A model generated the notes under the pieces. It was not told the origin of the DNA, did no database searches, and worked only from the letters and a program-made list of their open reading frames with translations. Of a DNA stretch of 64,000 nt, positions 1-64,000 are shown piece after piece. Position 1 is the stretch's first letter. The number at the start of each line of letters is the position of its first letter. This DNA is from Melampsora larici-populina 98AG31 (lineage: Eukaryota > Basidiomycota > Pucciniomycetes > Pucciniales > Melampsoraceae). A program made the position numbers and the translations under genes. The stretch covers positions 393,848 to 457,847 of the forward strand of contig NW_006768808.1 of NCBI RefSeq assembly GCF_000204055.1, written 5' to 3'.

Positions 1-482
1 ACAGACACCGGTTCTGTTATTCACTTCTTTAGGTTTTGATTTTATATGGCTCTGGGTTTGAATTTCCAAGGTGTGAGTGCACTCTTGATCTATATCAGGA
101 CAATCATATTTATATATTGTAGTTGTCTAGTGGGTTTTGGAGGTACAGAGTACTTACAGGAAGAATCTTTACCCACAAGAATCACCAAGTGAAGGCTTAG
201 AAAATGATGAAAGAAGTATCTTGATTTATCAGGACTGATTAACTTTGAAGAATTTGTAGTGAAAAATGATTTTGTTTGCTATGTATGTTCAGACCCTGCA
301 AGAAGTCTTGGAGAGTTTGATAAGTTTTGAATATGATGGTTATCATCTTGATCTGATTCCTAGTTGTAGCAACTCTTTTCTTATCAATCGTAGAAAAACT
401 CAATCACTTTGACACCAGGTCCACAGAGCTGTAAAAACAAAACAATTGTTTGCTAAGATGGGCCTCATTTAATCCATTTCAG
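1..482. other. non-coding, no feature seen
   Basis: No convincing reading frame, RNA gene or repeat was recognised in this AT-rich stretch. It probably belongs to degraded repeat DNA that continues to about 2.2 kb. Confidence 0.4.
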
Positions 483-749
483 TGGGACCCCAGTATGCTC
501 CTATAAAGGGTAGTCACACAGAAATGTGACTTTGAGCTCTGCAGAGATGAGCCCCTGCCAAACCGCCAAGTCTTTCCCTGGCTTCACCCATAGCTCTAGG
601 ACTGGTTTTATCCTAAATAGTGGCAATCTGTGGCAATAAAGCAAAGGCAGAAACTGGCAGGTCTCTACAATCCCATGTGTAGTATCTCCGCGGGAGCTCA
701 AAAGTCACAATTCTGTGTGACTACCCTTATAGGAGCATACCGGTGTCCT
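483..749. mobile_element. MITE with ~60-bp terminal inverted repeats, hAT-like
   Basis: The first ~60 bases and the reverse complement of the last ~60 are nearly identical; both carry TATGCTCCTATAA followed by GGGTAGTCACACAGAA. The element is flanked by an 8-bp direct repeat with one mismatch, CATTTCAG at 475-482 and TATTTCAG at 750-757. An 8-bp duplication is the hAT superfamily signature. There is no coding capacity, so this is a non-autonomous element. The superfamily assignment rests only on the duplication length. Confidence 0.75.
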
Positions 750-757
750 ATTTCAGT

Positions 758-2258
758 CCATTTGACTCTGAGACACTGGGCATTACATTGCCTGCTGCAT
801 TGAACACTTTGCACCAGTTCTAGTCTGTTGGAACCCACTGTGATACAAACATATAATGAGTTTTGATACAATATGAAGTTATGTACCAATGCACCCATCA
901 CACTACATCCCCACACCTCTGACTACATATAGCAGCTTGTGAAGCACACATGTAATGTTAGGCTTGTGTTAACCACAGACAATCATTTCCCCAGATCCCA
1001 GGGGAGTCAGCTAGATTGAGGTGCTTGGGCAATTATGATGTGTAGCATAGTGGTTGCACTACACTGAATCACCCATGGCCCGCAACATTCAGGGCTGGGA
1101 GACCTGCAAATTGGGCATGTATAGCTGGTGAGTTTACATATTTCGCAATTTTACCACAAGGGGACACCTCTGTGAACTGTGCCATAGTTGTAAGATTACA
1201 TAAAATTTGCGACTTACAGTAATTTTTTTGACCAATGCCACTGTAAAATGATCAAACTTGACACTCCCAATGCCAACATATGTACCTAGAATTGAAATCT
1301 TTAAGGTTTCCTTGTATCTCAAACCTCAGACAGGATTTTTCTGAGATATTGACATAGGGTATCTATCATCACATAAAAATAGCTCAGACAGATACCTCAG
1401 ACATGACCTATCAAACAAGTTGTATCCAGGATGTGTTGAATTACTGATCCCAAGGCATCTTGGGCAGTGCCCTCAAATTTACAAGATAGAAGGCATTCTT
1501 TACAAAAAAGTGCAGTAAAAGATTGATTTGAGCTAAATTCAAAGTTTCTGGGGACCACTTGATTGAGACTTGTCTATGAGGAACATTGTACATGGGAACT
1601 GATATCCCTTGTGATAACCTGCATCTTGGGTATCAAAAGGAGTTCAGACTCTACTGATAACATATAAAACCTAAGGTCCTTATCTCAAAAGATAAATTTA
1701 ATCATAGTTGAATTAGTGCTACATGTTCAATGTGCACAGCTGCAGTCACAACTATGAGTGTGACTGTGCTCATTAGAACTGTGTCAGGATATTTCACTCA
1801 ATGTCAGATGTATTTACTTGTCTCATATATTCAAAGATAAGATTGTGAAACATGACCCAAAACTCTAGCAGATAAGCTATATAATTCCTCCTGCTTGACT
1901 CATCAGTCAGTGAGATTTGATCCATACAAAAGAATTCTTGTTTCCTCATCCAATTCTCATCTAAAGTCTTTCTCTCAACATCAACCAAATTAATTTCATT
2001 CAACAAAACTATACATAGATTAACTTTAGACATGAAGAGCTTCAAGAATGTCCATTTGTCTATCCAATTCATTGGAATGATTTCCATCCTCTTCAGTCTG
2101 TGTTCTAACAGCTTTGGAAGGTTCCTCTTTAGAGAAGATAGAACCCTTAATCATGAGAACAGTATGTGAGATTCTATTCAAATAGTATATCTTAAAGGCT
2201 AAATCACTTACCCATCTTCCTTATCCAAAACATAGTTGATCCTCCAACAATAAAAGAG
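758..2258. other. gene-free AT-rich stretch
   Basis: I see only short open frames with no recognisable similarity, and no tRNA or rRNA. It is probably decayed repeat DNA. Confidence 0.35.
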
Positions 2259-2627
2259 ATGTGGTTCCATTGGAATCTTGGACAGACTCTCAAGACCATG
2301 GCTGAAAGGTGGCCCATCATCAGTGAAACAGGCCCAGATCGAGTCTTACGGGAATCTATTGTGGAAGCATATATCAGTAGTTTTGATGATTTACGTGAAG
2401 CTCTTCAAGAGACACCACACTTTCCCAGTATCATGAGCAAAACACAGGAGGATACAAAGCAGTTCTTTGAAGACAACCCTGAATCCAAGGAGGCTTGGGT
2501 CAAAGTAAAGGATCACTACAATGCTGTGGTTACAGCCATGAGAAGAATCTCTGGAGGAGAGGAGTGGTTTAACATAATTAAAGACTCTGTAAAGCAGGGT
2601 GCAAGCAACCTCAGGCTCAACTTATAG
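2259..2627 (+). CDS. unrecognised 122-residue ORF, possibly a terminal exon
   Basis: A continuous frame from an ATG to a TAG encodes a charged, mostly helical-looking sequence rich in Glu, Lys and Ser (for example ESKEAWVKVKDHYNAVV). An AATAAA polyadenylation-type hexamer lies about 30 bases after the stop. The frame could instead be the last exon of a longer gene, because AG acceptors lie just upstream. No family is recognised. Its repeat-rich surroundings leave open that it is transposon-derived. Confidence 0.35.
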   Translation: MWFHWNLGQTLKTMAERWPIISETGPDRVLRESIVEAYISSFDDLREALQETPHFPSIMSKTQEDTKQFFEDNPESKEAWVKVKDHYNAVVTAMRRISGGEEWFNIIKDSVKQGASNLRLNL

Positions 2628-3212
2628 ATCTGTGTCTAATTGATGTATGGATGAATAAAATTGTTTTCCTGAATTGGCTACATACATATCAACATGGTGC
2701 ATATTTTTATGGTATGATCTGAATCTTGTCTACTCGGGTACATAGCCTACCACCCTCCAAGGTTGTCTTCTCACTGTTCCCTCAATATCAGAGTCAAAAG
2801 GTAGATGCCTCATTTATCATTCACCACGTTTCTCTTCACTACTTACATAGCCATTACCTTGTGATTTTGTGTTCTCTGGTACTGTTATCATGAATCGTCA
2901 AAACTTTCCATGTGAAGTTATATATAGTCAGTTCACTCTTGACTTTGACTATCTGATTTGTCATACTTATTTCAGAATCATACCATATCAATCTGTTTAT
3001 TCAAATTTCCCAATAAAAATCACTGGTTTTGATTTAATACAGAATGGTTCCAATGTAAACATGAGAGAAAATCCAAGCACATATCACTGTTTTTTTCTTC
3101 ACAAAAAATTTGGATCTGATCTTTCAAGATCAAATCATGGATTGGAATATTCCCTAACTAGGATGACAAGCATAAGTAGAGATCCATCCTACATTAATCG
3201 ATTTTGGTTGAT
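2628..3212. other. intergenic
   Basis: Downstream of both converging neighbours. One open frame covers 2869-3216, but it looks AT-driven and shows no family features, so I treat this as non-coding. Confidence 0.4.
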
Positions 3213-4260
3213 TTAAAAGGTCTCAAGTATCATTTGGATTGAAACCCAAGTAGAAGATAAGATCAAGCCTGATTGGAATCCGAAACCAAAGGCCAAGAAG
3301 CAGACGTTCAAGCATGTGATGATGAGCTTGATCTGTGTGAAGGTTCTGTGGAAACAAAGATCACTGACCAAAGTAACCAAAGTTATGAAAAACACCTCTG
3401 TTACGCTTAGCAGGAACCCCACTTGCATAACCCATGGTGTAGATTAAGCGACCTGAAAGATTAGAAAACATTTCATGGTCCATGAACTCGTGAAAAATAA
3501 CATAACACGAGAGAGACTACAAACCTATGACCCAAGTTGCTCCACAGCCAGCAGCATAGCGCGGGTAACGAAGCCCTGTGAAGAGCAAGCTAGATAAGGT
3601 CAAAAGCTTTAGTACGGAGTTTATGTTGATGACTTTTGGTTCCACATGTATCAGTGACCAAGATTAGATCGCGACCACTAACCTGAAGAGAAAGAATGGT
3701 AAGGCCTCCAAGGTGTTGGCATGTGCACTATCTCAGCCAAAAAAAATTCACAATCAGTCCAATCAGTTCATAATTCTACATTCGTTGAATCAGATCTCTT
3801 AGAAAGAAAATACAAAAGATCAAAGGAAGTGTAGAATGAAAACAGATTGGCTTACCGTTGTGCACAGTTAAATCTCATAGCTGCTGGATTAGACTTTGCT
3901 TCTTCATTACTAGCGTAAGGAGCTGGGTAAGGAATTTGAGCAGCTTTACGAGCTTTGCTAACGGCTATCGTTTGAAATAAACCTATTTTGAAGTATGTAT
4001 TTATTTAAAAAAAAAGATAACTTGCTTTTAGTATGTAACTTGAGTTTTTATTTGTTTTGGATTGGATTGGTGAACATTCTTACCTAAGAAACCAGTGGAG
4101 GAAGCTGCTAAGGCTACATACCCATAATCCTTTTGTGAATGAAATCAAAAATCAATCAATCAATCAATCTTTGAATGTATCACCGAAATCATTAAATTTG
4201 TTTCTTCAATCAAAAGAGATTGTACTCAACTGCAGGGAAACTAAAGATAAGAGGTGACAT
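3213..4260 (-). CDS. MAPEG-family microsomal glutathione S-transferase 3-like
   Basis: Membrane glutathione transferase/peroxidase of the MAPEG family, expected in ER or mitochondrial outer membrane. Seven exons read from the minus strand: 4231-4260, 4084-4129, 3856-3982, 3683-3727, 3525-3589, 3369-3452, 3213-3268, giving about 150 residues (human MGST3 has 152). All phases join. Diagnostic segments appear in order: FPADYGYV at the N-terminus, VSKARK, FNCAQRAHANTLE (the glutathione-binding FNC-QR-H-NTLE signature), GLRYPRYAAG, and GRLIYTMGY followed by KRNRG. Four hydrophobic segments are expected. The first six exons are secure. The last junction is uncertain: a GT at 3367-3368 with the AG at 3269-3270 gives a hydrophobic C-terminal helix, but reading through stops soon after FGYFGQ. 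Start chosen because MSPLIFSFPA joins in phase 0 to DYGYV. Confidence 0.85.
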
Positions 4261-5162
4261 GTCGTACTAATCTGTAAGAAATCAATTCCCAAAAATGCTC
4301 TTTAGTCTTGAGTCTTGACTGAGTTGATTTTGTATTATAACCTTTTGAAGTAAAATGATGATCTGAAAGGGCTTTGGAAGGGTCTCAACTCCAACCGACC
4401 GATCGAGTTGGGGCATCTTACAATCCCGATCGATTCAACCGCGGATAATATCAGTTTCGAGTCTTGATTACGTCATCAACGCTCTGAAACTCAGATCATG
4501 TCTTAAGAATTTAAGTCCACCTAAAACACCGCCACATTGCTTGAGCGCATTCATCTTTACCATGAACTATTACTTTCAGAATATCAACTTTAGAGCCTAG
4601 AGTTCGTTTATTCAGACATCAAAGCGTTCTTTGCTATTAAGCCCCGCATGGGCAAAGCCACAACTTGATGTCACATTTCGACTTGGCGAAATTGAAACAG
4701 TTTCGAAATACCGCCAAAGTTGATCATATGAGACTGAGTCATTGATGTCTAAATCTTCAGCTGAAATGGAAGGATATATTGGAAATCCTTTATATGGGGA
4801 AATTTTTACACTTTAAAGTCAAAGGATCAATTGAAGACCAATGAGAAGGTCGAGATAAGGTCATGAAAGAGTCTAATAAGCTTGGATTTTGAATTGCACA
4901 ACAAATAACGAAAAACAACGAGTAAAAGAAAATGAAGAAAAAAAATGATAAAGAATAAGTTGATTGACTTGAAAATGAATTTGAATTTAAAACGTGTGAT
5001 CAAATTGGATTAAGATTGAAAGATAAGACTTGATTGTTCTGGATCGAAGATTTTCAAAGAGATTCTTTAAAGTGATGAGTTACGAAGAATGAGATTGAAA
5101 GCTTTGAGTTTACGAATTTGATGAAACGATCGATGAGTTGATGTTGGTTTCAAATTGATTGT
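4261..5162. other. intergenic / promoter of the MAPEG gene
   Basis: The stretch 5' of the MAPEG gene and 3' of the secreted-protein gene, with no open frame worth reporting. AT-rich towards 4.9-5.1 kb. Confidence 0.4.
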
Positions 5163-5546
5163 TTAAGCGACTGTCGAGATACTCAAGACTTCAGCAGCTC
5201 GAGAACCTGAACCATGAATCATATGAGCATAACTCCATTTCTCTATTGAACACCCAAATACAAAGAAGAATTCAATCATCAATATCAAAGTAAGATGTTG
5301 ATAAAGATATAGTTTGGTGAGAGGAGAGAAAGTCTTACCCCAAATTTCATCATCCATAACTTTTTGAATCCTAGCAAGTTCTGCTTCATCTTCATCTAAA
5401 GCTTTTGGATTCATTCCACGTTTTAAAGTATCTTGAGTAAGAGTTGAAGATCGAGGATTGAGATTTGATGGTTTAGGTATGACTAGTGATGAAGTGAATG
5501 AAGTAAGAGAAATCAGAAAGATGAGAATGATCCAAAATGAAAACAT
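5163..5546 (-). CDS. small secreted protein, 95 residues (127 if intron retained)
   Basis: Two exons, 5339-5546 and 5163-5242, joined across a 96-base GT-AG intron in phase 1, give 95 residues. The N-terminus is a typical signal peptide (MFSFWIILIFLISLTSF, cleavage plausible near residue 20). The mature part has no cysteine, is acidic in the middle (DEDEAELARIQ) and ends ...SRAAEVLSISTVA. The intron is a multiple of three with no stop, so an unspliced transcript would encode a 127-residue form with an extra hydrophobic segment. No known family is recognised. Size, secretion signal and lack of similarity would fit a candidate effector in a rust, but that is inference. The spliced form is preferred because donor and acceptor are good. 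Confidence 0.65.
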   Translation of the reverse strand: MFSFWIILIFLISLTSFTSSLVIPKPSNLNPRSSTLTQDTLKRGMNPKALDEDEAELARIQKVMDDEIWGKTFSPLTKLYLYQHLTLILMIEFFFVFGCSIEKWSYAHMIHGSGSRAAEVLSISTVA

Positions 5547-7597
5547 TTCTTGATTAGGAAGATTGAGTTGGAAGTTGAAGTTGAAGTTGGATGAATTTCT
5601 TGGAAATTTAAACTTGAGGATGATGATGGTGGTTTGATGTTCAAAGTTTAGGTGAAGTTTGAATTTTGATTAAGCTTTGTGTTTATGGATGGAAGGAAAG
5701 AGTTTTTTAATTTTAATGAACACAGCAACATAAAGCCTCGGTGGAAGTTGAAGAAACTTGTCACTTGAAGTGATGGCTCAGTTCTATTCTAAGTAATTTC
5801 TAATTTATGTAGTGCCTGAATTGTCCTGTCTCTCCCTTTCTCTCTCTCAGACTCTCACGTACATTTAAGACTTGTTTTTAACAAAGATTTCAAATAAGTC
5901 TAATCTTTAATCAACAATCAAATGTTGCAAAACAACAGTCAGCTTCTCATTTGATCATGATCACTTCCTAAATGCTTGATGGAACCTCTGCCAATTTCTT
6001 TGGGTGACGAACATCCAGTTTGTGTTCAAGTCTGGTGTCTCAATCAGATTCTAATTTCTACCTAGTGAACTAAACCTGAACTAAGCGCCAGAATCACTTC
6101 AAGAACAAAGAAACCCAATAATTTTGAAAAAAAATGTGATATTGTCAAACGAGAGAAAAACTATTTAAAAAAAACCTGCAAAGATATACAAAAAAAAATC
6201 CAACTTATTGATCAAGTAAATATCAAAGTTTTATGAATGAAATACGAAAAAACGTGATCAATCAATCACATGATAAACAATAGAAATCTATAACTCACAC
6301 ACTAAGAAAGACAAGTGAAGAAAGAATAAGAATTGATGATGATGACGAAAGAATAACGTAAAACAATAGAATGAAAAAATGATAAGGAAAATTATATGTA
6401 AGGACAGGTCGCGAAGCAAAGAACATGCTCGGCGATAAGAGAACACAACAGTACTTAAATATTCCTGGGCCAAACGTAATATCTCATTAAAAGTAATAGA
6501 AACCAAATGACAAATGTCTTTAATGACGAAACATGCTAAGGCTCCGGAGCGAAAAAAAAAATCATTCAATGAGTCATAAACCACAAGTCGAACGAGGAAG
6601 GCAAGAAGATAAATACCACCTTGACTTTCAACTGCGAAGAAAGGAAAGGTTCAACGAATTTTAGCCAGCTTATAAATTTCAGATTTCCTTCTTAGATTTC
6701 CTGCGATATGATAACTGGACTATATAGGTCTTACCTCCTTTTATCTATAAAAGACTAATCTTTACATCATATACGTTCCATTTCTCAGTCAAACACATAT
6801 CTTTCTTTAAAAATTTAATTCAGTAAACTCAACCTATGAATTTAATGCCCCTCTTCCTTCCTTATACCAGAGTTCTGGTTCTCAAAATCCCCCTCATCAG
6901 ACCAAACCCTCACCTCGACAAACAAAACCTGATTAACACCCATGACACACATAAACAAAAAGCATTTTTAAAAAATTAAGTTATATTCATTAACCTTTTT
7001 TTCATTTTTGATTATTATTTAATTGGATTTATTTTGTTCTCAAACATATATCCCTAAAAACATAAATAATCATAAAGTAAGTAAAGAAAAAAAAAACTAA
7101 AGAAAGAAAAAAGTAAAAACAAGCTTGCGAGAGGGTTTTAAAAGAATGAGAAAAACAAAAACAAAAAAATGATTTTGATTATCAATTTTGAAAAAAGAAA
7201 AAAAAAGAAACTTGGGATGAAAAAACAAAACTGTGAGTTGATTAGAATGATCTTGGATTTCAGATTATGATCTTAACGATGAATAATAATAATATATAAG
7301 TATAAGTATAAGTAGGTTGTATAAAAAGTTTTTCTTAGGAGGAAAAAAAGAGGTTTGGTTCATAAGATTTTAAACGAGTTTTGAGAGTCTGAATTGAGAA
7401 AAAGAGAGAGAGAGAGAGAGAGTATATGATTATAGATGATTTTATTTTTATAAGAAAGAATTAATTTAAAAATAAGAACTTATGAAGAGTTCAAGTTGAA
7501 GAGAGAAAAGATAAATTGATTTGTAATTTTTTGTAGTAAGTGTAATTGAAATAAAGAGAAAAGAAAAGACTGTTCATGATGCGTTGAATAAGAAGTT
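5547..7597. other. intergenic, AT-rich, with a (GA)n microsatellite
   Basis: Two kilobases between the secreted-protein gene promoter and the 3' end of the zinc-finger gene. It contains many homopurine A/G runs and a perfect (GA)10 at about 7403-7422. No gene was recognised. Part of 7.0-7.6 kb may be 3' untranslated sequence of the zinc-finger gene. Confidence 0.4.
7403..7422. repeat. (GA)10 microsatellite
   Basis: An uninterrupted dinucleotide run about 180 bases beyond the stop codon of the C2H2 gene, possibly in its 3' untranslated region. Confidence 0.9.
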
Positions 7598-10500
7598 TTA
7601 AAAACCAATAGAAGGACGTAGATTTTCATCATCATGAGAATGAGGATGATGATAAACTTTCCAATTCTCTCTTGAATGTTCATTATGATTGTTAACTTGA
7701 TTTGAAAATTCTCGTTTCACATTTAAACATTGATCGACGGTGATTCGATTATCAGAAGGAAATTGATTTTCTTCAATCTTAGCAAAAACAGGACGAGATG
7801 GAAATGATAAGGGCGTAGTATTAGACGTATTTGGATTATGAATTGGATTTGAATTAGATGTAGGTGATGATTGAATTGAATGATCAACGTATATAGATGA
7901 AGTAGGGATTTGTTCACTAAGTGAGGTAGGATACCGATAATTTGGATAAAGTGATGAGTTAATCGGCGGTAATACAAATTGTGACCTTTGCTGATGATTC
8001 AATGGAGGAATAAAGTGATTCGGTACTCTATGTAGAACCGACTGATTAGAGTATTGATGATGATCGGGTGGTAAGGTCATCGTCGCCGAAAGGGGTGAGT
8101 TGACATAAGAAGTGCTGACATGTCGAGGTGATCGTGGTAAGATGGGATTCAAATGTGACTTCTCCCTGATGTGAATAGGTGGAAGGAAATTGTGCGTCGG
8201 GTTATACATTGCAGCAGACGGTGGACTCCCAGTAGCCAGATCGAGCACGGTTGAATGTTGTTCGACATGATCTGGGTTACTTTTTCATCAAGTGGATAAT
8301 ATACAAAAAAGTTCAAATTGCAATTAAAGTCAGTAAGAAAACTCAATCAGATGTCCGTGATCAAGAAAGCAAGCCAAGGTAAAACATTTGTGATTATGTA
8401 CAAGAATCATGTATTTTCACTATAGCCAGGCACCTGAGGTGTTTGTCATGAGTGACCCAGTCTAAATCAAATACAAGATATCCATCTCCGGTCTTCTTTA
8501 GAGATGAGAAATAGGACAAATTTCCTCACCCAATCCCTAAGCCAATCTGTTGTTCATGTGCTTTTAAATGTTTCACTAGGGCCGTCCTTCTTGTAAAGCG
8601 TTTATCACAGTTTCCAACATTACAAATGAATAGCTTGTGATTGTTGTGAGTCCTACGATGTCGAGCCAAGGATGAGGAGTCAGCAAACGATTTTCCACAT
8701 TCCGGGTGTATGCATGAGTGCGGTTTTTCTCCCGAATGCGTTCTCATATGCACTGTCAAGGCCGAACGCTACAGAGATAGTATTAGTATGGACAAGAGTA
8801 AATCCTTTTATCGGTCTTGCATACCTGAATAAACCGTTTCCCGCACCCTGCGTATTCACAAGGGTAAGGCCTCTCCCCCGTGTGGATCCGTGTGTGACGA
8901 GCCAGATCACTCCGCCTACCAAACGACTTGGTACAATTTTCAGCTGTGCATTGGAAAGGTACACCAGTGCGCTTCGTTGGATTAGACGCGACCACCGCGA
9001 CAGTTGCAGACATGACTGAAGGTCCATCTACTTTTGATCCATCTTCTTCTTGACTCGATTCTGAAACAGGAGTGTGTAGTTGATTACCGACAGATTCATC
9101 AGTAGTCGAACGAGTTTGATGATCTTCACGCTGTGTCATGTAATCTTTAGAACCTTCGAGGTTTGAGGGGAAGGATGATATAGCTGAAAATGGTGGTAAG
9201 GTGAATCTTGCAGTAGGTCCCATGAAAGCATGAGTCTCATCATTTTTAGCAAGTCTGGGTGATTGGTCGGGCGCAGCACTTGTAGATGACGGATCACGTT
9301 TATCATGGATCTCGGACGAAAAATCAATGGGTATGTCCCCCAGTGTCCCATTCAGTGAGCTATGCAAAGGCCCGGCTAAGGCTGAGAAAGCCTCATCAAA
9401 GAGAGAGTTGGTATCGCTGTGAATGTAAGATGATGTCAGAGGACCGAGACTGATTGAGTCGCCAGGGGAGCTGAGTTGAATATACCTCATTGAGTCTGGT
9501 ATCACAGGTGGCGGTAAGGACGAGGCTCTTTGAGAGATCGACGACTGCTGGGGTACCGACAAATAGCCGCCAGGTGTTGGTTTCTTACTCGAGTCGGGCG
9601 GATTCAAGTGCTCTATCGACGAATTTTGTTCCTCCACGAGTGATTCTACCAAAGATGGTTTTCGTGACTGGGAAGATGAAGTAGTAGAGAGTGGGGTCAA
9701 AGGATTCGGATTCGTCATGAGTGGCGAATTAACAAAATCTCTATTCACAATGTTCGAAAACAAGAGGTCCTCCACCATTGATGCTCGTCGAGTACCATCG
9801 AAAGCCGTCTTTGAATGTCCAAAATGATTATCAGGTGATGAGAGGTGATCAGGTATCAGACAAGGGTCGATCTGCAGGCTGGCAGATGCTCTATGATGCA
9901 AGGTAGCGTTGGCTGATGAAGGCCTAATTGGGAAGGAGTCCTGTGGTGATGGTCGAAGTGAAGAAAATAATGATTGAAGAGGTGGACTGTGATCGCTCAA
10001 AATGCGATCCTGATTGTCAATATTCGCCCTATCCAGTGAGTCATTCAAGAAAGTCATCGGCCGAAGATCAAAGTTGTATTGCGTGAGTGAGAGGCTAGGA
10101 GGGTATGTGGCCGGAGTGGCTAAAGAAGAGAATGAGGATGATGAACAAGATTGGTGCTCCAGGTTGTCAAACGCGCCAGATGGAGGGGTTACATGATCTA
10201 TTGCTGTGGCGGTCGAATGGTCTGGAAAGGGGGCCGTCATTCGCTCCTCTAGGTACTGCTCAGAAGGGGGTGCCAAAGTGGGGAAATGATTGGAATTTGT
10301 GGCGTCAGGCCACGTTAATGTCACGGGTGAAGGAGTCGCTGGTAAAGAGTGTGAATGTTGAAATTGATAATACTGTCGATTGGGAGGATAATTGATATGT
10401 GATGGAGGTTGATGTTGCTGCTGCTGTTGCTGCTGTGTTAGTGTCAGATCATGAGAGGTCGACATAGCTGAACCCTGTCGGAGAAATGGTGAAGGGTGCA

Positions 10501-10916
10501 ATGGTTGGGATGGTGGTGATAGTGATCGGAAAAGGAAAGGCATTGAGTTTGTACCTCCCACTTGATAAGAGTTTCTACGTTGAGATTGTTGAAGCTGATG
10601 GGTCGAAAACGCGTCAAGATCGCTGCGAAGATGTTGTAAATCACCCACTGAGGTCCTTCTGTGATGATGACTTGTGGGTTCTCTTAAACAATCCCAGCCA
10701 TTATTGTCCTTTAATAAGGCATTCGGCTTGAGCAATTGAGTCGGGGAAATGGTGCCTGTCTCCATCGGGTTAATGTCTTCGAAGTCAATTTTGTCTCCGC
10801 TTCGCTGAGCGACCAGAGAATTAAAGAGGGACATCCGCGTCAACCGCCAGGCCAATCAAGGTACGTTCGATCAGAATATACTAATCAGGGAAATCACTCA
10901 CGTCTGGAGATGGCAT
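7598..10916 (-). CDS. C2H2 zinc-finger transcription factor, four fingers
   Basis: Nuclear DNA-binding regulator. Proposed exons: 10902-10916, 8825-10804, 8530-8768 and 7598-8225, about 953 residues. The first coding exon is only 15 bases (MPSPD) and joins in phase 0 to [13 protein letters not shown]. Residues ~6-615 are a long low-complexity Ser/Pro/His/Gln-rich region with a Gln run near residue 130, as in fungal activation domains. Four tandem C2H2 fingers follow: C624-H646 ([14 protein letters not shown]), then [14 protein letters not shown] across the exon 2/3 junction, [14 protein letters not shown], and [14 protein letters not shown], with TGERP and SGEKP linkers. The C-terminal ~210 residues are Asn/Pro/Ser/His-rich. 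The exon 3/4 junction is the weakest: GT at 8528-8529 with AG at 8226-8227 keeps phase, but the acceptor has a poor pyrimidine tract. Target genes cannot be inferred. Confidence 0.85.
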
Positions 10917-11397
10917 TCTGAAGCCGCCGACGGCCTCACCAAGGTACAATTCACGATGTTTCAGGTTATAAGGCTCAGGACCCAAAAGCAGTGAAGTGAT
11001 GAAGAGCAGGCAGTGATCGAGCCGATCAGCTGGTCATGAGGACTCGAGGTTTGAGTAGATTCAGATTCAGTCGACTATGGTTCAGATCCAATAGTAATTC
11101 CAAGTTCTAGAAAGTATTCAAGTTCAAGATGGTATCAGTAAGCTGGTTGGATGTTAAATGCTGAGGAACTGAAGAAGAATTGATAAAAGGTTGACTTACT
11201 ATTATAGAGTGATTATGTATTTGATCGGGTTTAATGAACCATCAGATTCAAATTGTATACAAGTCATTCAACCAAGCAATCAGTCATGAAAAAATTCAAA
11301 TCTTCAAAAACTCAAATTTGATTATGATCGATGTCCAATTTTAAATACACACACATTTACATACACTAGTGACACTGACTACATATTACATTACATA
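10917..11397. other. upstream region of the C2H2 gene
   Basis: Promoter and 5' untranslated side of the zinc-finger gene. No open frame or clear core promoter element stands out. Confidence 0.4.
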
Positions 11398-11700
11398 GAG
11401 TAATGTGCTACATGTCAAATTTAGAAGCATATTAACTACAGATCGCTGTTCATCCAGCCAACTGGAAGATTCACACATTCAAAATCATCCAAGAATTAAA
11501 ATCTACATTTATAACATTTATATATGCTAGACTGCATTTCCTTCTATTTCTTTTCTTCTTTATTTGTCTATTTCAAATTCCTCCGAGGATAATCTTTGGG
11601 CTGCATTATCCAAACTGAATTTGTAGAAGGCTTATTAGTAAGAAAGAACACAAAAAGAACTTGTATCAAGTCAAAAGGATTTTGATACATGAAAAAAGGA
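11398..11700 (+). mobile_element. LINE 3'-end fragment (non-coding tail)
   Basis: Shares several blocks with the LINE tail at 32.0-32.3 kb, in the same order and strand: CAACTGGAAGATTCACACAT (11460 and about 32108), CAAACTGAATTT/CACACTGAATTT, and GTAAGAAAGAACACAAA followed by a short G/T-rich end. No reading frame survives. This is a second, older copy of the same element's 3' region. Confidence 0.55.
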
Positions 11701-12108
11701 AAAAAACACATCAAACTTATTCACATTCAAACCAACTCTATTGGCTCCTCACCACAAACTTCAACCTCAGCATCTTTCTTTACTTTCACATACATTGAAA
11801 TCAGACATTTCAAAAAATCACCAGCCAGTCCGGGAAAGGCGCAGCAACGGCCAAAATCAAAGCGGCCGGGCTGTCTACTAAGGTCCAGGACTCACACCAC
11901 AGATGATCTGAAGAACAGCATCCACCTTTTTGGTGTTCCTTTTATTCATGGTTTCATTTTGATAAGAAGGACTTCACGGCTTGAAGGAAATGTTAGACAA
12001 TATATAAATGACTAATGCTAATGTGGTTATAAAGATAATGTTACATATATGATTATTAGCATAAACTGTAATGTGACAACAATAACTATCATTTGGTTGA
12101 CATTCATA
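11701..12108. other. repeat-like, no gene recognised
   Basis: An open frame at 11689-12015 has no family signature and continues directly from the LINE tail, so I do not call it a gene. Confidence 0.35.
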
Positions 12109-12270
12109 CACAGGAAATAAGAGATGATTTTCCTGTAGGAAAACCCAATGTATCTAACACAGTTTATGAGCCAAAATGTAGTGTTTTGGCATCATTTCTG
12201 TGTTTTGGCTCAGGAACTGTGTTAAATGTAATCAGTCTTCCCATGGGAAAATCATCTTGTGTTTCCTGTG
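12109..12270. mobile_element. foldback MITE, 162 bp, almost entirely inverted repeat
   Basis: The two halves are imperfect reverse complements over about 75 bases each. Both arms begin CACAGGAAA, then carry GATGATTTTCC, AACACAGTT and GAGCCAAAA at matching spacing, leaving a short loop near 12185-12200. It would fold into one long hairpin. A possible ATA flanks both ends, too short to define a superfamily. Confidence 0.75.
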
Positions 12271-12795
12271 ATAACACATTTGACCTCTTGTTATTTCTGG
12301 TTGGGGTGAAGCTCATCTTCACCCTTTCTCTTTCTCTTTCTCCTTCTCATTGCACAGTGCTCATTGATCCCTTAATTTTCCTTCCAACCCTATTCCCTTC
12401 CATTCTACCCTCAGACATGAGTTTTCTTGTTTACTCAGTCATGGATACTCAGGTGGTGGTGGAGAATGTTCCCCTTGTTGAGATCAACTTGTGCTTACAA
12501 ACTTCCATATCTTTGGTTTCAATCTGTCAATGAAAACACATCTTCCTTCTCACCAACTGTGTCATCAACTATCCAATTTTGCAACCATACCACATGAAAT
12601 CCACAACTGCTGGATTGTCTCTCTTGGTCACTCAAGGTGTTCAATCTGGACCAGTCCTTTGAGGAAGGAACATGTTTTATGTTTTGTGTGGCTGAACTAC
12701 CTCCAGAGTGTCTGGATTTCATCGTTATGTTCTTGATTTCTTCCCTTTACCATGTTCTGTTCTTGGTCTAATTGCTAAAACATGTTGACTTGTAG
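12271..12795. other. repeat-derived stretch
   Basis: Contains a polypyrimidine tract with CTTTCT repeats near 12330. Open frames here overlap each other in several frames and look like decay products. No gene is supported. Confidence 0.35.
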
Positions 12796-13625
12796 ATGAA
12801 AGCAAGTAGGTGGGCTGTGATGCCTCTCAAGAATGCAGTTATGCTAAGCGTGGATCTCAAACAGTTTGCAATGAGCAATATACCAAGTGGACTAATTGGA
12901 CCTCATTACCAGCAGTCAGCAAGCAGGGAATGATTGCAGGTGCAGCTTTAGACAGGCCCATCTGCAGGATTGATGTAGATCTGTTTCTCAAACATGACTT
13001 GGTATATTTTAATTCTGTGCTCTCCTTTTATCATATTTTGTTCATCCCGGCTACCAATGCTGCCACTATATTATACTATACTATACTATACTATACTGAG
13101 ACTATACTCGGTATAGTATAGCTCAACTATACTGTACTTGAACTATAATTGGTATAGTATAGTACAACTATACTCATCTATACTATACTATACTATACTA
13201 TACTATACTATACTATACTGTGCAGTATAGTTGAACATGCTGATGGAAAACTTGTGTAACCCTTGGCCATGTATAGTTGATCAATTGATACTATACTGAG
13301 TATAGTTGAGGAAAGTATAGTTCCAACTATACTATACTGAGTATAGTATAGTCCAATTCAAACTATACTATACCCAACTATACTCATACCAGTATAGTAT
13401 AGTGGCACCCTTGCGGCTACCAGTAATGAACCCATATCCAGCTCCCAACTCAATGTTAATCATGTACAACACTTGAGTTCACCACAGAGGCAAAATTCTG
13501 GAGCTTTGTTTGAAAGCAGGAATCTTAGTAATCTACTTCACTTTCCAGATTATTCACCTGATATGAATCCAATCAAAAATGCATTTCATTGTACAAAGTC
13601 CCAATTGCAATGAGAATCTCAATGG
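12796..13625 (+). pseudogene. decayed Tc1/mariner-type DDE transposase, split by a satellite
   Basis: Two blocks match the DDE endonuclease of Tc1/mariner-like (DDE_3) transposases. The first, about 12833-13010, reads YAKRGSQTV ... WTSLPAVSKQGMIAG, the usual pre-catalytic segment. The second, about 13424-13600, reads MNPYPAPNSMLIMYNT, then HHRGKILELCLKAG and, in another frame, PDYSPDMNPIKNAF. In active relatives these are the L-V-M-D-N and S-P-D-x-N-P-I-E motifs; here the catalytic Asp is Tyr and the final Glu is Lys. In-frame stops and a frameshift are present. A TATAC satellite of about 350 bases separates the blocks. The element is inactive. Confidence 0.65.
13066..13415. repeat. (TATAC)n / (GTATA)n palindromic satellite
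   Basis: Pentanucleotide repeats in both orientations: a run of TATAC units, short blocks of GTATAGTATAG, and a second long TATAC run near 13178-13220, interleaved with diverged variants. The alternating orientation makes the whole segment able to form hairpins. It lies inside the decayed DDE transposase. Confidence 0.9.
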
Positions 13626-13689
13626 TTGTTTGAACACAACAAGGCCAGATATATCTATTGAATAGCAGCTGGAGTTGTGACTTGAGGAT

Positions 13690-14180
13690 TAATGGAACCG
13701 CTAATTGTGCATAGTGGCTACACCACTTGCCAATATTGACACCAATAAAATGCACACTTTGATGAGGATGAGTCGTCATTCACCAGTGTATAACTGCCTT
13801 GTGCAGGAATCTGGTGGACACTGTCACTTACCAGATGATAATAACAAACCTGCCGAGGCCAATGCCTCTAATGTATTTGGAATTGGTGGAGGTGATGCAA
13901 GCTTGTCATCTACTTCAGAACTGGACAAACACTTGCAAGGTAACTTCCCTATCAAAAGGGATCAAAGACCTGTTGAGTGTTGGAAGGTAAGTTATTTCAT
14001 AAGTTTCAATCTTATTTACCTTGACTGTTATTAACATACCTTCCTCTGACTAACAGGAAACCAATGTTGATTTCCAACCCTTGCAAGCTTGCTTGGGATT
14101 ATTTAGCTATATCTGCCACATCTTGCGCATGCAAGCGCACTTTCTCAGCAGCTGTGAATGTCTGTACACCTTTGTGAGGT
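13690..14180 (+). pseudogene. hAT transposase C-terminal fragment
   Basis: The frame reads SELDKHLQGN ... RPVECWK, then a good GT-AG intron (about 13987-14057), then the hAT dimerisation block. The conserved block is in a shifted frame: AWDYLAISATSCACKRTFSA matches the family motif W..DYLA-(I/V)-PATS-(A/V)-x-S/C-E-R-x-F-S. The frame shift inside this exon and a stop soon after show it is a dead remnant. About 150 C-terminal residues remain. Confidence 0.65.
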
Positions 14181-14739
14181 AGCCTGCCTCCTAGGAAAAT
14201 GGTGTGCCTAGTTGGTTCTCAGGCATGATTAAGGGGAGGTATCTGGCCCGATTAATCATTCAAAGCAGCTGAAAAGGTCTTGCAAGAATTTCTAAATGGA
14301 TTGGCAAAAAAGAAACGCTAGTGGGATTGTTCTAATTTCTTATGTTTTTTCTCATTACTCAATTTATTTGCGTGTGTTATATGTTTTTTGTCTTCAAGGC
14401 CCCAGCCTACTCTCCAACCTAATCGAGCCTGATAGGCTGGGTGATTGGCCACATAGGTTTTAAAATACAATTTTATTTCTTGTGTCAATGGTATTGGAGT
14501 GATTTTACCACTCCAATACTGGTGAGACTTGTTTTTGGAATAAATATTGGTTCATATTGGGGTTTGCTATAGCGGCAACACTGCTCCAATACCACAATGA
14601 GTGGAATTCCATAGCATACACAGGGGCAAAAATTGATGCTCACAACTATGTGAGTGTTGAAATGTTCCTGTTTTGTTCCCATTTGTTTCCAGTTTGTTTC
14701 CAATTTGTTTCCCTTTTCTTTCTGCTTGTCAGCTGATTA
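14181..14739. other. repeat-like, nothing recognised
   Basis: No gene or clear element boundary seen between the hAT fragment and the tandem repeats. Confidence 0.35.
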
Positions 14740-15440
14740 CGTGATCATCAGGAGCTGAGCAAACAAACCAAGCCTTCCTCAGCCTTTATTCCTGAGCAAA
14801 GAAGTCTGAGGAAGGGCTGATCCATCTGCTCAGCTGATCCTGAGCGGCATTCCCTGGTTCAATAAGTTCCAAGGGATTCCACTAATGTATAGCTTAGGGG
14901 CTGAGCTGAACTGAGTATTCCCTTAGCTAAGTCTCTGAAGCATCCCCCAGACGGATCACAGAGCGCCAAGCTTGCCTCAAGCTTCATGGCTCCGGAATGA
15001 AGCCTGAGGCCCTTCTGCTTGTTCAACTGAGCTGCTCAGCTATTCCTCAGAGGCATTCCTGAGATCAAACGGATCCGGAGGATTTCACTGCTGATTGGCT
15101 GAGGGGCTGCTCAGCTAGTCCTCAGGGGCATTCCTGGCCAGATCAGAAGGAGCCAAAGGATGTCACTGAGTATTGGCTGAGGGGCTGCTCAGTTGATCTC
15201 AGCCCCTCAGTGAGAAAAACATTATCCAGGATATCACTGAGGATTAGCTGAGCAACTGAGATGAACTGAGCAGATGGGATGGCGCTTCTATCAGGCTTCA
15301 TTCCTTAGCAAGGAAGTCTGAGGAAAGTCCGGCCCATCAGTGATCCAGTCAGGGGATGCTACCGAGTATTTGCTGAGCAGCTCAAATGGGACGCCCCTGT
15401 GCAGGCTTCTTCACTGAAAAATGAAGCCTCAGGAAGGTAT
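14740..15440. repeat. degenerate 75-78-bp tandem repeat field
   Basis: The module GCTGCTCAG(C/T)...CCTCAG(A/G)GGCATTCCTG...CACTG..(A/G)TTGGCTGAGG recurs with starts at about 15031, 15106 and 15184; more diverged copies extend to both sides. The stretch is unusually rich in CTGAG/CTCAG, in both orientations. Confidence 0.65.
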
Positions 15441-15826
15441 AGTACATGTGCTCATCTTCATTTTGAACAAATTGCTGAGTATCCAGTGACCCATGAGCTG
15501 ATCCTGAGTACTCATCGGGAATCAGTTATTGCCCATCCAAGATGGAAACAAGCCTTCTCAACAAATGTCAAGTAAAATATGAGCACCACAGGCTGATCAC
15601 CTGAACACAACCAAGATTGTGAATTGAATCAATCTGGAAGAAAATGAATCTTTTTTGGAGAATTTCAAAAAGTCTACAACGCTCACATGTATGTGAGTAT
15701 CTATTTTGGCCCCTGTGATATTGGAGAAGTTCTGATGCTTTCACCAGCAACATGTGGCTATCTTTGCTTTGTGTCCCTTGCTGGCCATCAAGGGGGCACT
15801 CACACTGTATCAACATGGATATTACT
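15441..15826. other. spacer between two tandem-repeat fields
   Basis: No feature recognised. Confidence 0.3.
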
Positions 15827-16170
15827 GGTGCCACAGGGATATTGGACAAAAAAACGTTTTGTGTTACAATCTGGATATTGCTGGACAAAAAACCATGTTG
15901 ATCTAAAATTAGGATATTGGTGGATGGAAAAAACATTTCTAGTTACAATCGGGATATCAGTGGACAGAAAAAACGTTTTGAGTTACAATTAGGATATTGG
16001 TGGACAGAAAACACATTTCAAGTGATAACTAAGGTATTGGTAGATGGAAAAAACATTGTGACTTACAATTGGGATATCACTTGACAGAAAAAACATTCTG
16101 AGTTAAATTTAGGATATTGGTGGACAGAAAACACATCTCAATTTCCAAGTAAGCTATTGGTGGATGCAAA
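15827..16170. repeat. 40-bp minisatellite, about nine copies
   Basis: GGATAT-type unit starts fall at about 15837, 15873, 15912, 15952, 15992, 16032, 16072, 16112 and 16152, so the period settles to exactly 40 bases. Each unit has the form GGATATTGGTGGACAGAAAA followed by A/C-rich sequence and AGTTACAATT. Units alternate between a TTGGTGGA and a T-CAGTGGA type in the middle of the array, giving an 80-bp higher-order period. Open frames on both strands here are by-products of the repeat. Confidence 0.85.
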
Positions 16171-18249
16171 GGGCACTGAAAAACCTGCACCTGCACTGAT
16201 ATTTTCTCAAGATTTTGAGATTTGGGCACCAAAAAACAGTTCCTAGACATGAGTTTCTCAAAATTGAAGATTTGAATTTCTACAGATGTAGGCAATATCT
16301 TTGAGTGGTTACCTGACTAAATGGACATTTAGGTGCCACTATAACCAGTGCCTTCATCATTCAGGCATCATTTTCTTGTGCTTAAATATGTACATAAGCA
16401 TGTAGGTACCCTTTTTGGATATCTCCCCCAGAATGTGCATTGTAGGCACTTTCTGGGTTGAAACACACGTGTAGGTGCTGCTTTTCACAGTGCCTACAAG
16501 TTTGGATATATGGTGCACTGGTATTTAGGAAGATCCTGAATAGATGCAACAGTTTGATTGTAAATATACACACTGATTTTACAAATGGTATATATGTTGA
16601 TGGATCAATGATATGTACAAGTTATATCTGGGCTTTTGAGGGCAATCTCTGAGGATTGGATCTACCCTATGCAACATGTATAGGTCATTGGTCTTCTGTT
16701 TCATTTGCTCAGCAACCACATTTTTTTCATTTTGATCTGGAGAACTGTCCAGATGGTTGCAGACACCATGTGAAGTTTCTTTAGAAATCAATCTGAAATT
16801 GCTTTGAAGATCATCTAAAGTTTCTCCAAAATTCATTTGAAATCTCTGAAACCACTTTGAAAACTTCTTGAATTCACGGTAGTCTCTGGCCTGCCAGTGA
16901 CTTATAGTACATAGTTGGGGGATGTGATTGGGTGTGTTCATCCTAGCAAAACTTGATCAAAATCTAAAGCTCTTGGATCAAGCCTTTGACTTATTGAGTA
17001 TGTCCAAGTGAACCAGATCAGATTTCTCCACAAAGATTATCTTGTGTAAATCTATAGTATTAAAGACATGATCCGTAATCAAGTTGAGAAAAAAAATTGA
17101 GCAAATCACTTGATATGCTCTGAAACATATTGCTTCCTCCTTGGGAATGATGTTTTTGGGTAAATGGTCTTTGTTTCTCATCACAATGATATCTTATTCA
17201 AATTTAAAAGAAAGAAATCAATTTCCTATGACTCTCAATATTTGACAAGCTGAACCTAGGTCAGTTGATGATTCTCCAATTTCAGTGTGAGAGGACTGCA
17301 TTGTGGGTAAATTGTTTATCCATAGTAAAGGACTAAAATGATATACATAGCGTAAGAAATGGGTTCAGCCTGCAGGGGCTGTCGACTTGATTCTGTCAAG
17401 GAATTGATACTATTGAAGCCTTTGTTACATTGATGTGACACAAGTCTAGCACAATTGGTAGATCATTGAATCTATACGTGGAACCTATAATAAAGATAAA
17501 CAAGTAGTCTGAAACTAAATTAAAGCGCTCCTTTTTTCTCCTAATTTCCTCAGTTGCTCATGTTGATAACACCACTATGTACCCATTTTTGTCTTAATTG
17601 GTCTTGGATTCAAACCAACTGACCTGTATGCTCTAATTAGGCACCAGCTCACTGAAAAGTGAAAGATAGGACAAGTGCAGTTTCTGCCCGATCCCCGGGT
17701 CTCCCTAGTAAAAGGCGAGGGGGACGTTCGAATTTGAGACCGGCACACAAAAATAATCAAGAAGGACCATCACATAAACAATGATGAATGACATCGTATA
17801 TGTATATGTAGTAAAAAAGGTTTCATGACATTCAAGTCTTTGGGTGTTCATTTGTTGTTCAAAATCGGAGGTGTCTAGCATAAGATCAGCTCTCATAGAA
17901 AAGAAAAGCCCCAAACACCAGTAAACGGAAGGAAGGTCAATAGAAATAATTCCTTCTTCACAAACCCATTGACCCAAGAAAGTAAAGTAAATCAATAAAT
18001 ACAAAACCGCTACTGCTACTACTCATACTAATACGATCATCATCAGTAGTGTCAAGAGAAGGAAGAAGATTAAAGTATTTCTTGAACATAAACAATTTGG
18101 TTCGGATTGGGTTTTTGTAGGACTTGAGCTCTATGTTGGTTTTGAAATGAAAATGCAAGACGGGGTTCTATATATACGAACCGACAACAACCAAAAAGCA
18201 AATCCAAAGGAGTGTTTTATTTCATATTGGCATGAGAATGTGGTGAGGC
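16171..18249. other. gene-free, repeat-like
   Basis: Short frames on both strands lack family features. A tRNA-like A-box stretch lies at about 17447 and a B-box-like stretch at about 17605 on the minus strand; neither folds into a tRNA, but both could be SINE debris. The last few hundred bases are probably 3' untranslated sequence of the STRAP gene. Confidence 0.35.
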
Positions 18250-19516
18250 CTAAACATCATAACGCCACAGTCCGTAATTTTTGGGGGTGGTTTGCCATAA
18301 TCGGATTGTTCCTAAACACGTGCAAGATTGTGAGACATTGAGAGAATGTATGGTGAGGAGAGATCAGAAATCCTTGGCTTACCATCTTCCGAGCCAGAGG
18401 CGTAGAGCTCTCCATCAGGTGAGAAGGAGATGGAGTGCACAGGACCATGATGACCTGAATGATCAAGAACGTCAGCTGATAATATTATAACAAGAGGCAC
18501 AGTTCAATAAATCAATCACCTTTATTCTCCTCTTTCATTTCACCAGACATCGCATCATAAACTCTAACCCAACCATCGGATGTCGAACCAGTAACAAACC
18601 GATCTCGGGTTCTCGGAGCGAGTGAGCAAGAAGAGACTGGATAGTTGAGTGTGTGCTCGAAGATGATCTCACGAGTATCAGTATCGAGAAAAATAGCTTT
18701 CTTGCCAGAAGCAACCGATAGCCAATCTCCTCCAAAGCTTCTTTCGACGCTAGCTATACCATCTTCAAATTCGACTTCAGCCACCAAAGTTTTTGGTCCG
18801 CCGCCTAGACGTGGATCCCACCATCTTATCCTTCGATCTTCTCCTGCACTGATGATCAATTGTCGTTGATCATCCCAAATCACACTTTTGATCATTCCAT
18901 CATGAGAGGTTGTGCCAGTTCCATTTGATGTGTAGAATAAATCAGGAAACACATCAGGTCGATTTAAATCAAATCTTCGTAACTTTTTTTCCATCCCACC
19001 GGTGAAGATGTGGGAACCGTTGGGAGTAATATCGACGGCTCGAACGATGTGATCATGTTGGAAGGTATGTAACACATCTCCACTAAATGTATCCCACACG
19101 TTACTGCAAGATTCAATTGATTTCAAAAAAAGTTAGCTGGAAGGTCCATCCAACCACTTGCTATTTTTCTTTTTCTTTTCAAGTTTGCATAGACTTACGC
19201 TGAAAAATCGGCAGATCCAGTGACTGCCAAACTTGCATCTTCATTCAACTTAGCAGACCAAACTGCTCCCTTATGGCCTAATCAAAACAAAAAAGACGAA
19301 ATAGTGAGTATAACGAGCAAATCAATTCAGGAGTCCAAACAATGAAATGGTCTACACACCCAAGAAAGTACCGATCCAATCTCCCATCCAATCTCGTAAC
19401 ATTGGTTTTCCATCTTTACAGGCCGATATGATCATGTATTGGCCATCAGGTTGAAGGCCTGAAATTGATATTGCCGGAATGGGTCGCGTGTGTCCTGAAC
19501 ACACCAATCTGGTCAT
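18250..19516 (-). CDS. STRAP: STRAP-like WD40 protein (serine/threonine kinase receptor-associated protein / UNRIP)
   Basis: WD40 beta-propeller. In animals it belongs to the SMN complex and binds UNR; fungal orthologues are less studied. Five exons, 19360-19516, 19199-19277, 18520-19103, 18383-18475, 18250-18311, all in phase, give 324 residues (human 350). Conserved landmarks in order: MTRLVCSGHTRP at the start, ISACKDGKPMLRD, DWIGTFLGHKGAVW, ADFSANVWDTFSGD, HIVRAVDITPNG with a TGGMEKKLRRFDL blade, then SFSPDGELYASGSEDG and TIRLWQTTPKNYGLW just before the stop. The C-terminal YGLW matches human STRAP. I start at 19516, as the human protein starts at the equivalent place. An in-frame ATG at 19711 would add 65 residues with no similarity, and the GT-AG pair there does not keep phase. 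Confidence 0.93.
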
Positions 19517-22500
19517 TGCAAAAGAGGCGATCAAGTGATTAGGATTATAAACTAATGGTATAAAGATAGTTTGGGGTTGATTACGTACGGCATAGACTTT
19601 CAAATAGGAGATAAGGAAAGGGGCCAGGTCAGCCTCATGTATCTTCGACGTAGATGGAGAATGAATAAAGCTTACCTTAGGTACAGGACCAGTTCGATGT
19701 TGGGTAGTCATGATTTGAGAATGTGAGGGGTTAATTTAACAGCAAATGTACAATGGCAAGGTAGTATAATTTTCGTATGTGCAGAGGATGAGGATGCGAA
19801 CAGGAGGACAATGGATGAAGGTGTGGATGACGATGAAGTTGATGAAACTGGGACTGATTTAAAGTTCGGATGTGATGTTAGTGAAGACGAGGATGATGAT
19901 TGTTTGATGATGATGATTATATAGCAAAGTGTTGGTAACGTTTCATCAGTTTTGAGCGTTCATGTTCTAGTTCTTATTCTTATTTCGTTGATCGAGAATC
20001 GATTTAGGCAATCGGCATAATTTTTTTGACTTTGTTGATTCCCGATGAACTTTTCTAATTATGGGCCTCCACAGTCGTCCTTTGATCTTGATCGTTCGAC
20101 TTTGACTTGATCCGGTCTGATTTGAGGAAATGGATAGCTGAAACGTATACGGTATAGACTCTAGCGCTGAGCAACAGTACCTTGTATTGCCTATGCTGGT
20201 CATCAAAGGCTGACGATGCGGATGAGGTGGTGACAGCACTTAACTGACATAAAGGTACTTAACACCTAATCTTCCAAATTTTGCTGTTTAAATCTACCTA
20301 AGCTGTCATTCAGATAACAAAACATTCAACCAGTCAGCTCAAGCCTCACCGTGAGAGTTGAGATGTTGAACTTCAAGCTTAACATACGGTTGACGCCGCT
20401 GCACGCTTAACTTGAAACTTTAGATGAGAAGTATTCAAGTTATGTGATAACCTTTTCCTATACGTGAAGAAAAAATGTCGAGTTATTCATTTTTAATAGA
20501 TTATAGCAGACAGGGAAGGTATCATGTATCTCGATTCTCCAGCGACATAACGAACACAGATGTAAGCAAAAGTTTTACGTTCAGATCAACTGTGGCTCGA
20601 AGGAATATCCAAGTTGACACGGGCTCAGAAATTCCGAATAACGTGATGCACACCATTTGGATCGAAATGAAAGTCTGTCCTCTGATACTATTACGGGATA
20701 AGGATTTCAGACAATAGACATGGTACACGGGGATCAATGAGAAAGTGTTCGAATACCTTGACAATTTTTCGTCACACCCATTTCTGCTTCATTATGAGCC
20801 TTTCATCCTACAAGCTTATTAGTTTATACCTTCTATCTGATGTCATTTAGGGCACCTTATCAATCTGAGCCTTCTGAAAGCTCTGGCATATATTGTCCAA
20901 TTAATCTGGTCCTCACCACAAAATCTTCTAGTCAAAGGGATGGCTCCATCAATTAGGGACTCGGGATACTCAAAATGAATGTTGAAATTCAAGAGCCCTC
21001 TATTCGATACCTTTGATTAAACTGTGGCTTTTCGGGTTCAATCTTAAGTTGTTGTGATTTGTTTTGGTCTACATATATACTCTAATATGATTATGCTACC
21101 TAAGGTGTTTAACGAAGGAGTATATTCTTCCGAGTAATAAAGGCTTTCAGGACAAAGTACTCGGGTGGTACTACCTAGACTCAAGATATTCTTTGAAGCA
21201 AAGAATCACCCTCGAGGTAGTAGATCAAGTCCAAACATTCTTGGTAGTACATACACTGCTACAACACAAGCCATTTCATGACTCTTGAGAATCAAGACAG
21301 GGTTCCGATAAATATGTGACAATCAATTCGTGAAATCGAGACCAGATCCGAAACATAAATGAAGGAAGTCGAATACGAGATCTGACTTTGATGCTTTTGT
21401 GATTTACATTATATACTTTACTGAGAATGAACGGGTACGAAGTAGAAACGCGAGTCTTGTTTCTTTGGTGAAATGAAATGGAACGGATTTGGTCTCACAA
21501 CAAAAACAAACATCTCGATCAATGAAGTCACATAGGGATCCGACTCGGATATTTACTCAGAGGAAATGTCACCATTCCTTCTCCCCACGCTCTCAGATCA
21601 AGATAAGTTTTGTGGTAGGGACTATACACAGTCTAGATTAATCCGAGTTTCCAAGGGGTGTATGATATTCAATCAGCGATGTACACCCTGTTTCTTTTCT
21701 TGACCAATGGCAAAGGTGACTAGGAATTGATTCACCTATTCAAACTTTACAGAAGCCTTAGCGTAGCTCGCACCACCACCTGGAAATTGACAAAGGCAAG
21801 TTCATTTCCAGAAGCTCATCCACTGGCTCTCTAGTGCACCTCTGGGATCAATCGAAAGAAGCTATAGGAAAATAGTTCAAATCGGTCTCATTCATCATAT
21901 GCCCGATGGGACTTTATTATAGTTCTTGATGAAAGATATGGCTTGAGGAAGTCATGAATCTGACTCGCGCGTTAATATGAACAAATATCATGATCTGATT
22001 CTTGGGTGGCTTGCTTTTCACTCCTCTTCCTTTTACCGGATTCGCTCTCATCCGCCAGATAATACCACTTGGACTTCTCTTTACAAAGGATCTCGGTTCA
22101 CAGCGTGGGCTTGATTGTTGGACTACATCTCAGATTGATTACACTCTTACACAAGGGCTTATCCAACGCTTGGCTCGGTTCGATAGACAAGATCCAAATC
22201 ATAGCATGAAATTGTTTCATTTATCATCAAGAGTCCACATACCGTGAGCCAATTTTCTGGAACCGTAACTTCTATCTATGAAATTTATTACAAGAATCAA
22301 AGGATTTGATTTTAATTTGAACTCTCTGAGTGGGGCTTAGCATGTCGATTTCTAAGATCTTCACAAGAGAGGGTCTCTCTTTTGAAAATCGCGATTTCCA
22401 ATACGTGGTAAAGACTAGCTCTCAGCTTTCTAAGGAATGAGATAAAAACAGAGCTAGGATTGGGACTTGTTCATCCTTCAGCATTCCCAACGCAAATCCA

Positions 22501-22527
22501 TCATTTGATTTAGGCTTTCATCCTCAT
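19517..22527. other. long intergenic stretch
   Basis: Three kilobases with no gene I can support. 19.5-20.0 kb is the STRAP upstream region. An open frame at 22002-22247 has no homology I recognise and no convincing context. No tRNA, tandem array or element boundary was found. Confidence 0.4.
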
Positions 22528-22534
22528 TATAAAA
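22528..22534 (+). promoter_or_regulatory. TATA box of the 81-residue gene
   Basis: TATAAAA 28 bases before the proposed ATG at 22563. The gap leaves room for only a very short 5' untranslated leader, or the box is fortuitous. It is followed by a CT-rich stretch, common at fungal start sites. Confidence 0.45.
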
Positions 22535-22562
22535 TCCTCCCATCTTTACTACTCTTTCTCAA

Positions 22563-23043
22563 ATGCCTACGATAACTATGATTTCTCAATTACGCGGTGA
22601 AGAAGCTACGCATTCCTCAAAAGATACTAGTAAATCGCATTCAAGCGAAGGACAAAACTCTACCGGCGGTTGTGTTATATCTTATATATTTTTACCTGTT
22701 AGTCGACTATCGTTTCTTTTCTTTTTTCCTTGAGAGTTATACTTACCCTCCTGTGGTTTTTTTTTGACAATTGGACGACCATAAGGAAACTCATGGTCCA
22801 AAAAATCAACGAGCTGATCATTGAATAGGATTTTTTATATCATCCTTTATTGGTATGTATATCAAAATGACTACTATAACGTCGATGTCTTCAATCAACT
22901 GACTCACTCACTGAATAACCCCTCTAGAGAGAACCGCGACTGTCCTAGGTTCTGAAAATGTAAAATCATCCGACGTATCACCGGCGAATCAAAAACCTCA
23001 TGAATCGATCTCATATCGATTCAATGACTCAAAAGAACTCTGA
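22563..23043 (+). CDS. orphan 81-residue protein with a 24-base micro-exon
   Basis: Three exons, 22563-22668, 22829-22852 and 22928-23043, join in phase 1 at both junctions. Donors are GTTGTG and GTATGT; acceptors are AATAG and CTCTAG. The product starts MPTITMISQLRGEE, is Ser/Lys/Glu-rich and polar throughout except for a short hydrophobic stretch (GGFFISSFIERTATVLG) contributed mainly by the micro-exon, and ends YRFNDSKEL. No signal peptide and no family recognised. Skipping the micro-exon removes eight codons and keeps the frame. Support comes from phase consistency, the TATA box and compositional coherence across exons; no homology confirms it. Confidence 0.5.
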
Positions 23044-25590
23044 ATACTTCAGTTTTCACTACATTATTATCCGAAAAACTTCCAATATGCTATTCGGCTT
23101 TTATATCCCTCATCAGCCTGAATTACCTTTACATTTCTCAAATCTCTATCTATCATGCTGTACCTTGACTTATGATCTCTTTCCTTTTCTTTTCTTTTGT
23201 GCCCGCAGAATCTCTAAAATGTATGTGATGAAATTTGTATTAATCTGTATTTGTTAACTAGAGTGTATAGAAAACTATCTATTCTTCATTTTTTTTTCTT
23301 TTAAGGTCTCTTTTTATACATCTTTGTTTAGCTTTTTTTCCATCATACTCTGATCTTCTTATACGGAAAAATCAGTTTAGGAGATGCTTCAAATTTCTTA
23401 ACATGTTTCTTCAAATATAGTATTCTTTTATTCTACTGTTTTGTTCATGATTCAGTAGAACCGACTAATTTGGTGATACGCGCGCGTGACGTCCATGAAC
23501 ACTTGAGTGCTCGAAACTTTCGTATATTTTGCGTTTTCTAATATCTGCCATGATTCTTGACCTCAAAATCACTGACCGATTCTGAAAACTAAAAATGCTC
23601 CACTATGGGGTGGCCTAAAAAAGGTATTACAAGATACAGGAAGAGGAGGGCGGGACAGATAATATATACATACTTTGAGGAGATGACAATCAAAAGGTGT
23701 GAAGAGAACCAGAGTTCAGAATCATACCCAGTTTATAAGATGATCATTTGAGGGGAATATGCGTCCTCTGAAATAGAAGGTAAGGAGATGGTTCTCGAAT
23801 AAGGTGAACAGCACAATCAGAAGCTACGGTAGCGCGTGTCGCGAAAACTAACACATCGTACGTCACGGTGACGTCACGACGGCTGCCTGTCCTATTCTCG
23901 GAGTCCTAGTGGCCAAGTATCTCACTTCAACATTGAGAAATAAAAAAAGACACATTCTTGCAAGGTGATAAAATATATCACGGATTTTAATCCTACATTC
24001 ATCGGAAGAGCAAAGTAAACTTGGACACCGGATACGATTCTGTCCAGGTAAGCTACATAATCTATCCTATCATGAATAATACTTCAAAAGTGAATTGCAG
24101 TCATGAGAAGGACTTGAAATGCTTAGCCATTAGATTCTCTCAGCAGTAAAACAAATCCAAATCAAGAAGTTCATTTTCATCTCGAAGACATCACCTGAGG
24201 TTTTCTATGTCCATCCTAGTGAAATGTAAGAATACAAAGTACCCTGGTTGGATGTATTGATGACTGCACAGATGTTTGTGCAGTGCATTCATTGGCTTTT
24301 TTCAAAGGACACTTGATGAAAATGATTTTGTTACCAAAACAGATAACTTGATCATGACTAGAATTGTAGAGTATGATTTCAAGCTAATTCTTTTGATCAG
24401 AAAGCCAGCTTCTGATGATATTTATGCTTCTGACCTGTCACAGTCATGTTCCTTGACTGTTGATTTCTTCTTTCTATTGATTTGGCCTTTAAGCAATGTA
24501 GAGCTCCTCCTTTCCCCTTACATTCATCTTCCATATTCCTAGCACTGTGTACTTTTTCACTCATCTAATTGCTCTGTCTGGTATACATTGGTCCTTGTGT
24601 GCTTTGATCCTGCACAAGATCAGATTTCTAATGATTTTGATTCAGTGATGTACCTTGCTCCACAAGCATTTGGGATTTGGACCCACAGTTTTGCCACCAT
24701 GAATTTTGTTTGATATGCAAAATCTCACCAGAACTTCTTACAGTATGATTTCTTTTGAGTCCATCTGGTTCAACTTGTGACTTTGACCATTGATGGTTAT
24801 CATATTTCATCCTCCTACCACAAAAATGCCTCAACTGTTGGTATCTTACAAGTACCCTTCCAGCTAGATTAACAATTTTTCACAAGGCATTGATCCCAAG
24901 GCTCCTATTGCTGGTGCTAGTACTCCATCTACAGCTGCTTAGACCAAGCAGATGCAAGCAGATGTGCAGATCTGTAGTCAGTGTTGCATTGTGACATACT
25001 GGTCCTTGACTGCATACTACTGTCTGTTCCACTGGCCAAGTACCACTAGCATTAGAATTATGTCCTACCAGTGTCATTAGTTATTTCTTGCCCAAAGAAG
25101 TTATTTTTGATTATCCAAATTAAACATAGTCAGTCATGCAGTTTACTTACCCACAAAAGTCTCCTCCAGTGGGCTCCCTGCAGAGCTCTTAGATCTTATC
25201 ACTGAATCACAAGGCTCAAGGGTCATTGAATCAACATATTTTAAGACACATTGCAGCTGTATGGGCTGGCATTGGGATGGGAAGCTGAAAGGATTTGTCT
25301 GCATGCCTTCTTGTTAGTCAATCATAGAATGTCCTACTGAATAAGTTTTGCTTGAAAGGGAATATGGGCACAGTGTGTATGAACATGCTGTATTAAGGGG
25401 GTCATAAGAAGATATATATATAGTAAACAATCTAGTTCTGCTTCTGAGGATGACTTGTGATTATGATTTGTTCATTTTTGTTTCTTAACATCTGAATTTT
25501 GCGTGCGCATAAATTCTGTTGAAGCGGTTAAAAGGGTGAGGTGAGCAATCCGGATGTGGAAAGGAATTTTGGAAATAAAGGGTGAAGTGA
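23044..25590. other. gene-free, partly repeat-derived
   Basis: 23.0-23.9 kb looks like ordinary intergenic sequence with T-rich tracts. 24.2-25.4 kb has the lower complexity and broken short frames typical of old transposon DNA in this window, but no family could be named. Confidence 0.35.
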
Positions 25591-26645
25591 CTAACTTCTG
25601 CGTTGAGATGACATATGCCGCATCATCATTATCAAAGCTGAATTCAAGAGCAGATAAACACCTCGGTTTGTCAAAGACATATGACACGCGCGGGGGGGGC
25701 AGTAGCAGGGATACTAGCGTACCTGGAGGCCAAATTAGCAAGAAAGCTCGCAACGCGTATGATAAGACAGTCATACCATTACTCTGTGTATTCCGGGCCA
25801 TCCTGTAAACATCAAATCAGTATAGCATCACCTGACTTGAAAGATCAAAAAACAAACTTGGATGCCAAGAACATTAAACCCCATTCGCTTCCTGCTCCAA
25901 TAGGGTAAAGTAGATAGAAAGCCGAATATCGAAGCCAAAGGAGTGGTCGGATTGGATAATTTAGTAAGGAACTAGCATAAGTCCCATAACGAATGATCTC
26001 TGAAAGGCTCCATGCAAAGACCATTGATGAATAGATTGGAGACTCTGCAGTCTATTATAAAAGGGTAAGTATGCGTAGACGTGGCCTGAATGACATGAAG
26101 ACTTACTTGAGGAAAGAGTGGGATGATGGCCCAGACTATTACTAGCCGACTTGCAACTTGCATTACTGTCGTGAGTAAACCGGAGCGCACTAGGCCTAAG
26201 GCGACATGAAGGATTTCGAGGAGGGCGGTAGATTGGACGAGTGTAAGAGATGTGTTGATAGATTGATGGGCATGACTGGCGCATGTCCTGAGGATCAAAA
26301 GTAGAAGAAATCAATGAAGAAGCTGGTCGAATCGAGATCATGAATGACTGACAGCAGCTCGGATAGCGAAGTAGGCCTGTGATGTGGAATGAAGCCAATG
26401 AGCTTCGGGTTGAAGGTTTCAACTTAACAGGGCCATCATATCGTCAATTATTTAACTGACCGACTAGTGATGATGGAATCGATGAGCAGACGATCCAAAA
26501 TGAGCAACCAAGCTGTCGCGCTCACGAGATTGTATCCAATCAAATATTTTTTCACCCCATCGATCGAAGTCTTGTTTTTTTCTGGTGTACTGACGGCTGT
26601 AAATGTAGACCTAGTTTGGTTGGTGGCATTCCTAGTGCTGGTCAT
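25591..26645 (-). CDS. PHS1: very-long-chain (3R)-3-hydroxyacyl-CoA dehydratase
   Basis: Third step of the ER fatty-acid elongation cycle: removes water from 3-hydroxyacyl-CoA to give trans-2-enoyl-CoA, feeding sphingolipid synthesis. Five exons, 26461-26645, 26107-26287, 25858-26042, 25723-25802, 25591-25637, all phases continuous, give 225 residues (typical for the family). Landmarks: YLIGYNLVSATAWL (first helix), STALLEILHVALGLVRS, MQVASRLVIVWAI, FAWSLSEIIRY, and LLYPIGAGSE with the catalytic pair Tyr ~168 and Glu ~175 in the Y-P-x-G-x-x-x-E spacing. The C-terminus SSQRRS resembles the basic ER-facing tail. The acceptor of exon 3 is TGCAGAG, using the second AG. The gene looks complete and is probably essential. 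It is divergent from the small gene at 26846. Confidence 0.92.
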
Positions 26646-26845
26646 GGCGACTAACGACTGAGGTAGGCGGATGTTCAAAAAGGAAATGGAGATGAAAAGG
26701 TTTTGCGGACTGGAGAGGGAAAGAAGCGGAACAGAGCGATACCTGTAGGGAAAGAAGCGCAGCTAAATTTATACAACTACAACAATTGACCAACCGACCA
26801 ACAATTTCAAAACTGGTACTAAGTCTCTCATCCTTCACCTTCCAT
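26646..26845. promoter_or_regulatory. 200-base divergent intergenic region
   Basis: Separates the PHS1 start from the rightward start at 26846 and would act as a shared promoter region if the latter is real. No clear TATA box was seen. Confidence 0.4.
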
Positions 26846-27191
26846 ATGAACAACTTCCCAACCACCGACCCTTCAACTCAACATTCATCAGATGAACTCC
26901 TCAAGCTCTGTCTCGATCAAGGATGTACGCAAGACATGCTTTTTTGCACTTGACTTGCGTTAACCCCTGAACTGTACTCGACGGAGCGCCGTTGTCCGAT
27001 TGCTATACGCGATCGGATCGGATCGAATCCTGTTATGATCTGGATCAACAACTTCATTGGCACTCGGTCAGTTGAACTTACAGGACTTGTTTACGTTGAA
27101 GATAGGGAAGTTGATCTCGATCCATTGAGGATTTCGGAGATTCGATCTTGTCCGCCGTTCTGATCCCCGCCTCTCGCAGGGGCCTCAATAG
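26846..27191 (+). CDS. tentative 56-residue protein with three Cys at C-x9-C-x9-C spacing
   Basis: Proposed exons 26846-26924, 26987-27066 and 27180-27191 keep phase and use GTACGC/GAG and GTCAGT/GCAG sites. The product starts MNNFPTTDPSTQHSSDELLK and carries Cys at residues 22, 32 and 42 with nine residues between each, reminiscent of, but not the same as, twin CX9C proteins of the mitochondrial intermembrane space. The model is weak: in exon 2 another frame is open through 27163, and the last exon adds only three residues. The gene could be truncated by the repeat DNA to its right. Exon 1 is the best supported part. Confidence 0.3.
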
Positions 27192-30100
27192 AAGTTTGGC
27201 CTCCGTCTCTTAGACATCTGTGATGTACTCGAGTGGCCGACCTTGTTTTGTTTCCTTCTGATCAGCTGACTGGGGCCAATCAGAAGCGTCTGCTCGTAGG
27301 GTCGCTGGAAGCTTCTTTCAATCTCAGACGGGTATTGATCAGGACCCAAAACCCTTAAACTCACTCATATCTCAAGTGTTTGAGGAGCCGAGGGTAATTT
27401 TGGGTCCCTCAGATCGACGGCATCCTAAAACGCTTTTTAGAAACATCGCACAATTTTTGCTTCTGCATTTCGATTTTTTTTCCATTAAACTCAGTTCGAG
27501 TTCTCCTAAGCTCAAATCTGATGAAAATAAGGTTGGTCTTGAGTTGAAATCTTACCTTCAAAACGGGTCTGTAGCAATAAAGCCTACTCGATCAAGGTCA
27601 TTGAGTCAACCGTTAAGCTGGTGAAGAATTACTCTTTACGGGGAATGGACTCCTATCCAACATCACGCACGTAGCAGGGAAGCGCTTACGAGATCAAAAG
27701 TTATTTAGCGTGTCTGTGAAAAGTGGAAAGCCAGGCTTTCTGTTTTTACGGAGCACATGAAGTAGTTGTGCAGTGGGGAGCACTTTGATGAGAAAAGCTA
27801 TGGAACAGGTGGGATTAGATAAACCTGGTCACCTAATCTGCATAACATAGGGCATATGTATTTAAATATCAAGTTCAAATAGCATCAAGAAAGGGGGGTC
27901 AGAATAGTCAATGGTTTCCCCCGTGCAGATGTTAACAGAAAGAGAATATGGAAGCGTTTGGATATAGGACTAGTGCAACCAGCTTTAGGTAGGCTGGGCG
28001 CAGATAGCATATCACAAACATTGCTCATGGTCACCAAGTGATCTCGAGTCCCAATGTCATTTGATCTACATGTGGAGATTCATTTCATCAGTCATCATAC
28101 ACCCTATCACCCTTTCCAACAGTGGAGTGCTGGTCATGTATGGTAGACAGATATCAATCAAGAGAGTTACAAGACTGCTCAAGTAAGATAATCATCAAGT
28201 TAAGATTGCCTTTCTTACATTGAAATTTTTGAGTGTGGCTTTCTTTGAATTTCCTTGAATGCCTTCCCAGCATCATGAACCTCTCCTAGAAAGGACTGAG
28301 AGAAGCCCAAAGCCCTCAAGTAAACCGACTACAACCCTTTCAACAATGATGATTTGTATGTTGGCAACCCGATTGCTTCTACAGAAATCAAAACCAACTG
28401 GACTGAGCATCAAAAATCTGAGGACGAAGCAGCTCATGATCAGCTTCGCCGAAGCAACGTGGCCGCGATCTTGCAAGGCCTAATACCCATATTCCCTGAA
28501 CCACTCGTCAGACAACCTTTGAAGGAGCCATTGCGGGGCAATGGGCATCATCGTGCCAAGCCTACATCATCTTGATTACACTGATGTTGATAACAGCATG
28601 TAAAAACTTGTCAGAAGCAACGTTTTGCTGCGCCACGATTTTATAAAAATCAAACTTTATTGGGTCGGCCGTAGATAGGACACTGCTGCTACTTGGCACT
28701 CGTGGGGCAAGGACTCGCTGCGTGCATGTTTTTGCCCTGTATTTGCAGAATCTCAGTATGTGCTTGCCCTCAAGGTGTCATAATGATAGATGACTATTGT
28801 GAGTGCTGGTAAGTAATCGATGAGAAAGATGAAACACTTATTTTGTACAAAATTCAAGCAGGGCTTCGATTTGATCGAGACTTTCAGCGTAACTGAGTGT
28901 ACTCCTATACTTCCATCTTTTTGTTTGAGCAGGCTTCTTCTACAGGTACATATACAGCAACTATTCTTTAGGGTAATCTTGCTCTAATTGCTACTGCCAG
29001 TCAAATAAACAAAATATTTGATGCGTAAAGTTTTGATGTTTATCTTCTGAGAACCTTTCGATCAATCTCTATATGGCACCATTTTCTTTGGAGCAGGAAA
29101 TACAGTATTTGGGGCTTTGGGGGTGTGATGGAGTTGGGATTTGTTCAGGTTTTGTGAGCTCGAAGGGGAGTATATACTGTAAAAGGACTGCTTTCGGCCA
29201 TGATTTTAAAGTCTCATTGAGTTATCAAGTTTTTCATTCTCATATTCTTGCATGTATTAGTATTTTGGCAGGTTCAACATAACTATATGCAAAGAAATAC
29301 CACATCCTAAGGTCATCCAACAGTCCTTTGTCGAACATACTACTTTCAATATAAAGGCGTGGTGCTAACTTAGTCGGCATCAGCAAGCTTGAGACGCGTG
29401 GTATTTATTTCAAGTAAGGGAAATGCTATCAAATTTAACTTAAAGCAAGGTCAGATAAAGTCGGTCAAACGCCAGGAAGAGACCAAATCTGATTAAATAG
29501 ACAGGACTCAGAGATGGTTTGGAAGACACGAATGTTGGATATGATATGGAAGTAAAATGTTAATAACATATATCAGGCTCATGTGCGGCAGTGAGTCCCA
29601 CTGGACCTAGAGAGGTTGGAGTACATTGAGCCATGTCCACTGGGTTCACAATCACTGCTCAAGTTTTCCGGTAAAGTTGAATCCACTGCCAGACTGAGGT
29701 CAGTGACAGGTTGATTCCAAGATCTGTCACAATCTCTCAAAAGGCCATGCCTCAAAGCACCATGCATACAACCATGAGCTTCACTTTGGGGCTGTGGATG
29801 ATAGGCATCTGCACGGATTTAGCAAAGAATGACCAAAGGAATGAGCGAGAGGAATTTCAATGATGGAGAGTGATTGGAAAACTTTCCTGAAAGAGGTCTG
29901 GCAACTGAAGAAACAACAGATAGGGAATTATATAACACAAATTGGGCAGCAGATTGATACCAGTGTGAGGAAAAAAGACGAAAAGAAATGGGGATGGCGG
30001 AAACAGATGATATGCACTTCTACCAGCCAGTTCCATGCATGTGGCTCTTTGATTGAACCTGAATGGCAAAACTGGGCTTCCATCAAAGCAGCATATTAGT

Positions 30101-31457
30101 AGATGTTGAAATCATTAGAGAGGCTGTTGTAGGTCACTCATGAGCTGTCACGGGAATAAATTTTGAAACCTGAAATGAGGATGGATAAGATATAAAAAGA
30201 CATACTACAAGGAGTCCAGTCTGAGAAGAGGCAAAGCCCAGCAGTAGCAAAATTTAGTAACCCAGCTTCATATACAGTCCTAGAGTTGTACACCTCTTTT
30301 TGTATCCTAATAATTTCATTCATATCATTTGTTCCTCCAGTTTATTATCAACAAAAAGTCTTTTCCACAATAGTTCTTTACAAAGCTACTAGAACATTGG
30401 GGGTGTCACACCTCCTCAATAAGTATTGGGTCTCAAAAATTGTACACTCAATAATAGCTTTGCTTGTGTTGTGCCAATCCACTGTATATTCCCAATAAAC
30501 ATGGTGGATCTTCTAAAAAAAGACAAAATTCAAACATGCCAGTTGTAATTATCTTTCTTGTCATCACAACTCAAAGACTTGACAATTTTGCTCTTTATCA
30601 GTGTTGCACATGTGTCACCCCAATAATCAAGTTGCATAATTCTACTATTTTGTATCAACCTCACAAAACATTTTAGCTGATTGAATTCTGATAATGCTTG
30701 ATAGCAGGGACCCTTCATCACCCCCCGGCATCAGCATGCTTGCCCCAGATATAAAAACCACACAGTCTTCCGCAGTGAGGATCTGAATTGGCAGAACACA
30801 ATAGACAATTTTTTGTACAATATCTAATCCAGAGCACTTGACAGTAAACTTTGAACCCACAGTCACCAAAGTGTGGGGCAATCTGGGTTGGAATTGGTTT
30901 TGCTAACAGGAAACCCTTGTGCTATATATTTCAGCAGTGTGAATGGAATTGGTTTCACTGACAGGAAACCCTTGTGACATATGTTTCTGCAATGGGAATG
31001 GCAACAACATTCCTTTGCATGGTAGCCATGAATCTTTCCTTTAGTTGTTTAATACTTGGCAATAATCAAAGAAATTGTGAGCCACCATCCCACCCAAAGA
31101 GGTTCAGATTCCATCATTTATATATGTGTTAGCCACCCCTAAGGGTTGGGGTTCTTTTCAAGCAGTCAAGTTTTCTCTCATGCAGTTTTGCCAAAATTTC
31201 AGATCTCAGGATTGCAGTGTGACTTTGACCTATTCAATCAATTTCAAATATAACTAAAGGGACCCAAGCCAGCCAATACTATTCCCAAGCTTTAAACCTT
31301 TTGCATGTGATACTTTTGGCAATACAATATTGTGAAACCACAAAAGCTGTAGGTCTAATTGTCATATCTTGAAATATTGGACATGTATATAGCGGACTTG
31401 GATCTGCTTTCAGCTTAACTAAGCCCTCTCTGCACAGCCGTGGTCACACACTTACAA
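27192..31457. other. gene-poor, repeat-rich
   Basis: No gene is supported over 4.2 kb. Short frames at 27376, 28259, 28354, 29860 and elsewhere overlap each other and lack family signatures. A 55-bp tandem duplication lies at about 30890-31000 (next entry). Confidence 0.35.
30890..31000. repeat. 55-bp tandem duplication, two copies
   Basis: GGAATTGGTTT followed by ACAGGAAACCCTTGTG and ATAT-TTTC recurs with a 55-base offset (GAATT at 30891 and 30946). The copies differ at several positions. Confidence 0.7.
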
Positions 31458-32539
31458 AGGGGCTTATGACTAATTATGATTCCTGGTGTGAGCACCACAA
31501 GGATTAAGTGCCCTTGAGTAGTTTTTTGATTTTCTGCTTCCCTCACTGACAAACATCAACTTACCCCGCAGGGAAAGTTGTTCATAATTATTTTCTACAT
31601 ATGTATCTCTTGTTATCAAGAGGGAAACACCACTCTCATGCTGTTCTTGAGGCAAGTTTTCAAGCCTTATGTCCCACATGTAAAGGGGTGTACAGCGTGT
31701 ATTCTCACCATGCCCAATTTTTGAATTCAAAAAAGTAACAATACAGGTGTGTTGTAAGAAACTTCATACCACTTGTTTGGTGGTCATATTCAGTGTGCCC
31801 ATCATGTCTAGGCTGAACCATTTAGAAAAAGCACAGGCAGCAGCAATTTCTCAACTTCAATGTGGACATTGCCCTCTACAAAAATTTCTACATAGAATAG
31901 GAGCAGAAGAATCAAATAAATGTGACACATGTTCAGCAGTAGAAACACTGGCTCATCTCCTGGTTTAATGTAGAAAGTACAACAAACAACGGCAAGAATT
32001 TAGAAATCAATTGAAGAAAGAAAAAATCATGTAGTCAACATAAACTCAGCATCAACACTTTTAGACACACCACAGGTGTACCCTTACCTAGCACAGTTCA
32101 TTCAGGCAACTGGAAGATTCACACATTTGAAAACATATACTTCAAAAATTAAACAACACATCATTATGATCTTATGCTATATGTCCTTGACTATCTTTCT
32201 TTTTCTCAGGATTCTTTATGTTTCTTATTTCATGTTTCAATATACTTTTTGGGAGCACACTTTTCCACACTGAATTTTTATGAAGGCTTGGTAGTCCAAC
32301 GTAAGAAAGAACACAAAGAGAGTTGTAGTGACACTACTTTAGATTTACCTAGTTAGTTAGTGCAATATGTGAAATCAAAAGCACTTAAAAGATCATGTCT
32401 AGGCTATGAGATCATGCAGTTGCCTGCGGAGTAAAACGATGTTTGTTTTCAGGGAAGCAAAAATCTGTGAAAAACTACTCAAGGTCACTTAAGCCTTGTA
32501 GTGCTCATGCCAAGAATCAACAATTAGTCATAAGCCCCT
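31458..32539. mobile_element. 1.08-kb element bounded by ~120-bp inverted repeats
   Basis: The left arm (about 31458-31580) and right arm (about 32424-32539) are imperfect reverse complements starting AGGGGCTTATGACTAATT. Shared blocks in order include GTG(A/C)TCACACC-type sequence, AAACTACTCAAGG(T/G)CACTTAA and GATGTTTGT...AGGGAAGC. No convincing target-site duplication flanks the arms. The interior carries the C-terminal part of a LINE. It may be a foldback element that captured LINE sequence, or two oppositely oriented copies of one repeat. Confidence 0.6.
31747..32340 (+). pseudogene. LINE (Tad1-like) C-terminal fragment
   Basis: The frame from about 31801 reads LEKAQAAAISQLQCGHCPLQ, then FLHRIGAEESNKCDTCSAVETLAHLLV, a stop where Cys follows, and CRKYNKQRQEF. 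This is the zinc-knuckle C-terminal region of fungal LINE reverse-transcriptase proteins: a G-x-x-x-L-x-x-F-L-H-x-I stretch with C-x2-C-x8-H-x4-C spacing. The polymerase itself is absent and stops interrupt the frame, as expected of a 5'-truncated copy. The 3' tail resembles 11398-11700. Confidence 0.65.
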
Positions 32540-33307
32540 CTGCGAGAACGCGGACGTTCTGGTCTGTCGCAGCAGTCGGGACTCGGAGCTCTTCGCGCCG
32601 CGACCATATCTCAACATTCTTTGATTTCTCTGAGGTGAGACGATGTTCTTACGTTTGCGTCGTGATCCTATCATCACACCTGGAGTATCAAAGACTTTGA
32701 ACGGACTTGTATTGTACATCTGAAAGACACAGCCCCAATTTCTCCGCCAGTTTACTCGGGTTTCGTGGGCAGGCTTGCGCAAGAGTTTTAAGATCGATTG
32801 TACGTATAAAGGCTATCGACGTGCCGATATGATAAGGGCTCAACAAGACAAGTTTGAGTACATACACATCAACTAGGTCGGAGAATTGAGGGAAGCATCA
32901 TATCCGTTTTTAGATCAGTCTAGCCAAGAGAATTAATTATGTAAACGTGCAAGAGTGGCAAGAGTGGCCCAAAGTGACCTTGCTTAAAATACCAACCTAT
33001 CAGACTTTACAGGATTTATACAGTTTCACAAATGACTTGATCATCATTCTTCGGCCGGAATTGGTAGAGGCGAGCAGCCAGCGGCAAGTGTTTCGCTGTT
33101 GTTACTTTGCGTGCCGCGCATCTGGGGATTTCCTCATTAGCTCATGTCGTACTAGCTGTTTAAAGTGACTTGTATCATCCTCTATCATCATCACTACTTC
33201 GTCCGCTACCTTCACTTTTCCCCAGCCCTCTCCGGGACATCATAAGAGCTTGTCTTACTTCCATTGGTCTTGATACACATCAACGAGTAAATCAAATTTT
33301 ATTGATC
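32540..33307. other. intergenic, upstream of the Ser-rich gene
   Basis: No gene recognised. 33.1-33.3 kb is rich in C/T and probably contains the promoter and leader of the next gene. Confidence 0.4.
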
Positions 33308-34311
33308 ATGATAGCACTGCCAGTCCGACGTGAATTCCTATCTCCTAACACCCGCCCCTATGGTATGCCCATCGTTCTTCTTGCGCAGCTTCAAAGCTTT
33401 ATTGATTCCCTGATTCATTTGGCTGTCACAAGAATATTTTCCTGTTCCAGGCTCTGTTTCCTCAGGTGTGGTCACCAGTCGTTCATCTACGAATAGAAGC
33501 ACAGATGAATTACGTCGCATTGCACGTAAGGCGCTCCAGGATCACAGGAACATGTTTGGCAATCCCTTAGAAACCCCAAGCGTTGAATCAATCCTCGAAG
33601 CCTATGAAAGGGATGGCAATGGTGATACAAAACTACTTATGGCCATCTTGCAAGCCAAAAGACAGGAGGACGAGGTAAGCAATTAGGCACCCATTCTTTT
33701 TCAAGTAGAGGTATTGAATTTTTGCACCATGGCTAACCTTTTAATCAATTTTGACGCACTCATCGGGTTTCGCTCAGCGAGTTGCCGCACACTATGATCT
33801 CCAAGCTGCGAACTTCAATCATGTCCGGCGACGCACGACAATGATCTCCAATAGATCAAGTTCAATTCAGCCATGTAAGGCTGCGCTCCAACGACAATCA
33901 TCGAGTTCCTCGACTTCGACCGCTAGTACTGCGCCATTGGCAAATAGTGCCAAACGAGATCGAGATTCTTCAGAAGAGCCACTGTCAAAGGGTCATAATC
34001 CGAAAACCAAGATTATCCGACTCAGTCCATTGAAACTAAGCCATACATCATCTTCGTCAGTCAAAACCTTTTCTGCACAATCTGGAAGCAGCTTCTCGGG
34101 CAAATCGTCAAAGCCGCGAGAAAATGCATCCACTTGCCGCCCATCTTCCGAGAGTCCACCCTTGGAATCTGTCCTAACACCCAGGTCGTCTCGCGAGGGG
34201 TCAACACCGGCAATTTTGACCGATGTATCTCCGAGAAGCTCTCCACTTTCTTTCTCACTTGCAAGATTACTCAATGATCCCATCACAGTCACTCCTCACT
34301 CCTCTCCATGA
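33308..34311 (+). CDS. Ser-rich protein of unknown function, 270 residues
   Basis: Three exons, 33308-33362, 33451-33674 and 33778-34311, join in phase. The N-terminal ~95 residues are ordered-looking and charged: STDELRRIARKALQDHRNMF, PSVESILEAYERDG, LLMAILQAKRQEDERVAAHY, predicted helical. The C-terminal ~170 residues are low-complexity Ser/Pro/Thr/Lys with short S-P motifs (PLKLSHTS, TPRSSREGS, SPRSSPLSF), the kind of segment heavily phosphorylated in fungal regulators. No signal peptide or membrane segment. No named family recognised; a nuclear or regulatory role is only a guess from composition. Start chosen because MIALPVRREFLSPNTRPYG joins in phase 1 across a GTATGC/CCAG intron. Confidence 0.7.
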
Positions 34312-35821
34312 GTGGGTCATCACTTTCTTGATTTGTATTCCATCTTTGTGAATTGTATCTTCATCCTTCTGTACTACCATATATATCCAAACCATCTCTT
34401 TCTCTTCGAAGAATCAGGCGACATATACAAAGAAACCAATGTTGAATTTTGTTTGTTCCGCGAGTCAAGTACTTGATATTGTCTTTACTAGGGTCAGCCA
34501 TAGAGTTTTGTTGTAAATTGTTCACCGCACTTTCATGAAGGGGAAACGCTTACCTACATGACAATGTTATGTTCCAAATGATCAGTCGTTTTCTGATGCC
34601 TCAAATTTCTAATCCCTCAGAACCTTTGTGCTCCGTAAGAAACAAAAGTTTTGAAGCTGTCCAATTTACGAGACGCACACATCATTGCACTGAAAAAGAT
34701 TCAAAAAACCTCTATGAGGAGATAGAATCCTATAAAACTTTGTGAGTTCCAATATAAGACACGATAGGAATGATACTTGACCAACAAGTGTTTCCGATTA
34801 GGAATCCAGTGATGGAAAAAGACAGATTGAAGTTGATTGGTTCCTGGATCCATGATTCGGGTGCGGGGATTGAACTTGAAGCATTGAACTTAGAATGAGA
34901 ACAGGTAATTTTTCAGATGGTTGATGGTCAGACTTGACGATTTGATGACTATGAAAAATATTTCTGTGTGTGATAACGAAGAGGAAAGCCAGAAGAACGA
35001 AAGATTTCAACTTTTACAAATATCAAACGGTCTCTGTGGCATCATTATATGTGCACTGCATAACAAGGAAAGAAAGGAGGGGCCATCCTTGGTTGACCAC
35101 CGAAAAAACTTGAAGAATTCCTAGGGTGGTCAAAATTCATCTGGATCCATGCAAAAAAGATTTAAACACCCTAGGAAGACTTGACCACACACAGCCATAC
35201 CAATTTGGAAATTGACGCAAAGACATCATCATATGTTAATCAAAAATTAGAAGGCTCATATGTAGATTATGCATCTTGTTGTCTGGCATACCGATGCTAA
35301 CAGGAAAAAAGCTCAAACGTGTCTTATAGCTACTGTCTTGCCAGTGAGCTGACAGGTGGAAGTTTTGAACTCTTGCGCAAATGGATCCCCGCATGGGACT
35401 TATGAACTGCGCTAAAATCACCTGGAAATTGAATGCCAATTTCGAAATGTCAAGGGGATCTCGATTTTTCTTTCTCAACTCAAAGTTGAATTATTACTCT
35501 TTACAAAAATCAGACTCGCATCTTTCTAGCCATCTAAGTACGATTAGAGACTGAGTTCACTCACTTGGATTTTCGTCTTTTGCTCAACGAGCTTTTCAGC
35601 TTGAGGAATATTTTGCATAGAGACATACTGTGGACCATAGGATCACCTACGTGAAATATTTGCAATGGGTCCTAATGTTGTCAAGGATCGAAGCTACCTC
35701 TAAAAATCACAAGAAACTTGAATAAAGACAGGATAAATAAAGGACTTGGAGTACAGTTGGAAATCGGGTGGTATCGTGTCAGGCAGGCAAATTATATACA
35801 TTCTAGAGCTATGCGAGGAAG
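34312..35821. other. intergenic between converging genes
   Basis: Lies beyond the 3' ends of the Ser-rich gene and the GH47 gene. A partial palindrome (CCTAGG...GTGGTCAA and its reverse complement) lies at about 35122-35188. No further gene recognised. Confidence 0.4.
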
Positions 35822-38800
35822 CTAGATGAGAAGTTGTATCAGGAATCCTGAAAGAGTAATGACAAATTGAAGAGTGTCTCTTCTATTTATGGACCCTGCT
35901 GATTTCTTAACAGCAGCTTTTGGCGAGTTTGCAGTAGGCTGATTTGGGGGTGCATATCGAAAAGGGTGTGCCTCGGTATCTGCAAGGTAAGCGAAAGATG
36001 TCAAAGAGATTATCACGCTTTCAGCAACAACTTCCATGAAGGCCAAGTACAACCGACATTGGTCTAGACAAACGAGACTGTACATGTGACTCACTGAAGA
36101 CATATTGATCCAAGGACAACAAGTCGGGAGATGCAAAGGTGAGATATATGTACTACGTTTTGATACAATCAGGTTGTGTTTCACAGTCATTATTATCATG
36201 ATACGAAATCAGGGATTGTATTGAAAGGACTGACTTTGAATGTCTCCGCGTATCTGATTGTTTTGTAAGAGAAAATGTTAGCTGAAGCTGCATAGTAAAG
36301 TTGATCGAGAGTATTCGAGTTTAACTGACAGAAAACTTTCGCAATCGTCTTTTAGCTTTGGATTTGGGCTGTTCACGTTATCTATAGCCGAGTAGCTTGC
36401 AGGGGCTTTACAGGTGTTCTGGAGAGCTTGAAAAGCATTCCATACAAAGTCTTGATACTTTGTCTCCCCAGTAATCCTCCATGCGTAAAATGCAGACTCT
36501 ATCACTTCTGGCCTAATATCGGAATTTAAATAAGTTCCAGGCAGAAATAAGGCAGGGAACTTTTTAAAGATGCGTGTGGAGTGGATGTGAATCTGATGGG
36601 GTTTAACTTACCGCAGCATATATTGGGAATTTGTGATGTAGAATCCGTTGGCTTTATAGAACTCGGAATTCTAGACATAGCCGAGATAAAGTATGAAGTT
36701 TTAGGTGTGGTCGACAACAATTCAACAGCATTTGGAGAGTGAGACGAACACCTCTTTGTCCATCGGAGCCATCAGGAGGTAGGAAATTGAATATCTCAGG
36801 GCCCAGTCCGGTCTTGGTGGCCGTGTACTAGATATTACCAGTTGCAAAAAGGAAATTCCGCACGATCAGCGCCGAGACCTGTTTGAAAATTTGTTTGGCA
36901 AGCTCATAGATACCGCTAAACTCACCGATCTCATACATGTCTCGAGTAACAAGATCCCATATCTTAGGATTTCTGGATCATTGAGCACACGTCCTCCCAT
37001 CATCCAGTTTCCACCTGGTGAATCACAGATTCTCCATAAATATTGGGTTATATGCGCTAACACTGAATGGATGAAATGTTGATGAATTTACCAGCAAAAC
37101 ATGCGAGATGCGAAAACATGTGTCTTTTTCCACCCTCAGATTCCGAATATTCATCCAGATACGTGAGGTTTTGGAGCGACGACGTAGTGACAAGGTATTT
37201 GATCGAGGATCCTACTGCTTTCTTCCACGCTATTTTGCGTACAGAATTAGGTCAACGGGACACATCAAATTTTATTGAGATAAGATGAACCTACATTCAA
37301 GATATACTGGGTCAGCTTGGTTTGTGAGCATTGGGTATTTCAGAAGATATTCATAGTACGAGCTAAAAAGACATGTTGAAATCAGTTTTCCAACAAGGCT
37401 CAAGGCCAAAAATCCTAGCGGTGATAGGGTTCGGAATGACCTACTCGGCGCTTGCTAATGTAGTCAAGATTTCATGGGGAAAAATTCAGTGTCTCATTTC
37501 CCTTGAAAAATCTTTGGATCCAAATAGTAACAGCGGTAACTATAGCGGTGCACTAACCTCCCCATGTGACCCTGTCTTGTATGACACTACCATTTTTTGC
37601 GCTATATCGCAGACCAGGCAATCCCGGAAAAATCCCGGGTAAATCTATCAGATGATGTCAGCACCTTCACAATAAGATTCAGAAACAGGGGAGAGATTGT
37701 AGCTTACCCATCAAAAATTTCATAGATTTGTCTGCCAAGTTCCTATATTTGTCATTTTTAGTATAGTAACTCAGACGATCGAATTCGACAATCATTGAGC
37801 CAGCCTGAATTTTCGAGTGGTATATAGGCTTTTCAAGTCAGAAATTGTTCCACAATCCTCAATGTGCTCCCAAATAGTGAGGACTTACCGCGGCCAAGCT
37901 GACTATATCACTAGCCGGCGTATTGTCAGTAAAGGACAATACCGAATACGGAAGCTTTTGATTTTCATCCGGCCATGCATATATCAGCTTATCCGTAAGT
38001 ACTCGTGCTTGATCCAGCAACGCTTGGTTATTGGCGCCAGATAATTCGTATGCCGACTGAGTGAGGTACAGATTCAGTCAGTGTAAAGCTTGCGACTTTG
38101 TTTTGGAATTGAGACTGAGACGATGCCTTACTAGGATGCCTCCTACATAACGAATGGTAGTTTCGAACACAACGACTAGCTATCCACAGAGAATTACACA
38201 TAAATTGACTGTTATCAGAATCTAATTGACTATATTCAAAACGTGAAACTGACATCATCGGTATGATTGGTTGAGAAATCGATTTTCAGCGTTTTATTGA
38301 CTGCATCGTCAAAAGCATCCTATGTATACAAGCATGGTCCGTGAGCAATGATGAGAGTACGCCGCATGGTGTTGGAAACGAGAGTACTTTGAGATCCATA
38401 ACAAAAATTGTGTCCAGTGCATCGACGAGGCTTGCGGACCTTCATCGGCGAGAGAAAGATCCGTACTCGCTTAGCGATAAGGCTTGCGTTTTCGGAAACG
38501 TGGAACTCACCAGCCATTACGGGAATTTCGTCCACCCTTCGAAACAGGCAGAACTAGTGATGGAGAGCTTTCAATTAGTACAGTACCTTCAGGAATCGAT
38601 CTGGCTCTTCTGCAAAACACGACCACGGACCTTCGTCTGCAGGATATCCATATCGTATGTAATCGTTATAAGCCACCAAGAATGCGTCCTTGATGGTTGC
38701 GGCACGAGCTTGGGCTTCGTCAGTTTGGCGGATGGCAGCATTTTGTATCGCAGCGTTGCAGGTACTGAGGGTGCTCAATACGTATAGGAATGAGATAAGC

Positions 38801-38838
38801 GCCACGGCGCGATTGAAGATAGAACAGGGTACCAACAT
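35822..38838 (-). CDS. glycoside hydrolase family 47 alpha-1,2-mannosidase (class I), 17 exons
   Basis: Trims alpha-1,2-linked mannose from N-glycans in the ER/Golgi, or acts outside the cell in secreted fungal forms. An N-terminal signal peptide (residues 1-~25, FNRAVALISFLYVLSTLSTC) is followed by KDAFLVAYNDYIRYGYPADE. About 17 small exons join in phase and rebuild the family signatures in order: NSRNGWSASLVDALDT, VFETTIRYVGG, GLRYS, RVTWGGY-SYYEYLLKYPML, MFSHLACFAGG-NWMMGG, TKTGLGPEIF, QYMLRPEVIESAFYAWRITG, DDCESFL-YAETFKYIYLTF, LDQYVFNTEAHPF. The conserved acids and the TEAHP calcium-site Thr are present. One exon (36235-36253, YAETFK) is 19 bases and one (NSRNGW) 26. The C-terminus ends in a Ser/Lys-rich stretch and a hydrophobic tail (LQFVITLSGFLIQLLI), so a GPI anchor or membrane tail is possible. 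Appears complete; individual junctions near 37.5 kb are least certain. Confidence 0.9.
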
Positions 38839-38959
38839 TGAAAGATGATTGCAAATTGAAGTTTAGGATAAAATTACTTAGTGGGCGGACTCAAACTGTT
38901 TGCTTGACCTCCATAAGTTAAAAAAAGACCTTTTAAGGGTCTTCGATGATACATAAACC

Positions 38960-41681
38960 GTGAGACCCAGACACCGTCGTCGCATTCAGGAGTCCCTCTC
39001 GGCGTCTCGGCGAGCGAGCCTACGAAACTTCCTTCAACAACCTCAACCTATACACCCGGCGACTAGAGTGAAAGCAAAAATTATGAACTTTATCGCCAAG
39101 ACCCTCACAAAACCCAGCTACCACCCGCTTTTCTCAATCATACAGCAAGCTCGAACCTCAAATCCCCGATATCATCGCAACATATTCCACCAATTTTTCC
39201 ATCACAAGCTAGGAAAAGGTTTCGATGAATTTACCGATATGCTTGTACTATACTCACCTACTCATATCAGTCTGCAGGATTAGACTGATTGCTCCTCACG
39301 TAGCAATCTATATCATCATTTAGAAGGTCCTTACCAAAGTCCCTTGCATCCCTCTAGTGCCTCAAGTCTTATCATAACCCTATATTGTGATGATACCTCA
39401 GGGAACATCAGAACGCGATGGAATAAACACATGTCCTTTTATTTCAATCTTTCAGGTCTTCCTTCCAGATTGGTTCATCTGGACTATAATACTTTGTTCT
39501 TGGCAAATACTAATGTTGGTGCAGCCTTAGAATTAGCTGATGATCTGGTACATCATCTGAAGTGAGTTGAATATTTGGAAATTTCTAGTATTCTGATTCC
39601 CTGACATTCTTCTTTGTTTGTTCAAAGTGGTCTGAGTTTGGAAGGTTGTGTTGGTTATGATTCTGAATTACAAGAAGAAGTATTGATCATGACAATTCCA
39701 CTTTGTATTCTTGGTGATACCCCCATGGACGCAGAGGTGACAAATACACAAAATCCAGCATCAACATTGACTCCTTGCAGGATATGTACTTTGGCAGCTT
39801 CTAGCATGGATGAAAAATGTACTCATCAGTATGCGGAACATCTTATGGGCCTGCTTCAAGGAATAATAACACAGTTTGAAACAAGATCATGGAGTGTTAC
39901 AATCAGTAGAACTCAATCACTCTGGTGGCTACCAAGGTTTCCAAATTCAATTTAAAAGGTGGAAAATCAAGCAAAGATTTGGGGGATCAAGGATAACATG
40001 TGTCATAATTTCATGGCTCAAGTCAGACAATGTCACCAGGAGAATCCAAATTCAGACATGGCAATCTAGATGGCTGAAGAATTAGATGATTGATATAACA
40101 ATGGATTATTCAACCCCTCCTTATGTCTGAATGGATTTGACGGCCATTTAGACACTCCAGTGGAGTCCTTGTGTGTCATCCTACTTGGGGTAACCAAATA
40201 CCTATATTGCGATTGTGTCAGCTGGCTATCTGACACCCAGAAATCTCAATTAAAGATCAAGTGGAAGATCTTTGATTCCTCAGGAATGGGATCAGAAGCA
40301 ATACAACCAGAGTGCATGGTTACACATGCACAAATCTTGAATGGAAAGGAGTTCAATATTGTGTTGCAGGCTGCAACATTTGTTTTGGGAGAATACCTCT
40401 CTCCACTATACAGGCAAGTATGGCTTGACTTGGGTCATGTTGATTCCATGGGCTTTCAACCCCAGCTCAGGGCGTGGGAACATATTGCAATGATTTGGAT
40501 CATACAATTGACCACTTCCTAGTGGGGGGTGTGCAGCTCTCAGCTCAATGGTTAAACAAACCCAAGTTTTGTATCATGAAACATTTCATACTCTCAATTA
40601 GGAGGTTTGGGGCACTGTCACTTTTTGCAACTCAATATTTTGAAAGAATGAATGGTGTTGTTTGAAAATTTTCAATTCATTCAAATTGCCAAAATCCTGG
40701 AAGAGACATCAATATCTCTGCAAACAACATCAATGTTCTTCAGCACCTTTCTTTGGATGGTTTGATACACTATCCATATGATGGCTCTTGGACCAAACCA
40801 GGTGACAGGGTCATCAAGACTCGAATGAATGACCAGTACATATTGGAAGTGCTGGGGTACAACAAGGATGTGTTCCTCCGTATTAAATACAAACAAGTCC
40901 CTTATTGTCATCCCATTCCACCCAGAACTATCTCCAAGTGTGCATGTTTCAAACTCAGTGATAATAAATTTGTATGGGCACTTACCAGACACACCATTTT
41001 ACCTACCAAACAGAGTGCAAAAGACAGGGCTTTTATATTGCTTAAGATTCCTATGCCTCAATGTCCAGGGGCATATGATGAGCAAGTCGGCTTGGTTAAG
41101 GAAGTTTGGACGACTCAAGAGTCAAGAGTGGATGAAAGTGTTGTGTTAAACATAGAAATGGCCTTGTTATCCAATCACCACCCATTCTATGGCATGAGGG
41201 GTTTTATACTCACTGGCCACATAGTTGGTGCCTATCCATGGGCAAGCCATCAGATATTTCATCCCACCTCATTTGAGAAAAATGTATAGAAAAGATTTAT
41301 TATGTCTTGCTAATGAATGTACAACACAACCACTATGATTCCAGATGCAAGATCATGTCACCAGTCAAATGTCCTACAGATCTACACCTATTCAGGAACC
41401 TTGCACCAGTTTTGGTTCATGAACAAGCCTCATATCACATCATAAATCCTGCTTCACTGTTTTTAGCCTTCCTACACAGAGAGCTCTTCCTAGTACACAC
41501 CATCCCATATACCCCTGCAGGCAGTGTGGCTGCCATCTCATTGGGTGTACACCAATTGACAGATAAAAAGAACCTGAACAAGCTGGCCAAGAAGGCCAAA
41601 GCAGCCGCAGACAAAGACATGAACAAAGGAAAAAAGCAGGGAACAGGCAAAAACAAGGGCAAAGGAAGGGCCTGGAATTGA
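38960..41681 (+). pseudogene. decayed basidiomycete transposase-like gene
   Basis: Fragments in successive frames rebuild a large protein family that is expanded in basidiomycete genomes and behaves as transposon-derived. Landmarks: YCDDTSGNIRTRWNKHMSF (from 39383), LPSRLVHLDYNTLFLANTN, a clean GT-AG intron (39562-39626), ILGDTPMDAEVTNTQNPAS with CRIC, HLDTPVESLCVILLGVTKY (about 40153), FNIVLQAATFVLGEYL, and a C-terminal NVQHNHYDSRCKI with a Lys-rich tail (KKQGTGKNKGKGRAWN). Stops after 39283 and frameshifts near 39880 and 41290 break it. I recall the motif order from many Agaricomycete and rust proteins but cannot name the superfamily with certainty. It begins only about 120 bases upstream of the GH47 start. 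Confidence 0.55.
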
Positions 41682-43106
41682 CAAGATGTAATGATTTTGA
41701 TGTAGTTCATATCATGGTGAGGCATTGATCCTTTCTTGAATGGATTCCCATCCAATACAATCAGGGTCAGTCTCTTGACCACAAAGGTGATGGTTCTCAT
41801 TGTGGGGATGGGATATGGCAAGATCACATACACAAGCTCTTTGGTAATTTGCATACAGAAGGAATTAAACTTCTGATCTGCCCATTGGATGCCTTTGGTG
41901 ATGACCAGGTTGGTCTCTTGATTTTGTTCTCAAAGCTTATAACAGTGAGTTTTGATGTGGCTGCTGTGATGAAGGTCTTGGAAAAGGCCTGTGAGCCTAC
42001 TAGCGTCTGTCAGGCTAGTAGATTCAATGAAAAGGTTGTAGAAGGTATGGTAACTTCTACCAAAGTCGCGTAGATCAATATCTATGAGTATGAATGGGTA
42101 GAGATTTGGGTGTAAGAGCTTTACTTGGAATAAACAAGTAAAGACTCCAGTTAGTTGACCTTTAAACAAAGGCTTTAGCCCAGGGATTTTTGGGTTAATT
42201 ATTGTCTTTACAATAATGAAAAAATGAGAGCAACTGACATGCAGTTCTCAATCCTAATTTGATCCTCTTCTTATTCAAAGAAAGGTCAAAGAAGGTGGTG
42301 TTAAAGTCTATTATAACACCAGGAAATTTACACTCTGACTAACAGAGATTCCCCCGTAGATTTAGAGTTTCTTATATCAGATGAATCCCAAATCTGATAT
42401 AAGCAGTACCCAAGGACTACTTCCTTACAAGTAATTCCACCAAATGGATATTACAAGAACTACTGATTATGGAGTCTAATCAGAAACAAAGTTGAATGAG
42501 CACACAGAATAAGCAACAAGACACAAGGTTTGAGTTTCAAGGTTTGTAGAATCAGGCCTTTAAAGTTTGGTAATTGATAAGCAAAGTTTAAAGGTTCTAG
42601 GAAGATGAATAAAAGCAAAGTTGTGTAGTTGTTGAATAATAATGTGATGATGTTCTTCTTCTCAATTTGGTTGGATTTCCAGGGTTTATATAGTCTGAAC
42701 CTTGGAAATCTTTGGACTACAAGTGCGCACAAATTGTGGTTCTATGGTTAGGTTAATTACAGTAAGACAGTTACTATTGTATTATAAGTATATTTCACTT
42801 GTTACATATGTGTTACGGCTGTGAAATATATGTAGCTTTGGTTTGCATCAAAGTTATGTTTCACACCCTTTGATGTAAGTTCTGCACATGTTACATATGC
42901 TAAATCATATGTAACTTGACTCTTGAAACTGAGCCTTGAGTTGTAATTGCTATTTTTAAGGTTTTTATTATAACACGTCGCCCATTGGTACTCTAGTTTA
43001 GTACTCAGGGCTGACAAGGCCTTAGTAGAGCAAACTGAAATCAAATTAACCTCCAAAAAATCACAAACAAAAGCATGAACAACATCTTGTTGGGAAAATA
43101 GTGCTA
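41682..43106. other. repeat-derived, no gene
   Basis: Probably the 3' part of the decayed element and other repeats. A short AT-rich stretch ending TATAACA followed by a TGGTACTC motif near 42970 is weakly LTR/primer-site-like, but no second LTR was found. Confidence 0.35.
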
Positions 43107-43282
43107 CAGTCAAACCCGCGCAAACGCATAATTTGGGTGGAAGACTTTTGCTATGCATTTTGACTGGTTATGCATTTCTGTTGTCAAATTTGGCAGTAAA
43201 AAGCATCAAGATTCTGGATTTTTTCTATGCATTATCACGGGTTATGCACCTGCGCGGGTATGCATTTGCGCGGGTTTGACTG
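43107..43282. mobile_element. 176-bp pogo/Tigger-like MITE
   Basis: Ends in inverted repeats starting CAGTCAAACCCGCGCAAA with GCATA just inside, flanked by TA on both sides (43105-43106 and 43283-43284). TA duplication and a CAGT terminus fit the Tc1/mariner superfamily, pogo-like branch. It has no coding capacity. Its interior is the reverse complement of the inner MITE at 62518-62693, and both copies are 176 bases long. Confidence 0.85.
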
Positions 43283-44029
43283 TACATATCTTGTCAGTAA
43301 TTTTTTTGGGATCACAAGCAATTATGAAAGGAATTGAATTCTGCACATTTTGGTACCTGGCAATTGCTCCTACAAACCAAATGTTTGGGCAGCTGTGATG
43401 GAATCTACAATTTCACAAGTCCTTGATCCTGGAAATATCACCATGGTACTTAGGGAAACACTTCAGACAAACTAAAGCTGACTGGGCTTAAAGTTTTAAT
43501 AAATCAAGCATGTCCTAAGACCAAACAACACTCTACAGGATGGCTAGCAGTACAAATGTATTGTATATATATGACTCTAAAAAAGAAATAAACAACTGAA
43601 ACTGAACAACAAAACAAAATTTGTAAATAAGATGAGTATAAACTAACACATAACACTGTCTTAACATAATGATGAAATGATCTTATATATCTTTCTATTT
43701 TTCTGAAGAACAATACTGGCAGAAAAATAACCAAAAAACAATTCTATATATATAATTGTGACAATCAACTGATACATATTCTGACAACTTTGGACAACTT
43801 CAAAAATTCCGCATACCATCCAGGATTGCCTGGGAGGGCTTCAAAGTATCATACTTTATCATTCTTGATGATACCTGAAAGTGCTCTGAGCTTGGAAATC
43901 TAGACAAAACGAGGTAAAGAGAAAGAAATGGTGATTGAATTGCATCTTCAACAGGATGATGTCATATCACCATTTGAGACAATATATCCATCAAAGACCT
44001 GACCCCAACAACTACATCATTTACTCTAG
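43283..44029. other. spacer between two MITEs
   Basis: No gene recognised; AT-rich with short frames only. Confidence 0.35.
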
Positions 44030-44512
44030 GAGCATCTCCAACGGTCCTGAATCACCAAAAGGCGTACAGGCTCGTCTGAAAACATACAGTAAGCTGTATT
44101 TTTTCTTTAAAATGATTTCCCTCCACCGCGCACATGATGGAGGGACTTCCAAGGTTGTGCTCCTGCCAAAAACGCCGAAAGCGCACAATATTCCTTTTAA
44201 AAGTTGACTGATATCTCATTGACTATATACTTGATATGTAATTTCTTTTGATTATCATATTTATCTTTGGACGCATGTGGTATGATTATGTCCTAAACGT
44301 CGCCAATACTGCTTCCTGCATCTTTTGCAGAAGCCCTTCATGCATGAAGGTCTTGACATGCAATACCCAGTATCCCTCAAACCAAACTTCACATGAGTGG
44401 CCAGAGGTGAGAAATCTGCCGACCGGTGGAGGGTCGTTTTTTGACCCAACCCTGTAAACGTAACATACAGCTTACGTATCGTCACGTTTACAAGGCACCG
44501 TTGGAGATGCTC
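44030..44512. mobile_element. 483-bp Harbinger-like MITE
   Basis: Terminal inverted repeats GAGCATCTCCAACGGT at both ends, flanked by TAG (44027-44029) and TAA (44513-44515), consistent with a decayed TWA-type 3-bp duplication. The terminus matches that of the full Harbinger element at 57940 (GAGCATCTCCAATCGT) except at two or three positions, so the same or a related transposase could have moved it. Subterminal blocks around CATACAG..AAGCTGTAT are also inverted. Confidence 0.8.
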
Positions 44513-45243
44513 TAAGTACCTATCATTTCCAATATTCCAATCAGTAAGTAACAAGTGACCTAGAACTAAAAGTTGTGGACGAAGCCCATGTTTTCTACAT
44601 CTTCGGGATTTTTCAATCCTGGCAAGGCAAAGAATATGTCCCGTCATGTTAAAGTACAGAATAAGAGAGCCTTCCAGCCTCATTACCGGAAACTAATCCA
44701 CTAACATTTGACTACAGATGAGATGCCTTTTCTGTTGATGCCTGCAACACGTTGACCCCAGACAGTCAAGGTGATTTTGGAAAATCTTTAACTCAAATCA
44801 GATACAGTGCATTTTATTACGGCAAGCGACACCCTCTCATACTCATGTCTTCGCAGGAGTTCTTCTCCACGGTCTCCACAATGGAACAAATATTCACCAT
44901 CCCAAATGAAGGTGAATCAACGGTTAGATAATTCATAAGGGTCTAGGTGGCTCTCAGAACAAGAAAGTCTTGCGCCGAGGCGAATGAGGATGGTACGATA
45001 CTAATGGGATGATAAAATGGTAATTCTTACTACATAGCTGTAAGATAAGTTGGATCGCAAAATAATTGAAGACACAAAAACCAAAGTAAAATAAGATAAC
45101 ATACTGAAGCCCTATTTGATGATAGAGAATAGAAAGACAGATAGTCCATGAGAGATGAAGGATATTCAGATAGTATACATAAACGAAGACCAAATAATTT
45201 GAGGGCCGTTTACTTGAATCTGACGCCTCAAGCTTGAAATATC
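44513..45243. other. intergenic
   Basis: No gene recognised between the MITE and the 3' end of the DPBB gene. Confidence 0.4.
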
Positions 45244-46713
45244 CTAAACAAAGTTCCAGGTGACCTAGAAAGACAGAACTCATTATATTAAAAGTTGGAT
45301 TCGCAGGCCAGCTTCAAATGGTGCACATGTACTTACTGGAAGCGTTCCAACGTCAAGCTCAGCGATTCTTTTGAAGACAGCCGGGCTGAGGTCTAAATCT
45401 CCATGACCGCAAGTCCTAAAACAGTTCGAGGTCATCAGGAAAAATTTGAACCGCACAAATTATGCCCAGATATTTGTATAGAGACGTACGGGCATTCATC
45501 CATGACGGTAGCAGAGACTTCCTTCCCATTGCCTTTGATTTTAATCCTTTCAAAAATTGAAAAATCCAGTATTAGTCCATATGGATAGTCATATACAAGG
45601 AAAGAGGTCATACTTTTTTCCACACTGTCCAGGATATTGGGCAGAGTTAAGGGCAAGAACATGATCTTCATCCGAGTTGGCTGTCCCACATGCTCCGATT
45701 CCTACCGAGGGATTGTACCAAGTGATGCGCCCAGAGAATGTGTCCGGGTTACTCGCTGGCGTAGACTTGGGTTCATAAGTTGTGGTTGTAGGCGCGATTG
45801 AAGATGTTGCAGCTTTATAACTGGTAGTCATCGTGGCAGGCTTAGAACTTTCAGGCTGGGGTTTGGGAACTGGTGTGGCTTGTTGAGCAGCGTTCGAGCT
45901 GGTCGGGGTGTCTTTCACGGGTTTGTCCTCAGGCACTGAAGTTGGTGGAGGTGAGGGATTTTCAACATAGGTAGACTTGAACGAATCTTTTGTCTCCTCA
46001 GGCGGTGGAGCAGAAAGATGCGCTTCGTCTTCAACGAAGTCAGCATGTAATGAATATGTCGGTAGGGAAGTAGAGGAAGAAACAAATGACCATCGGAGCT
46101 GATTCCATTCGAAAAAATAGATAAATGAACCTTCTGGCGCGAGTTGCTGGTTATTCAAGTCTAAGAGAAACTTACGCCTGTGACTACGCCATCCGAGAGT
46201 GGAGCAAATTGAGAAAATAATTCCGGTGATAAATTCAGTCCCTCAGATTTACAATACCTATCATTGTTCTGGGTGTTAGTTTATCAAAAAACGTGTTGCA
46301 ACTAAACGCCTGATTGTCATTATTTCTGAGAAACTTACGGCTCTGGACAGAGATCTGTGACGCGTCCATATGCCACAACACCTTTAGGAGATTCGATTTT
46401 GATTCTGAACGCGTAAGGTCATTCATTTAAGTCAGGCATCTAATCAACCTCGAAGTGTCTGAATTGGTAGTCCATGAAGAAGAAATAACATATTAATCAA
46501 GAAAGCGACTCACAAAGCATGGCAAGCCGTTCCGTTGGCAAAGGGCACCGAACTGAGAGCAATTGCACTGATGTTATCCGCCTTCAAGGGTGGACAGGCG
46601 GATTTTCCATTAGGTCGAAACCAAGTAGTAACACTGTTCGAGGAGTTTTGGGGAGGATTGCTTTCGGTGGCGACCAGTTGTAACCCGAAAAGAAATAAAG
46701 ATGTCACCAACAT
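45244..46713 (-). CDS. secreted protein with two DPBB (RlpA/expansin-like) domains
   Basis: Seven exons, 46514-46713, 46339-46404, 46176-46257, 45614-46098, 45490-45546, 45337-45415, 45244-45264, phases all continuous, give 329 residues. A signal peptide (MLVTSLFLFGLQLVATES) leads into a first double-psi beta-barrel, residues ~28-122: SVTTWFRPNGKSACPP, ALSSVPFANGTACHAL, GRVTDLCPEPYCKSEGLNLSP, ending LRWSFV. A Pro/Thr/Ser-rich linker (~123-236) follows. The second barrel, residues ~237-329, reads FSGRITWYNPSVGIGACG, VLALNSAQYPGQCGKK, VSATVMDECPTCGHGDLDLSP and ends VTWNFV. Both have the D-x-C-P(-x)-C-x...G-x-L-D/N-L-S-P core of fungal single-DPBB secreted proteins. Most such proteins carry one domain; two in tandem is unusual. 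In rusts this family includes haustorially expressed secreted proteins. Cell-wall binding is plausible; catalysis is not established. The last exon is 21 bases. Confidence 0.88.
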
Positions 46714-48410
46714 ATCTTGTGATTATGAATATTTTAAGCACAAATACGAAGGAGTTTTATAAAAATCGATTGTGAATAAATAAAATGAGAGTATGAAATC
46801 CTAGAGAATGTCGAGACCGTTGATAAAATGAGTGTATTCCAAGAGTAGGTAACTATTATAGGTAGTACCTGAACTTGTTTTATATGTGTAGTGAGATGTA
46901 CAAATTAAGACAAGAGATAAGGTTGGAAAACAAAGGGGGAGTGAACCTGTTGAACCGATTTAAGGAGAAGTCTTTATAGTCGTATCAATGCAACTTTAGC
47001 GTCAAGGATGAACAACCAAAAAAGGTGACGAGGATGACCAAAAAAGGCTATTGTTGAGATGTGGGTCACTGACTGGTTTTCGAATTATGCTGAAAAAGGA
47101 CATGAGGTAGATAAAACGAAGGGCACATGTTGGAAACCCAACATGCAAAGGTTCCGGTGCGAGCTGCAGTCGATGAGCAGGCCATGTCGTTGTGTTCATA
47201 CTTGCGTCCTTGTCAATGGTGATCGTTCTAAACCGTCGCATACAAGCAATGGAGTGCATTGTGCCATTGTGCGATTTGTGATCGACTGAAGAACCCACTC
47301 GAAGGCTGTTGTGCAAAACAGACAATAAAAGTCGCCGAAGTAAGAAAAAACTTGCTTATATTCTGCTCAAAAGGAAGACTCAACTTCTCGAAAAGCTTAG
47401 CCCAGGGTTCCCGTCATTTTGCTTGCGTGTTTCGGTCAAGAACAAGCAATATTTTTGTTACCCATCAGAAGAGGAGAGGTAGAGAGGGATGAAGTTAGTT
47501 TGCCATAGTGCGTGGCCGCGGCGACCGGTGCATTGAGAAGGTCCCTATGCCTGATTCAATCCTGGATGAAGGCGGAAATTAGCATGAGACCTATGGCCAG
47601 GAACTTGACCAAGTCCTTCCCGCTTTCACCACAAATCTTTCAAGAGTGAAAGTCAATCATACCAAGTGACCAGCGACTCATCACCCCGTAGACCCACCTC
47701 ACCCAGAAAAACCAAACAGTTTACCTCGTACACTTTGCTCTTGCTAACACTGACTGAGGGTCAAGATGCTATCATCCACATCTCCCTCATATATGTGGTC
47801 TAATTCTGATTCTCTTACGTTGCTTAACTTTCCATGCTGGGCCTCATGCTGTCTGACACATCTATCGGTATCATCCATCAGTGTAAATTGGACATCCTCG
47901 TCTACTTGACACCCCGTGCTGCAACCTTGATCACGAGTCTCGGCTAAACCCAAAAGCTTCTTGAAGGCTGGCCCCTACTCTTTCAGGTTTTCTAGATAAA
48001 GATTGATGTGAGCATTTCCTCAAACCTTGATATGTATGTGACTCGACATAATCAGTGGTCTTTTTCAACTGATAGACTGTGAATGAGAATCTGGAGCAAA
48101 TTACTCAGATTCGATATTATCATCGGGTGTTAAGGCAAAGAGCCGCTGTCATAATTCTGAAAATTTGAAAGATAAAGTGAAACTGTATGGCTTACGGCTT
48201 TTAGCAAGTTGAGTTTCTTTGATTTTAAATTTTTAAGTTTTTCTTGATTACCCAGAATACACTTCCCTTCGATCATTACTCAAACGGTTTTTTGTTTTTG
48301 ACTTCCTTTGTTCGCAACTCAGCCTCAACAAACCATCATAAAGACACACTTCAAAGTTATCAAACTCGTCTATCCCTTCAGACCTTCGCTTGCACGCCAC
48401 ATATTTAAAC
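46714..48410. other. divergent intergenic region, no further gene seen
   Basis: Holds the promoters of the leftward DPBB gene and the rightward SET5 gene. Open frames at 47002-47492 on both strands and at 47744-47953 have no recognisable features. C/T-rich sequence just before 48411 suits a fungal leader. Confidence 0.4.
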
Positions 48411-50978
48411 ATGAACCCTACGGAGAAAAGTTTTGGATCCGATTCACTTCCAGAAACTGCTTTAGTTCCTCAAGCATCTTCACCTAAAAACCTTGACGTA
48501 TCTTCCGACGCTTCATGCCTCAACGGGTCTCCACAAGCAGTTCAATCCAGCCCATCATCACCAGCCCAAGCTGAGCCGGAGCTCATCTCCACAACCCCAG
48601 CGAGCTCTCAGGACTCTACAACTCCTTCGCGGTCTCCCAATGATGATCAGACAGATTCCTCTGAAGAACTCAATAACAAAACTTCTGCTGTCAATGCAGA
48701 TCCTTCCGAAGTTCCAACTGATTCTGCTGCGTCTCTTCCTGCTCCAACAAACAATCAACTCTTGGACGCTATCTTGCCGATCCGGTCCGAAGCTCCGACG
48801 CTCGGAGTTCCTAAGCTTCTTTCCCGACTCAAGGCCCTCAACCCAAGTTGGCAGCTCAGCGAAAAGCGTCTCCGGAAGTTCCTTAATTCGAATCCCAATC
48901 TCTCAGCTCAGACATCAAACCTTGGGCAAGCTCGCTCGTCACCTCGTGTTCCTTCCGAGCCAATCTGGCTGCCGGACTATGCTTGGGATAAAGATTGGGA
49001 AGCAGCCTCTGCCGACAACAGCTCCACTGAGCCTGTCAGCTCTTTGGACGATGTTCTCCTCCTAGAGTGTCGTCAACGCAGTGTAAAAGTAGAGCCTGTT
49101 CGGTTTCCTGAGAGCAATAAAGGTAGTGGACTGATAGCAAAGGCTAACTACCCCAAGGGAACCCAAATAATCAAGGAGGACGCGTTCGTTTGGGTCCCGC
49201 CTAGCAAGTTTCGTTGAGACCACCTTTTCCTTATCTCATTTCGTTAAAAGATTTCCGTATCTTTATAACTCATCATCACCTCGTTTCTTGTCGCAGGGCG
49301 CTTTCACGCTCCGTTATCTCCGGTCAAAGTTGTGCATTCTGTGGTCGAGCCTTCTCAACGCAACGCACAAAGAGTCAACCAACTTGTCCGCATCACCCTG
49401 CACCTGGCTCTAAAGAGGCTATCGCAGCGCAACAGCTTGTCACAACCACTTCGACCAGTCTCGCCACCGGTAGCCAATCTGTTACCGAAAAGCCAGCCGG
49501 TCCCGAACCTTGTTACATGCGCTATTGTACTCGTGTATGCGCTCAACGTTCAGTCGACTATTACGGCCCCCTGGTCTGCCCACAAAAGAACCCAGAGTAC
49601 ATGCAAGTGATACGTTTGGCTGATTCAGAGGAGTTCAGAGGCGCTCATATGGTTTTCAAGATATTTGCAAGAATGTTGATCGCGAACGAAACTGGTGAAA
49701 TTAGTCCAAATCCTTCGTTTGTACCCCCACAGAGGGAAGAAAGTGAGGTAAAGAACGGCACAGTTAATCCAGAATTGGAACAAGACCCGATTGGCTCAGA
49801 CGATCCAGCCTTAAACACACGCCACAACAATAAGAATAAAAAGGCTAAGGCCAAAAAAAAGGTGATGAATGTCACACCAGAGTGGACCGGACCTAGTGTG
49901 GAGTTTGAAAAGATTGTAAAGCGACTCGAGGGTCTTGCTACGGTTTCTGAACGTGCTCGTCGCGACCGCCTTCACGGAGGTGGTCATCTTGCATCGCACT
50001 TCACCGATGTACGATTTGGTCAACTATGGCGTAATGGATGGCATGTGGTCACTCGTGCACTTCATCTTGACACAGGTTATCGTCCTGCACCAACAGAATC
50101 TGAGACGAATTCGACTGATGGTTTTTGGGCGACGTTCTGGAAACGGAGGCTTAACACCGAGACGATTGCTCATTACTTTGGATTCCGCGGTTTCCTAGAG
50201 TATCTCGGCAAGGCAGCCTTGAACAGAGAAACAGATCATGGGCTCTACCTTCTCCATGCTCGATTCAATCGTATGTAATCTCTCACAGCTGTCGCCCTAT
50301 CGTACATTGAGCTGTTACGTACATTGAGCTGTTATCTGTTTTAGACTCTTGTGACTCGAATGCAATAGCGCTGAAACATCCGGGGTCGGAGGAGCTGCAC
50401 AAAATAGCACCATCGACAATCTATGTCATTGCAAAACGAGATATCCAACAGGATGAAGAGATCACGATTTCATACATCAACCGTTCGTAATTTCTCATCA
50501 ACTCTACAGCTTATGACTAGAGTGGGTGCGGATATCAATGAACTCAATCTATTGTATTTTGATGCTTGCTGTTCCAATCATATCTCCGTGACATTATCTC
50601 CTCAGCCGAATTGTGTCTGGAGGCACGGTGAGTTTAAAAGCTTTCACTTGTCCAATGGACGTACTTTTGTCCTACCAAGATCGCTGATTCTGAATGATTC
50701 TATAAATCAATAGGCGAAAGAAGCTATTTGACGACTACCTATTCTCCTGCTTCTGTTCTCGTTGTCGACGTGAGCTAAAAGAAGAAGAAGTTAAGAGATT
50801 GGCAGAAGAAACGAGTCGGTTGATGATGAATGGCGCGATTCAAGAAATTGGTTCAGATGAAGCTCAGGAAGTCTCAAGTCCTACCACCACGGCTCTTCAG
50901 CACCCTAACGGAAATGACAATGGCAATGCAAATGGCAATGGGGTGGAAGATGACTCTATGATTGATGAATGTCAGTAG
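48411..50978 (+). CDS. SET5: SET5-like SET/MYND lysine methyltransferase
   Basis: Protein lysine methyltransferase; yeast Set5 methylates histone H4 N-terminal lysines. Four exons, 48411-49207, 49297-50270, 50345-50486, 50714-50978, all in phase, give 725 residues. Residues 1-~130 are Ser/Pro-rich and probably disordered. The SET domain starts near residue 235 (NKGSGLIAKANYPKGTQIIKED) and is split by an insert holding a MYND-like zinc site (CAFCGRAF...C..H, YCTRVC, LVCPQ). It resumes through FNHSCDSNAIALKHPG (the S-adenosylmethionine-binding N-H-S-C motif, across the exon 2/3 junction, residue ~590) and RDIQQDEEITISYIN. A Cys cluster, CFCSRC, follows as in Set5/SMYD proteins, then an Asp/Asn/Glu-rich tail. 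Length exceeds yeast Set5 (526). The final intron (50487-50713) is the longest of this gene; a small extra exon inside it cannot be excluded. Confidence 0.9.
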
Positions 50979-53023
50979 TGATGTCAATTCTCTCAGTTTT
51001 CTTGCTCCTGTTGACAAGCTTTGTTCGCTGGACACCACACACTCGATCATGCTATGTATGTTGATCCAACGATGAACAGTACGGGCGGTCTTCTCATGAT
51101 TGAGTAAAAAGTAAAAAGCAACTTCTGGCGCTTCATCCCAATGAAAACCACGGCAAATCACAACATTCCCTGTGACTGAATCTGCGTTCTGTAGCGGTAA
51201 TGTCGATCACTTAGAGTGAACATCGTACTGTGGTTGGTAATATATGACGAGCAAGAAAATCAAAAATACCCTTCTGTGTCTGTATCAGAAGAAACCCAAA
51301 AAGGAGGCATGCACTGGCCAAAAAAACAATCGTGAAAATAGATCGCAAAAGTGATGACTTTTTGATGAAGGGGGCTAGAAAGGCAGGTTTTATTTTCTTA
51401 TGTCGATTGATTTATATAGAAGTGCTTTTGTTAAAATAGTTGAAGAGTCATGAGGAATCAAAACAAAAAACCGAAAATCTAAGAAACATAGGTCTATCAA
51501 TTGTGAAGTAAATTTTTATACCATACCATACCTCAAATGCCTCTTGTATTCTACGGTTTCCATTTCTATATACATCTACAACACCAATTTAGTTTGTGAT
51601 TTATGTATCTAGCAATGACTTTGCTTAAGTGATCATGCTTAATGGAACGCTCAAAAGATTATGGTGACTATCTTGCGCTTTTCTCGCTTTCCTTTTTTTG
51701 ATATTGTGGCAATTTTGTAAGTATAACGCTCGCTGTGGGTCAAGAGGCAAATAAGTTTGTGTGCCCTTCGCTTTGAAGGTTCGTAGGATTGTTCAAAGCC
51801 GCTATGATGTGGCAAACAGCTTTTGTTCGGTATACCGGGTACGGATGAAGAGGCTACATACATCTGTGAAATATGTCTGTCTGGTGTGAAAGGAGAAGCT
51901 TCTATGCATTCAGCTTCATTCGACAGGCAAGAGAGCCTATTTCAATCTATTTCCCGTCGCGAACGCACTCAACTTCTAGGCTTAACTGATCAACTTCGGC
52001 CACAGATATAGCCAGGTGTCCACGATCTGAAGGATCTTGTGTGGGACATCATTTTCGCGGTGAAGCCGACTGACGCGCATGTATAGATGACTGGAATCAG
52101 CTCCGTCTGCCCAAGTGTTTGTGATTGGCCGGACTGGCGAGATTTCGCCAGCCAGCCTGAAGCCGGATGACTTCATAGACATAGAAAATGGAAGTCAACA
52201 ACACTCTGGAGCTCATCTGGTCGCGGGCGCGAGATAGCCGTGCAATCAGACCCATCGAGCGCTGATCCAGCTTGGGGTGACGGTCAACTGCCCAAACTTG
52301 ACCAGGAAGTTTAATTCACCTCGCTCATCAAGCAGCTTGACAATGGCTCAAACTGACATATACGACCATTCCAACTCCAAGGATGCTGACTTGGGCTCAA
52401 CCCCGACTCCAAATATCGGCCATTCACCTCTCCTAAAGATCCCACGTTTCGTCTACCAGCGTAATTTTGGTCATTTACTCCAATCTTTTGGAGACTTTAG
52501 ATCACTTCAACTTTTCTCCGTGCTACGACTATCTGTTTTATTGTCTTGTACTCTTTCAACTGTCATCACATTTCCAGTTTCTATTTGACACATTTCCTCA
52601 TCCTTTGCCTTGACACCGGCAAATCCTTGAGCCTTCAGAACTTCAGTCTTCATTCTAACGGCGCGGAAATATATTCCCAACAACATTCTTTCAAGTCGCG
52701 GATCTATTCATTGTCTGGTCAAACAAACTATTTTGGTCGCTTTTTATACCTCTGAGCAGAGTCATTCATTCATTCATCACACTTAGAACCTTATCACTTC
52801 AAACCCCTCAACCGCGTCGTTCGAAATCAAGGCTCTCGCATCTGCTCGATTGGTCCTTAACAGCACTTCGAATTCTGCTCTAACATCGTAGAATGAAAGT
52901 TTGAATTCGACTCGTCATAATAAACAGAACATCGAATCAGCAACCCACCGCAAACCCACGAACACACGATCGAAACCCCAGACGAAACTACAACATACTA
53001 CGCCGGTTTATCTCATCCACAAC
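50979..53023. other. intergenic, including SH3-gene promoter
   Basis: Two kilobases without a gene I can support. The last ~250 bases are C-rich and look like the 5' leader of the SH3 gene. Open frames at 51823 and 52277 lack family features. Confidence 0.4.
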
Positions 53024-55275
53024 ATGGGATTAAATCATTTCATCCCACGCAAAATGCACTTTGGAATGAGAAGAAATACCTTCACCCAGATATTCAGACG
53101 GCAGGCACCCGCTCCTGCACCTGATACCCCGGCCGCACCTATCGCCCCAGCTACCACGACTCCACCTCCGAATCCGCAACATCCCAAGCATCACCGAACG
53201 GATGCTGAGCGCCAACAACATCAACTTGAATTGCAAAAACAGCAAGTTGCAAAGCTTATCGCACAACAAGAGGTTGAGCGGCAAGGTTTAGAAGAAGAGC
53301 AAGCGAAAGCCAGAACTCGTGAACAAGATCGCGCGCGTCAACATGCGCAAGCCCAAGCTCAACGAGCACAGGCATTAGAAAATCAGCAGAAGGCCCCTCA
53401 AGATGCACCCAAGCAGAATCCAGATGCACCGAAGCAGAATCAAGATGCACCCAAGGCTCAAGATGCACCCAAGGCTCAAGATGCACCCAAGGCTCAAGAT
53501 GCACCCAAGGCTCAAGATGCACCCAAGGCTCAAGATGCGCCCAAAGAGCCTCAAGATGCGCCCGAACAACAGTCAACGTTGCCTCAGATTCAGCGGCAGA
53601 CGTTACAGCAACCCGATACAGGAAACGACGCGGCCACAACTGGTACTCCCGTTGGGCAATCGATTGGTAAGTCATTTTTCATCTTGAGTTGTCATCGACG
53701 AGAGTTAATCCGCCAGTCGAGCTTTTTTGCAGCCTCACCGACTTCTGCTCAACAGCCCCTCACTCCAGAAGCAACTCCAACGCCAGTACCTGTGGTGGCA
53801 GCTCCCACCGAACAGTCCGACTCGGTTTCGATCACTACTTCATCCTTCCAGCCTTCGTTGACGTCCGCGGACCTCATCTCGACCAATGCGCCTTCACCTT
53901 CGGCCTTTTCAGCCGTCGCTGAATCGTCTGCATACCCATTGACAGACCCGGCCAAACCTTCAACAGGTCTTTCCACCGCCGCTACCGTCGTTCTTGTGCT
54001 CGGCATTGTCGCTGTCATCTTTACCTTGGTCATGCTATTGTACAGGTATTGGGTCCAAAAATCTCGCCGGAACGATACGCTGACTCCAATCGAAAAGGTC
54101 AATCTTGGTGGCCAAATGAAAAAGTCACGTCCGTCAGAGGCTGACGATGAAGAAATGTTTGGAGGCCATGAGCATGCTAGCATGGCCTTGCACGGTTTTG
54201 GTGCATTGGGGATCGTGGATGAAAAGGCAAACTATCGATCTGAAGGACACCAAAAATGGCCTCGTCATCATCATCCGGGTGACGCTGATGCCGACTCAAT
54301 CTCAAACGAGTCTCTTCAGAGCTCTCGATATCCTCAACACGGATACAATAACACGCATACCTCTACCACCACACGTGCGCATCAAACGCAATCAGGACTT
54401 CGCGAGTCGGACGATTATAGCCGATACGTTAGTTCGCCGAGCCTCTTGGCCATCCCAGACACCGCCGCCTTGACTTCCCCGGCTACCAGTAACCATAGTT
54501 TTATGTCCCCTACCTCTCCGCTATATCCCTTGATGGCAGATCGAGTTTATGTGGTGAAACGCACTTTTGAAGCCACTCTCACTGACGAGTTGTTGATATT
54601 TGTAAGCGCCATCATTAAGCTTCTTACAGTCCTGCGGATGCTTATGATTTCTTCGAATAGGTTGGCGATCGAATTCAAATTCAGACCACATATGACGACG
54701 GATGGTGCCTAGGAATCAATTTGGACATTGATCGCCACCAGCGTGCGACCAATCAATTGTTGATCTCTAAAGGTGTTTTCCCCCGTGATTGCGTCGGCAG
54801 CATACCCATGGATATGGACAATTCCGGCGAAGGGGAGCAACCATTGACACCAGGACCCAGTGACTTGCAGCGCGTGCCCACTTTGCCACCTTTAGACCTC
54901 GGCGAGTATTACACACCGGAACAGCAACAGGAGCAGAAGAACCAAGCTCGCTCCACTCTTAGCGTTTCTGTTTTCGACAGTCGCCCTAATTCTCTGACCG
55001 TTCCACGTGCTAGCCATCCTGGACCTAAAATTCGAATTTCAAGCCCAGCTCATTCCGAAGACATCACACCGCGTCATAGCGATGTAATTGCACAATTTCC
55101 TGATACACCCAACAACGATTCTCAGGCTCGAGCCAGCTTGATGGCATATCGCAACTCTTTCGGAATTCTCGGAAATACCCCGGCTACACGACAAAAACGA
55201 ATCAGTAGTTTGATCGCTGGTCGAGATGCTCAGCTGTTCATGGAGTTGGGTGAAGCTTTAGGACCCAATGCCTGA
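53024..55275 (+). CDS. single-pass membrane protein with C-terminal SH3 domain
   Basis: Three exons, 53024-53666, 53733-54601 and 54661-55275, in phase, give 708 residues. Order: a Pro/Ala-rich N-terminus; a Gln/Arg/Glu-rich, coiled-coil-prone stretch (QHQLELQKQQVAKLIAQQEV); a tandem DAPKAQ repeat; a Ser/Thr/Pro-rich region likely to be O-glycosylated; one transmembrane helix at about residues 297-320 (TVVLVLGIVAVIFTLVMLLY) followed by basic residues; a cytoplasmic part; and an SH3 domain at about 484-550 (VYVVKRTFEATLTDELLIF, VGDRIQIQTTYDDGWCLGINL, GVFPRDCVG) whose codons cross the last intron. The D-D-G-W-C-L-G and G-V-F-P-x-D-C motifs are typical of SH3. The layout resembles fungal Sho1/Fus1-type membrane SH3 proteins functionally, but has one helix rather than Sho1's four, so I do not assign a name. 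No clear N-terminal signal peptide is visible. Confidence 0.87.
53402..53554 (+). repeat. in-frame DAPK(A/E)Q coding minisatellite
   Basis: Two 21-base units (DAPKQNP, DAPKQNQ) are followed by five nearly identical 18-base units (DAPKAQ, 53444-53533) and a last 21-base unit (DAPKEPQ). The period is a multiple of three throughout, so copy-number change would alter length without breaking the frame. Confidence 0.92.
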
Positions 55276-56639
55276 ACGCGCTAACTAACACGCATATGTT
55301 CAGTACACACAAAATCTTGACATGCACCAAGCAGCATGATTATTCTACTCTTTCCTAACTCATTTGCACAACTTACACCATCAGCACTTACATCCTTTTT
55401 TTGCTTCACGCGCACTTTACGCGCACTTACTCGATTGTCATTTTTTAAATAAAAGTCCCCGTATGCTCATACTCTAGTCACGTAACCTGCTAGCCAAGAC
55501 ATCCCTTATGCATCTTGTCTTCTCGAGTACTTGCGATTCACACCTTTCATACCACTGTTACTATCATAATATTGTACATTTCAGGCTATAGCATATTTGA
55601 ATCAATGATATTCGCAGAGGTTTTTCATTCATTTTTCAACCATACTACATTCATGTCTTTCATATGATGCTTTCTTTTATCTTGTTCTTCTTGTAAAATT
55701 TGTTAGACGAGCCTTTTCATTCTTTGTGACTGCATTATCATCATATTGCTATAACGAACATATCATCTTTTGTTGAAGAATCTTTTTCAAAAATTTCTTG
55801 TTGAGCAACACGTGACGAACTGTACTAATGATTTTGCATGCTCCTAATTATACATTGACTCATTCGCGCGCGCTCGGATTTGACCGCCATTGTGAGTTCC
55901 ACTGAACTTGTGAAACACGGATACTCACATAGGATGCTAGCCCGGTGCCGAACTTCATAGCAGAAGAAGTCAACCAAGGGAAGGTTCATGGCCGATCTTG
56001 TGTACTAGTCCTTTTTACATATATAGATAACTAGGCAATTGGCGCCCAGCCGCCACACAGACTTGAGCCATGTCAATTCCTCACATGTACGTAGTAGTCA
56101 AAGAGAAGAGCGTCACAGTTCCCCTGATTCCGTTTTGTGCAGAGCATGGCCTAGCAAATATAGTCAGAATGACAAATTGCATAACAGCATCTTTCAAACT
56201 TTGTGCTTCTATCACTGTGGCTTCTATGGAAGTTGAAGTTGTTCTTGATTTGTTGATCAGATCTATCAGATTGAGCAAAACAAGTGGAGATAGTTGAATG
56301 AAGTCCTTGAAACAATTTCAATGATTTTCTTGAAATGATTTCATGAATTTGAATGATATGAATTTGACAAAATGGATGATGCCTGGAATTTGGTGGACTA
56401 TGACATGATTACATGCTTCACTTGATGAGCTGAGTGTGAAAAGGTTAGTCCAATCAAAGAGCTGAGCCACACTGGTGTTGTCTGATGATGATGAACAAAA
56501 TTGGTCTTCCAATCTTGTTTTGATCCCCTGTCTTTCTCAATCTTTGACATCCATTATACCTTTAATCCGAGACCGTCCTTAATCTTTGCCATGGGTCCCT
56601 CAGCTTTGTACTCATCTCCTCAGACCTACAAAGAACAAC
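55276..56639. other. 3' region of the SH3 gene and repeat-like DNA
   Basis: No gene supported. A T-rich stretch at 55.3-55.8 kb is probably 3' untranslated and downstream sequence. 56.0-56.6 kb is repeat-like. Confidence 0.4.
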
Positions 56640-57785
56640 AAGCAAAAGCGACATCCAGCCCAACAGCAATCCAACATTGAGCACATCTAGCAACACATTA
56701 ACTCCAACTCCTGGTCCAACAACATCTCAGGCTACTAAGAAGCGTAAGCAGTCCAGCAACAACGGAAGCCAGGCAAAGAAGCAGAGTAAAGTTTCTCAGG
56801 TTGGTTGCTTTTTCACTACTTCTCACCATTCTCATCATTCCTGACTGCTTACTTCATTTTGTATACTCAGGTCAAATTGGTCCCCAACATGATTGATGTG
56901 AACCAGGATTCATCTTCTGAAGATGAGGCTGCAACCCCATATCAACCAAGTAAGAAAGGAGGTGTCAAGATTCTCCTTTCATACTTTGGCAAAGCAAATC
57001 ATAAGCCAGGCAAGGGAAGTACCTGTCTTCACTTTATACCTGTCTTCTCATGTGTAATTCTCCTTTACTGATGATTAATAATTTACAGAGCGGTTCATTT
57101 CAGAGTTGGTACCCTTGCCAATGGTGGGGTGAGTACTTGACTAGGGGTTGCAAGACCAACTCAAATCTATATGGTCATCAAGATGGTGAGCCGGAAAGTC
57201 TCCCCTGTGACAGCTGCAAACGGGCTATTAAGGCGGGTATGGATCTTCCACCTAACCATCAACAACTAGAACAAGCCGCAAACGCAAAGACCGCTAGTGG
57301 GAAGATGATGCAGGCCTTTATCAACAAGCCAGCTTTCTCAGTGGAAATTCTCAGCATCCTCCTTGTAATTTGGATTGTGCGGCAAGTAATAGCACGGAGG
57401 AGATTCTCCGACTTAACTCTACAAGCGGCTTTCAAGCTCTCTAACCCTGGTGCCAACATGCAATCACTTAGCTGGGCTTCTCAAACCGCAAAATCCCTGT
57501 ACAAGTCACTGCATTCAGCTGTGTTAAGGAAATTATTGATAAGTGAAGATATATCTGTTGCATCATCTGATTTCATTGAAACACACTGACCAATTTTGCT
57601 GAATCACAGAATAATTCCAGTCACATATGGCTATTGCATGATGTGTGGACAACTAAAGGTACACCACACTTTAATAGCACTCATTGCCTGTTATGTTGAC
57701 AAGAACTTTTGCTTTCAAAAGGTCCTGCTGACCCTCAAGAGAAGACCTCTGTGTGAGTGTACAACCTACTTTGGACAAACATAAA
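56640..57785 (+). pseudogene. hAT transposase, N-terminal half (broken)
   Basis: Fragments in several frames match a hAT family common in rusts. Landmarks: a Ser/Lys-rich start, SDEDEAATPYQ-like acidic stretch (about 56925), YPCQWWGEYLTRGCKTNSNLYGHQDG (BED-type zinc-finger region, decayed), CKRAIKAGMDLPP, NKPAFSVEILSILLVIWIVRQ, and WLLHDVWTTKG (about 57630), the conserved H-D-x-W-T-T-K motif. At least three frame changes and stops break it. The remaining hAT sequence continues at 61.7 kb on the far side of the Harbinger element. Confidence 0.65.
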
Positions 57786-57939
57786 GGTGTTATGATTAGT
57801 TACAAATCAAGTTGTTATGCTGTGTTGTTACGTGTTGCGTTGTTTGTGTTGATCACTGCTGTGTGCCCTGATTATGTGTATTGATCTGATTGGTATGGTA
57901 TGACGTGACTGATATGTTTCACTCTGTACAATGATATAA

Positions 57940-57964
57940 GAGCATCTCCAATCGTTTGGGTTAA
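57940..57964 (+). repeat. Harbinger left terminal inverted repeat
   Basis: Begins GAGCATCTCCAATCGT and continues TTGGGTTAA; its partner is at the right end, reversed. Confidence 0.9.
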
Positions 57965-58038
57965 ATCTTGGGTTAGCGGGGCTAGAGTTACAGATCTTTA
58001 GCCGGGGTCAGCTAAACTAACCCAAATTCCCGCAATCG

Positions 58039-58138
58039 NNNNNNNNNNNNNNNNNNNNNNNNNNNNNNNNNNNNNNNNNNNNNNNNNNNNNNNNNNNNNN
58101 NNNNNNNNNNNNNNNNNNNNNNNNNNNNNNNNNNNNNN
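58039..58138. other. assembly gap, 100 N
   Basis: A run of exactly 100 N, the usual placeholder for a gap of unknown size. It lies between the left terminal repeat and the first visible transposase codons. Confidence 0.98.
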
Positions 58139-59602
58139 TTAAATTTGGTGCGAACTTCACCTTTTCAAAGTCTGTATATCTTATTGCAACATGGACGCGA
58201 GTGCCATTTTAGAACAGCACGTGAAATTATCAATGAAGAACTGAATCACGAGTACGATGAGCTGATCATGGCACTGATAAAGGAGTCATCAACAACCCAA
58301 CAAAAGAACACACGTGAAACTATTCAACACGACCGGATTGCTGCTGACCAACAACTTCAACGCGACTACTTTCAAGACTCACCATTGTATCCTCAACATC
58401 TATTTGAAAGGAGATTCCGAATGAGTCCAGAACTTTTTGGACGACTGGCTGCCGACCTGCAGGGACACAACAAATACTGGATACAACGTCGCGTAAGTTT
58501 TTCCAAAACTATCATTAATGTTGGATTCAACAGTTGAACATCTATGCCATATAGGATTGCTGTCTGAAACTAGGACACTCAACAACCCAGAAGATGACCG
58601 CTGCGCTGAGACAACTGGCTTATGGAATGGCTGCCGATGGGTTAGATGATTACTTGAAAATTGGTGAAAGTACTGCAATAGAATCTTTGAAACATTTTGT
58701 ACGCGATATAATCGACCTCTATTCAGCGGAATACCTAAGACCCCCAAACTCTGAAGAGCTTGAGAACATACTAAAAGAAAACAAGATGAGAGGCTTCCCC
58801 GGATGTAAAGGGAGTATAGATGGCATGCATTGGCTATGGAAGAACTGCCCTCAAGCATGGGCTGGTCAGTACGAGGGGAAAGAGAAGGGGACCTCAGTAA
58901 TACTGGAGGCAGTTGCTTCAAAGAATCTATGTATCTGGCATGCCTTCTTTGGAACGCCAGGAGCCCTCAATGATATCAATGTTTTACATAACAGCCCACT
59001 GTTTGATTCCTTTATTAATGGTAAGATTTTTGGCTGTTATATCAGGTAGCAAGTATCTGACCTTTTCTACTCTCTTGAACTCGTATGGAGTAGGTTCTGA
59101 AGACAGAGTCCACTTTGAGGTGAATGGCAATCAATACACTCGTGGATATTATCTGGCAGATGGGATCTATCCTGCTTGGCCAGTCCTCATCAAGTCGATA
59201 CAACGACCTTTAGACAAAGCAAGTAAGTATTTTTCAGAGTGCCAGGAAGCACTAAGAAAAGACATTGAGCGTGCTTTTGGGGTGCTTCAAGCGCGCTGGC
59301 ATATCCTGAGTCAACCATGTCGTCTTTGGAGTCTGAAGGAAATGACCAAAGTGATTTTATGTTGCATCATCCTTCATAACATGGTGGTGGAAGACCGTGG
59401 CGAGTTGGATCAAGTCACCATTGACTATCGCACAAAACATGGGCTTGAGATACATCCCAATTGTCTTGATCCTCAAATCTCATACACTCTTGCTGAATAT
59501 TACAACACAACATCAGAGCTACGAAGTCGCGATCAACACCTACGTCTGATGGAAGATCTCAAAATTTCAATGTGGATTAAGAGGGGGACTGGAGGGAATT
59601 AG
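58139..59602 (+). CDS. Harbinger DDE transposase (DDE_Tnp_4 type), 5' end in assembly gap
   Basis: Nuclease-type transposase that cuts and joins the element ends. Exons 58139-58492 (5' end open into the gap), 58555-59020 and 59091-59602 join in phase with good GT-AG sites; about 444 residues are visible. The N-terminal part (FRMSPELFGRLAADLQGH) is the usual helix-turn-helix-like region, followed by QKMTAALRQLAYG. The DDE triad is intact: Asp in GSIDGMHW, Asp in GYYLADGIYP and Glu in DIERAFGVLQARW. ILHNMVVEDR near the C-terminus is also typical. No stops or frame breaks were found. A true start may lie in the gap; the first in-frame ATG after it is at 58268. Confidence 0.9.
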
Positions 59603-59876
59603 ACAAGAAATTCACGTTATGTTTCGATCTCAATCGATTCTGTTATGTTTCTTTTTCTATTTCATTTCATAAAATATAATCTCATCAATTGACCCAATGT
59701 CTCTGGTATGCAAATTTGTTATGGCAAGACACTTGAGAATTTCTTTTATTTCAGTGACCACAATAAACAAACAAAGATCAGTCAAATCTAGTGTAGAACA
59801 TAGATAAGGTGAATTAGATCAACATGAATAGAATGAAATAAATTCCCAAGTCTAAGAGAAAAGATAGTTCCATGTT

Positions 59877-60784
59877 CTAATCCTCAGCCTGAACCTCTTC
59901 GTCATTTGAATACTTCTTCATCAATCTCGCTTTCAGCATCTTTAACACAGCTCTTGACTCTTCATCTGGACATGAATCAGGGGAAGTCGTTAATACCTTC
60001 ATATCTTCATAATAAGCGTGGCTCTTCTTAGCTTCAGCATCGATCTCAAGAGCACGATCCGCAATCTTTTGACCATGTTCTAACATCTTAAGCTTTTGTT
60101 CCTGGATGTCGGAAGCCCGCTTGGGTTCTTCAGTCCGTTCGACATCTAACTCAGCCTCCTTGCGTTGTCTTTTCGCTTTTTTTTGGCCGACAGGACGTTC
60201 AAGAGGGTTGGAAGAAGGGGGTGGTGGTGTTGAACCGGTATGGATGATCGGATGGTGGACACCTGAGGCTGAAGTTCCAACTGAAGCTTTCTTGACTGGA
60301 TTGGCAACTTGGGCCCATTTAGGAACATAACGCAAGATCTCCCACACCGCCTCATCCTTGAATACCTCGCTGGTTTGATTTTGATAGGTCTTCTTTGCTA
60401 TGCGCATGTAATCACTGGGGGCGGTTCCACTAGGAGGGTTTCGTTCAATCGACCCGTATATACCCGAGAATTTGATTGTAGAGGTGTTCAGAGTTTTCCA
60501 ACTAAGCCGAGAGAATACTGAATCAGCAGATGGTCAGGAAGTCAAAACAAATACAGATTCACTCACCGGTTCGGAATCTGTTGACCCGTGCGATGGACCG
60601 TGGATGCATTGTTATAATGCTCAGTCACCTTGCGATAAAACTCGGCACCAGATTGATTGTTTGAAGTTTCGGCGTTCTCGCTGATTGCGAGCCACGAAAA
60701 GGCCAACTGTTTGTCTTCAAGTGTTGTCCAGTTGGGCGCTCGAGATTTCTTCTGAGGTGCATCATCGAGTGGTATCTCAGCCAT
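59877..60784 (-). CDS. Harbinger accessory Myb/SANT-like DNA-binding protein
   Basis: Second protein of PIF/Harbinger elements, needed with the transposase for nuclear import and recruitment to the element ends. Two exons, 60567-60784 and 59877-60501, give 280 residues. The N-terminal trihelix/SANT-like part reads NWTTLEDKQLAFSWLAISEN, GAEFYRKVTEHYN and, after the intron, WKTLNTSTIKFSGIYGSIE. The C-terminal half resembles the NAM-associated domain: FKDEAVWEILRYVPKW, then a basic stretch (GQKKAKRQRKEAELD) and a helical KLKMLEHGQKIADRALEID. No disabling change. Start chosen as MAEIPLDDAPQKK, just after the promoter-side end of the element. Confidence 0.85.
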
Positions 60785-61109
60785 CCAAAGCAAGTTAAAA
60801 ACTAAAGTGTTGTGGAGAGTGAGGGTTGAGAGGAGTCGAGTAGAATTTTATGTTGGAGTGGAGGTGTCACAGTTGAGGATGTGTATACGGTGAGCGGGGT
60901 GGATGAGGATTGAGCTGAATGGGAGATGTGGGCCTAGCTGGATTGAGGGGCGAAGTGAGGTGTGAGTTGAGTTAAGTAACACTGGGGTTAGCTGGTGTTA
61001 AATTTAACCCGCTAGAAGATTTTTTAAGAAAAAGTTATAACCCTGCCCTAAAGATTCACCGCTGTGAATTTTTGAAAAAGAATAATGAAATATTTAACTA
61101 ATCCTGTGA

Positions 61110-61134
61110 CTTAACCCGACGATTGGAGATGCTC
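61110..61134 (-). repeat. Harbinger right terminal inverted repeat
   Basis: Reverse complement begins GAGCATCTCCAATCGT and continues CGGGTTAA, matching the left end. Confidence 0.9.
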
Positions 61135-61137
61135 TAA

Positions 61138-61699
61138 GGATCTCCAAACTCTCAATTCCCCTCTCACAAGAAACTAATCCACTTTCATTGTATTTGTTTC
61201 CTTTTTATTGTTTCTCTGAATAGATCAAATCTTTATGATTATCTTTCAACTTGTTCTAAATATACAATACTACACGACAATTATCTCCAACTAAAAAGCT
61301 CAATCTAAATTAAACTCAAAACTCTCATCAAAAAGGAAGGAGGTATAAACACATTTCTAATCCTGATCCTTTGATTATCTATGTCATTCATGATTACTTA
61401 TCTGAATCTCAAAATTGTTCATCTAAAACTATAGATTCCTTTTTGATCTTTTGTTTGATTTGAAGTTGTTGTTATAAAGTTGAGTTCCACTAGTGTAGTT
61501 ATTGTTAAAGGTACAAGATTTCTCCTTCTATTTCACTATTAAGATTGCCATCAAGTTTCACTTACATAAAATGTTATTGTTAAAGACATAAAAAATTTAA
61601 GTTCTTTCCCAAATAAAGAGAGATCCTACCTGTTCACCACAAAAGGTAACATATTTGGATTGGCATGTCACAAAGTCGGTTGCTTCTTTTTTGGCTCTC
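61138..61699. other. spacer inside the split hAT element
   Basis: AT-rich sequence to the right of the Harbinger insertion, with no recognisable reading frame. It should correspond to hAT interior or an intron, now decayed. Confidence 0.35.
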
Positions 61700-62415
61700 T
61701 TTGAATGCTTGATCCTAAACAAAAACTGACACACTCCTCTCAGATTGATTGGGTCAGCAAAAAGATTGCCAGATCACATTCTTGTCTGCAAGAATTCCAA
61801 GGAATTGTTAAGGACTCTGGATTGAGCTATAAAACACCAATTGCTGGCTATGGCATTCACTGGAAGGTTATATATGATTCACACATCTGAATGTGTGCAG
61901 CACAAGACTCAGAGGCAAGTTTATCACCTTTTTATCAACTTACATATATTGATCTGGTAAATTCATTGGTTTGAGTGTCACTCACAGATAGTTGACAAGA
62001 TGTGAAGCAATGATTGCAAATTGACTCAGTACTTCAAAGGCACCCTTATCCATGCTGATGAATGGGAGGCCATCAAGGCCCTCAATTTGATATTAGAGGT
62101 TATTGTTTCTATTTGTAATCACAGAGCTTCTACTGAAACCATAAAATGATTTATCTTTGTCTCTTATTTTGCATGTGATAGATCATTTCAATAGGTATCA
62201 AACATATGGAGGGTGACTTCCTGTCAGGTGCCATTGTCTTGGTCAAATACAATCAAATCAAGAGATCTCTTGCTAAATCTCAGAAGAAGACACCTTTCAT
62301 CCCACTCAAGGATATGATTAATGTAATGCAAGATCAGCTGGAAACATACCTCACAGAGGCTTTAGAGTGTGACACTTTAGTCTTTTTGACTATACTACAC
62401 CCTTGATATTGGCTA

Positions 62416-63013
62416 CAGTCAAACCTGTGCAATTGCATACCCGCGCAACTGCATAATCTGCCATTTTGCATAGACCAGGACTTCCCCCAACTTGCTGCAG
62501 GCTAAAATTTGAGTTTACAGTTGAACCTGCGCAGCTGCATACCCACGCAGCTGCATAACCCACGATAATGCATAGAAAAATTCCTCAATCTTGATGCTGT
62601 TTACCGCCAAATTTGACAACAGGATTGCATAACCCGTCAAAATGCATAGGAAAAGTCTTCCACCCAAATTATGTGATTGCACAGGTTCAACTGAATTGCA
62701 TAATTATGTCAAAAATGATAATTCATAGTTAAAAATCCAAAAAACCCGGGTCTTGAAAGCCTAATTGCATATCTTTTAGGCCAAATACAGGATAAGAATG
62801 CACTTAAGTATACATAAACCTTTAGCCCTGGGTCTTGAATCCTAACCCTAGCCTGTGAAAATGCATAATGTTATGTAATTTGACCTATTTCTGCATTTAT
62901 GCATAACTTTATGCATTTTGACCCATCCTGTATTTTACCTCACTTTGTATAACCCATGAAATTGCATAGGCCAGATGTTCCCCCCAAATTATGCAATTGC
63001 GCGGGTTTGACTG
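62416..63013. mobile_element. outer pogo/Tigger-like MITE (598 bp)
   Basis: Starts CAGTCAAACCTGTGCAATTGC and ends in the reverse complement of CAGTCAAACCCGCGCAATTG. TA lies at 62414-62415 and 63014-63015. It sits inside the hAT transposase and contains a second, smaller element of the same family. It has only GCATAA-rich non-coding interior. Confidence 0.85.
62518..62693. mobile_element. inner 176-bp pogo/Tigger-like MITE
   Basis: Starts CAGTTGAACCTGCGCAGCTGC and ends in GCACAGGTTCAACTG. TA precedes it; AA follows (one changed base). Its interior (for example CAATCTTGATGCTGTTTACC and CTTCCACCCAAATTATG) is the reverse complement of the element at 43107-43282, and both are 176 bases. Confidence 0.85.
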
Positions 63014-63240
63014 TAGCTTTTTTTCAAAGAAAATATCCGGAACACAAGGAACAAGCAAACTCATTGATCAAGTTGGCCTTTGGATCAGCGCTGAAGGATT
63101 GGCCAGTACCAGACTCTACCCCAGCGCAAGGAGACAAAATTGATCAGCTGCTGCAGACCATACCAATGATGATTTTGACAAGTTTACTGCTAGTTTGAAC
63201 CAGAACAACTAATATTCCCTACTTCTGATGTGTGATGAAT

Positions 63241-63351
63241 AGATTGTTTAGCTGTAGAGATTGATAAAATAAGCTTTTTGTCATGTAAATGTTGTTAAAT
63301 GTGGTAAGCCCAAAAGTTGAAATTCACACCGTTTTCTTTGATACCTTATAA
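63241..63351. other. spacer ending in a 9-bp target duplication
   Basis: End of the hAT remnant and flank of the next element. ACCTTATAA at 63343-63351 is the left copy of the target duplication. Confidence 0.6.
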
Positions 63352-63915
63352 CAAACTTATCAAAGTCCCTTGCCAAAGGCCCAAGGCTTGAGCAAGGGAA
63401 TTACCGCTAAAAAGAAAATCATGGCCTGAGAAGTAGCCTGTATTGGCTCAAAAAGCTCTACATTGGTTTATTTTTTTTATCCCACAAGAAACAATATTTG
63501 ATGCAAAATAAAAAGATAATATTAAGATCTCATTACATATGCTCCAATTGCAAGGTCCTTTGTATCTTTCTGGGAACTTGCACTTTTGAGTGATTGAAGA
63601 TTGATCAATTTCACCAAATACAGGCTCCAAGCGGGCTAACGGGTCAGAAAAAGTAAAAAGGACATGTTTTTTAACACCCACTAGCAGGTGCTCTAGACAA
63701 GATATGGTGGAGCTTGCAGTTGCAATCTATGTAATGGACGTTTTTGGTACTACTTTTATTTTGCTTCAAGCCTTGTTTATTTACAAACAAAACAGGTATA
63801 TTGAAGTAGCAATATTTGAGCCAATACAGGCTACTTCTCAGGCCACAATTTTCTTTTTAGCAGTAAGTCCCTTGCTCAAGCCTTGGGCCTTTGGCGAGGG
63901 ACCTTGATAAGTTTG
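63352..63915. mobile_element. 564-bp MULE-type (Mutator-like) MITE
   Basis: Long inverted repeats, about 102 bases each, start CAAACTTATCAA(A/G)GTCCC and carry GCCAAAGGCCCAAGGCTTGA and GGCCTGAGAAGTAGCCTGTA in both arms. A perfect 9-bp direct repeat, ACCTTATAA, flanks it (63343-63351 and 63916-63924). Long arms and a 9-bp duplication define Mutator-like elements. The interior has no transposase, so the element is non-autonomous. The arms are >90% alike, so it is fairly young. Confidence 0.92.
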
Positions 63916-63924
63916 ACCTTATAA

Positions 63925-64000
63925 ATGTTTTACAACTACTCCGTCACTAGTGATTTGAAGTTTTTACATCATGAAATGGAATGCACTGTGCACTGATTGA
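63925..64000. other. window end, nothing recognised
   Basis: Too short to interpret. Confidence 0.3.

What the first reader, a model, noticed from the sequence alone, without database searches (positions are those of the whole stretch)
56640..63924. Four-layer transposon nest: hAT split by Harbinger and by MITE-in-MITE, with a MULE MITE alongside
A hAT transposase reads N-terminal half at 56.6-57.8 kb and central/C-terminal half at 61.7-63.2 kb, same strand. Between them is a whole Harbinger element with its TAA duplication. The second half is interrupted by a TA-flanked MITE that contains another TA-flanked MITE. The order of insertion can be read directly: hAT first, then Harbinger and outer MITE, then inner MITE. 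Removing the outer MITE plus one TA restores the hAT frame except for one stop.
Basis: partly seen in the sequence, partly recalled or inferred. Interest (0 to 1): 0.75.

Follow-up and report, generated by a model that had tools for sequence, protein, structure and literature searches.

The report
Nested transposons with hidden solo LTR
An old, broken jumping gene in what is probably a rust fungus has been hit repeatedly by other jumping genes, one inside another; it is a clear example of an ordinary kind of genomic wreckage.

Summary
The oldest layer is a degenerate hAT copy (56603-63208). Both halves match the same three hAT paralogues in this genome, in the same order and orientation, and at the compared junctions those paralogues lack the inserts. 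The Harbinger (57940-61134, TSD TAA) did not land in the hAT. It sits inside a 656-bp solo LTR (57788-57939 + 61138-61641, TG...CA, 5-bp TSD AAAGG), and that LTR is what split the hAT. Further right, a TA-flanked MITE (62416-63013) carries a second, related MITE (62518-62693; flanks TA/AA). A MULE-type MITE (63352-63915) with an exact 9-bp duplication lies just beyond. Deepest nesting is three levels on each branch; six mobile elements are resolved. The hAT is not one stop away from intact: against the paralogues it lacks about 0.5 kb internally, has at least two in-frame stops and two frame breaks, and has lost its dimerisation region and 3' end. Two paralogues have 7-bp duplications, as published for rust 'hAT7' elements, not 8-bp. 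A near-identical Harbinger on another contig suggests recent movement. New member of a known kind; low interest.

The parts
56603..57787 (+). hAT remnant, 5' coding part; about 0.5 kb present in the paralogues is absent at about 57739; ends at the LTR target site
   Evidence: 71-73% identity to three paralogues; homology start 56603; missing stretch 506, 506 and 492 bp in C233, C17, C19
57783..57787 (.). left 5-bp target duplication AAAGG of the LTR
57788..57939 (+). solo LTR, left piece, begins TGTTATGATTAG; its last three bases are the left TAA of the Harbinger
   Evidence: a 53-base match on C16 starts at the same TG
57940..61134 (+). PIF/Harbinger element with TSD TAA (57937-57939 / 61135-61137)
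   Evidence: inverted ends, TSD, domains, sister copy on C10
58039..58138 (.). run of 100 N inside the Harbinger; the sister copy has 68 bases there
58139..59602 (+). Harbinger transposase gene region, in several exons; one single-base length difference in the predicted first exon breaks its frame relative to the sister copy
   Evidence: PF04827, PF13359; comparison with the sister
59877..60847 (-). second Harbinger gene (NAM-associated domain in 59877-60533)
   Evidence: PF14303, E 1.3e-13
61138..61641 (+). solo LTR, right piece, ends CACCACA
   Evidence: 39 other match rows, 11 of them ending at exactly the last base
61642..61646 (.). right 5-bp target duplication AAAGG of the LTR
61642..62415 (+). 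hAT remnant, middle part, with in-frame stops near 61889 and 62405
   Evidence: 70-75% identity to three paralogues; stops
62416..63013 (.). outer MITE (with the inner one inside); TA at 62414-62415 and 63014-63015
   Evidence: single-TA empty site in 3 of 3 hAT paralogues
62518..62693 (.). inner MITE, 176 bp; TA at 62516-62517, AA at 62694-62695
   Evidence: absent from 17 of 17 other outer-MITE loci examined; independent copies
63014..63208 (+). hAT remnant, last recognisable part; homology ends between 63193 and 63208
63352..63915 (.). MULE-type MITE with 162-bp inverted ends; 9-bp duplication ACCTTATAA at 63343-63351 and 63916-63924
   Evidence: 9-bp duplications in related copies

Best explanation
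Dead hAT DNA served as a landing site. A hAT element of a low-copy family decayed. An LTR retrotransposon inserted into its coding region (5-bp TSD) and was reduced to one LTR, presumably by LTR-LTR recombination. A PIF/Harbinger then inserted into that LTR at TAA by cut-and-paste transposition. On a second branch, a TA-targeting MITE inserted further downstream in the hAT and then received a second, related MITE. A MULE-derived MITE inserted just beyond the hAT remnant. Shown: the junctions and duplications, and empty sites for the LTR, the outer MITE and the inner MITE; hence hAT before LTR before Harbinger, and hAT before outer before inner MITE. Inferred: the recombination that left a solo LTR, transposase supplied to the MITEs from elsewhere, and neutrality. 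Nesting does not order the two branches against each other, nor the hAT's deletions against the insertions.
For: Both hAT halves match the same three loci in order. LTR: TG..CA, AAAGG on both sides, empty site in 3 of 3 paralogues; relatives on C76 (begins with the same 12 bases, aligns to both pieces) and C181 (begins TGTTATGACTAA, aligns along the left piece); paired LTR-like matches 4905-4950 bp apart on C181, C22, C23. Harbinger: matched ends, TAA on both sides, TCA on both sides of the sister. Outer MITE: empty site in 3 of 3 paralogues. Inner MITE: absent from 17 of 17 outer-MITE loci examined. MULE MITE: exact 9-mer.
Against: The hAT's own ends and duplication were not found. The inner MITE's right flank is AA, not TA. 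The sister Harbinger's TCA does not fit the published TWA target. No empty site for the Harbinger insertion was examined. LTR relatives are only 68-87% alike in the listed rows, and its superfamily stayed unknown. A 100-N run lies inside the Harbinger. Part of the MULE family (L040, L045) shows no 9-bp duplication.
Confidence: 0.94

Rival explanations
1. One reading: the Harbinger inserted directly into a nearly intact hAT, with no LTR layer.
For: Harbinger with TAA duplication between two hAT halves.
Against: hAT homology stops at 57787/57788 and resumes at 61642, 152 and 504 bases away from the Harbinger ends; the sequence between has LTR relatives that span the Harbinger position; the hAT lacks an internal 0.5 kb and its C-terminus.
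Confidence: 0.02
2. The scaffold was joined wrongly at the N run, so left and right parts come from different places.
For: A 100-N run lies in a Harbinger with a near-identical copy elsewhere, a typical place for a false join.
Against: AAAGG and TAA duplications, the two LTR pieces and the two hAT pieces all agree across the run, and the sister has 68 bases where the run stands.
Confidence: 0.03
3. The outer and inner MITE are one compound element that moved as a unit.
For: Related ends and a homologous 3' part.
Against: 17 of 17 other outer-MITE loci examined lack the inner piece at that site; the inner piece occurs alone with TA/TA in 2 of 2 copies inspected. In one search only the window itself matched along the whole compound, but just 40 of 239 candidates were scored there.
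Confidence: 0.01

Closest known systems
hAT7 transposons of rust fungi (PMC12730594, passages read)
   Same: hAT dimerisation region in the C19 paralogue and exact 7-bp duplications in C17 and C19
   Different: No TET/JBP gene was looked for by a dedicated search; phylogenetic place within hAT not tested; the window copy itself has lost its ends
PIF/Harbinger (PMC4482050, passages read)
   Same: TAA duplication, ends starting with G, DDE transposase plus a second gene
   Different: No Myb/SANT domain reached Pfam significance in the second gene; the sister copy has TCA; the frame of the first transposase exon is broken in the window copy
Solo LTRs of LTR retrotransposons (general knowledge)
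   Same: Single LTR, TG..CA, 5-bp duplication, no internal region
   Different: Superfamily not determined (inconclusive)
TA-target (Tc1/mariner or pogo type) MITEs and MULE MITEs (general knowledge)
   Same: Inverted ends, TA or 9-bp duplications, many copies, short
   Different: Parent transposases not identified
Nested insertions in Puccinia triticina BACs, Copia inside Gypsy (PMC3579696, passages read)
   Same: Elements inserted into elements in a rust genome
   Different: Here a hAT, a solo LTR, a Harbinger and MITEs are stacked, with empty sites for three of the insertions

Membership tests
hAT superfamily | hAT C-terminal dimerisation region | tested here: inconclusive
   PF05699, E 1e-7, above cut-off in the C19 paralogue; the window copy has lost that region, so membership rests on homology to the paralogues
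hAT superfamily | terminal inverted repeats and target duplication in the window copy | tested here: not met
   none with 8 bp; two weak 7-bp candidates, each with mismatches in both ends and duplication, taken as chance
hAT7 of rusts (paralogues) | 7-bp target duplication | tested here: met
   exact in 2 of 3 paralogues, GTAATAC in C17 and AGTGTAT in C19; the right end of C233 was not found
hAT7 of rusts (paralogues) | transposase groups with published hAT7 | not tested
   published sequences are in supplements not available here
PIF/Harbinger | 3-bp TWA target duplication | tested here: met
   TAA in the window; the sister copy on C10 has TCA, which is not TWA; the ends of the seven relatives L061-L067 were not recovered by the pattern used
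PIF/Harbinger | DDE transposase of the family | tested here: met
   PF04827 E 3.8e-37 and 1.6e-40, PF13359 E 1.3e-7
PIF/Harbinger | second gene with Myb/SANT domain | tested here: inconclusive
   PF14303 NAM-associated, E 1.3e-13, but no Myb/SANT hit
Solo LTR | TG..CA, 5-bp duplication, no internal region, relatives in pairs | tested here: met
TA-target MITE (outer) | TA duplication and inverted ends | tested here: met
TA-target MITE (inner) | TA duplication and inverted ends | tested here: inconclusive
   TA on the left, AA on the right in the window; TA/TA in 2 of 2 other copies inspected
MULE MITE | 9-bp duplication and long inverted ends | tested here: met
   9 of 9 in the window, 162-bp arms. 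Of 19 related loci 10 had both ends scored: 6 with 9/9, one 8/9, one 6/9, one 3/9, one an alignment artefact
MULE MITE | mobilised by a MULE transposase | not tested
   no parent element searched for

The most novel reading that the evidence does not exclude
The Harbinger family is still mobile in this fungus: two copies with different target duplications (TAA and TCA) differ by two events over about 2.8 kb, so the youngest layer on this branch could be recent enough to be polymorphic between isolates or nuclei. The clustered 11 differing columns near the 3' end (60954-61087) do not exclude this but suggest one copy is mosaic.
Probability: 0.45. Interest if true: 0.3.

Novelty: new member of a known kind. 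Interest (0 to 1): 0.14.

Why it matters
It is a clean case of transposon stratigraphy: five insertions bounded to the base, four of them by target duplications exact on both sides, and three (LTR, outer MITE, inner MITE) also checked against empty sites. It shows how reading such a nest can skip a layer, since the solo LTR looked like plain spacer. It also supports 7 bp as the duplication size to expect in this group of hAT elements. It tests no long-standing question by itself.

Tried and rejected
Looked for the window hAT's own ends: fuzzy match to the paralogue end repeat (only hits with 7 or more mismatches of 20-21), an 8-bp scan (none) and a 7-bp scan (two weak candidates, 56014/64228 and 56446/65234, each with two end mismatches and one duplication mismatch, taken as chance). 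The same kind of 7-bp scan on C19 and C17 returned only their true ends. A first, loose 8-bp scan listed many chance hits in the paralogues and the window (lists cut at 15 and 20).

Considered the Harbinger as a recent transfer from plants, because the 32 rows that carry an organism name among the 120 listed hits (of 212) are plants. In a tree of 121 rows the window fragment falls in a group of 22 rows with none of those 32, so a recent plant origin is not supported. The unnamed rows could not be identified, and the tree is rooted at the midpoint only.

Tried to name the organism from a zinc-finger gene in the window: the two best of 120 listed hits are unnamed (88% and 49% identity) and no named rust is among those listed. 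The mix of hAT, PIF-Harbinger, MULE-type and LTR elements fits Pucciniales (PMC12210899, passages read), but that is inference.

Tried to type the LTR as Copia by an RVT_2 search (150 of 522 candidates scored): none of the listed places falls in the LTR pairs of C22, C23 or C181; inconclusive.

A repeat family abuts the right end of the hAT remnant (63209-63342). The 85 bases after the MULE MITE gave no other copy, so I could not show that the MULE MITE split that repeat.

A structure search of a paralogue frame against solved structures gave nothing useful.
Full report
The window lies in a 98.3-Mb, 243-contig genome. Because it may be kin of a listed crop pathogen, I compared pieces with relatives and mended nothing.

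The hAT. The 5' part matches C233, C17 and C19 at 71-73% and the 3' part matches the same three loci at 70-75%, in the same order and orientation, with about 600 bp between the two matches in each paralogue. The 3' part had 18 other match rows in the genome, the rest weaker or partial, and no near-identical second copy. The C19 copy carries the hAT dimerisation region (PF05699); the window pieces tested gave no hAT domain hit. C17 and C19 have inverted ends starting CAACACGCAAAC (12 of 12 bases alike in C19, 11 of 12 in C17), exact 7-bp duplications (GTAATAC, AGTGTAT) and lengths of 4048 and 4087 bp; the right end of C233 was not found. Seven base pairs is what PMC12730594 (passages read) reports for the hAT7 group of rust fungi, so 8 bp is the wrong size to look for.

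The window copy is a wreck. Relative to the paralogues it lacks 492-506 bp at about 57739, the stretch that in the paralogues encodes TTDSGSNN or TTDLGSNN and CHKLAL (the resemblance of these to hAT catalytic and CxxH motifs is recalled). It has in-frame stops near 61889 and 62405; the second is at a codon where C233 and C19 also have a stop and C17 does not. Frame changes occur near 57.67 kb and 63.13 kb. Homology ends between 63193 and 63208, before the dimerisation region, which is not found in the next 2.2 kb. No convincing ends or duplication were found. The claim that removing one MITE would restore the frame except for one stop therefore cannot hold for the gene as a whole; the removal itself was not done.

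The missed layer. In 3 of 3 paralogues hAT homology leaves the window at 57787/57788 and comes back at 61642, not at the Harbinger ends. The paralogues read ACATAAAGGTAACAT across the point. The window has AAAGG followed by TGTTATGATTAG.. on the left, and ..CACCACA followed by AAAGG on the right. The interposed 656 bp, Harbinger apart, is therefore an LTR with a 5-bp duplication. Its right piece has 39 other match rows in the genome, 11 of which end at exactly the same last base, and pairs of matches 4905-4950 bp apart on C181, C22 and C23 suggest complete LTR elements. A relative on C76 begins with the same TGTTATGATTAG and aligns to the left piece and to the start of the right piece; a relative on C181 begins TGTTATGACTAA and aligns along most of the left piece. 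A 53-base match on C16 starts at the same TG. No internal region is present, so it is a solo LTR.

The Harbinger. 57940-61134 has matched ends and TAA on both sides, a DDE transposase and a second gene on the other strand. It interrupts the LTR after 152 bases. A sister copy on C10 is flanked by TCA on both sides. The sister differs by two events over 58139-60953 and by 11 columns between 60954 and 61087, while the 99 bases at the left end are identical: a recent relative, perhaps mosaic near the 3' end. One single-base length difference lies in the predicted first exon and breaks the transposase frame of the window copy relative to the sister; it is close to the N run and could be an assembly error. 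The N run (58039-58138) corresponds to 68 bases in the sister. Because both levels of target duplication and both split elements agree across it, a false join is unlikely. The transposase fragment falls outside the 32 named plant rows in a tree of 121 rows.

The MITEs. The outer MITE has TA on both sides, and 3 of 3 hAT paralogues show a single TA in the empty site, GCTAGCTTT. The inner MITE is absent from 17 of 17 other outer-MITE loci examined; these came from the 40 candidates scored of 239. Two independent inner copies have TA on both sides, while in the window the right flank is AA. The two families share related ends and a homologous 3' part. The MULE-type MITE has 162-bp inverted arms, 82% complementary, and the identical 9-mer ACCTTATAA on both sides. 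Of 19 related loci, 10 had both ends scored: 6 with a 9/9 duplication, one 8/9, one 6/9, one 3/9 and one an alignment artefact. It lies outside the recognisable hAT.

Order. Nesting fixes hAT before LTR before Harbinger, and hAT before outer MITE before inner MITE. It does not order the two branches. Identities to other copies fit this roughly: hAT 70-75% to its three closest paralogues, outer MITE 77-92% over its longer (3') part and inner MITE 87-93%, MULE MITE 94-96% to its closest relatives, Harbinger near 100% to its sister. These are copy-to-copy values in different families, so they are only a guide.

Known or new. Nested elements are ordinary: PMC3579696 (passages read) reports Copia inside Gypsy in Puccinia triticina BACs, and PMC12210899 (passages read) lists hAT, MuDR, PIF-Harbinger and MITEs in Pucciniales. 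Four paper searches showed no description of this nest, but they cover an open-licence library only, and apart from the four papers opened I judged listings by title and the start of the abstract.

Noticed in passing
56030-56494: A repeat with sharp edges just left of the hAT remnant; the three best other copies in this genome are 82-86% alike and several rows share only the first 40-60 bases.
   Followed up: partly
63209-63342: A repeat of about 134 bp starts where the hAT homology ends and stops next to the MULE MITE; 39 other rows at 78-88% were scored of 150 candidates. It may mark how the hAT lost its 3' end.
   Followed up: partly
window 60954-61087 against L060: The two Harbinger copies differ by 11 columns in 134 bp here but by two events in the 2.8 kb before it, which suggests a mosaic or conversion tract.
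   Followed up: partly
L039 2311-2498 (64153-64340 in window coordinates, beyond its end): The stretch beyond the window is 70-71% alike to both flanks of the C17 hAT copy, so it resembles an empty target site of that copy.
   Followed up: partly
L027: Another outer-MITE copy is split by a different insertion of about 355 bp at the position of 62754-62756.
   Followed up: no
L041: A relative of the MULE MITE with an exact 9-bp duplication spans 1220 bp instead of about 570, so it seems to carry an insertion of its own.
   Followed up: no
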